A stretch of 37,234 nt of DNA from an uncultured marine group I thaumarchaeote. GTDB taxonomy: Archaea > Thermoproteota > Nitrososphaeria > Nitrososphaerales > Nitrosopumilaceae. Of this stretch, positions 1 to 37,234 are shown piece by piece; the stretch's first letter is position 1; each line of letters starts with the position of its first letter. The notes under the pieces were generated by a model. That model ran no database searches and was not told where the DNA came from. It saw only the letters and a program-made list of their open reading frames with translations. Location: contig CACIXQ010000009.1 in NCBI GenBank assembly GCA_902590655.1, positions 1 to 37,234 on the forward strand. Reading direction: 5' to 3'. The position numbers and the translations under genes were made by a program.

Positions 1-22
1 ATTTGTATTAATTAGAAAATAT

Positions 23-1894
23 CTACATACGCTTCGGTGCTATGATTCCAATCAAATCAAGCGACTTTTCGAGAGTTAATTTGAATGATAATACTAGACA
101 CATTCTTGCATTAACCAACTCAGGTGTATCAGCCTTCAAGACATTAACATGCTCATAAAATGAGGAAAATGCAACAGCTAGGTCATAGCAATATTTCGCA
201 ATAACTTTTGGGGAATAATTTTTTGCTGCATCATTAACAAAAACTTCAAACAATCCAATTTGCTTAATGAGTTTAATCTCATATTCAGTATTCAATTGAT
301 CAAATTTGATGTCAAAGTTTGGTTCTTTATCAAACTTTTCTAAAATTCTACCAGCTCTAACACAGGAATACTGAATGTAACTACATGTGTCTCCCTCAAG
401 CTTTAGTGATGTATTGATATCAAATGTAATGATTTTACCAAGGTCTGGCTTAATCAATTCATATCTGATAGTTCCCACAGCAACATTATGTGCTATCTCA
501 CTTAATGATGCATCATCAAGATCATCATTCCTTTCTTTTGATTCAAGGAAAATATGTTTTTCAAGTTTCGTGATAATTTCGTCTGCATTGATGTAAAGAC
601 CCTTTCTTCCTGACATTTGTACATCTTTTCCATCAGTTGTATTACCTAAGATCTTAGCAGTTTCAGAGCTTAGTGTGACTGCCTCATAACCAAGATGCAC
701 GTATGAACTTTCCGGATTGAATTTTGACATTAAGTTAGTGACAATTTTTTGAAGATTAGTCTGTCTGTTATCGATAACTGTAATTACTCTGTCAGCAGCA
801 AAAGATTGTTTTTGTATCTTTGTTTCTTCAAGAGTTGTTTTATACAATATTTTCCCATTTGGTTGTGTAGTGTATTCTGCATAATTGAATGGGTCTGTTA
901 ATGCGCCTAATTTCCAAGCTGCATATGGTATATCTTTTGCAACATATGTTGCAACTCCATTACTTCTCACAATTATCTTATCATCCTCGCCTTCAATTGG
1001 CAGCACCCAACAGCCAGCGTTATCACCTTGATCCTCAAGTCGTACAAGATTTTCAGATTTCATCTTCTCGAATATTTTTTCCCAGAGTTTTGAATACAGG
1101 ATTTCAGATTCAAAATTTAAGCAATCATATGACGCGCCAAGATTCCAAACTGTATCAAGTTGATCAGATAATATTTTCCTGGTCAATGTCTTTCCAAACT
1201 TTGCAGTATCAGATTCTGGTTCCTCTAATTCTTTTAAAATTTCATGTCGCTTAGATTCTAAATTTTTATCACTTTCATATTTTGAAGTGGTGTTAACGTA
1301 GACAGTGTCACCGCAATAATTGGCAAACTTTTCCCCATCTGGTGCGTTTTCAGAAAATCCTCCGTACTTAAAACCCACAATTATATCAGCAACCTGAAGA
1401 CCAGAATCATCAACATAATTCAAAACATTAACATCATAATTTACCTTTGAAAGAATTCTAGAGATTGAATCACCTATTACGACATTTCTCAAATGCCCAA
1501 TATGTAATGCCTTATTTGGATTAACAGATGTATGCTCAATAACAATCTTGGAATCTTTTCCAATGTCAACACTACCATAATTCCCCTCTAGTGATTTGGG
1601 TAAAACTGAATTATTGAATGAATTATTATTGATAAAGAAATTAAGGTATCCACCTTTATGTGCTTCAACTTTTTCTAAATCATTTCCAAGTTCATATTCA
1701 TCAACAAATTCTTGAGCAATTTCCTGTGGGTTTTTTTTCAAATTCTTTGCAAGCAAAAAGGCAACATTACATGTAATATCTCCAAATCCACTCTTAGAAT
1801 ATTCTACAACAAAATTGACAGTATCATATCCCTTTTCACGAATAATTCTTGAAGTATTAACTTTGACTTGGTTTATGATATCAAGAAATGCCAT
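23..1894 (-). CDS. argS: Arginyl-tRNA synthetase
   Basis: Charges tRNA-Arg with arginine in the cytoplasm. The 623-residue length is normal for the family. The N-terminal ArgRS additional domain covers about residues 1-90. The class I HIGH signature is at residues 131-134 (HIGHLRN), and the KMSK-loop equivalent is MSGRKG at about 427-432. The C-terminal anticodon-binding DALR domain ends in the typical APKRM. The ATG lies 3 bases after the stop of the upstream HAD phosphatase gene, so the two are probably co-transcribed. The ATG start fits the usual ArgRS N-terminus. Identification is secure. Confidence 0.97.
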   Translation of the reverse strand: MAFLDIINQVKVNTSRIIREKGYDTVNFVVEYSKSGFGDITCNVAFLLAKNLKKNPQEIAQEFVDEYELGNDLEKVEAHKGGYLNFFINNNSFNNSVLPKSLEGNYGSVDIGKDSKIVIEHTSVNPNKALHIGHLRNVVIGDSISRILSKVNYDVNVLNYVDDSGLQVADIIVGFKYGGFSENAPDGEKFANYCGDTVYVNTTSKYESDKNLESKRHEILKELEEPESDTAKFGKTLTRKILSDQLDTVWNLGASYDCLNFESEILYSKLWEKIFEKMKSENLVRLEDQGDNAGCWVLPIEGEDDKIIVRSNGVATYVAKDIPYAAWKLGALTDPFNYAEYTTQPNGKILYKTTLEETKIQKQSFAADRVITVIDNRQTNLQKIVTNLMSKFNPESSYVHLGYEAVTLSSETAKILGNTTDGKDVQMSGRKGLYINADEIITKLEKHIFLESKERNDDLDDASLSEIAHNVAVGTIRYELIKPDLGKIITFDINTSLKLEGDTCSYIQYSCVRAGRILEKFDKEPNFDIKFDQLNTEYEIKLIKQIGLFEVFVNDAAKNYSPKVIAKYCYDLAVAFSSFYEHVNVLKADTPELVNARMCLVLSFKLTLEKSLDLIGIIAPKRM

Positions 1895-1897
1895 ATT

Positions 1898-2608
1898 TCA
1901 TCTAAGATCTGATGCTATCATATCTAACCCTTCAAGGACACCATCTCCTGATTTTTTGGTTGTAATAATTTTAGCCAATTGCTTCAGGTTCTCGGTTGAG
2001 TTAGATACTGCAATGTTATTTTTGATTACTTTGAATAGTGGGACGTCCGTTTCACTATCGCCAATTGCAATTGTATCGTTGATATCAACTTCCAGCATTT
2101 TTAATGCCTCCAAAAATCCAGAGCCTTTGTCAATACCCATAGAATTTATGTGGTAAGCATAACCACTGTCAGTTAAGGACACATTAAGATTATCCATGTC
2201 AATAATTTTCTGGGCTTGCTTGATATCAAAAGTTCGTTCTAAGACTATCTCAGTCATCCTAGGAAAAACTGGCTTCTCTTTTATTTCAGAATCAAGTTTA
2301 GATTGAATTGTTGCTAGTGCATGAACACATTCACCCTTATTCCCAAGCAGTTTGTGTTGGATTTTATCACCAAAAGTTATACATCCACCATTTTCTCCGA
2401 CTGCCAAATGTGTTAATCCACCAAATATTGAGAGTAAATATCCTTCAATAGAAGATCTCCCAGTTACAAGAACTACATTATGACCGTCATCCTTCAATGA
2501 GCGCAACTTAGACAATGCCTCAAGATGGATTGCCCCCATTCCATTAAGTGTGATCGTGCCATCAATATCGACTGCAAATGTCTTCTTCAATAGATCTTTT
2601 TGAATCAT
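1898..2608 (-). CDS. HAD-superfamily phosphatase, phosphoglycolate phosphatase-like
   Basis: Probable cytoplasmic sugar-phosphate or phosphoglycolate phosphatase of the archaeal HAD type with a C2-type cap. Motif I is DIDGT near the N-terminus (nucleophile and acid/base Asp). The motif II region is LVTGRSS, and motif IV is GDSETDVPLF near the C-terminus. The frame is open 111 bases further upstream, but that extension would run into the divergent GTPase gene and has no HAD homology, so I chose the ATG at 2608 (236 residues). It lies 3 bases upstream of argS and shares a 33-base divergent promoter region with the GTPase. Phosphoglycolate is the family-based guess; the true substrate cannot be read from the sequence. 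Confidence 0.85.
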   Translation of the reverse strand: MIQKDLLKKTFAVDIDGTITLNGMGAIHLEALSKLRSLKDDGHNVVLVTGRSSIEGYLLSIFGGLTHLAVGENGGCITFGDKIQHKLLGNKGECVHALATIQSKLDSEIKEKPVFPRMTEIVLERTFDIKQAQKIIDMDNLNVSLTDSGYAYHINSMGIDKGSGFLEALKMLEVDINDTIAIGDSETDVPLFKVIKNNIAVSNSTENLKQLAKIITTKKSGDGVLEGLDMIASDLR

Positions 2609-2610
2609 AG

Positions 2611-2620
2611 AGCATAATAA
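2611..2620 (+). promoter_or_regulatory. TATA-like box for the DRG GTPase gene
   Basis: AGCATAATAA is centred about 25 bases before the ATG at 2642, the spacing expected for a leaderless archaeal transcript. It lies in the 33-base gap between two divergent genes. Confidence 0.5.
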
Positions 2621-2641
2621 CTGAAACGTTAGCGAAAGATT

Positions 2642-3751
2642 ATGGGAATACCTGAAAAGATCAAAGCAATTCAAGATGAAATAGGACGGACACAACTCAA
2701 TAAAGCTACAGAACACCATATTGGTCTACTAAAAGCAAAAATTGCAAAGCTGAAAAGAGAGCAGGAAGCAGTTCAAACTAAAAAAAGTTCTAAAAAATCA
2801 GATGGGTTTGATGTTAGAAGAAGTGGTGATGCTACAGTTGTTTTTATTGGTCTTCCCAGTGTTGGAAAATCAACTCTACTTAATGCATTAACTGGTTCAA
2901 AGTCATCTGTTGGTGCATTCCAATTTACGACAGTGACGGTGGTGCCTGGAATTTTGGATTATCGTGGTGCAAAAATTCAGATGCTTGATCTACCTGGTAT
3001 CATTAAAGGAGCATCAAGTGGAAAGGGTCTTGGAAAAAGAATTTTATCAGTTGCTAGAAGTGCTGATATTGTACTATTAGTTCTTGATGTGTTCCAACCA
3101 TATCATGAAAATGTATTGATAAATGAATTATCAAATATTGGAATACGACTCAATCAGAATCCACCAAATATCGTAATAGAAAAGTCAACAACTGGTGGGA
3201 TTGCTGTTGCACAGCAAGTTAAATTAAAGAAAATGTCAGAAAAGCTTCTTAAGGACATATTGAACGTTTATGGGTATACTAGTGCACGAGTAGTAATTCG
3301 TGAAGATATTGATTCTGAACAATTAGTCGATTTTCTTACTGGAAATAAAACATATGCAAAATCAATCACTATTCTAAACAAAATAGATTTGGTTGATAAA
3401 AAATTTCTCAATAAGGTTTCAAAAAAACTTAAGACTGAATTCATTCCGGTTTCTGCTGATGCTGAACAAAATATTGCAGAACTGAGAGATAGAATTTATG
3501 ATGAATTAGAGTTCATCCGAATCTATATGCGACCAAAGGGTGGAAAAACAGATTACAAAGAGCCATTAATTATAAGAAAAGATAATACTGTTTTAGATGT
3601 ATGTAACAAATTACATAGGAAGCTTAGAAAGGATTTCAGATATGGGCTTGTTTGGGGTAAAAGTGTAAAATTCGGTGGTCAACGAGTTGGATTAAATCAT
3701 GTCTTAATTGACGAGGATGTTTTAACAATTATAAAAACTAAGGGAGCATGA
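2642..3751 (+). CDS. DRG/Rbg-family GTP-binding protein with TGS domain
   Basis: A translation-associated OBG-family GTPase of the developmentally regulated GTP-binding (DRG) type, shared by archaea and eukaryotes. The N-terminal helical, Lys-rich segment of about 60 residues is typical. G1 is GLPSVGKSTL, G3 is DLPG, and G4 is NKID in the second half. The C-terminal TGS domain covers roughly the last 80 residues. The 369-residue length matches the family, and the ATG has a TATA-like box about 25 bases upstream. Family knowledge suggests ribosome association; nothing in the window gives a more specific partner. Confidence 0.95.
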   Translation: MGIPEKIKAIQDEIGRTQLNKATEHHIGLLKAKIAKLKREQEAVQTKKSSKKSDGFDVRRSGDATVVFIGLPSVGKSTLLNALTGSKSSVGAFQFTTVTVVPGILDYRGAKIQMLDLPGIIKGASSGKGLGKRILSVARSADIVLLVLDVFQPYHENVLINELSNIGIRLNQNPPNIVIEKSTTGGIAVAQQVKLKKMSEKLLKDILNVYGYTSARVVIREDIDSEQLVDFLTGNKTYAKSITILNKIDLVDKKFLNKVSKKLKTEFIPVSADAEQNIAELRDRIYDELEFIRIYMRPKGGKTDYKEPLIIRKDNTVLDVCNKLHRKLRKDFRYGLVWGKSVKFGGQRVGLNHVLIDEDVLTIIKTKGA

Positions 3752-3754
3752 AAT

Positions 3755-3764
3755 AGTTTTTTCT
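3755..3764 (+). terminator. Oligo-T stretch, possible terminator
   Basis: A run of six T followed by CTTT comes directly after the DRG GTPase stop, in the short gap before the convergent collagen-like gene. Archaeal RNA polymerase commonly terminates at T-rich tracts. There is no hairpin. Confidence 0.3.
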
Positions 3765-3775
3765 TTATAGAAAAA

Positions 3776-4882
3776 TTAGTATAGATAACTAGTAAGTTTG
3801 ATTTGCTCTTCAGTCGAAATAATATTTTTTGATGCAAGTAACTCTAACAACTCTTTGAATATTCTTTTGTTCTCTTCAGACATTCCGCCTTGACCACCTT
3901 TTTCTCCAGGAGGACCAGGTGGACCCCTTGGACCTCGTTCTCCTATTTCTCCTTTATCACCGATAAGACCTTTTTCTCCCTGTGGACCTGGTGGACCAGA
4001 ATGACCACGTTCACCTTGAGGACCTTGAATTCCCTGTGGGCCTTGAAGACCAGACTCTCCAGGTTTTCCTGTAGGACCACGTTCACCTACTGGACCCATC
4101 GGACCTTTCGTTCCTTTCTCTCCTTGTGGACCGGGAATTCCAGTTAGACCCTTGCCACCAGGTGGGCCCTGTGGTCCTTGTGTTCCTTTGTCACCTACTG
4201 GACCAGTTGTACCAGTAAGACCTTTGTCACCAATTTTACCTTGAACACCTTTGTCACCTTTATCACCCGGAGGACCTGTTGTTCCTCTTGGACCTTTGTC
4301 ACCGGGAGGTCCAGTAATTCCTTTATCACCTTTATCACCAGAAGGACCAGTCTTACCTTTTTCACCTTGAGGCCCAGGAATGCCCTTGTCTCCCTTGTCT
4401 CCTTTATCGCCAGTTGGTCCTCTTCCACCTTTTTCACCCTTTCCACCAGGATATCCTGATGGTCCTCTCGGACCCTTACCACCTGGAGGACCAGGTCTGC
4501 CAGGTTTTGTTGTAATTTTTTTTACATTTGAAGTGTCAACACGTTTGAATTTTTCTTGTGATGTAGTTACAGGTTTACTAGTTGGAGAAATATTAAATTG
4601 AAATGACGTATGAACAGGAGAAAATTGATCCTGGATTACAATCCAAACATATTCCAAGTCAAAAACATTATCAGGTATTGGATTAGAACCACTACCTAAA
4701 ACTTGAGAAAATTGGTCTCCAGAAACTCTAAGATGAAAATTATCTTTCCATAAGGAATTGAACGAATTGTTATCTATACTAGTGTCAGATGGCCTGTTTT
4801 CAGATATAGAAATTATTACCTCATAGACGCCAGAGGAAGTACCGAATGGTGATTTACCAGAAATTTCTATTCCCTTAGGCAT
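3776..4882 (-). CDS. Collagen-like Gly-X-Y repeat protein
   Basis: Encodes 368 residues from the ATG at 4882; an in-frame TTG at 4897 would add five. The first ~127 residues are a non-repetitive, probably beta-rich domain that I do not recognise. Next come 69 consecutive Gly-X-Y triplets without interruption (3881-4501). Last is a ~34-residue C-terminal segment that looks like an amphipathic helix. The triplets include 11 GDK, 5 GEK and 7 GPP. K-G-D/E contacts of this kind are known to stabilise bacterial collagens without hydroxyproline. No signal peptide or transmembrane segment is visible, so its location is unknown. A very good TATA box sits 28 bases upstream, so it should be transcribed as a single leaderless gene. 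Function unknown; a structural trimer is the natural inference. Confidence 0.88.
3881..4501 (-). repeat. Collagen-like repeat tract (69 Gly-X-Y triplets)
   Basis: Every third codon is Gly for 207 codons. Nine-base units vary in X and Y, so the tract is not a simple recent amplification. It produces long open frames on both strands that are only shadows. Confidence 0.95.
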
Positions 4883-4904
4883 TGTTATTCGTCGCAAGTT
4901 GAGG

Positions 4905-4922
4905 TATTTTTATATTTTTTAT
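4905..4922 (-). promoter_or_regulatory. Strong TATA box of the collagen-like gene
   Basis: The minus strand reads CATAAAAAATATAAAAATAC, with TATAAAAA centred 28 bases before the ATG at 4882. No Shine-Dalgarno site precedes the ATG, consistent with a leaderless mRNA. Confidence 0.6.
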
Positions 4923-4985
4923 GGTGAAAAAATGCCGTTTTGTGAAAGAGTTTTTAACTAGATCGATTTCCATAATCAAAATAGC

Positions 4986-6188
4986 ATGGATAGTACATCG
5001 AATGAGAAATCAGATGAAATGCCAGAGTTTTTCCGAGAAAAAAAGGAAAAATCGGTAAAAAAGGAACCAAACAAAAGAACATTTGATTTGAAAAAGAAAC
5101 AGACAGGAACCGAACTTGCCAAAAAGAGCGAAACCAGCCTAATTGATGCTGATTTTAATCGGAATAAACTGTTCAGTAAAGGAATTAATCTCATGGCTGA
5201 TGAGAAACTGGAAGACGCTTCTCATGTATTTGAGATGATACTAAGGATTAATCCAAATGATGTTGATGCTCTTTTAAAATTAGGATATTCAAGATTCCAC
5301 TTAGAAGATTACACAGAATCAATGAGAGCATACGATAAAGTATTAGATATTGACGTTACAAATGCTGATGCATGGAATCTCAAAAGTTTAGTTTACTATG
5401 AACGTAAAGTTTATGGAAAAGCACTTGATTGTGCAGACAAATCAATTGATTCTGATCCAACATTCGGTATGGCATGGTATAACAGATCATGTTATCTTTC
5501 TATGTTAAATCAAATACCAGAATCACTTGACGCACTTGTACGTTCGATAGAAATTGATGTTAAAAACGCAAAACGGGCGGTAAAAGACAAAGATTTCATG
5601 AACGTGAGACTTGAGGAGGGATTCAAAAGAATAGTTGAGGTTGTCGTTATTGAATCTCTTCGACAGGGTTATCATACAATTGGTTCTATTGTATGGACAA
5701 CATTTCTAGATAAGGAGGATGTGATCAATTGTTTAACTAGACTAATGAAAAAAGGTCTAGTTGTAAAACATGAAAAGAGGCAAGTGTGGAGTACAATAGA
5801 CACCTATGATCTTATTCCAGAAATGGCAAATAAGATTGGAACGATAAAAAGAGGAATGTTAGGAATACCAAGCAAATCATTACCAAAACCAACTAAAAGC
5901 CTCAAAAATCTTGCAGAAGCACTTCAATTGATTAAATCTTCTATTGAAGAAGAAAATGTAGAAAAAACAATTGAATACTGTAATCTATTTATTGATACAG
6001 AAAAATGTGGACAAGAAATGATTGATGATTATTTGGAAGAACACAGAGAAGTTAGACTAATCAAAATAAGATTAAAGGATAAGGGTACTGACTTTTTACA
6101 GGATAATAAGAAAAAAATGTTATCTATGTTTGAGAACATGGAAATTTCTGTCACTAAGAAACTTCGTAGTGATTTAGCTAGAAACTAA
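4986..6188 (+). CDS. TPR-repeat protein with C-terminal winged-helix-like region
   Basis: 400 residues. The first ~50 are highly charged and Lys/Glu-rich, probably disordered. About four tetratricopeptide repeats follow (residues ~60-193), recognisable by the spaced Gly/Ala/Tyr pattern and the NPNDVDALLKLGY and ADAWNLKS phrases. Residues ~210-290 look like a winged helix (IGSIVWTTFLDKEDVINCL, then LMKKGLVVKHE). The C-terminal ~100 residues are helical. TPRs mediate protein-protein contacts, so this is probably an adaptor; no partner can be named. It is divergent from the collagen-like gene, with a weak TATA (TTTTTAACTA, 4951-4960). Confidence 0.8.
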   Translation: MDSTSNEKSDEMPEFFREKKEKSVKKEPNKRTFDLKKKQTGTELAKKSETSLIDADFNRNKLFSKGINLMADEKLEDASHVFEMILRINPNDVDALLKLGYSRFHLEDYTESMRAYDKVLDIDVTNADAWNLKSLVYYERKVYGKALDCADKSIDSDPTFGMAWYNRSCYLSMLNQIPESLDALVRSIEIDVKNAKRAVKDKDFMNVRLEEGFKRIVEVVVIESLRQGYHTIGSIVWTTFLDKEDVINCLTRLMKKGLVVKHEKRQVWSTIDTYDLIPEMANKIGTIKRGMLGIPSKSLPKPTKSLKNLAEALQLIKSSIEEENVEKTIEYCNLFIDTEKCGQEMIDDYLEEHREVRLIKIRLKDKGTDFLQDNKKKMLSMFENMEISVTKKLRSDLARN

Positions 6189-6191
6189 ACC

Positions 6192-7001
6192 CTAATCAGC
6201 TGAAAGATCCCAATAAGCTGCATTTTCCTGTTTGCCAATTGGTTTCTCAAGTTTTTTCCACTCTTTGAATGAGTTTACATACAGTTTTACGTTTGGAATA
6301 CCTATTGATTTTAGAGCATAATATGCTAATCCTGACAGAGTACCAACGCTACCACAATATGTTATAATCTCAGCATCCTCCGATACTCCTCTATTTTTCA
6401 GTAGGCTTCTCATGCTTTCTTTTGTTCTCAAAATTTTCCCATCTGTTGCTAGTGTTCTGTATGGTATGTTAATTGAGCCAGGTATATGCTGTTCTAAATA
6501 ATTGAGTCTCTCTCTATTATCTATTAAAACAACATTATCCTTTTCCTTGGCATTTTCTAAATATTCAGCAGTAGCCATAATATCAGAATTCAAATTAAGT
6601 GAATGTTTTGCAGGTTTAATAGTTGGTTTTTCCTTATTTGTTTTTAGACCAAGTTCTTTCCATTGTGAATAAGTAACTTCAAGAAGTGCGACATTTTTGT
6701 GACCAATATATTGAAGTGTCCAAACAATTCTGGATGCTAATGCACCAAATGTATCGTCATAAACAATAACTTCAGTATCATCTCCAATTCCTATTTCTTC
6801 GAATAATTTCACAGCACTTTCTGGTGAATCACCCGACAAAAGACTTGCAAGTGGTAAATTCACTGCATTAGAAATATGCCCCTGATTATATTCTTCCTCA
6901 CGTCTAACATCAACTAATCTTAAAGAATCATCATTGATTTTTGATCTAAGATAGTCTACACTGATAATAGGTGGAGTCGTTTCCTTACTCAAGCTGCACA
7001 T
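6192..7001 (-). CDS. Two-domain rhodanese-type sulfurtransferase
   Basis: Probable thiosulfate or 3-mercaptopyruvate sulfurtransferase that carries persulfide sulfur. Two rhodanese domains are visible: residues ~12-120 (DVRREEEYNQGHISNA) and ~140-265 (IDNRERLNYLEQHIPGS). The catalytic Cys is C216 in ITYCGSVGT. The first domain has Asp-Asp in place of the Cys (VYDDTFG), as usual for tandem rhodaneses. The ATG overlaps the end of the siroheme reductase gene by 13 bases. An in-frame TTG at 6992 would instead overlap only the stop codon. Co-transcription with the reductase suggests a joint role in sulfur assimilation. The physiological sulfur donor is not determinable. Confidence 0.92.
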   Translation of the reverse strand: MCSLSKETTPPIISVDYLRSKINDDSLRLVDVRREEEYNQGHISNAVNLPLASLLSGDSPESAVKLFEEIGIGDDTEVIVYDDTFGALASRIVWTLQYIGHKNVALLEVTYSQWKELGLKTNKEKPTIKPAKHSLNLNSDIMATAEYLENAKEKDNVVLIDNRERLNYLEQHIPGSINIPYRTLATDGKILRTKESMRSLLKNRGVSEDAEIITYCGSVGTLSGLAYYALKSIGIPNVKLYVNSFKEWKKLEKPIGKQENAAYWDLSAD

Positions 7002-8791
7002 TCACCCTTTCCTGTCATGGTATGATAACTAGTATCGCTTCCATAATCAGCGTAAAAGTCAGGATCATCATCCTTAGATGGTGGTATAACTAATGGTGAA
7101 AGAATTTTTTTCATATCTTCAACAGATTTTATTTCCGATGATTCATTACCATGTACAATCCTGTCAATCCAACGAGAAAAAGTATCATCAGATTGTTTAT
7201 TTTTCTTATAGAGTTCGATTATCTTTAAGATTACAGGTATGGTACGTTTTACAGGTACTCTCATACATGTAACACCAAGCATTGATTTATCATCAAATCT
7301 ACCACCCAAAGACATACTGTAGTTAGGGTACATGTCCTTACCAACTCTTGCACCACCACCGAAGAAACCAATGGTTGCAATTTCATGTTGTCCACAAGAA
7401 TTTGGACAACCACTAATCTTGATTGTTGCGTCCCTTAAATCGTCGTCCTCATCAAGTTTCAACTCCAAAAATTTACGCTGAATTTCTTTTGCCAGTCTAT
7501 GAGAATTTGTTAGAGCAAGATTACAAGATGATGTACCAGAACAACCAACAGGTGAGGCCATCGTGAGTGAGCCTGAATTTGCTAAACCAGCTTGAAGCAG
7601 TCTAGAGTAAAGCTTTGGTAGATTACTCTCATGGACGTATCTAAGTATGATATCCTGTGAGAATCCATTTCGGGCAAACCCTTCAGCTGAAAATTCCTTA
7701 GTGATTTCCGCCATTGCCCGTAATTGATTTGCAGTTATATCACCAGATTCCAGTGTAACAAAAACAGCACTATACTCTTCCTGTTTTTGTTTATAGGTAG
7801 TAGTTTTTAGCCATCGTGCATAACCATCAGGTATTGAACCACTTTCGCTAGAAACTGAAATTGGTCTTTTAATTTCATTTGGTTTCTGATTAATGTTTAA
7901 TCTAATAATGACTGATTGTGTTGCTCTAACAAGCGTTCTTTGCTTAAGAATCAAATTTTTGAACTTACTCCAACCCATTTCATCTACTAGATAACGCATT
8001 CTATTTCTTGCTAGATTCTTTCTGTCGCCCATCCTATCAAAAATTTGTATGACAGCGATTGAGGTATACAATAGATCCTCCTCTGGTGTAAAATCCTCTA
8101 GTTGATGTCCTACAAATGATTTATTCCCAAGACCTCCACCAAGAAATATTTTGAATCCACGTTGCTTTTTCCCATCAAATTCTTTGATTTGAGGGATTAA
8201 CCCAACGTCAACTATTCTAGTCATTCCATGCTTCTCACAGCAGGAAAAATTAAACTTGAATTTTCGTGGAAGTGATTGATTTAGTGGGTTTCTCAAAAGA
8301 AATCTTGCAGTTGCTAGTGCATATGGCGTTGAATCAAACGCCTCAGCATTACATACACCAGATAATGGACTACACATAACATTTCTAACTGTATTGCCAC
8401 ATGCCTCACGTGATGTTAATCCAACATCGGCAAGAGAATGCATGATTTCTGAAACATCTTCTAGAACAACCCAATGCAATTGCATGTTTTCTCTGGTAGA
8501 TACATGTGCACTTCCGATTGAATACATCTCACTTAGCTGTGCAATTTTTTCTAATTGATGGGGATAAATCTGACCTGCAGGAATTTTAATTCTGACCATT
8601 GCATAATCATCAGTCATTCTTGTACCATATGCACCATGTTGGAGACGAAAACGTCTAAAGTTATCATGATCAATTTTACCCTGTCGGTAAAGCTTTACCG
8701 TATGAGCAAAGTTATCAGCTTCCTCTCTTCGTGACCAATCAATTTTTGGCTTTTTTGAAGCCGATTTTGATGGTCTTAGCTGTTGTGCCAT
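6989..8791 (-). CDS. Ferredoxin-type siroheme sulfite/nitrite reductase
   Basis: Six-electron reduction of sulfite to sulfide or nitrite to ammonia, with siroheme and a 4Fe-4S cluster. 600 residues with the usual duplicated ferredoxin-like and catalytic halves. The cluster ligands are clear: C417-x5-C423 (GCSGTSSCN) and C462-x3-C466 (SGCPNSCGQHE). The N-terminal half contains the substrate/siroheme-contacting THVSTREN-like segment (HVSTRENMQLHW, ~96-107). Sulfite and nitrite reductases of this type cannot be separated by eye. The downstream overlapping rhodanese and divergent thi4 favour a sulfur role. In an ammonia oxidiser, nitrite assimilation is also possible. A TATA box lies ~29 bases upstream of the ATG. 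Confidence 0.9.
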   Translation of the reverse strand: MAQQLRPSKSASKKPKIDWSRREEADNFAHTVKLYRQGKIDHDNFRRFRLQHGAYGTRMTDDYAMVRIKIPAGQIYPHQLEKIAQLSEMYSIGSAHVSTRENMQLHWVVLEDVSEIMHSLADVGLTSREACGNTVRNVMCSPLSGVCNAEAFDSTPYALATARFLLRNPLNQSLPRKFKFNFSCCEKHGMTRIVDVGLIPQIKEFDGKKQRGFKIFLGGGLGNKSFVGHQLEDFTPEEDLLYTSIAVIQIFDRMGDRKNLARNRMRYLVDEMGWSKFKNLILKQRTLVRATQSVIIRLNINQKPNEIKRPISVSSESGSIPDGYARWLKTTTYKQKQEEYSAVFVTLESGDITANQLRAMAEITKEFSAEGFARNGFSQDIILRYVHESNLPKLYSRLLQAGLANSGSLTMASPVGCSGTSSCNLALTNSHRLAKEIQRKFLELKLDEDDDLRDATIKISGCPNSCGQHEIATIGFFGGGARVGKDMYPNYSMSLGGRFDDKSMLGVTCMRVPVKRTIPVILKIIELYKKNKQSDDTFSRWIDRIVHGNESSEIKSVEDMKKILSPLVIPPSKDDDPDFYADYGSDTSYHTMTGKGECAA

Positions 8792-8800
8792 CTTAAATTA

Positions 8801-8922
8801 CTTGGTTAAACAACGGATATAAATTTATGACAATAGGAATTTTGACCAAGATAATGAATTATCAAGTTGTAAACTGCCTAAATGGTAAATTTCCATTAGT
8901 GTCACCTAATTTTTGACCAAGA
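8801..8922. promoter_or_regulatory. Three TTTGACCAAG-type boxes in the divergent intergenic region
   Basis: TTTTGACCAAGA occurs exactly twice on the plus strand, at 8840-8851 and 8911-8922. A 9/10 match (TTTAACCAAG) lies on the minus strand at 8801-8810, between the siroheme reductase TATA box and its start. The copies sit at both ends of the region between siroheme reductase and thi4, as an operator shared by divergent genes would. The regulator is unknown; this is inference from repetition. Confidence 0.4.
8815..8827 (-). promoter_or_regulatory. TATA box of the siroheme reductase gene
   Basis: The minus strand reads TAAATTTATATCC, centred about 30 bases before the ATG at 8791, and no Shine-Dalgarno site is present. 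A leaderless transcript is likely. Confidence 0.55.
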
Positions 8923-8931
8923 AAAACTATT

Positions 8932-9795
8932 ATGCTCATCCCACCGTGTGTTTTTATGCAAGAATCTGTAAATAAACAAAGACCAAAAAAAATTTTTGCT
9001 GATGCAAAAGAAGTTGAAATAACACGAGCTATTGCTGAAGAATTCTATTCTGTATTACAAGAACGGGCGGAATGTGATGTCATAATTATTGGTGCTGGAC
9101 CTGCTGGATTAACAGCTGCCAGAGAACTATCATTAATGGGATACAAAATTCTAGTCATTGAACAAAATAACTATCTTGGTGGTGGTTATTGGTTGGGTGG
9201 TTATATGATGAATCCAGTTACAGTGAGGGCACCAGCACAGAAAATCTGGGATGAACTTGGAATACCTTACAAAAAAGTTGGTGATGGATTATACTTAACT
9301 CCAGGACCTCATGCTGTATCGAAATTAATTGCAGCAGCATGTGACGCAGGTGTAAAATTTTTGAATCTTACAAAATTTGATGATTTGGTTTTAAGACAGG
9401 GGAGAGTTGCAGGAATTGTTGTAAACTGGATGCCAGTATCTGCATTGCCAAGAAATATCACATGTGTTGATCCGATTGCGCTAGAGGCAAAAATGATTAT
9501 TGATGCATCAGGACATGATTCTGTTGCTGTAAAAAGACTAGTAGATAGGAAGATGGTTGACTGGAAAGGAATGAATCCTATGTGGGTTGAAAATGGCGAA
9601 GAGCATGTTGTGGAAAAAACAGGTGAAGTTTATCCTGGACTTGTCATTGCAGGAATGTCTGTTACTGAAACACATGGACTAGCACGAATGGGACCAACTT
9701 TTGGCTCTATGCTATATTCTGGAAAAAGGGCTGCTGAGATTACTGACGAAAAAATAAAAGAATACGATCGTAAAATTCCAAAAAAATCTGCTTGA
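8932..9795 (+). CDS. thi4: Thi4-family thiamine thiazole synthase
   Basis: Makes the ADP-thiazole precursor of thiamine from NAD and glycine. The dinucleotide-binding motif GAGPAG is at residues 54-59, followed by the conserved GGGYWLGGYMMN segment, and the ASGHDS region is at ~192-197. Residue 178 is Cys in NITCVDP, at the place where yeast and plant Thi4 carry the sulfur-donating Cys and methanogen-type enzymes have His. By family knowledge this points to the single-turnover (suicide) form. The ATG at 8932 is assumed. An ATG at 8956 (MQESVN) is also plausible and would trim eight residues; neither has a convincing TATA or Shine-Dalgarno site. I see no TPP riboswitch upstream. The stop overlaps the next start. 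Confidence 0.93.
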   Translation: MLIPPCVFMQESVNKQRPKKIFADAKEVEITRAIAEEFYSVLQERAECDVIIIGAGPAGLTAARELSLMGYKILVIEQNNYLGGGYWLGGYMMNPVTVRAPAQKIWDELGIPYKKVGDGLYLTPGPHAVSKLIAAACDAGVKFLNLTKFDDLVLRQGRVAGIVVNWMPVSALPRNITCVDPIALEAKMIIDASGHDSVAVKRLVDRKMVDWKGMNPMWVENGEEHVVEKTGEVYPGLVIAGMSVTETHGLARMGPTFGSMLYSGKRAAEITDEKIKEYDRKIPKKSA

Positions 9796-10592
9796 AAACT
9801 TCTAAAATTTTTCTGTATGACGAACCTGCTGTGCAGGAAATACAGATTTCGAATTTAAAAAATTTTCTTATAGAAACTTTTTCTGCTGATGTAGAAATTA
9901 AGAAATCTATATTCAGTACTCTTAATGAAAATGTAATAGAAAAAATTTCTAGTTGTAGAATTTTTGACCCCAAAACACAATTCAACCCATATAATCCAGG
10001 CAGGAAAGAAATAGATTTTGAGAAACAGGTTTGCCATGATACCAAAATTATGGAAAGAACAACCATGGTTGAAGATGCTGAAAGAATTGAGGATGTTGTA
10101 ATGTATGATGCATTTGAACTTCAAAATATCATTTATGATACTATTACAGAAAATGACGCTGACTCTAGTAATTTACACATTATTTTTACAAATAAATTAA
10201 TTTGTACTTATGATACTGCTGACGGTAGATATCATGCTAGAACGGTAATTTGTTCTAACCCTGCTATAATATCCACAACTGGGATGATTGAAGCTCCAGC
10301 TAGACCTAAGGAATATTATTTGGAAGTCATGAAATGTAAGACACAAGGGTTAGGAATACATGATACTAAAAAAAACTATGAGCATAAATTCTTGAATTAT
10401 CATGATAAAAGACTTTCAAAAATATCTGAAGGTTATTTGCTTCAGGCTGTTTTTTATTATATGACTGGTGATGCATTTTGCGATAGTTTGGATTGTAGGC
10501 TGAATAATGCACATTGGCAGAAGGATCTACTATACTCACAATTAAAAATTGGAAAACTTTGCAACAAACATCAAGCATTACTTGACAACTAA
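9792..10592 (+). CDS. Unknown archaeal protein coupled to thi4 (DUF6775-like)
   Basis: 266 residues from a TTG that overlaps the thi4 stop (TTGA), which implies translational coupling. I recall similar archaeal proteins annotated as DUF6775, putative metallopeptidase. There is no HExxH motif. The C-terminus has G226-x3-C230-x4-C235, then AHW, then C257-x2-H260. The spacing resembles the zinc-binding tail of archaemetzincins (G-x3-C-x4-C ... C-x2-C). Where an archaemetzincin would have HExxHxxG, this protein reads AVFYYMTG, so by eye the catalytic site is missing. No signal peptide or membrane segment. Its link with Thi4 suggests a role in thiamine synthesis or Thi4 turnover; this is inference. 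Confidence 0.75.
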   Translation: MKTSKIFLYDEPAVQEIQISNLKNFLIETFSADVEIKKSIFSTLNENVIEKISSCRIFDPKTQFNPYNPGRKEIDFEKQVCHDTKIMERTTMVEDAERIEDVVMYDAFELQNIIYDTITENDADSSNLHIIFTNKLICTYDTADGRYHARTVICSNPAIISTTGMIEAPARPKEYYLEVMKCKTQGLGIHDTKKNYEHKFLNYHDKRLSKISEGYLLQAVFYYMTGDAFCDSLDCRLNNAHWQKDLLYSQLKIGKLCNKHQALLDN

Positions 10593-10624
10593 CATCTTTA
10601 AAGCAGAATCTAGTTTAAGAGAGT

Positions 10625-11557
10625 ATGTCTGACCAAGAAATGAAATACGATGTTATAATTATTGGTGCGGGTCCTGCTGGATATACTGCTGGAATATATT
10701 GCTCACGTGCGCGTCATAACACATTATTAATTTCAGGCATATTGCCTGGTGGACAATTAATGAATACTACAGATGTTGAGAATTATCCTGGATTTGATCA
10801 GGGAATAATGGGTCCAGACCTGATGATTACAATGAGAAAACAGACAGAAAAAATGGGGACAAAAATAATTGATGACGTAGTAACATCTGTGGATTTTAAA
10901 AATGGCCCTCTGAAAGTAATGACTGCCTCAAGTACATTTGAAGCAAGTTCGGTGATAGTTTGTACTGGTGCAAACCCAAGAAAAATTGGTCTAGAGGGTG
11001 AGCAGACATTTGCAGGTAAGGGTGTCTCATATTGTGCAACGTGTGATGGTGCATTTTTCAAAAATCAAGAACTAATTGTTGTTGGCGGTGGTGACTCAGC
11101 AATGGAAGAAGCAACTTTTCTCACAAAATTTGCTTCGACTGTACATATTGTACATAGAAAAGACAAATTCAGAGCAAGTAAGATAATGCAAGAACGCGCG
11201 CTTTCCAATGAAAAAATCAAAGTTCATTTCAATTACACAGTTGATGATATTCAAGGTGACCAAAAATTTCAGAAAGTCATTCTAAAAAACGTAAAAAATG
11301 ATGAAAAGATCTCGCTTGATGCAGGTGGTTTGTTTGTTGCAATTGGGCATGAACCTAATAGTAAAATATTTGAAGGACAGGTTGAGTTGGACGAAAATGG
11401 CTATGTTATATTAAAAAATAATACGGAAACTAGTGTACCGGGTGTTTTTTGTGCAGGTGATGTTCATGATCATCGATACAGACAGGCTATAACAGCAGCT
11501 GGATTCGGATGTATGGCTGCAATTGATGCAGATAAATATTTAGCAGAACGGAAATAG
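10625..11557 (+). CDS. trxB: Thioredoxin reductase
   Basis: Flavoprotein that reduces thioredoxin-type proteins with NAD(P)H in the cytoplasm. The FAD-binding GAGPAG is at residues 14-19, the redox-active CATC at 137-140 and the second dinucleotide motif GGGDSA at 154-159. HRKDKFRA (177-184) is close to the HRRxxxRA signature of NADPH-binding enzymes. The C-terminal FAD motif CAGDVHDH is present. The 310-residue length is normal. It follows the DUF6775-like gene by 32 bases and converges on the tusA-like gene with 2 bases between stops. Confidence 0.96.
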   Translation: MSDQEMKYDVIIIGAGPAGYTAGIYCSRARHNTLLISGILPGGQLMNTTDVENYPGFDQGIMGPDLMITMRKQTEKMGTKIIDDVVTSVDFKNGPLKVMTASSTFEASSVIVCTGANPRKIGLEGEQTFAGKGVSYCATCDGAFFKNQELIVVGGGDSAMEEATFLTKFASTVHIVHRKDKFRASKIMQERALSNEKIKVHFNYTVDDIQGDQKFQKVILKNVKNDEKISLDAGGLFVAIGHEPNSKIFEGQVELDENGYVILKNNTETSVPGVFCAGDVHDHRYRQAITAAGFGCMAAIDADKYLAERK

Positions 11558-11559
11558 AA

Positions 11560-11802
11560 TTATTTCACTTTTTTAATTTCAAAATGGATTTCATTTCCAT
11601 TTTTTTCCAGCTTTACTATTTCATGCCCAAGTCTTCTTGCCCAACTTGCTATATCGTCCTCAGCGGCAGGATCATCAGCAAGGACAGTGAGTATCTCACC
11701 AATACGCATCTTTGAAAGTTCAACGTTTGTCTGTTGAACTGGTGATGGGCAAAAAAGTCCCCTTGCATCTAATGTTTTTGTTGATTCTGAAATTTCAATC
11801 AC
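11560..11802 (-). CDS. TusA/SirA-family sulfur carrier protein
   Basis: 80 residues, the full length of a TusA-like domain. The hallmark is LDARGLFCPSPV, with the persulfide-carrying Cys at residue 18 in a CPxP motif. By family knowledge such proteins relay sulfane sulfur between rhodaneses and acceptors such as tRNA thiolation or molybdenum cofactor systems. It is the last gene of a minus-strand run (serB-like, cofE, PHP, tusA-like), 10 bases after the PHP gene. The rhodanese gene nearby is a plausible donor, but that is inference. Confidence 0.92.
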   Translation of the reverse strand: MIEISESTKTLDARGLFCPSPVQQTNVELSKMRIGEILTVLADDPAAEDDIASWARRLGHEIVKLEKNGNEIHFEIKKVK

Positions 11803-11812
11803 CCAACTATAA

Positions 11813-12736
11813 TCAAATTGCCATCTTTAAGATGTTTACTAAATTACGTTCTCTGAATAGACGATGATCATATCCTTCAAAATTTATCTTCTTAGAGATT
11901 CTTTTGAGTGCAGAAATAGACATTCTGTAAAACATATTCCAAAATATTCCTTCAGGGTCAACCATATACAATTTGTAAAGTAATTTGATTGGCCATAATG
12001 CACGCGGATAAAACTGTGAAGTGTATTTGTCTATAAAAAAAGCCGAGTTTTCAATCTTGTATCTTATGTGTTCTAGTGCCTCCTTTGGTTGTACATATGC
12101 GGTCCTTTCCATCACTATTTTATGATGCTTCATTGCATTAATGACATCATCTAATTTATTCTCAGAATCTATTAGGTTGGTTGATCTTCCAATAGTAGAC
12201 TGTACGTGAGAATCACTGCCCGCAACAACATGCAATCCTTTCTCATTTGCAAATTTTTCTGCTTTCAGATTAGAATATACATCAACATTAGAGCTGTTAA
12301 ACACCTCAAACAGATCACAGTGAATAGAGTCTTCACGTAATGCATCCAATAAACTAAATGGATGTGGAGCAACAGTTACTGCATTCTGCTTTTTTGCCTC
12401 ATCTAATACCTCATGTAACGAGAGACCAGATTTTATAGTATGATCAAGTCCATAGACTAAAACATGTGATTCATTATTTGTTGTAACTTCTTCTGCTGGA
12501 TACACATTTAACGCATCAAATTTCTGATGATTTTTTTTATATTCAAGTATCTGTTTGTACCCATCAATTGTATTATGATTAGTGACAAAAAGTACATCAA
12601 GTCCCGCTATATGTGCTTGTTCTAACTGTTTAGAAATGGTGACATTACAATCGTGAATTGGTTCCAGAGCACCAACATTTCCATTTGAAAAAATGTTATG
12701 ACAATGTAATTCTGCTCTTAGTGACATAGAATACAT
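11813..12736 (-). CDS. PHP-domain metal-dependent phosphoesterase
   Basis: Predicted metal-dependent phosphoesterase of the PHP superfamily. The first metal motif is ELHCH (H11, H13), and NHNTIDGY, VAPHPF and GSDSH supply further expected metal ligands. About 307 residues if the ATG at 12736 is used; an ATG at 12727 (MSLRAELHCH) is equally possible. The C-terminal ~80 residues are not part of the PHP core and are rich in basic and aromatic residues. It sits between cofE (29 bases upstream) and the tusA-like gene. Substrate unknown. Confidence 0.85.
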   Translation of the reverse strand: MYSMSLRAELHCHNIFSNGNVGALEPIHDCNVTISKQLEQAHIAGLDVLFVTNHNTIDGYKQILEYKKNHQKFDALNVYPAEEVTTNNESHVLVYGLDHTIKSGLSLHEVLDEAKKQNAVTVAPHPFSLLDALREDSIHCDLFEVFNSSNVDVYSNLKAEKFANEKGLHVVAGSDSHVQSTIGRSTNLIDSENKLDDVINAMKHHKIVMERTAYVQPKEALEHIRYKIENSAFFIDKYTSQFYPRALWPIKLLYKLYMVDPEGIFWNMFYRMSISALKRISKKINFEGYDHRLFRERNLVNILKMAI

Positions 12737-12765
12737 TAATTTTTGAGCATAATAATTATTTGCAA

Positions 12766-13497
12766 TTATCGAAATAGATCATCATGATCTGATCGTAACA
12801 TTTCTTGAATTTTTGCAGTAGATGAATTAAAGTTGTAATTTCTAATTACTGCGATTGGACATTTTTGGATTTTTCCCATAACTAATTCTGATGCTGAACA
12901 AATTTCATCAGCAATCGCTATAGCTGTCACCTGCATAATTTTACCAAATGTGTCTGGTTTACCATTATAATCCAAAATAGGCTCAAGACCAGCAATTCCA
13001 ATTGCAATATCTGTTTGACCCAACCGAAAAGGTCTTCCAAATGTATCAGAAATTATTACAGCTACGTTTTTTCCAGTTTTCTGTTTAATTTTCTCTTTCA
13101 GTAAGTTAGCTGACCTGTCAGGGTCATTAGGTAGTAATGTTGCATAACCATCTTCCACATTGCTTTCATCAATTCCAGCATTAGCACAAACAAATCCATG
13201 TTTTGTTTCAACTATAATCACACCATTTTCCATTCTTACTATCCTTTTACTTTCTGAAAGTATCAGTTCCACTAGTCTCGGATCTTTGCCATATGAGCTA
13301 GCTATACCATCAGCAAGAAGTGACGGACTAACTGAAGATAGACTAAGAATACGATCTTCATTTTTAGAAATTATTTTTTGAGAAAAAACAAGTATATCAT
13401 CATCATTCATTTCAAATGATTCTAGAATCAAGTCGACAAGGTCATCATTAGACTCAATTTCTTTTTGAAATTTCACTGGAATAACTTGTAATGTCAT
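12766..13497 (-). CDS. cofE: Coenzyme F420-0:L-glutamate ligase
   Basis: Adds glutamate residues to F420-0 using GTP. The 243 residues match single-domain archaeal CofE. Recognisable segments are the N-terminal DDDILVFSQKIISKNE, the central GFVCANAGIDESNV, and the ISDTFGRPFRLGQTDIAIG block with the metal-binding acidic and Thr residues. It starts 8 bases after the serB-like gene on the same strand. It implies F420 use in this organism. No other F420 gene is visible in the window. Confidence 0.96.
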   Translation of the reverse strand: MTLQVIPVKFQKEIESNDDLVDLILESFEMNDDDILVFSQKIISKNEDRILSLSSVSPSLLADGIASSYGKDPRLVELILSESKRIVRMENGVIIVETKHGFVCANAGIDESNVEDGYATLLPNDPDRSANLLKEKIKQKTGKNVAVIISDTFGRPFRLGQTDIAIGIAGLEPILDYNGKPDTFGKIMQVTAIAIADEICSASELVMGKIQKCPIAVIRNYNFNSSTAKIQEMLRSDHDDLFR

Positions 13498-13505
13498 GTT
13501 GCATA

Positions 13506-14156
13506 TTACGCTGATGCATGCAATTCCAGTTTTAGATTATAATGTGAATTAATCAAGCCGACAATTTTTGATAAATCCTTTTCGTCAAGTGTGACGGTAG
13601 CTAAATCCTTGACTAGATCTTGAGCACGGAATGCTATTCCAAAACCTGTAATGCCAAAAAGTTTGACATCATTAGCACCATCCACAATCACCGTGATATC
13701 TTCTTTTTTCTCATTCCATTCATTGATTTTAATTATAGCTGATTTTGCTTTATCGGCATCAACATTTACAATAACATCATCAAGATTACCATCTTTAAAG
13801 ACAAGTTCGTTACTATATACAAAATCAAGACCTAATTCTTTTTTTAGTCTGTCAGTGATAATCGTAAAACCACCTGAAACAGCCATTATTTTCCAACCCG
13901 CACTTTTCAATGCATTACATGCTTCTTTCGCACCAGTCATTATTGGCATAGAGTTTGCAACATCAATACATGTATCATAATCTATTCCACGAAGAAGATG
14001 AACACGTTCTTTTAGACCTTGAACCCAATCAATTTTTCCTTCTATACCCTTTTTTGTAATTTCCCAGATTTTATTTTCCTTATTCACCTTTTCAGCTAAT
14101 AAAGGAAGATATTCAGCATCGTAAAGAACTCCCTCAACATCAAAAATTGCTAACAA
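13506..14156 (-). CDS. HAD phosphatase, phosphoserine phosphatase (SerB)-like
   Basis: 216 residues with SerB organisation: an N-terminal motif I, a small helical cap with R/K residues, motif II AVSGGFT at about 93-99, and a C-terminal Lys plus acidic motif. Two departures stand out. Motif I reads DVEGV rather than DxDxT/V, so the acid/base Asp is Glu. Motif IV reads VDGANDV rather than GDGAND. Phosphoserine phosphatase is the best guess by homology, but the altered motif I leaves activity uncertain. It heads the run with cofE, PHP and tusA-like genes. Confidence 0.82.
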   Translation of the reverse strand: MLAIFDVEGVLYDAEYLPLLAEKVNKENKIWEITKKGIEGKIDWVQGLKERVHLLRGIDYDTCIDVANSMPIMTGAKEACNALKSAGWKIMAVSGGFTIITDRLKKELGLDFVYSNELVFKDGNLDDVIVNVDADKAKSAIIKINEWNEKKEDITVIVDGANDVKLFGITGFGIAFRAQDLVKDLATVTLDEKDLSKIVGLINSHYNLKLELHASA

Positions 14157-14258
14157 CTGCTTTCTGCATTAGAACCATTTCTAAACAATATTAAGCTTAA
14201 TGGAAAATCAGAGATCGCTATAGTTAATATTAAATCATATAAAATTTGGAATTACATT

Positions 14259-14546
14259 ATGTCAGATGAACTAAAGTTCAAGTATGAAGTAGAAATAAAA
14301 AGTAGAGAAAAGAGACAGATGCTTTCAAAAGAAGTAAAGGCAGAGTTGAAAGAATCTGGAATGATGGATGAGAAGGGAAAACTGAAGATTAAAGGAGTTA
14401 GTCCAAAAATGCTAAAAAGAATGAAGCAGGAATTTGTCGATTGCCCAGTTCTTAAAAATGAGGTACAGTTTATACCATGTTTTGTCTGCCCAAATTTTCA
14501 GAGTAGAGTGACAGGAAAGGTTTTGTGTAAGGGGGATGACCTCTAA
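14259..14546 (+). CDS. Small protein with four-Cys cluster, unknown function
   Basis: 95 residues that I do not recognise. The first two thirds are very Lys/Glu-rich and helical (KSREKRQMLSKEVKAELKE). The C-terminus carries C62, C74-x2-C77 and C90, which could bind zinc or an iron-sulfur cluster. AT-rich, TATA-like DNA (TAATATTA, CATATAAAAT) precedes the ATG. It is followed directly by the Lys-rich/SWIB gene, with one base between the stop and the preferred downstream ATG. The two are therefore probably one operon. Confidence 0.75.
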   Translation: MSDELKFKYEVEIKSREKRQMLSKEVKAELKESGMMDEKGKLKIKGVSPKMLKRMKQEFVDCPVLKNEVQFIPCFVCPNFQSRVTGKVLCKGDDL

Positions 14547-14547
14547 T

Positions 14548-14838
14548 ATGGCTAAAAAGCGAGCAGTAAAACGTAAAACAAAATCCAAGCGCAAAACAAA
14601 GTCCAAACGTAAAACAACGGCTAAACGTAAAACAAAGTCCAAACGTAAAACAACGGCTAAACGTAAAACAAAGTCCAAACGTAAAACAAAGAAGAAAGCC
14701 TTTGGTGGATATTCCATAAGTTTCAAGAATCGTGATGAAACACTTGAACAGATTTTTGGTAAGGGTAATGTTACCCCTAGCGAAATGACAAAAAAGCTTT
14801 GGAAATTCATCAAGAGCAAGAGACTTGCTAACAAGTAA
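14548..14838 (+). CDS. Lysine-rich repeat protein with C-terminal half SWIB-like domain
   Basis: 96 residues. Residues ~1-50 are a Lys/Arg/Thr/Ser tail of KRKTKS and KRKTTA hexapeptides, like a histone H1 tail. Residues ~60-96 (LEQIFGKGNVTPSEM, KKLWKFIKSKRL) resemble the first half of a SWIB domain. SWIB domains occur in eukaryotic chromatin remodellers and next to histone-like tails in Chlamydia. A Shine-Dalgarno-like GGGGATGA about 8 bases upstream favours the ATG at 14548 over the ATG at 14536, which overlaps the upstream gene. Probably a DNA-binding chromatin protein; this is inference from composition and the short domain match. Confidence 0.78.
   Translation: MAKKRAVKRKTKSKRKTKSKRKTTAKRKTKSKRKTTAKRKTKSKRKTKKKAFGGYSISFKNRDETLEQIFGKGNVTPSEMTKKLWKFIKSKRLANK
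14581..14688 (+). repeat. Six tandem 18-base units within the Lys-rich gene
   Basis: Units alternate between AAGTCCAAACGTAAAACA and ACGGCTAAACGTAAAACA, with a diverged first unit. They are in frame and encode KSKRKT and TAKRKT. The near-identity of units suggests recent expansion. Confidence 0.9.
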
Positions 14839-14890
14839 ATTAATACCAAACTAGTAAGAATCATTATGATAATTGTTGGTGGAGGATTAA

Positions 14891-16333
14891 TTGAGTAAAG
14901 AAGTTGGTATCACTGTTTCAAAAAGTGAAGATTTTAGTGAGTGGTATACACAAGTAGTTATCAAGTCTGAGCTTGCTGATTATGCGCCAGTTAAGGGATT
15001 AATTGTACTAAGACCTGACGGCTACTCTATCTGGGAATCAATCAAAGAATCTCTTGATAAAAAACTGAAAGAAACTGGTCATAGGAATGGGTTTCTGCCG
15101 ATACTAATACCTGAATCACTACTTGGTAAAGAAAAGAAACACTTTGAGGGATTTAATCCTGAAGTTTTTTGGGTTACACATTCAGGTGATTCAGAAATTG
15201 GGGATAAACTTGCTTTACGCCCAACTTCTGAAACTCTTGCGTATTCACTTTTTTCTAAATGGATAAGAAGTTGGAGAGACCTACCACTAAAGATTAATTT
15301 TTGGAATTCGGCATTAAGAGCGGAGATTAAGGGGACAAAACCATTTCTAAGAACATCAGAATTTTTGTGGCAAGAGGGACATACAGTTCATGCTACGAAG
15401 GATGAAGCTGAAAAAGAAGTTGCAGACATATTGGAATTGTATAAAAAAACTATAGAAGAAGAATTGGCAGTTCCAGTAATCACTGGAAAAAAAAGTGAGA
15501 AGGATAAATTTGTTGGAGCTATTTACACTGATACACTTGAATCATTAATGCCTGATGGTAAAGCACTACAAATGGGAACATCTCATTTTCTAGGTGAGAA
15601 TTTTTCCAAACCATTTGATGTAAAATACCTTGATGATAATAATACTGAAACCTTTGCATGGCAAACATCATGGGGAGTATCATGGAGATTGATAGGTGGT
15701 ATGATAATGACACATGGTGACGACAAGGGACTTGTCTTACCACCAAGAATAGCGCCAATTCAAGTTGTTATAATTCCAATCTATTATTCTGATGATGAAA
15801 AGGGAAATGTGATACAAAAAGCAAACCAGATCAGGGATGATTTGTCTAAAATTAACTTACGCGTTCATCTGGATGACAGGGAGCAACTTACTCCAGGTTT
15901 CAAGTTCAATGATTGGGAGATGAAAGGTATACCAATACGGATCGAAATAGGTCCTAAAGATATCGCTAAAAATCAATTAGTATTGGTAAAAAGACATAAT
16001 CAAACAAAAACTAGTATTGATATTAATTCATTCACTGAGAAAATTTCCTCAGAACTAAAAAATATTCAGAAAGAAATGTTTGATGCTGCTAAAAAAATAC
16101 TTGATGAGAGAGTTGTTAGGGTTTCTGAATATCAACAATTCAAAAAAGAATTAGAGAATGGAAAAATGATTGACTGTTCCTGGTGTGGTAATCAAACATG
16201 TGAAGATAAAATCAAAGAGGAGACCAGCGCAGACTTGCGCGTTATCCCATTTAACCGCGAACAAAAATCAGAAACATGTATTTATTGTAAAAATTCAGGC
16301 ACTACAAATGCACTATTTGCTAAAGGCTACTAA
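14891..16333 (+). CDS. proS: Prolyl-tRNA synthetase, archaeal/eukaryal type
   Basis: Charges tRNA-Pro. 480 residues of the short archaeal class II form with no bacterial editing insertion. Class II features include RPTSETLAYSLFSKWI, the FLRTSEFLWQEGHT motif 2 block and the motif 3 region WGVSWRLIGGMIMTHGD. The C-terminal zinc-binding domain has CSWCGNQTC and CIYC. The start is TTG, supported by a clear Shine-Dalgarno GGTGGAGG at 14878-14885, one of the few strong ones in this window. Confidence 0.97.
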   Translation: MSKEVGITVSKSEDFSEWYTQVVIKSELADYAPVKGLIVLRPDGYSIWESIKESLDKKLKETGHRNGFLPILIPESLLGKEKKHFEGFNPEVFWVTHSGDSEIGDKLALRPTSETLAYSLFSKWIRSWRDLPLKINFWNSALRAEIKGTKPFLRTSEFLWQEGHTVHATKDEAEKEVADILELYKKTIEEELAVPVITGKKSEKDKFVGAIYTDTLESLMPDGKALQMGTSHFLGENFSKPFDVKYLDDNNTETFAWQTSWGVSWRLIGGMIMTHGDDKGLVLPPRIAPIQVVIIPIYYSDDEKGNVIQKANQIRDDLSKINLRVHLDDREQLTPGFKFNDWEMKGIPIRIEIGPKDIAKNQLVLVKRHNQTKTSIDINSFTEKISSELKNIQKEMFDAAKKILDERVVRVSEYQQFKKELENGKMIDCSWCGNQTCEDKIKEETSADLRVIPFNREQKSETCIYCKNSGTTNALFAKGY

Positions 16334-16346
16334 ATAGGTGAAACAT

Positions 16347-16652
16347 ATGGGCATAAACGTAAGATTTACTGTTACAGTTATAGCAATTATAATCATAGGA
16401 TTTGGAGGTTCATTCTATATTTTCAGTTCAGGATTAGTCGATGGAATCAAAATCTCGGCGTTTGATAAATCAAAATACATTGAAAAAATAGATGAATGTA
16501 TCGATAGTCAAACTGCTGGTCACATATCACTGAACTCATTCGCACTAAGTCTAGCTGAAACCTTGAAGAAGCAGATAGGAGAAACTGAAGATGAAAACAC
16601 AGCTAAAGAAATTTTGGCTAAATTATATGATGTAACTTCATGTGAGCCATAA
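16347..16652 (+). CDS. Small membrane-anchored protein, unknown
   Basis: 101 residues. A single N-terminal hydrophobic segment (about residues 6-27, VTVIAIIIIGFGG) is followed by a soluble, acidic helical domain with Cys near positions 51 and 99. The anchor could be an uncleaved signal peptide, so the domain is probably outside the membrane. I chose the ATG at 16347 because AGGTGA lies six bases before it; a GTG at 16338 would add three residues. It follows proS by 13 bases. Function not recognised. Confidence 0.65.
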   Translation: MGINVRFTVTVIAIIIIGFGGSFYIFSSGLVDGIKISAFDKSKYIEKIDECIDSQTAGHISLNSFALSLAETLKKQIGETEDENTAKEILAKLYDVTSCEP

Positions 16653-16658
16653 TAAAAA

Positions 16659-16760
16659 ATGAATGAAAATAAGAAAAAATGTATGATCTGTGGATGTCAG
16701 GATCATCGATTGGTGGGATGTATTAAACATAAAACTAGAAAATGTAGTTGTTACAGCTAG
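16659..16760 (+). CDS. 33-residue Cys/His-rich microprotein
   Basis: A short frame starting six bases after the previous stop. Its peptide has six Cys and two His in 33 residues: C8-x2-C11-x-C13, H16, C21, H24, C29-x-C31, among basic residues (NKKKC, KHKTRKC). This density is far above chance for AT-rich intergenic DNA and looks like a one- or two-zinc mini finger. No clear Shine-Dalgarno site is present; coupling to the upstream gene is possible. The egtB TATA box begins just after its stop. Too short for most gene finders. Confidence 0.55.
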   Translation: MNENKKKCMICGCQDHRLVGCIKHKTRKCSCYS

Positions 16761-16764
16761 TGAA

Positions 16765-16775
16765 AAATATAATAT
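16765..16775 (+). promoter_or_regulatory. TATA box of egtB
   Basis: AAATATAATAT is centred 29 bases before the ATG at 16799. No Shine-Dalgarno site is present, which fits a leaderless transcript. Confidence 0.6.
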
Positions 16776-16798
16776 GTATATGAAGAAAATGATTTGAG

Positions 16799-18103
16799 AT
16801 GGCAACAGTTTCCAGGCAAAAATCAGCTCTTCTTGGACAGTTCAATGAAACAAGGGCTAGAACACTAAGTCTAGTACAAACACTAGAAAAAGACGATTTT
16901 GTCGTGCAGACAGCTCCTTTTATGAGCCCGCCAAAATGGCATTTGGGACATGTTAGTTGGCTACTAGAAGTTGTTATGAGTAAAACCATAAAGGATTATG
17001 AATTTTATTCACAGGAATTTAGTGAGTATCTTAATTCGTATTATCATCAATTTGGGGAACCACATGACAAAGATAAGAGGGGGTTAGCAACTAGGCCTAC
17101 AGTTGATCAAGTTTTTGAGTATTTCCATATGATAACTAACAAAGTGGATAGTATTTTACAGAATGAAAAGTTGGATGAAAAAACGAAACAACTATTCTTT
17201 ATGGCAATAAACCATGAGTGCCAGCATCAAGAACTGTTAATCTATGATTTACAGCATTTATTGGCAGACAGATACAGACCAGTTATAAAAAACTCAATGC
17301 ATAATCCACCAGAACAAGAATTTCAAGCAATCAAAATCAATGGTGGGTTGTATAAAATGGGCTATTCAAGTGATGAATTTTGTTACGATATTGAACTACC
17401 TGAACATAATGTCTATCTTAATGATTACAAAATTGATGCATGTCCAATAACAAACAAACAATACATAAAATTTATTGATGATGGTGGTTATGACTACTTC
17501 AAATATTGGCTTTCTGATGGTTGGGATAAAGTACAGAGTGAAAAATGGAAAGCACCAATGTATTGGGAAAAGATTGATGGGGAATGGATGACCTGTGACT
17601 TTCTTGGGAAACGAAAAATAAATCCAAGTGAGCCAGTTTGCCACGTTAGCTATTATGAGGCTGATGCATATTGTAAATGGGCTGGAAAAAGATTGCCAAC
17701 AGAGGCTGAATGGGAAAAGGCTGCATGTTGGGATGACAAGAATCAAAGGAAAACAATTTTTCCGTGGGGTGATAATCCACCAGACAATACACATGCAAAT
17801 TTGCTTGAATCATACATTTGGAATTGTGATGAAATAGGATCATATCCAAATGGAAAAAGCCATCATGGATGTCATCAGATGATTGGTGATGTATGGGAGT
17901 GGACATCGTCTGAATTTTCTGGATACCCAGGATTTAAGACTGGATTTTCTGAGTATAACGACAAATGGTTTGCAAATCAAAAAGTGCTAAGGGGTGGTTC
18001 ATTCGCTACACCATCGATTTCCATACGTGGAAGCTATAGGAACTTTTTCAGGTTGGATGAAAGATGGTTATTTTCAGGATTCAGATGTGCTGAATCTGTT
18101 TAG
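16799..18103 (+). CDS. egtB: EgtB-type sulfoxide synthase (ergothioneine biosynthesis)
   Basis: Non-heme iron enzyme that joins a thiol donor (Cys or gamma-Glu-Cys) to trimethylhistidine with oxygen. The N-terminal DinB_2-like domain has the expected three-His iron site: H51 in KWHLGHVSW, and H139 and H143 in NHECQHQE. Residues ~180-434 are a formylglycine-generating-enzyme/sulfatase-modifying fold (GGLYKMG, CPITNKQY, RLPTEAEWEKA, GDVWEWTSS, VLRGGSF, GFRCAE). The 434-residue length is typical. It is tail to tail with egtD, overlapping by four bases, which strongly supports the pathway assignment over generic sulfatase-modifier annotations. Donor preference cannot be read by eye. Confidence 0.92.
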   Translation: MATVSRQKSALLGQFNETRARTLSLVQTLEKDDFVVQTAPFMSPPKWHLGHVSWLLEVVMSKTIKDYEFYSQEFSEYLNSYYHQFGEPHDKDKRGLATRPTVDQVFEYFHMITNKVDSILQNEKLDEKTKQLFFMAINHECQHQELLIYDLQHLLADRYRPVIKNSMHNPPEQEFQAIKINGGLYKMGYSSDEFCYDIELPEHNVYLNDYKIDACPITNKQYIKFIDDGGYDYFKYWLSDGWDKVQSEKWKAPMYWEKIDGEWMTCDFLGKRKINPSEPVCHVSYYEADAYCKWAGKRLPTEAEWEKAACWDDKNQRKTIFPWGDNPPDNTHANLLESYIWNCDEIGSYPNGKSHHGCHQMIGDVWEWTSSEFSGYPGFKTGFSEYNDKWFANQKVLRGGSFATPSISIRGSYRNFFRLDERWLFSGFRCAESV

Positions 18104-19128
18104 CCATTTTTTGAAAGTAATGCTAAACAAAAATACTGTTTATCATCAAACCATAGTTCATTAATTCGAAAACCAGTATTGGAAAACATTTCTTCAATTT
18201 TTGGAATCGTGTATTTATACGAGTTTTCAGTATGAATTAACTCGCCTTTTTTCATTTCTAACATAATTCCTGCCTTGGTAATATTTACAATCTGATTTTC
18301 TAATGAGCGTATGTATATCTCAATTCGGTTTTTTGAATCATTGAATGTAGCATAATGTGCAAATTTGTCTACATTGAAATCGCTATCCAGTTCTGAGTTA
18401 ATGCGGGATAAGACATTCAAATTGAATTGCGCAGTGATATTCTGTGAATCATTATATGCTTGCTCGAGTATATTCGTGTCTTTTACAAGATCCAAACCAA
18501 TCAAGAATAGATCACCATCTTTCATTGACGAATTTATTTTATGTAAAAATCTTAATCCAGGTTCATAATCAAAGTTACCAAAACTAGAACCCAAGAACAC
18601 TATTAGATTTTTCTTGTCATCATAATTTTTTACAAATTCCAATCCACTTTCATAGTTATCAATTATTCCAGTCATATGCAAATTTTCATAATCATCAAGT
18701 AATGTTGTTGTACTTTCCTTTAGTATCTTGGAAATGTCAATTGGAAAATATTCTATGCGCTTCTGTAATTTTTCAAAGATGGAAATGAGTATTCTAGTTT
18801 TATACGAAGAACCACTTCCCAACTCTACAAGTCTAAATTCCTCATCCATGTATGCTGATAATTTATCATCCAGTTTTCTCAATATGCTAATTTCAGTTCT
18901 TGTTAGATAATATTCTGGTAATTTGCATATCTTTTCAAAAAGTTCTGAGCCACTTTTATCGTAAAAAAATTTTGGGTGTATTGATTTTTGTTTTTGATTT
19001 AAACTAGATGATAGTTCTTCAACAAATGTTTTCTCTGTTTTATTTTTAGATGGTTCATAATAACAAAGTCTCTCATCTACGACAAATTTTGTATATTCAC
19101 GCTCCTTTTGAATTGATTTTAAGCTCAT
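18100..19128 (-). CDS. egtD: L-histidine N-alpha-methyltransferase (EgtD)
   Basis: SAM-dependent enzyme that trimethylates histidine to hercynine, the substrate of EgtB. The family block FFYDKSGSELFEKI and LPEYYLTRTEISIL is present, as is the SAM site ELGSGSSYKT, with FLGSSFGNF further on. I chose the ATG at 19128 (342 residues). A GTG at 19152 would add a hydrophobic octapeptide not expected in this soluble enzyme. Convergent with egtB. With both genes present, ergothioneine production from histidine is a reasonable inference. Confidence 0.93.
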   Translation of the reverse strand: MSLKSIQKEREYTKFVVDERLCYYEPSKNKTEKTFVEELSSSLNQKQKSIHPKFFYDKSGSELFEKICKLPEYYLTRTEISILRKLDDKLSAYMDEEFRLVELGSGSSYKTRILISIFEKLQKRIEYFPIDISKILKESTTTLLDDYENLHMTGIIDNYESGLEFVKNYDDKKNLIVFLGSSFGNFDYEPGLRFLHKINSSMKDGDLFLIGLDLVKDTNILEQAYNDSQNITAQFNLNVLSRINSELDSDFNVDKFAHYATFNDSKNRIEIYIRSLENQIVNITKAGIMLEMKKGELIHTENSYKYTIPKIEEMFSNTGFRINELWFDDKQYFCLALLSKNG

Positions 19129-19194
19129 AAAATGCACCAAAAATAGTGCCACATAAAGCCTTTTTGACTGCTGTTAATTATTTTGTGATTTCTT

Positions 19195-19202
19195 GATATA
19201 CT
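19195..19202 (+). promoter_or_regulatory. TATA-like box of the ABC ATPase gene
   Basis: GATATACT is centred 24 bases before the TTG at 19223. It supports a leaderless mRNA starting with TTG. Confidence 0.45.
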
Positions 19203-19222
19203 AGTTAGTCAATAATTGATTA

Positions 19223-20188
19223 TTGGCTGAGATTCTAAAAGTTGAGGGTCTATCAAAACAGTTTACTAAAAAAAATTTGTTCGGTTCAAAAACATCGGTG
19301 GTAAAGGCAGTTGAAAATGTGACATTCACTCTTCATGATGATGAGGTTCTTGTTATTGCTGGGGAATCTGGTTCTGGTAAATCAACAATAGCAAAATTAA
19401 TTCTTCAAGCAATAATACCAGATTCTGGCAAAGTTATTTTTAATGGAGAAGAGGTCACTGATAATGCTGATAGTATAAAGAAAATAAGAATGAATTGTCA
19501 AATGGTTCATCAGGATCCATATGATTCCATCAATCCCAGAATGAGGGTTAGGGATATTGTATCTGAACCACTTGAAATTCATAATGTTGGTGACGCCACG
19601 GAAAGGAAGAAGATTGTTTTAGATGCACTGCGAGAAGTGAAATTAGAACCGTCTGAAGAAATCGCAAACAAATATCCTCATATGTTATCTGGGGGTCAGA
19701 GACAACGAGTAGTTTTAGCCAGAGCATTAGTATTACGACCAAAGATCATTATAGCTGATGAGCCTGTTTCCATGCTTGATGTTTCCATACGTGCAGAAAT
19801 ACTTGACCTTATGAAAAATATACAGAAAAAAAATAACATTTCGTTTATTTACATAACGCATGATCTTGCAACTGCAAGATACTTTGGACAGGAAATAATA
19901 ATTTTATACCTGGGTAAGATTATGGAGTCTGGTTCAATAAACAAAGTTCTATTAGAACCAAGACATCCTTACACTCAGGCACTAATTGATGCGATATCTG
20001 AACCCGATCCTAGTAACCTGTACAAAGAAAAAGTAATCCGCATTAATGAACCACTTGACATAGACTTTTACTCTGGCTGTAGATTTCGTGCCAGATGCCC
20101 ATATGCAATTGAGAAGTGTGAAAATGTACCATCACTTGAAACTCATGATGGAAGAAATGTTGCTTGTTTCGTTGATATAACTAAGTAG
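19223..20188 (+). CDS. Peptide/nickel-type ABC transporter ATP-binding protein
   Basis: ATPase subunit of a DppF/OppF-like importer at the inner face of the membrane. Walker A is GESGSGKST, the signature LSGGQRQR, and Walker B IIIADEP followed by the D-loop SMLD and the switch His in THDL. The C-terminal oligopeptide-binding extension has the CRFRARCPYA Cys block. 321 residues from a TTG start. No permease, partner ATPase or binding protein is present in the window, so it is an orphan subunit here. Its last eight bases overlap the convergent smc gene. Confidence 0.92.
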   Translation: MAEILKVEGLSKQFTKKNLFGSKTSVVKAVENVTFTLHDDEVLVIAGESGSGKSTIAKLILQAIIPDSGKVIFNGEEVTDNADSIKKIRMNCQMVHQDPYDSINPRMRVRDIVSEPLEIHNVGDATERKKIVLDALREVKLEPSEEIANKYPHMLSGGQRQRVVLARALVLRPKIIIADEPVSMLDVSIRAEILDLMKNIQKKNNISFIYITHDLATARYFGQEIIILYLGKIMESGSINKVLLEPRHPYTQALIDAISEPDPSNLYKEKVIRINEPLDIDFYSGCRFRARCPYAIEKCENVPSLETHDGRNVACFVDITK

Positions 20189-23100
20189 CTATTGTAGGAA
20201 TCCGTTTATCCTTGTATGTCACAACTTGTGAAACGCCATTTTTGGGATATACACCATAGATCAGTTTTGCCTTTTCTACAACAGTATCCTTTAGAGATAC
20301 CATAAGGAATTGACTTCCTTGCGATCTCTCTTCAACTATTTTAGACAGGCTTTCTGAGTTTGGTCCGTCAAGATGCGCATCAATTTCATCAAATAGATAA
20401 AATGGTGAAGGTTTGAGTTTTTGTAATGCGAGGACGAAAACAACCGCAGCTAGAGTTTTTTCTCCACCACTGATAGATGTGGATTCCCTCTTAGGTTTGT
20501 TCTGGAATTGTATGAAATAATTAATGCCTGAATTGAATATATCGTCCTCGTTTTCTAGCTCAAGCCATGCGTTTCCACCATTCATCCTGGTAAATATTTC
20601 TCTGATTTCTTTGTCAACAGTATCAAATCCATCTAGGAACGTCTGACGCTTGTCCTTCTCTACAGATTCAATGAATTCTACAATAGAATTACGCTCCTCT
20701 TCAAGCTCATTCTTTCTGCTTGACATTGAACGGTATCCTGTTGATATTTCCACATAACGTTTAGGTGCTACAGTGTTAAGTGATGCAGCCAATGTGTTTT
20801 GTTCTTTTTCTAGTGCTTCAATTGATGGACTAACATCAAATATTTCAATTGAATCATCAAGATCAAATAAATTTAAAATTTTAACTAGTGATGACTCCTG
20901 GTTTTTAATTTCAGTAAGATCACGTTTAAGGCCGTCCAACTCCAGTGCAAGCTTGTTAATGTCACTTGTAATTGTACGCTCCTTCGTATTTCGTTCATTT
21001 AGCTGACTATCAAACTCAGATAGCGTAGAAACAGATGTGCCTGATGTGGAAATTAGTTCCTGTTCTTTGTCCCTTAATTTTGTCAATTTTTCACTACATT
21101 CATTCATATCAGTTTGAGCTTTCGTGATTATAGATTCTAGTTCAGTTTTTTCTTTAGACATAGAAGTTTGCTCCTGTAAAAGTGCACTCCTCCTAAGTTT
21201 TTTCCTATCCTCCACTACAGCTATAGATGCTTCTTTCTCACTCAGTTGTTTTGTGATTGCACTCCTTTCAGTATACAACGAAGATTTTTTCTCATTTAGG
21301 AATGAAAGCTTGTTTGCAATAGTAGTTTGTTCAGTATCAGAATAATTTTGTCTTACAAGATTAATCCTTTGCTCAAGTGATTCAATACTTGATAAGTTTT
21401 GAATTATTTTTGTAGGAAATCTTTCCTCTTGTGTTCTTAGATCTGAGATTCTTTGTGATAGTGTATTATACAAATCAGTTTTAGATTTAATTTGAGATTC
21501 TAAAGTAGAATGAGTATGTGTTGCATTACCTCGTTCTGTTTCAGATACCTGTAACTGCTTCATTAGATACCGTTGTTTCTGCTCAATTTTCTTAAGATTT
21601 GATTTTTTCTTTTGTACATGCTTGCGTAACAATGTAATTGTTTGTAATAATCCCTCAACGGTGGAGCTTTGGGAAATAATTTTTGTCAACTTTGATATTT
21701 TTGAATTAATGTCTATGGTTACAGCGTTTGTTTTAGACTCAAAGAATTCACCATTGATAGATACAGCCTTGTAACCAACCTTAGATAGGTTGTGTGCATC
21801 CTTTCCTGTTTGTGCCAATATTATGTTTCCAAATAAAAATCTGGCAATAGGAAGGTATTCTCTATCGCATTGAACATAGTCAGATAAAATACCTAATAAT
21901 CCAGGAGTTTTTGGGGTTTTCATTCTAAATTCAGGTATTGCGTTAAGCGGAATAATTTTTAATTTAGGTAATTTTTTGTTTCTAGCAACTTGCGCTAAGC
22001 TTACTAGTGTTTCAAAATCTGGAACAATTGCAGCTTTAATCCAATCAGCACATGCAGCCAAAATTGCACGCTCATATTGTTTATTCCAAGATAGTACTTG
22101 GTATACAAAACCAACAATGCCAAGTTTTTTTGAATCGCCCTTTAACTGAGATATTGTATAATCTTCGTGCATTACATCCTTGACAAGTTTAATCTTTTCA
22201 TTATATCGATGTCCAGCCCTTGATGACTTGTCTAGAATTAATTCCAATTCTGCTATGTCATTTTCTATCTTTTCTCTTTTTTCAGAAAGATTTGATATTT
22301 TTAACTCAATGTCTTTAGAGTTGTTGTTATTAGAAGATACTTTGGAAATTTTTTCTGAGGATTCATTGAGGTTTTCTAATTCAGCAGATACAGATTTCTG
22401 TGTTTTAATATTACTGTCAATCTTATTTTGTATGTTTTTTTGTTGTGTCAAAGTTTGTGATTTTTCTAATTTTGCATCATGTAATTGATCTTTAAGATCT
22501 TGAATTTTTTTATCAATTGTATTTTTTTGACCAGATAATTCTGATTGGCGTTCCAGGACAGATTTGATTTCGGAATCATTGGATTCAATTTTTTCATCTA
22601 TAGAATTCTTCAAGGATTTTTTTTCTTGAATGGATTTCTTCACTTCTTCAAGTTCCGAATCCACTTGACCTTGATTCTGTTCCATTTTTTCAAGTTCGTT
22701 TATGATGTCTGGAATTCTGCTTACAATATCTTCTAGCCTTTTTTTCGAGGTTTTTATTTGACTATCAGCATCAGTGTATTTTCCCTGCTCTGCACTCAAT
22801 TCCTGATCAATGCTTGACTTAGCCTGTTGGAAGGCATCCAGTTTTATCTTGAAAGCTGATTTTTCTTCTTCTATCTTTTCAATTTCACTGTTTAGTACAG
22901 ATTGTGATTTTTCCAATTGTTCTTTCTCTGATAAATCCGTGTGCTGTTTTTCTTCTTTCTCAGATTTTTCATTCCTAATTTTTCTTAGTTTTCCTGTTGC
23001 CTCTATGGCTCTAAATCGATCCAATTCATGCCCGATCATTTCATGGCGCATTTTCAGATTTCGCTCAATTTCTAGCTCATCAATTTGCTTTTTGACCTCA

Positions 23101-23693
23101 CCCATCTTTGCCATAGCGACCTCCAAACGTTGATCAGCCTGATTTAGTGTTTTTTCAGCCTCGGCCTTTTTTTCATCAAAAGCTGTAAGACCTACAAGAT
23201 CCTCGAGAGTTTTCCTTTTTTCCTCATTCGTCATTTCAGAAATCTTGGTCACTGTACCTTGCTGAACCGCATTTAGTTGGTTAAGACCAGCATTGGCCAT
23301 ATCAAAAATGTCTAGAATTCTATTTCGATTGATCTTTTTACCTTCAAGATAATATTCACTTTCACCTTTATCATTCATCTCACGTGTAACATTAACAGTA
23401 TCATATGGTACAGGGATCTTCCTATCAGAATTATCAAACTGAACCTTTACACGTGTAAGTTTAGGTCCATGCCTACTCCCATCAATATCATGTATAAGTG
23501 ACCTAAGATTTGGTTGACGCATAACTCTGGCTTTGTTTTCTCCCATTGCAAAGATGATGGCATCTAGTATGTTGCTCTTACCAGAACCGTTAGGTCCAGA
23601 AATAGATACTAAACCAGGTTCAAAGTTTACAGTTGTTGTCTTGAAACCGAATGATTTGAAACCAAAAATATCCACTTTTTTAATGAAAACCAT
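20181..23693 (-). CDS. smc: Chromosome segregation ATPase SMC
   Basis: Condensin-type SMC that organises and segregates the chromosome. Walker A GPNGSGKSN is at residues 33-41. Two long coiled coils flank a hinge around residues 500-660. Near the C-terminus are the signature SISGGEKTLAA, Walker B FYLFDEIDAHLD and the D-loop. I chose the ATG at 23693 (1170 residues, MVFIKKVDIFGFKSF). The TTG-started extension of seven residues has no homology. No scpA/scpB partner is next to it. It converges on the ABC ATPase gene. Confidence 0.97.
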   Translation of the reverse strand: MVFIKKVDIFGFKSFGFKTTTVNFEPGLVSISGPNGSGKSNILDAIIFAMGENKARVMRQPNLRSLIHDIDGSRHGPKLTRVKVQFDNSDRKIPVPYDTVNVTREMNDKGESEYYLEGKKINRNRILDIFDMANAGLNQLNAVQQGTVTKISEMTNEEKRKTLEDLVGLTAFDEKKAEAEKTLNQADQRLEVAMAKMGEVKKQIDELEIERNLKMRHEMIGHELDRFRAIEATGKLRKIRNEKSEKEEKQHTDLSEKEQLEKSQSVLNSEIEKIEEEKSAFKIKLDAFQQAKSSIDQELSAEQGKYTDADSQIKTSKKRLEDIVSRIPDIINELEKMEQNQGQVDSELEEVKKSIQEKKSLKNSIDEKIESNDSEIKSVLERQSELSGQKNTIDKKIQDLKDQLHDAKLEKSQTLTQQKNIQNKIDSNIKTQKSVSAELENLNESSEKISKVSSNNNNSKDIELKISNLSEKREKIENDIAELELILDKSSRAGHRYNEKIKLVKDVMHEDYTISQLKGDSKKLGIVGFVYQVLSWNKQYERAILAACADWIKAAIVPDFETLVSLAQVARNKKLPKLKIIPLNAIPEFRMKTPKTPGLLGILSDYVQCDREYLPIARFLFGNIILAQTGKDAHNLSKVGYKAVSINGEFFESKTNAVTIDINSKISKLTKIISQSSTVEGLLQTITLLRKHVQKKKSNLKKIEQKQRYLMKQLQVSETERGNATHTHSTLESQIKSKTDLYNTLSQRISDLRTQEERFPTKIIQNLSSIESLEQRINLVRQNYSDTEQTTIANKLSFLNEKKSSLYTERSAITKQLSEKEASIAVVEDRKKLRRSALLQEQTSMSKEKTELESIITKAQTDMNECSEKLTKLRDKEQELISTSGTSVSTLSEFDSQLNERNTKERTITSDINKLALELDGLKRDLTEIKNQESSLVKILNLFDLDDSIEIFDVSPSIEALEKEQNTLAASLNTVAPKRYVEISTGYRSMSSRKNELEEERNSIVEFIESVEKDKRQTFLDGFDTVDKEIREIFTRMNGGNAWLELENEDDIFNSGINYFIQFQNKPKRESTSISGGEKTLAAVVFVLALQKLKPSPFYLFDEIDAHLDGPNSESLSKIVEERSQGSQFLMVSLKDTVVEKAKLIYGVYPKNGVSQVVTYKDKRIPTIAT

Positions 23694-23787
23694 GTGAGAA
23701 CTGATCGCACACAACGAATATCGAATTCGAACAAGTTTAGTTGACTATGCTAACAACTATTGTGAATATTTTATGAATGAAGGAATG

Positions 23788-24885
23788 TTAACTGTTACCA
23801 GCAACAAATTTTTCACATGCAGTTTTTGCTTCTGGATCACTCATTTGTTTTATAGGATGTTTCATGAGATATGCACTTGCAGGAATGATTGGACCGCCAA
23901 TGCCGTCATCGAGAGCAATTTTTGCCAATCTAATCGCATCAATTACTATGCCAGCAGAGTTTGCTTTGTCGTCAACTTCAAGCCTAACTTCCATGTTATA
24001 TGGAATGTTTGCCCATTGTTTTCCTTCTATCCTCATGAACATTAACTTGGTATTAGCCAAAAATGGAATAAAATCAGAAGGGCCAACATAAATTTGATCA
24101 TCATCAAGACGCTCATCAAGCTGGCTTTGAACACTTTCGGTTTTAGATATTCTCTTACTAACAAGTCGTTCCTGCTCCTTCATGTTTAGAAAGTCTGTGT
24201 TGCCACCAACGTTGATCTGGTATGTCTTTTCTATTTTTGTCCCTCGGTCATTACATAACCTAGCAAGAGTTCTATGAACAATTGTAGCACCAACTTGACC
24301 CTTTATGTCATCACCAACAACTGGTATGTTCTTATCCGTAAATTTTTGTGCCCATTCCTCATCAGATGCGATGAATGCAGGCATACAATTCACGAATGCA
24401 GTGTTAGTATCGAGGCAAATCTGAGCCCAAAATTGAGTTGCCTTCTCAGAGCCTACTGGAAGGTATGATACAACGATTTCAGCCCCAGTCTTCTTTAGGA
24501 TGTCCTTGATCTCTTTTTCTAAATCAGTCTCATTTTTACCACTTTGAATTGGCTTTACCCTGTTTTCTACCCAAATGCCCACTCCATCTAGAGCAGGGCT
24601 CTCATAAATCATGGACTCTGTTTTTGGCATCTTATCTTTTGGAATCCAATCAACCATGTTTGGATATTCATAGATTCCTTCATTGATTGATTTACCAATT
24701 TTGTTTTCACCGACATCAAATCCCGCTACAAAATCAATATCATGTATGCCATAAGCACGAAGTTTGTCATGAATAATCCCAATTACCTCCTGTGAAGGAT
24801 TTTGCTTGTAATACTCGATTCCTTGAATCAGACCAGAAAAGCAGTTACCAATACCGACTAATGCGACCTTGATTTTTCCAGTCAT
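23788..24885 (-). CDS. Inositol-1-phosphate synthase
   Basis: NAD-dependent isomerisation of glucose-6-phosphate to inositol-1-phosphate, for inositol lipids or inositol-derived compounds. 365 residues of the compact archaeal/actinobacterial form. The N-terminal NAD-binding site is VALVGIGNC. Central SYLPVGSEKA and FVNCMPAF, the catalytic-region VVGDDIKGQVGAT, and NMEVRLEVDDKANSAG with the conserved active-site Asp and Lys are all present. It is divergent from the deoxyhypusine synthase gene with a 97-base gap. Confidence 0.95.
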   Translation of the reverse strand: MTGKIKVALVGIGNCFSGLIQGIEYYKQNPSQEVIGIIHDKLRAYGIHDIDFVAGFDVGENKIGKSINEGIYEYPNMVDWIPKDKMPKTESMIYESPALDGVGIWVENRVKPIQSGKNETDLEKEIKDILKKTGAEIVVSYLPVGSEKATQFWAQICLDTNTAFVNCMPAFIASDEEWAQKFTDKNIPVVGDDIKGQVGATIVHRTLARLCNDRGTKIEKTYQINVGGNTDFLNMKEQERLVSKRISKTESVQSQLDERLDDDQIYVGPSDFIPFLANTKLMFMRIEGKQWANIPYNMEVRLEVDDKANSAGIVIDAIRLAKIALDDGIGGPIIPASAYLMKHPIKQMSDPEAKTACEKFVAGNS

Positions 24886-24954
24886 TTGTGGTCATGTCTC
24901 ATTTGACTGTTTTAAGGTTTTCCAGATGCAAAACTGGTTTTTTCTAAGTCAGGA

Positions 24955-24962
24955 TTTTATAC
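24955..24962 (+). promoter_or_regulatory. TATA box of the deoxyhypusine synthase gene
   Basis: TTTTATAC is centred about 25 bases before the ATG at 24983. This supports that start rather than the longer open frame from 24869, which would overlap the divergent gene. Confidence 0.5.
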
Positions 24963-24982
24963 ATGAATTGCTGCTTCAATTT

Positions 24983-25921
24983 ATGATTGAGTCAGGTGAA
25001 CCAGTTCAAGATATTTCCATAAATGAAGGAACACCTATTGATAAAATTTTTGAAAGTTTGTCCAAGTCAGGTGGGTTTGAATCACGTAATTTGGCTGATG
25101 GTCTTTCTGTATTAACTGAGATGATTAATGATAAAGAATGTATTAATTTTCTATCATTTGTGGGGGCTGTCATATCAACTGGTTTAAGAGGGGTAGTAAA
25201 AGATATGATAGAAAAAAAATGGTTTGATGTAGTTATCACAACATGTGGTGCGTTAGATCATGATATTGCTAGACACTTCTCAAATTATAATGAGGGTTCA
25301 TTTACTATGGATGATGCAAAACTAGCTGATGAAAATTTCCATAGACTAGGTAATGTTTTGGTTCCCATGGATAGTTATGGTCCACTGATTGAAAAAAAAA
25401 TGCAATTATTTTTGGAGGAGGAATACGCCAACGGAGTTAGAGAGATGTCAACTGAAGATGTATGCAAAATGATTGGAAAACATCTAGGAGACGATTCATT
25501 TCTATACTCTGCATACAAAAATAATGTAAAAGTAATAGTTCCAGGTATTATGGATGGTGCTGTAGGAAGTCAGATTTGGTTATTTGTACAAAAACATTCA
25601 GATTTCAAATTAAACATAATCAAAGATGCTGATACACTTTCAGGTATAATCTTTAAAGCAAAAAAATCAGGTGCATTTATGATTGGTGGGGGAATATCAA
25701 AACATCATACGCTTTGGTGGAATCAATATAGAGATGGTTTAGATTTTGCTGTATACGTTACTACTGCACAAGAATTTGATGGTAGTTTAAGCGGTGCATT
25801 AGTTCGCGAAGCAATATCTTGGGGAAAAGTAACAAAAAATGCAAAACAAACAACAATACATGCAGAGGCTACAACAGTTTTACCTTTCTTATACTCTGCA
25901 TTATTAACAAAATTAAAATGA
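24983..25921 (+). CDS. dys: Deoxyhypusine synthase
   Basis: Transfers aminobutyl from spermidine to a Lys of aIF5A. The catalytic Lys is K240 in GGGISKHH, followed by the conserved YVTTAQEFDGSLSGA and AISWGKV segments. N-terminal TTCGALDHD forms part of the NAD site. I chose the ATG at 24983 (312 residues, MIESGEPVQDI), which gives the normal archaeal length and has a TATA box at the right distance. Upstream in-frame ATGs would add residues without family similarity. The aIF5A target gene is not in the window. Confidence 0.95.
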   Translation: MIESGEPVQDISINEGTPIDKIFESLSKSGGFESRNLADGLSVLTEMINDKECINFLSFVGAVISTGLRGVVKDMIEKKWFDVVITTCGALDHDIARHFSNYNEGSFTMDDAKLADENFHRLGNVLVPMDSYGPLIEKKMQLFLEEEYANGVREMSTEDVCKMIGKHLGDDSFLYSAYKNNVKVIVPGIMDGAVGSQIWLFVQKHSDFKLNIIKDADTLSGIIFKAKKSGAFMIGGGISKHHTLWWNQYRDGLDFAVYVTTAQEFDGSLSGALVREAISWGKVTKNAKQTTIHAEATTVLPFLYSALLTKLK

Positions 25922-25929
25922 ATTTTTAT

Positions 25930-26361
25930 TTAATTAGATGAAGGATTTTTTATATCAATTTCAATTTTTGACACATTACGTTTTTGCCCATCCTTGGATA
26001 CTAATGAATCAGAAGATATACGAACATCACCAATTTCATACCCCACTTCGTTCATTCGTTTCATAATCATTTGTGATACATCTATTGCCTGAGTAATACG
26101 TTTACCACGTGCCACTAATGTGATAACAGGTAAAGATCCTAACTGTGTTAATGTCGCAGTAACATATGACATGATAGGCTTTGTTCCAATGAAAATCATG
26201 TTATGTGGTTCATGCTGTTCCCTCTTTGTTTCTGGCTCTTGTTCTGGCTGTGGCTCTTGTTCTGGCTGTGGCTCTTGTTCTGGCTGTGGCTCAATATCAT
26301 GAGTTTTTTGAAACTCGGAAAGTATTTCTTCCGCATCACTTCTGTCATTCTCAGAACTCAT
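25930..26361 (-). CDS. Alba-family nucleic acid-binding protein with acidic N-terminal repeats
   Basis: 143 residues. The Alba fold begins at about residue 55: MIFIGTKPIMSYV (Lys 61 matches the nucleic-acid-contacting loop Lys), then VARGKRITQAIDV. Typical Alba proteins are ~90 residues. Here ~54 extra N-terminal residues are strongly acidic and contain three PQPEQE repeats. The full-length ATG at 26361 has an AT-rich TATA-like element (ACATATTAG) about 27 bases upstream, so the tail appears genuine. The tail could modulate binding or recruit partners; this is inference. Convergent with deoxyhypusine synthase. Confidence 0.88.
   Translation of the reverse strand: MSSENDRSDAEEILSEFQKTHDIEPQPEQEPQPEQEPQPEQEPETKREQHEPHNMIFIGTKPIMSYVTATLTQLGSLPVITLVARGKRITQAIDVSQMIMKRMNEVGYEIGDVRISSDSLVSKDGQKRNVSKIEIDIKNPSSN
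26233..26293 (-). repeat. Three perfect 18-base tandem units in the Alba gene
   Basis: The plus strand reads TGGCTCTTGTTCTGGCTG three times (26233-26286), followed by the first seven bases of a fourth. In frame, they encode the acidic Pro/Gln/Glu repeats. Identity suggests recent slippage. Confidence 0.9.
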
Positions 26362-26405
26362 TTTATTATAATCTGCTAATATGTGATTAAAAGTTTGTGA
26401 ACAAA

Positions 26406-26654
26406 TTACTTTTTTCTCAAATTTTCTTTTTCAATATATTCTTCTAGAATTTTTTCAATGTTTCTGCCATCTGACTCCTTTACCTTACAAACAATTTCAT
26501 TATCATCAATCTCATAACAATTTAGTATTTCATTTTGATCCTTGTAAACTAGCATTATTTTATTTTGATATAGACAATGATACAGAGTTTCAGGCTGCAT
26601 TTTATCTGGACGAATCTTAATCCCATCCTTTTCAGAGGTAAGTGGATACGACAT
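26406..26654 (-). CDS. Small protein of unknown function
   Basis: 82 residues, no signal peptide or membrane segment. Beta-rich middle (TLYHCLYQNKIMLVYKD, NEILNCYEIDDNEIVCKV) with three Cys not in a metal motif, and a charged helical C-terminus. It lies 44 bases upstream of the Alba gene on the same strand and divergent from the polymerase gene. I do not recognise a family. Confidence 0.6.
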   Translation of the reverse strand: MSYPLTSEKDGIKIRPDKMQPETLYHCLYQNKIMLVYKDQNEILNCYEIDDNEIVCKVKESDGRNIEKILEEYIEKENLRKK

Positions 26655-26695
26655 ATCTGATTTATTTTTTGTGTGCTTGGTTAATTGTCTTTTTC

Positions 26696-26710
26696 GATAT
26701 CATAATATCC
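26696..26710 (+). promoter_or_regulatory. TATA region of the Y-family polymerase gene
   Basis: GATATCATAATATCC is centred 27-28 bases before the ATG at 26731. It supports that start over an open frame beginning at 26671. Confidence 0.5.
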
Positions 26711-26730
26711 CTTTTTGTATTACCAAATTT

Positions 26731-27825
26731 ATGGATCAGAGAATTATTCTACATGTAGATTTTGATTATTTTTATGCACAGTGTGAAGAAGTTAGGAAGC
26801 CTGATCTAAAAACAAAACCTGTTGTTGTATGTATGTTTTCTGACAGGGGTGGCGACAGTGGTGCCGTTGCCACTGCAAATTATACAGCAAGGGAATTTGG
26901 AGTAAAATCAGGTTTATCAATACAATTTGCAAAACAAAAACTAAAGGATAGAGATGATACAGCTTTTCTACCTGCTGACTTTGAATATTATTCAGAACTT
27001 TCTGAAAAATATATGAATATAATAAAAAAATTTGCTGACATATTTGAATATGTGGGGCGTGATGAGGCATATCTTGATATTTCCGAAAAATCAGAACGGA
27101 GTTTTACAAAGGCTGGGCATATTGGACAACAAATTAAAAATGAGATTAGAGAGAAAACCAAACTAACGTGCTCTGTTGGTATATCTCCTAACAAACTGTT
27201 ATCAAAAATTGCATCAGATTACAAAAAACCTGACGGATTAACCACAATTACACCAGATGATGTTTCTGAATTTATGAAAAAATTAGAGATAAGGGATATA
27301 CCTGGTATTGGAATAAAGACTGAACAAAAACTAGCAGAAGAACATATTCAAACAATCAACGAAACAAGAAATCTTGATGTGTTTACACTAATCAATATGT
27401 TTGGAAGAAAGACTGGTACATACATCCATAATGCGATAAGAGGGATTGATGATGAACCAGTAACAGTAAGAGCGCCTACATTACAATTAAGTAAAATCAC
27501 TACGCTGAAAGAGGACTCGATTGACTATACATTTCTGGAAAGAAATATGCTTGAACTATGCGAAAAATTACACTCAGCAGTTCTCAAGGAGAATAAGATG
27601 TTTAGGGCTGTTGGAATACATCTTATACAAAATGATCTTTCGACTAAAACAAGATCTAGAATGTTAAAAAACCCTACACTAAACTTGGATGAAATCAAAA
27701 AAACTTCAACACAACTACTCAAGGATGCACTTGTGGAGCAAACTATTCCAATAAGAAGAATAGGCGTAAAGGTTTCAGAGTTATCAGATTTAGAAGGACA
27801 AAGCAACATAACGAGTTATTTTTGA
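26731..27825 (+). CDS. Y-family translesion DNA polymerase (Dpo4/DinB type)
   Basis: Copies damaged DNA with low fidelity. 364 residues. The first metal motif is HVDFDYFYAQ, with catalytic Asp at residue 10 and the steric-gate Tyr at 15; the second is GRDEAYLD. The helix-hairpin-helix IRDIPGIGIKTEQKL is in the thumb, and a little-finger domain occupies the C-terminal third. The last eight residues, QSNITSYF, fit the PCNA-interacting (PIP) motif Q-x2-I-x2-Y-F. The ATG start gives the canonical MDQRIILHVDFD N-terminus. The end overlaps the convergent archaeosortase gene by 10 bases. Confidence 0.95.
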   Translation: MDQRIILHVDFDYFYAQCEEVRKPDLKTKPVVVCMFSDRGGDSGAVATANYTAREFGVKSGLSIQFAKQKLKDRDDTAFLPADFEYYSELSEKYMNIIKKFADIFEYVGRDEAYLDISEKSERSFTKAGHIGQQIKNEIREKTKLTCSVGISPNKLLSKIASDYKKPDGLTTITPDDVSEFMKKLEIRDIPGIGIKTEQKLAEEHIQTINETRNLDVFTLINMFGRKTGTYIHNAIRGIDDEPVTVRAPTLQLSKITTLKEDSIDYTFLERNMLELCEKLHSAVLKENKMFRAVGIHLIQNDLSTKTRSRMLKNPTLNLDEIKKTSTQLLKDALVEQTIPIRRIGVKVSELSDLEGQSNITSYF

Positions 27826-28769
27826 ATTGATGCTTCTTTCTCCTTCATTCGTTTTGTTTCAATTGCAGTTACAACAAGCAAAAAGATAAACAGCCACGGC
27901 AAAAACATTATTTCGCCAGCAATTGAATGATATTCCTCAAATTCAACCGGATCTGTTGAAACCTTTAATGCAAATACTGAAAGCGAAAAAATTCTGATCA
28001 AATTAACTGTGACTGTTCCGATTATTCCTAAACCAAAGTACATAGCCTTCCTGTTTCGTGGTATATTCATTTTAAGCAAAAATGCCATCATTACAAGTGA
28101 ATAGATGATAATGCTATGCACGCCAGCTGATGGCCAAAATACTTGTAGTACAAAATTACCATGATCACCTGACAAAAACATAAGGTTGTCTCTTCCAGTA
28201 GCAATACCAAGTTCAAGTGCATTAATTATCCAAATGTTTGTTTGAACTAAATGTGGAACAAAATACTGTAATGGACCAAGTGTATCAAATGGGAAGAAGG
28301 TATCTAATGATAGAATTATTGCACTACCTCCAAGAAAAACTGGTCCAGCAATAACAATTCTAATCCATTTTTTACCAAAGAAAAGTACAGCAGCAGAAAC
28401 TACAAAAATTGTTATTATTACAAAATCCCACAACCATCCCCAAGAATAAATACAGCCCTGAGGGTTTTTAACATCACAGCCTACAACGTTGAATGCAGGA
28501 GCCGCATCCAATATGTAATCATGCAATCCAAAATCTAATGCAATGAAATAACTCATTGTAACGATAACTAATGGAATTGCAAAAATTAAACGGTTTTTTG
28601 GTACTGCAAATCTTATCCCAACAATTTCTGCGACAATAAATGCAAGCCCAAACAAAAATCCTCCACGGCCCTGATTCCAACTCATACTAAATGTGTCCGA
28701 ATATGCAATGAATACAAATATGATAGGACTAGCGATTAACAAGATAGCAAAAATTGTGTTCTTATGCAT
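27816..28769 (-). CDS. Archaeosortase/exosortase-family membrane protein (Ser at the Cys site)
   Basis: 317-residue polytopic membrane protein with about eight hydrophobic segments. By family, it is a transpeptidase that processes C-terminal sorting signals of exported proteins such as S-layer components. The three active-site blocks are in order: FWPSAGVHS (~211-219), NLIRIFS with R259, and YHSIAGE with H281. The nucleophile position, Cys in most exosortases, is Ser214 here. I recall a thaumarchaeal subgroup of archaeosortases, and this probably belongs to it. No obvious target with a PEF-like C-terminus is in the window. A TATA-like box lies ~28 bases upstream. Confidence 0.85.
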   Translation of the reverse strand: MHKNTIFAILLIASPIIFVFIAYSDTFSMSWNQGRGGFLFGLAFIVAEIVGIRFAVPKNRLIFAIPLVIVTMSYFIALDFGLHDYILDAAPAFNVVGCDVKNPQGCIYSWGWLWDFVIITIFVVSAAVLFFGKKWIRIVIAGPVFLGGSAIILSLDTFFPFDTLGPLQYFVPHLVQTNIWIINALELGIATGRDNLMFLSGDHGNFVLQVFWPSAGVHSIIIYSLVMMAFLLKMNIPRNRKAMYFGLGIIGTVTVNLIRIFSLSVFALKVSTDPVEFEEYHSIAGEIMFLPWLFIFLLVVTAIETKRMKEKEASIQK

Positions 28770-28790
28770 TATTGTGATTCAAAGATTGTT

Positions 28791-28802
28791 CAATAAATAC
28801 GC
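28791..28802 (-). promoter_or_regulatory. TATA-like box of the archaeosortase gene
   Basis: The minus strand reads GCGTATTTATTG, centred about 28 bases before the ATG at 28769. It suggests independent transcription from the upstream NreA gene. Confidence 0.45.
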
Positions 28803-28828
28803 TATACTATTGAGTTAACATGATGTAT

Positions 28829-29998
28829 CTAAAAAAAATCAGAAATTGATTTTTGCTTCAACATTTTAAGTAATGTGCCTCTAGAAAGCCATTCGGATTT
28901 ACTTACGCTCATCCTTTTTGATGCAAAAGTAATTCCATCATCAAAACTTTCTACAATCAATGGTTCTTTCCTCATTGCAGTACGTATTGCCTCCCTAATT
29001 TGCCATACGCCAACAGGTACAGCATACTCCGGTCTAATTTCACGTAAAACAAGGACAGCAGCCTGGATATTTTTCGCAACAAGATATTCTGCTACTCCAA
29101 GCTTCGCCGCAAAATATGCACCGGCTATCGCAGGTGGGTGATCAATTCCTCTGGCATCTTCAATATCTGAACCAAATCCTATACTGTCACCATCATGCCA
29201 TGCTTCCTGCATTTCAAAAATCCAGCGATGTGGAAATAAAATAATCGAAAATATATTTCCTAAATGATCGTGTGAAAAAACTCTACACGAATCAATCAGT
29301 TCAAATTCTAAAACTTCAGATACAAGTGATTTTGATATAATGTCGTCAGTAGCTGTGATACTCCACTTTGTTGGAACAAGTCTCCTTTCCTTGCCAAACA
29401 TACCAACACTGAAACATTTTTGGATTTTTGAAATCTCAATACCACTATTATACAATGCAAGTACAGCATCATTTGCTTTTAGATCATGATCATAGTAAGC
29501 TCGCTCAATTGTTTTTTCAGCTCTTCCAGATGAAAACTTTGCAGATTTTATATCACCTATAGGACCGAATGGTGGGTTTTGTCCGTCTATAGTAGTAGTT
29601 GGAAATGTAGTTTTATGAAATTCTAAATTAGAGTCAATTGAACGTGAAGACATAGCAACTTCATGAAGATTTTCAATGAATCTTCCTTCTGTTTTTTCTA
29701 TAGATACTTTTTGTACTCCTCTAACTAAATTCAGTCTAAAATTCACAATTTCTTCTAGGCTTTTTCCAATCCACTGTTCTGGTTTATCAAGTAATGTAGT
29801 ATCACCATGTATAGGTGGCAACATTGGTCCAACGCCAACCTTAGGATAACCATATGAACCAACAAAAACTGACGGAGGGCTAGAACCATCTATTGAATCT
29901 GATGCAAAAAGATTCCCATATTTTGAAAGATATTCTTGCCAGCTGTTTTGAATTCTCTCCCTTATCTCAGTACTTGAAAAATTTGATGAGGTTTTCAC
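28829..29998 (-). CDS. NreA-like archaeal DNA repair protein
   Basis: 389 residues matching the archaeal Nre family (DNA-damage tolerance factors that bind PCNA). Segments typical of the family are the N-terminal PPSVFVGSYGYPKVGVGPM, the central NPPFGPIGDIKS and the C-terminal REIRPEYAVPVGVWQIRE. The last eight residues are QKSISDFF, an excellent PIP box (Q-x2-I-x2-F-F). There is no N-terminal zinc finger, as in some Nre proteins. It is divergent from a zinc-finger gene at 30115. NreA against another paralogue is a guess. Confidence 0.88.
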   Translation of the reverse strand: MKTSSNFSSTEIRERIQNSWQEYLSKYGNLFASDSIDGSSPPSVFVGSYGYPKVGVGPMLPPIHGDTTLLDKPEQWIGKSLEEIVNFRLNLVRGVQKVSIEKTEGRFIENLHEVAMSSRSIDSNLEFHKTTFPTTTIDGQNPPFGPIGDIKSAKFSSGRAEKTIERAYYDHDLKANDAVLALYNSGIEISKIQKCFSVGMFGKERRLVPTKWSITATDDIISKSLVSEVLEFELIDSCRVFSHDHLGNIFSIILFPHRWIFEMQEAWHDGDSIGFGSDIEDARGIDHPPAIAGAYFAAKLGVAEYLVAKNIQAAVLVLREIRPEYAVPVGVWQIREAIRTAMRKEPLIVESFDDGITFASKRMSVSKSEWLSRGTLLKMLKQKSISDFF

Positions 29999-30081
29999 AC
30001 ATATTGGAGGAGGATAATAGTGATATCTTCTTTGAATAGAATACTATTGACCAAGTATTAGTAACTGATACAGTTAGCAGC

Positions 30082-30091
30082 AAAAATAAAT
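30082..30091 (+). promoter_or_regulatory. TATA-like box
   Basis: AAAAATAAAT is centred 28 bases before the ATG at 30115. It favours that start over an in-frame TTG at 30103. Confidence 0.45.
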
Positions 30092-30114
30092 GGTGCTAAT
30101 TCTTGTCAATCCAC

Positions 30115-30483
30115 ATGATCACCGTAGATTGTAGGGATGTGGAGTCTATACTTCACGAACTTGCGATATATGTTTCAGATCAGGTCGCGGCTATGCCTGC
30201 AATGAAATTACACCAATTTGTTCTGGCTCCTATTATGGATGATGAACCTGTTGATCAAAATGAGGTTATCACATCAATCAAGGAATTCCTAGAATCGATA
30301 GGGGAAAGTCGTAACTTTGGTGTGATTGCAAATGGAGATATTGTTACAATAAAATCTCTCTTTGGTAAAAAAATTGAGCGTCTAGCAAAGAGTGCCGGTG
30401 AAATGTTTTCTTGCGCGCATTGTGGTCATGTTACTAGATATGAGGTTGAACATAACAATCATGTCAAAATACATTATTTGTAG
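30115..30483 (+). CDS. Unknown protein with C-terminal C2H2 zinc finger
   Basis: 122 residues from the ATG at 30115 (an in-frame TTG at 30103 would add four). The first ~95 residues form an alpha/beta domain I do not recognise. The C-terminus has C100-x2-C103-x12-H116-x3-H120, which is exactly a classical C2H2 zinc-finger spacing (SCAHCGHV ... NNHVKIH). It could bind nucleic acid or act as a protein-interaction module. It lies in the same direction as, and just before, another C2H2 gene, but an own promoter for the second gene is visible. Confidence 0.75.
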   Translation: MITVDCRDVESILHELAIYVSDQVAAMPAMKLHQFVLAPIMDDEPVDQNEVITSIKEFLESIGESRNFGVIANGDIVTIKSLFGKKIERLAKSAGEMFSCAHCGHVTRYEVEHNNHVKIHYL

Positions 30484-30524
30484 ACAAAATAACCAAATTC
30501 TCTAATAATATACTCACTAGACTG

Positions 30525-30533
30525 TTTATATTC
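30525..30533 (+). promoter_or_regulatory. TATA box of the zinc finger/DsbA gene pair
   Basis: TTTATATTC is centred about 25 bases before the ATG at 30554, suggesting separate transcription of this pair. Confidence 0.5.
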
Positions 30534-30553
30534 ATAAAATCCTCATCCAAGAT

Positions 30554-30742
30554 ATGTCTAGTGGAAGTCATCCGCGATCGCAACATCTCTGTAGTGAATG
30601 TAATGCCTCATTTTTTAGCAAGGAAGGACTAGAGAAACATTTTCAGAGACAGCATGGTATTTACTGTGAATCTTGCCCAATTGATAGCGCAGTGCAAAAA
30701 ATCACGGATATATTTAGGCAAAAAAAATCTAATTCAAAATGA
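30554..30742 (+). CDS. Small C2H2 zinc-finger protein
   Basis: 62 residues. A canonical finger is C13-x2-C16-x12-H29-x4-H34 (LCSECNASF ... LEKHFQRQH), with the usual aromatic and Leu core positions. C38 and C41 follow and could extend the metal site. The basic C-terminus (RQKKSNSK) suits DNA or RNA binding. The stop overlaps the next start (ATGA), so it is translationally coupled to the DsbA-like gene. Small C2H2 proteins are common in archaea; the target is unknown. Confidence 0.82.
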   Translation: MSSGSHPRSQHLCSECNASFFSKEGLEKHFQRQHGIYCESCPIDSAVQKITDIFRQKKSNSK

Positions 30743-31425
30743 ACAAAAAACTTGTAGTTTCCGTTGCATTCGTTGTTATTGTGGCAGTTGTGATTATCAG
30801 CTTTTCCACATACTATGCTACACTTCTTGAAACACAAAAACTGGCGCAAGATAGATTCCTTGCATCACAACAGGAACCACAGCAAGAATTTGAGAATGGT
30901 TCACCTATACTAGGTTCAGAGAGTGCTCCAATTACAGTAGTTGAGTTTGGTGATTATCAATGTGAAGCTTGTTATGCTTGGTTCCACACAACAAGAGATA
31001 CGCTTATTGATAATTACATAGAGACAGGAAAAGCAAAACTGATTTTTGTTGATCTTCCATTTTTGGGCCGTGACTCACCAATGGCTGCACAAGCATCCTA
31101 TTGTGCAGAAGATCAGGGTCAATACTGGGGATACCATGAAATACTTTACACTTTTCAAGATGGACATCCTGACACTGGATGGGCTAATCGAGACAGACTA
31201 AACTCGTTTGCATTTTCACTTGATATGAATATTGATGAGTTTAACGATTGTATGGATTCTTCAAAATATAAAAATCGTGTAAAGGCAAACTATGATGAAG
31301 CTGTGAAAAATGGTGTACAGTCTACACCAACATTTATCATAATTTCAGAAGATGGAAAAAGGGAGCAATTTTCTGGCTCACAACCATATTCTGTTTTTGC
31401 AGCAGCGATAGAATCAATGCTTTGA
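30739..31425 (+). CDS. Membrane-anchored DsbA-family thiol-disulfide oxidoreductase
   Basis: 228 residues. A single N-terminal membrane segment (about residues 5-25) places the catalytic domain outside the cell membrane. The thioredoxin-fold active site is C75-E-A-C78 in FGDYQCEACYAW, with the cis-Pro loop STPTFII near residue 197. Likely role: oxidising, isomerising or reducing disulfides in exported proteins. The start overlaps the zinc-finger stop by four bases. Confidence 0.92.
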   Translation: MNKKLVVSVAFVVIVAVVIISFSTYYATLLETQKLAQDRFLASQQEPQQEFENGSPILGSESAPITVVEFGDYQCEACYAWFHTTRDTLIDNYIETGKAKLIFVDLPFLGRDSPMAAQASYCAEDQGQYWGYHEILYTFQDGHPDTGWANRDRLNSFAFSLDMNIDEFNDCMDSSKYKNRVKANYDEAVKNGVQSTPTFIIISEDGKREQFSGSQPYSVFAAAIESML

Positions 31426-31703
31426 ATTTAATACAAAATTGGAAAAAAATCACTTGATTAGTATCAAAATTATTACTGATTTACAAAGGATCTATTCAAA
31501 ATAACTATTTAGACAATCTTTGATAACCTTGTCTCCTATCCATCAGTATTTTCACAACATCATATTCAATGACAAAAATCTACATACCAATTAGGCCAAA
31601 CAGAAGCACCGCAGACCACGAAGAAAAGGAAGAAGAAGAAGAATAAGCCAAATTGAAAAATATTGGAAATTACAATATAGATTTTTTACCACTAGTAATT
31701 TGA
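31426..31703. other. Intergenic region with a doubtful 25-residue frame
   Basis: 278 AT-rich bases between the DsbA-like gene and the convergent flavin-binding gene. The only candidate is a plus-strand ATG frame at 31569-31646. It encodes a 25-residue peptide with basic start (MTKIYIPIRPNR) and a run of Glu at the end. No good TATA or Shine-Dalgarno site was found, so I do not call it a gene. No tRNA or hairpin terminator is evident. Confidence 0.3.
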
Positions 31704-32168
31704 TCAAGCATCACTGTGATCCCATGTAGAATAGTATAACGGATTGATTTCCAATATTGCTGATTGACCTGCTCTTACTCCATCCATTAAAATTTTTGCA
31801 ACTTTATTTTCTAAATCTCCAGTATATTTTATCATAATTCTTTCTGCAATAGGTATGTTGTCTTCAACATTTGTAGAAACTTTTACCAAAGCTTTTCCTC
31901 GAACGCCCTTATATGGAAGGTTTTCATCATCAATGCAAAAGTAAACCGTATCCTTATGCTGAATATTTTGAACTTTCTTTGATGTCTTTGATGTTTCCAC
32001 ATACAAATTTTCATTTTCATACAAAAACCACACAGGATGTATGAATGGATCACCGTTCTTGTCAACCGTGCCAAGAAGAAGATTTAGTTTTTTATTTGTA
32101 AGAAACTCTACAGTTTGTTCTTGTGTAAGCTTCAGACCAAAACCTGGACTTGCATGAACTATTTTCAT
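31704..32168 (-). CDS. Pyridoxamine 5'-phosphate oxidase-like flavin/F420-binding protein
   Basis: 154 residues of the split-barrel PNPOx-like fold: TNKKLNLLLGTVDKNGDPFIHPVWF at the N-terminus (given by its landmarks TVDKNG and HPVWF), then VETSKTSKKVQNI and the GVRGKALV strand. Such proteins bind FMN, FAD, heme or F420; the presence of cofE makes F420 possible. I chose the ATG at 32168, which has a good Shine-Dalgarno GGAGG about 11 bases upstream. A longer frame to 32219 has no family similarity. Substrate unknown. Confidence 0.85.
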   Translation of the reverse strand: MKIVHASPGFGLKLTQEQTVEFLTNKKLNLLLGTVDKNGDPFIHPVWFLYENENLYVETSKTSKKVQNIQHKDTVYFCIDDENLPYKGVRGKALVKVSTNVEDNIPIAERIMIKYTGDLENKVAKILMDGVRAGQSAILEINPLYYSTWDHSDA

Positions 32169-32542
32169 AATTTTTAATCCTCCTTCTTCCAATCTGACAC
32201 CCAATATTTCAAAGAACACTTCACTAACTCTTTTCGTGTATGTAATCTTAGATCTCTTTTACATTTTGGGCAGATTGAATTCATGATTATTTCTATGAAT
32301 ACCTCATAAAAAAACTAGAATTTATTCATCTCACGCCTATCCTATATAGAAATTATAGATCGCATCTATATACTAGAGTGACGTAATGTTATCAAGCGTG
32401 TTGAGGGTAACGCGGGGCAAATTCTAGAATTAACGCCCAAGAACAAACCCTATAATACCGTGAAGGCAGATTTTTTTCTGTCTTCAAGTGGTAATTCTTT
32501 TCTTGAAAACATTCAATTGTTCTAATGATTTTTGTTTGACAG
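32169..32542. other. 374-base intergenic region with inverted repeats
   Basis: No convincing gene. It contains TATAGAT-CGC-ATCTATA (32354-32370), a perfect 7-base inverted repeat; the palindrome AATTCTAGAATT at about 32419-32432 flanked by GGGC and GCCC; a TATA-like CTATAATAC at 32450-32458; and an imperfect 10-base stem TGAAGGCAGA/TCTGTCTTCA (32461-32486) with a T-rich loop. The section 32380-32440 is more GC-rich than its surroundings. A regulatory leader or small RNA is possible. Confidence 0.4.
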
Positions 32543-33067
32543 ATGCTTAACCGTATTGTTTTATTCTTTGTCTTTCTTGGAATTTTTTCTGCATCATTTG
32601 CAATTGGTGCGGAGGTTAAGGTTTCTGAGGAAGAGAGCAAAATAATTCTTGAACAATTCGAAACGTTGATTGGTAATATTGATGCAATTGGGATATTTTC
32701 ACATAATACAACACTTGCACTGCCAATGTTCATTCCGGGATTTGGCATAGCATGGGGTGCGTTTGCTGCCTTTTCTACGGGAATAGCATTTTCAGTTCTA
32801 AAGGATGCCAGCCCAATGTTGGCAAATGTCCCATCTCTGACTATCCTATTCATGTCTCCCTTTGGATTAATGGAGGTTGCAGCCTATTCTATCGCAATGT
32901 CACGTAGCTACATGATATTCCATAAGATGATCAAAAGAATGCCTATTCGTCCAGATTATCGTATAATTGGGATTGAAATTGCTATTCTGGTAGGTCTATT
33001 ATTAACTGGTGGATTTGTTGAGTATTACTTTATAGAAAATATTCCTACAGACAGTCCAAAAATCTAG
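32543..33067 (+). CDS. SpoIIM-family integral membrane protein
   Basis: 174 residues with four to five hydrophobic segments. The central FIPGFGIAWGAFAAFSTGIAF region matches the stage II sporulation M / DUF95 family, widespread in archaea that do not sporulate. The first segment (about 5-22) could be a signal peptide ending near AIGAE. Function in archaea is unknown; a transporter or membrane-remodelling role is sometimes suggested. It is preceded by an inverted-repeat-containing leader. Confidence 0.8.
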   Translation: MLNRIVLFFVFLGIFSASFAIGAEVKVSEEESKIILEQFETLIGNIDAIGIFSHNTTLALPMFIPGFGIAWGAFAAFSTGIAFSVLKDASPMLANVPSLTILFMSPFGLMEVAAYSIAMSRSYMIFHKMIKRMPIRPDYRIIGIEIAILVGLLLTGGFVEYYFIENIPTDSPKI

Positions 33068-33265
33068 TCATTTGATCAGTTTTGTCGTATGGCGATAAAG
33101 ATCATACAACCCCTTTCCATCAAGTTCATCTTCAAGTCTTCTACCAGTTTCATGATAATATCGATGTTCAACCATCTTGATCTCCTCAGAATTATCATGA
33201 TTTTTTGACTTTCTTTTTAGATCCTTCCATTTGGTAACTAGTTCTCTAAGCTCAGATTTTTTCAT
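33068..33265 (-). CDS. Small charged protein, unknown
   Basis: 65 residues from the ATG at 33265; a GTG at 33289 would add eight but would contain the TATA box of the divergent microprotein. Highly charged helical sequence (KKSELRELVTKWKDLKRKS), then HRYYHETGRRLEDELDGKGLYDLYRH. No membrane segment or Cys. It abuts the SpoIIM-like stop tail to tail. Not recognised. Confidence 0.55.
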   Translation of the reverse strand: MKKSELRELVTKWKDLKRKSKNHDNSEEIKMVEHRYYHETGRRLEDELDGKGLYDLYRHTTKLIK

Positions 33266-33274
33266 TTCATTTTC

Positions 33275-33282
33275 TATAAATA
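33275..33282 (+). promoter_or_regulatory. Strong TATA box of a microprotein gene
   Basis: TATAAATA within CTATAAATAG is centred 26 bases before the ATG at 33304. One of the best TATA boxes in the window. Confidence 0.65.
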
Positions 33283-33303
33283 GAGGCACTAGTTAGGTTT
33301 TTC

Positions 33304-33462
33304 ATGGCAGACCATGATGAACTTGACAAACTCGAACATGAGCTTCATAAGGTAGAATTCAACAGACCATACGACATAGTTGAAATTCGCAAACTGAGAG
33401 AAAAAGTTCAGGAACTAAAAAATAAGAATCAGGAAACAGAACTATCATTCGGTAAAGTCTAG
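33304..33462 (+). CDS. 52-residue coiled-coil-like microprotein
   Basis: An ATG-started frame with an excellent TATA box 26 bases upstream. The peptide is helical and heptad-like (DELDKLEHELHKVEF, IVEIRKLREKVQELKNKNQ), without Cys or membrane segment, so it may dimerise. It sits between two minus-strand small genes. Function unknown. Confidence 0.65.
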   Translation: MADHDELDKLEHELHKVEFNRPYDIVEIRKLREKVQELKNKNQETELSFGKV

Positions 33463-33472
33463 GAATATTTAG

Positions 33473-33778
33473 CTAGTTTCTGCTTCGTCTTTCGTAGTAT
33501 TCAACAGGATAATCAAACTGTTTGTTATAATCCACTGCATTCCAAAACTTTTCATCGTCAATGTCTTTCCCCTCAGATAGCCAGACGTTTAGAACTTTTT
33601 GCATAAACAGTTTTGTAGTATCATCTATCTCTGGTCTTTTGCCTGTACGCTTTTCTATTTCGTCTCGATTTTCCTTAAAGATCTTTAAGAGTTTTTTAAG
33701 CTCCTTGCCATTCAACATAGATTGTTTTTCTTTAAATTCGGCAATTTTTTCTTCTTTAGATTTTCCAAATAATCCCAT
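33473..33778 (-). CDS. Small charged protein, unknown
   Basis: 101 residues beginning MGLFGKSKEEKI, a soluble, highly charged helical protein, with a conserved-looking C-terminus (KFWNAVDYNKQFDYPVEYY). No signal peptide, Cys cluster or known motif. Its stop lies 10 bases from that of the convergent microprotein. AT-rich sequence precedes the ATG (AATAAAATATT). I do not recognise a family; it is a likely lineage-specific gene. Confidence 0.65.
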   Translation of the reverse strand: MGLFGKSKEEKIAEFKEKQSMLNGKELKKLLKIFKENRDEIEKRTGKRPEIDDTTKLFMQKVLNVWLSEGKDIDDEKFWNAVDYNKQFDYPVEYYERRSRN

Positions 33779-33813
33779 AATATAATGAAATATTTTATTC
33801 CTTTAAGTATAAT

Positions 33814-34182
33814 CTAATCAGTTTCAGGCATTACTGAAGAATGGTGTGAAACAATCTTCCATTCGTCATTATCTTTCTGATAAACAAACGAAAACCTTGC
33901 ATTGATTGTCTTGCCTTTTGTTATAAAGTTGTAAAGACCAGAGTTTACAGCAGCCGACTCAAAAGCAATAGGATGCTCCGATACAATCTCTACTTCTACA
34001 GGAGATTTTAACAAGTTCTCAAAATACTCAAGAATGAGTCCATGTCCAACTCTTTCCTTGTTAGAAAATGTTCCAAGCAATATCCCATCTCCATGGTAAA
34101 GGTTGACAACTTGGTTTGCGTCACCGTCTTTTACTGTACTTGCCCATTTTTGCAAAAGCTCAGAGGCAATAGAGTCAGACAT
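33814..34182 (-). CDS. NTF2/SnoaL-like protein
   Basis: 122 residues with the cone-shaped NTF2-like pattern: N-terminal helix LLQKWASTVKDGDANQVVNLY, then HGDGILLGTF, and a C-terminal pair of strands ending WKIVSHHSS. This resembles the CaMKII-association / DUF4440-type branch. I chose the ATG at 34182, with a TATA-like TCATAAACTC about 24 bases upstream. A TTG at 34221 overlapping the upstream microprotein stop (TTGA) is an alternative that would imply coupling. Ligand or enzymatic role unknown. Confidence 0.8.
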   Translation of the reverse strand: MSDSIASELLQKWASTVKDGDANQVVNLYHGDGILLGTFSNKERVGHGLILEYFENLLKSPVEVEIVSEHPIAFESAAVNSGLYNFITKGKTINARFSFVYQKDNDEWKIVSHHSSVMPETD

Positions 34183-34217
34183 GTTTTTACTGAGATTACC
34201 GAGTTTATGAATTAATC

Positions 34218-34367
34218 TCAATAATGATCCAAATCACTCATATCGTCTGAACTTTTCTTTTTTTTCTCAAATGCCCTTTTCTTTTTCTTATCAGACCAAT
34301 AAACAAGGAACAATGGTATGCCTAAACAAAGCCCAGCACAACCAATCATAGCCCAAAGATACCACAT
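34218..34367 (-). CDS. 49-residue single-span membrane microprotein
   Basis: An ATG-started frame encoding a hydrophobic N-terminus (MWYLWAMIGCAGLCLGIPLF, about residues 1-23), then a positively charged tail (SDKKKKRAFEKKKKSS) and an acidic end. The positive-inside rule puts the tail in the cytoplasm. Its stop overlaps the TTG alternative start of the NTF2-like gene, so the two could be coupled. Composition is convincingly protein-like; function unknown. Confidence 0.6.
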   Translation of the reverse strand: MWYLWAMIGCAGLCLGIPLFLVYWSDKKKKRAFEKKKKSSDDMSDLDHY

Positions 34368-34394
34368 ATGATACTCCGCATTTAGTGTGTTTTA

Positions 34395-34688
34395 TTATTT
34401 GGCATTTTCTAGTTTTTCAAGCCTTTCCTTGATCATATCTATCTCTGACTTTGTACTAAGCGTATATAGACCACTCTCTACTTTACCGCCTTCGACCATT
34501 TTCTGAATCCGTTTTAATGTATTTCTGTGTCGTTCGTACGAGTTGATGATGATCTCATACAGTTCTCTGTCCTTACTCTTGTCTATCTTGAACAACTTTT
34601 CCATATTCTCAGTATGATCATCAATCTCAGTGATGGTCGTGTCGATGTATTGCCTTACTTCCTTAATTCTTTCAGATTCGTCAGACAT
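34395..34688 (-). CDS. Small helical protein, unknown
   Basis: 97 residues, almost wholly helical and charged, with coiled-coil character (SERIKEVRQYIDTTITEID, IDMIKERLEKLENAK). No Cys, no membrane segment. It begins six bases after the stop of the HEPN-like gene on the same strand, so the two are very probably one operon and may interact. Not recognised. Confidence 0.65.
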   Translation of the reverse strand: MSDESERIKEVRQYIDTTITEIDDHTENMEKLFKIDKSKDRELYEIIINSYERHRNTLKRIQKMVEGGKVESGLYTLSTKSEIDMIKERLEKLENAK

Positions 34689-34694
34689 TACTTC

Positions 34695-35117
34695 TCATCT
34701 GTTTTTTATTTTATCTAAAGCTGAGTATGTTTTTAGTACGCATTGCCTGTATTTTTCAAATTTTTTACTTCCACCTATCTTTGGTGTATGACCAAGATAG
34801 TTTAACTCCCTGATGTAATTGCCAATCCTTTGCTCATTAGGTTCCAACTTATGCGCATACCTAGTTCTGATACTATTTATCAATCCGATGTTTTTTTTGA
34901 TGTTACCTTTGATCAGACCAGATTCTGATAATATGTCCATTTTGAGATCTGTTGTAAACCGCGTACTATCAATTGATTTTGAAGGGATATTGAATCGTTT
35001 TTCTAAGATTCTATCTATTGTGTTTTCAATATAGATATGACCTACTATGAACAAGTCACGTTCATTTGTCGTCTCTAAAATCTTGCTTAACTCAGAGATA
35101 GAGAGTGATTTTTGCAT
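34695..35117 (-). CDS. HEPN-like protein, putative
   Basis: 140 residues, all-helical. The segment SIRTRYAHKL has R84-x4-H89, which fits the R-x4-6-H signature of HEPN-domain ribonucleases and related MltR/DUF4145-type proteins. The N-terminal region (LFIVGHIYIENTIDRILEKRF) is also typical of that fold. HEPN proteins often act as toxins or in RNA defence, but housekeeping members exist. The adjoining 97-residue helical gene is not a recognised antitoxin. Function is therefore uncertain. Confidence 0.6.
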   Translation of the reverse strand: MQKSLSISELSKILETTNERDLFIVGHIYIENTIDRILEKRFNIPSKSIDSTRFTTDLKMDILSESGLIKGNIKKNIGLINSIRTRYAHKLEPNEQRIGNYIRELNYLGHTPKIGGSKKFEKYRQCVLKTYSALDKIKNR

Positions 35118-35179
35118 GATTACTGTGGTTTCTTCCTCTAAGTATAATTAACGGTGTGGAAGTTAAAATCCATAAGAAT

Positions 35180-35545
35180 ATGTCATATAGAGGAGACCGA
35201 GAAATGCACGATGCCACTTGTGGAGATTGTGGCAAACAATGCCAAGTTCCATTTGAGCCACGACAGGATAAGCCAGTTTACTGTGGTGACTGCTTCCAGA
35301 AACATAAACCACAAAACCGAGGTGGCGGAAGATTTGGTGGCAGAGGAGGCTCAGGTGGCAGAGGTGGCGGAAGATTTGGTGGCAGAGGTGGCTCTGGCGG
35401 AAGAGGTGGATTTAACCGAAGACCACGAGAAATGCACAAGGCAACTTGTGGGGATTGTGGTAAGGAATGTGAAGTTCCATTCGAGCCAAAAGGAGACAAG
35501 CCAGTCTATTGTAGCGAATGTTTTCAAAGTCATAAAAGAAATTAA
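35180..35545 (+). CDS. Zinc-ribbon protein with central RGG/Gly-rich linker
   Basis: 121 residues from the ATG at 35180; a GTG at 35156 would add eight. Two near-identical ~30-residue zinc-ribbon units (ATCGDCGKQC ... VYCGDCFQKH and ATCGDCGKEC ... VYCSECFQSH), each CxxC-CxxC, flank about 40 residues of RGG, GGRFGG and SGGRGG repeats. RGG boxes bind RNA in eukaryotic proteins. This suggests a small RNA-binding or RNP protein. A TATA-like AGTATAATT lies about 35 bases upstream. The other reading frame over the same DNA is a repeat-driven shadow. Confidence 0.85.
   Translation: MSYRGDREMHDATCGDCGKQCQVPFEPRQDKPVYCGDCFQKHKPQNRGGGRFGGRGGSGGRGGGRFGGRGGSGGRGGFNRRPREMHKATCGDCGKECEVPFEPKGDKPVYCSECFQSHKRN
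35320..35412 (+). repeat. Gly/Arg-coding direct repeats
   Basis: Two long direct copies of GGTGGCGGAAGATTTGGTGG with GGCAGAGG-type fillers encode the RGG linker. The duplicated flanking ribbons suggest the gene arose by internal duplication. Confidence 0.8.
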
Positions 35546-35575
35546 AAATAACATAACTTCATGTTTTATTAGATC

Positions 35576-35677
35576 ATGAATGAGCTAATCGCTATCTTAT
35601 GTGTCGCATGTCTTGCTGGCGGTTGGGTTCTCTTTATGATTGGTAGAAAGAAGCGTAAAGAATCAGAATCAAAATAA
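35576..35677 (+). CDS. 33-residue membrane microprotein
   Basis: An ATG-started frame 30 bases after the RGG gene. One hydrophobic span (IAILCVACLAGGWVLFMIG), then a basic tail (RKKRKESESK). Two Cys lie within the span. The tail is predicted to be cytoplasmic. It is AT-poor compared with the surrounding intergenic DNA and looks coded. Function unknown. Confidence 0.5.
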   Translation: MNELIAILCVACLAGGWVLFMIGRKKRKESESK

Positions 35678-35697
35678 GTTTGATTATACAACCATTT

Positions 35698-35708
35698 AGT
35701 TTATTATA
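35698..35708 (+). promoter_or_regulatory. TATA box of the DoxX gene
   Basis: AGTTTATTATA-type sequence centred 26 bases before the ATG at 35729. It supports ATG over the in-frame TTG at 35723. Confidence 0.5.
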
Positions 35709-35728
35709 ACATTAAAAAAAAATTGAGT

Positions 35729-36145
35729 ATGGATGCAAGTCTAAGCCAGAGCAAACTTCATGACATTGCCAACATGGGCATGCGTGCAGCAATTGGCGTA
35801 ATTTTCATCGTGCATGGAGCTGGCAAGTTTAATGAGGGCTTTGTCGGATTTTTGACAGGAGGTCTTGGACTTCCTGCTGAGATGCAAATTCCAATTGCAC
35901 TAGCAGAAATGGTTCCGGGTATACTACTCCTAATAGGAATTTGTACAAGGATGTCTGCTTCCCTACTTGCGATAGTCATGCTTGGTGCAATATTCTTTGT
36001 CAAACAAGCTGGCAGTTTAACCGGAGAGCGAGGATTTGAATTTGATCTAATATTACTTGCATCATGTTTAGTTGTGATAGTTGCCGGACCTGGAAAAGTT
36101 TCTGTATCCCATGCAATAAAGAAACTACCTCGATGGTTACACTAG
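35729..36145 (+). CDS. DoxX-family membrane protein
   Basis: 138 residues with four hydrophobic segments. The family pattern is clear: RAAIGVIFIVHGAGKF at the first span, GLPAEMQIPIALAEMVPGILLLIG in the second (cited by its landmarks GLPAEM and AEMVPG), then a FDLILLASCL span. DoxX-like proteins are linked to quinone or thiosulfate oxidation in some archaea and to redox stress in bacteria. Here no DoxD or partner is adjacent, so role is open. Confidence 0.88.
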   Translation: MDASLSQSKLHDIANMGMRAAIGVIFIVHGAGKFNEGFVGFLTGGLGLPAEMQIPIALAEMVPGILLLIGICTRMSASLLAIVMLGAIFFVKQAGSLTGERGFEFDLILLASCLVVIVAGPGKVSVSHAIKKLPRWLH

Positions 36146-36180
36146 TCAAGTTACCTCTATGAACAAGTTATAGGATTGTT

Positions 36181-36193
36181 TTTTATATAATAC
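36181..36193 (+). promoter_or_regulatory. TATA box of the secreted-protein gene
   Basis: TTTTATATAATAC is centred about 23 bases before the ATG at 36209. A strong match, with no Shine-Dalgarno site. Confidence 0.6.
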
Positions 36194-36208
36194 AAAAACT
36201 GGTAAATC

Positions 36209-36892
36209 ATGAAGTATACGGCAAAAATTACAATTGCAGCAATCTTAGTAATTGGCGCGTTTTCAATATCAATTCTAACAGTTCCCGCCTTTGCAGAATG
36301 GGACAAATTCAACTACCCGGAAATACAAGGAACTATTCCTATTTCATCTGGAGATGACTTTAATCAAAAAAATACAATTGCTCTATCTGTTGCAATGGCA
36401 GTTGGTGAGAATTCTGTTTCGGATGGAAAGGCAATGTATGCAAAATTGTCAAATGTCAATGGATTTCTTGTCCACAAAGTCATGTTGATTACTGAAGACC
36501 ATGGATATTACAAAGTACTAGTTGACGCAGGAAACGGCGAGACACTCTATGTCTCTGATATGATAAAAAAGGATTACAGCCACAAGAAAGCTTCAAATGA
36601 AAAATACAATGAAAAAATGAAAAACTACTACAAGGGAATGACTGACGAGCAGATAGCAGAGAAGAAGCGTCAGTTCAAGGAGATGGGTGAAGCATACAAA
36701 TCATTATCAATACAGGACAGAGCCACCATGATTATTCACTTTATGCAGATGAAGATGCAATGGGATACAATGTCTGATGACGAAAAGGCACAAAAGAAGA
36801 CAGAGATGAAACAGATGTTCCAGGAATATCTTCCTCTAACACTTGAAGAAAAGAAGCAAAAGCTTCAAGAATATATCCAGTCGCTAAATTAA
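36209..36892 (+). CDS. Secreted protein of unknown function
   Basis: 227 residues. A classical Sec signal peptide covers about residues 1-29 (basic MKYTAK, hydrophobic core, cleavage after VPAFA). Residues ~40-115 are a beta-rich domain (NGFLVHKVMLITEDHGYYKVLVDAGNG, cited by landmarks) possibly similar to PepSY-type folds. The C-terminal ~100 residues are highly charged helices (YKGMTDEQIAEKKRQFKEM). There is no C-terminal anchor or sorting signal. Function unknown. Confidence 0.8.
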   Translation: MKYTAKITIAAILVIGAFSISILTVPAFAEWDKFNYPEIQGTIPISSGDDFNQKNTIALSVAMAVGENSVSDGKAMYAKLSNVNGFLVHKVMLITEDHGYYKVLVDAGNGETLYVSDMIKKDYSHKKASNEKYNEKMKNYYKGMTDEQIAEKKRQFKEMGEAYKSLSIQDRATMIIHFMQMKMQWDTMSDDEKAQKKTEMKQMFQEYLPLTLEEKKQKLQEYIQSLN

Positions 36893-36894
36893 TT

Positions 36895-37170
36895 CTACTT
36901 TGTTAATTTCTTAAATTTTTCAATATCGTCGTGTGATAAGGTCTGAACCATTCTCAAAGGATTTACCAGATCCTCAATTATTTCATATAATATTCCGTCA
37001 CCATCACTAAACTGAACAACCAGTCTATCTCCTGAATTTGCAACAATTATTGAGCTGACTTTTTCTTTGTTGGGCGTACCAACCTGACCCATCTCGCGGT
37101 AGTAGCCATCGATTCTGTCCTTTCTTTCCTTCCATTCTTTTTGTGTCGAATCGTCGTAAGGAGCGGTCAT
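36895..37170 (-). CDS. Small protein, unknown
   Basis: 91 residues, soluble. A charged helical N-terminus (STQKEWKERKDRIDGYYREM) is followed by a beta-rich middle (SSIIVANSGDRLVVQFSDGDG) and a helical end. No Cys or membrane segment. It is convergent with the secreted-protein gene, two bases between stops. I do not recognise a family. Confidence 0.6.
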   Translation of the reverse strand: MTAPYDDSTQKEWKERKDRIDGYYREMGQVGTPNKEKVSSIIVANSGDRLVVQFSDGDGILYEIIEDLVNPLRMVQTLSHDDIEKFKKLTK

Positions 37171-37234
37171 GATATTCTGATAGTATGGAGTTAGATAAAC
37201 CTGTTTTTACTATTGTATTATTTCATTAATCTTT

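Follow-up and report, generated by a model that had tools for sequence, protein, structure and literature searches.

A basic-tailed protein of a marine thaumarchaeote with a C-terminus that appears to be a single SWIB/MDM2 repeat

What use might a marine thaumarchaeote have for a protein that joins a tail resembling that of histone H1 to a SWIB domain stopping halfway, and does the four-cysteine protein encoded directly upstream act together with it? These questions were raised by a sequence-only reading of the stretch of DNA analysed here (37,234 nucleotides, hereafter the window, from a 911-kb draft genome of 40 contigs that is 74% complete). The upstream gene, P0001 (14259..14546, plus strand), encodes a conserved 95-aa protein whose four cysteines lie at residues 62, 74, 77 and 90 (codons starting at 14442, 14478, 14487 and 14526) and form a C-x11-C-x2-C-x12-C motif (14442..14528, plus strand), in line with the small four-Cys protein initially described. 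One base behind its stop codon begins P0002 (14548..14838, plus strand; ATG at 14548, stop at 14836-14838), which encodes 96 aa, so the tight linkage of the two genes indeed exists in the window genome; an alternative in-frame ATG of P0002 at 14536 would overlap P0001. The pair is flanked downstream by the prolyl-tRNA synthetase gene proS (14891..16333, plus strand; Pfam ProRS-C_1 and tRNA-synt_2b), the usual downstream neighbour of P0001 as judged by synteny. Divergent from P0001 are a HAD hydrolase gene (13506-14156, minus strand) and cofE for the F420 gamma-glutamyl ligase (12766-13497, minus strand), both assigned by Pfam. Further along the window, a DinB_2/FGE-sulfatase protein (16799-18103, plus strand) adjoins a histidine-specific methyltransferase (18100-19152, minus strand; both Pfam), a pair reminiscent of the ergothioneine-synthesis proteins EgtB and EgtD. 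The window also holds a 373-aa collagen-like protein (3776-4897, minus strand; Pfam Collagen, E 9e-31), which is unexpected in an archaeon, and, at 35156-35545 (plus strand), two treble-clef zinc-finger stretches (PF23477) with an RGG-rich linker between them.

P0002 has a pI of 11.9, and its first 50 residues comprise 31 lysines or arginines and no aspartate or glutamate. Residues 8-49 (14569..14694, plus strand) consist of seven Lys/Arg/Thr hexapeptides of the forms KRKTKS, KRKTTA and KRKTKK, encoded by 18-nt units of which TRF reports 6.8 copies at 14569-14691. The remainder, residues 52-96 (14701..14835, plus strand), runs from an FGGY motif to a terminal LANK; we refer to it as the half-SWIB domain, an assignment drawn from Pfam SWIB, from alignment, from comparison with both halves of complete SWIB domains and from a structure model of modest confidence. 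The SWIB-profile search that had been suggested as a check returned a match of the Pfam model (PF02201, 74 positions) to residues 64-95 of the whole protein, covering profile positions 7-38 (E 1.6e-4, 21.8 bits), while the C-terminus alone scored 24.0 bits; both scores fall just under the curated cut-off of 25 bits. P0002 hence carries the repeats together with the first SWIB half only, as proposed, and does not extend to the two halves, some 74 positions, of a complete domain. Across the half-SWIB members scanned, the matches fell within positions 4-39 of the 74. The cut-off was passed, over the first half only, by three of seven relatives: two from f79, a distant archaeal family (L198 with 29.9 and L231 with 28.5 bits), and one viral unit (L167 with 25.5 bits). 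The other five of the six stand-alone viral units stayed below it (L205, L206, L207 and L165, and likewise L164 with 17.8 bits). Of 13 diverse members, all matched SWIB at E <= 1 (best 3.4e-7), and the top PDB sequence match of half-SWIB profile A2 was yeast UAF30, at the first half of its SWIB domain (E 3e-4). P0002 also aligned to the final part of NCBIfam PRK06319, a topoisomerase I/SWI fusion model (E 2.1e-6), though its 26 bits come nowhere near the 868 bits required there.

SWIB domains had been taken as otherwise known from eukaryotic chromatin remodellers and chlamydial proteins. They do occur there, but they are not confined to these groups, as they are found on plasmids and are also reported in Patescibacteria (PMC12455944). 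One viral contig (L236) encodes a full SWIB protein of 83 aa at 83-334, next to a 909-aa open reading frame that resembles a tape-measure protein by eye. A tblastn search with this viral-contig SWIB returned 40 plasmid records, 19 of them annotated as 'SWIB/MDM2 domain-containing protein'.

Is the half domain a unit in its own right or what is left of a longer one? Full-length P0002 as query gave matches in 11 of 61 genomes, although that in G040 is weak and does not reach the end of the domain, and in 8 of 31 genomes within the window's genus; the C-terminal 46 aa as query matched 24 of 101. With the Pfam SWIB model and a limit of E <= 0.01, 47 of 200 genomes from the class gave a match, and all of these stayed under the curated cut-off. 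When a half-SWIB profile was run against 398 genomes of the phylum, it returned 49 matches at E <= 0.01, comprising 43 strong matches in the window's family, three in f79 (E ~1e-10) and three weak ones. In the class of f79, a profile that included two f79 sequences matched 21 of 151 genomes, namely 16 f79 genomes strongly (at 17 places) and five weakly. The open frames at these 17 places measure 55-61 codons in 12 cases and 83-138 in five, in which the start is not fixed. Weak matches (G122; G062, G274 and G287; G273, G287, G435, G460 and G600) lie mostly inside long open reading frames and were treated as chance; in G287 (L202), the match-like stretch is found early in a long frame, which by eye resembles a class II tRNA synthetase. 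In L198, the f79 half-SWIB gene (2213-2389) is followed some 750 nt on by an open reading frame (3139-4158) which by eye looks like a FEN1/XPG-like nuclease. Among the matches listed from the open-licence PMC literature, titles and the beginnings of abstracts made no mention of a half-SWIB from archaea or phages; SWIB does come up in work on algal giant viruses.

The archaeal units end uniformly. Across 34 distinct half-SWIB domains, the window's included, mean column identity was 73% (the set was picked by motif, with FGGY required and the end within 60 residues). In three partly overlapping sets of fetched archaeal loci, to which no length limit was applied, the distance from the core tryptophan to the stop was 11 residues in 22/24, 19/20 and 30/30 cases, and 13 or 15 in the remainder. 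An early stop like that of P0002, 11-15 residues past this tryptophan, is shared by all fetched loci of these sets. Visual reading of 27 loci beyond the stop (two of them the same place) showed no second SWIB half, and reading L182, L176 and L075 revealed none in G143 and G149, whose matches ran past the stop. Nor did searches of these genomes turn up a second half as a gene of its own. All this bears on the idea that a full SWIB protein is decaying and that P0002 is what remains of it. Such truncation does occur: in a Variovorax plasmid (L247), the SWIB stops soon after the first half, close to an IS3 transposase gene, and is likely a real truncation, unlike the archaeal half. For P0002, the high identity and uniform end of the domain, the small stand-alone genes in distant f79 and on viral contigs, and the 27 loci free of a second-half remnant make decay hardly credible. 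Rather, the half-SWIB is a unit of about 45 residues and not a fragment. Its gene is dispensable, given its patchy occurrence in the genus and the absence of a profile match in G025, an assembly of a single contig and 99% completeness.

How does this unit relate to the two halves of a complete SWIB domain? The SWIB/MDM2 fold consists of two structural repeats in SCOP. We compared a half-SWIB profile (45 strings from 43 sequences, two of which entered twice with different cuts) with halves taken from seven plasmid copies, the viral-contig protein L236, UAF30 and 1v31, i.e. ten first and nine second halves; ten plasmid SWIBs had been fetched, of which three were missed by the motif and left unused, and one used copy was cut short, without a second half. 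With hhalign, the half-SWIB profile scored 55.6 against the first halves (best of 300 column shuffles, 16.9) and 29.2 against the second halves (maximum of 300 shuffles, 14.5), while first against second halves gave 14.9, a value reached by one of 300 shuffles. A single register was common to all three pairings. In this register, BLOSUM sums were 50.3 for half/first, 22.0 for half/second and 15.8 for first/second, with identities of 28%, 24% and 17%, respectively, whereas all other offsets from -4 to +4 gave negative sums of about -20 to -43. The half-SWIB carries marks of the first half (W34, F/Y36 and K38) along with marks of the second (F19, K21 and M29). At 26 of 32 columns, the consensus of the two halves differs; there, half/second beats permutation (35/20,000) and scores 1.7 against -3.6 for first/second, yet first/second beats permutation as well (22/20,000), so the advantage of half/second at these columns is modest. 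The f79 units on their own (two sequences) scored 16.5 against the second halves, compared with 31.1 for the 41 other strings under a simple motif pick.

Since the half-SWIB profile matches both SWIB halves while these barely match each other, the full SWIB looks, as far as sequence comparison can tell, like a tandem, internal duplication of a half-SWIB-type unit. The pattern would fit an ancestral single unit and a later half turned symmetric alike. Relative to the SWIB/MDM2 family (PF02201, with yeast UAF30, SMARCD/BAF60 and bacterial members), P0002 has the first-half sequence in common and resembles the second half in the same register; it differs in having one unit of about 45 residues and in scoring below the Pfam cut-off. 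In sequence, the P0002 C-terminus represents a single SWIB/MDM2 repeat. Might the likeness instead have arisen by convergence, through a basic helix of the EM-K-K-W-F-I-K type? PDB searches did bring up similar short matches to isocitrate dehydrogenase. Yet the in-register agreement extends along most of the unit, none of 300 shuffles reached the hhalign score, and both the SWIB matches of all 13 members and the three relatives above the Pfam cut-off speak against it, which renders convergence very improbable.

A structure prediction had also been proposed for the C-terminus. An AF2 model of the half-SWIB, built from 14 sequences without templates, shows a short helix, two strands and two helices, but confidence was modest (pLDDT 68, pTM 0.44) and no fold match was significant. 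Five of the eight listed Foldseek matches in the PDB were MDM2 or MDMX, all eight at E values of 2.8-9.5, and VIA-align gave no Z of 2 or more for the model against 23 chains. The model leans toward a SWIB/MDM2 fold but does not prove it.

Half-SWIBs also occur on viral contigs, and their surroundings bear on function. Seven IMG/VR contigs encode them, of which one search returned four and another six, three of these new: six as stand-alone genes of 48-55 aa (L164, L165, L167, L205, L206 and L207, that of L206 counted from an inner ATG) and one, L166, as a unit inside a 135-aa protein. In L206, the half-SWIB gene is flanked on one side by a gene of 442 aa, matched in PHROGs only by an entry of unknown function, and on the other by a UvsX-like gene; a DNA polymerase gene is found upstream, and exonuclease and SbcD-like genes follow downstream. 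This viral half-SWIB is clearly placed in a replication/recombination region. By eye, the arrangement in L205 is that of L206, and in L207 SbcD- and SbcC-like genes are near the half-SWIB. For the L206 DNA polymerase, 724 phage matches were recorded, all weak; identity is 25-29% in the top ten, among which are haloarchaeal tailed viruses. A tblastn search with three queries found no half-SWIB in annotated phages, two queries found none in the plasmid collection, and scans of viral contigs with single sequences returned only the query's own contig or nothing.

Of the 23 archaeal half-SWIB loci read, at least nine place the gene between a RibD-like gene of 218-224 aa and a hemerythrin-like gene of 185 aa, both judged by eye. 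In four of the 23, a gene that by eye looks TFE-like begins no further than about 1.3 kb away. These TFE-like neighbours, together with the replication and recombination genes around the viral units of L206 and L207, would suit a monomeric docking domain that, without dimerising, links the basic tail to a protein partner in replication, recombination or transcription; MDM2-type domains, moreover, bind peptides. On the other hand, some 45 residues with an exposed half-interface would be small for a stable monomer, and AF2 confidence for the monomer was low; we consider monomeric docking possible, at lesser odds than not.

With regard to the upstream gene, the proposal that P0001 and P0002 form a chromatin module found no support. 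P0001 is a genuine gene: of 61 genomes, its own included, 54 match it, against 11 of 61 for P0002. All four cysteines are invariant across 43 aligned sequences, and the motif is kept in all ten deeper P0001 loci fetched. In 26 loci the order cofE, HAD hydrolase, P0001, proS recurs. We inspected 74 P0001 loci, i.e. the best 80 of 192 less three with short downstream DNA and three missed by the motif filter: proS lies within 1.2 kb in 67 of them and a half-SWIB gene directly downstream in six. Beside the deeper P0001 loci, proS was seen by eye in only two of ten; in L250 and L252 the P0001 homologues are near cofE-like genes, and in L250 also near a CofD-like gene, again by eye. Conversely, P0001 is present in 7 of 34 half-SWIB stretches, with no homologue in the fetched DNA of the other 27; these stretches are mostly ~3 kb long, and some end at contig ends. 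A co-expressed and co-functional pair could draw on the single-base spacing in the window and on adjacency in close relatives, but the sparse co-occurrence in both directions, the much wider spread of P0001 and its usual neighbours proS and cofE leave it quite improbable. Among the loci seen, the adjacency is confined to the window's clade, and the pair is a local arrangement. P0001 is an independently conserved four-Cys protein that probably binds metal, and it is probably not functionally tied to P0002; there is a hint of a link between its family and F420 synthesis. Its AF2 model (pLDDT 78.5) found no useful fold match, nothing convincing emerged for it from Pfam, NCBIfam, PHROGs, PDB sequence, Foldseek or VIA-align comparisons, and phages contained no match.

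What, then, might P0002 do? Our preferred reading, to which we assign a probability of roughly 45%, is that of a small, basic, DNA-associated protein whose half-SWIBs pair into a SWIB-like fold while the tails contact DNA, independently of P0001. The Lys/Arg repeat tail would contact nucleic acid without sequence specificity. Because SWIB looks like two tandem units and no separate second half was found, two half-SWIB chains would most likely pair, homodimerising into a SWIB-like fold. Such a dimer with two tails might bridge or compact DNA or, alternatively, offer a symmetric docking groove to a partner. Taken by itself, P0002 may plausibly act on DNA or chromatin. Its genome has one histone-fold match and two Alba matches, so P0002 would be an accessory protein, which agrees with its patchy distribution. 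The Alba protein encoded within the window (25930-26361, minus strand) carries an N-terminal acidic repeat of the PQPEQE type, opposite in charge to the P0002 tail. The tails of half-SWIB relatives are basic, with varying length and repeat pattern, and a long basic tail is absent from the f79 units read and from six of the seven viral units, so tail-based DNA binding would not be general to half-SWIBs.

The nearest functional parallel is plastid SWIB-4, which combines an H1 motif with SWIB and is described as binding DNA, compacting nucleoids and complementing an E. coli hns mutant (Melonek et al. 2012, as covered in the review PMC4154389). Both proteins are small and join a very basic, H1-like region to a SWIB-type domain, and DNA packaging would by analogy be the shared activity; SWIB-4 is described there with a SWIB domain, whereas P0002 has the half only and is known here from its sequence. 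Chlamydial TopA with its C-terminal SWIB (PMC12445093) likewise resembles P0002 in lysine repeats plus SWIB, but P0002 has no topoisomerase and only half a SWIB. With archaeal nucleoid-associated proteins (NAPs) such as histones and Alba, P0002 shares small size, basic charge and putative DNA binding, while it belongs to a different sequence family. The criteria for candidate NAPs given in PMC7613761 include a length under 290 aa, a single-gene operon and high protein abundance. At 96 aa P0002 is within the size limit; judged by gene spacing, one base behind P0001, it is not a single-gene operon. Lys/Arg-rich tails are themselves unspecific, and P0002 might bind RNA, ribosomes or polyphosphate instead of the chromosome, with a precedent in AlgP, an H1-like protein linked to polyphosphate granules (PMC9239181). 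The ties of SWIB to DNA in plastid SWIB-4 and chlamydial TopA argue against this, and we think it unlikely.

A wider scenario would derive the SWIB/MDM2 domains of chromatin remodellers and MDM2 from a unit of about 45 residues that became duplicated and fused. As a free unit it would be homodimeric in archaea and in viruses and, with an H1-like tail, would have become a DNA-bridging chromatin protein in thaumarchaea; taken as a whole, we rate this chain of steps as speculative and rather doubtful. A stable half of a chromatin-associated domain, existing on its own, opens the origin of the SWIB/MDM2 fold to test, by way of whether two halves dimerise into the whole. Histones are reported at very low abundance in Nitrosopumilus maritimus, below 0.06% of the proteome (PMC7613761). 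P0002 may be put forward as a candidate DNA-packaging protein for ammonia-oxidising archaea.
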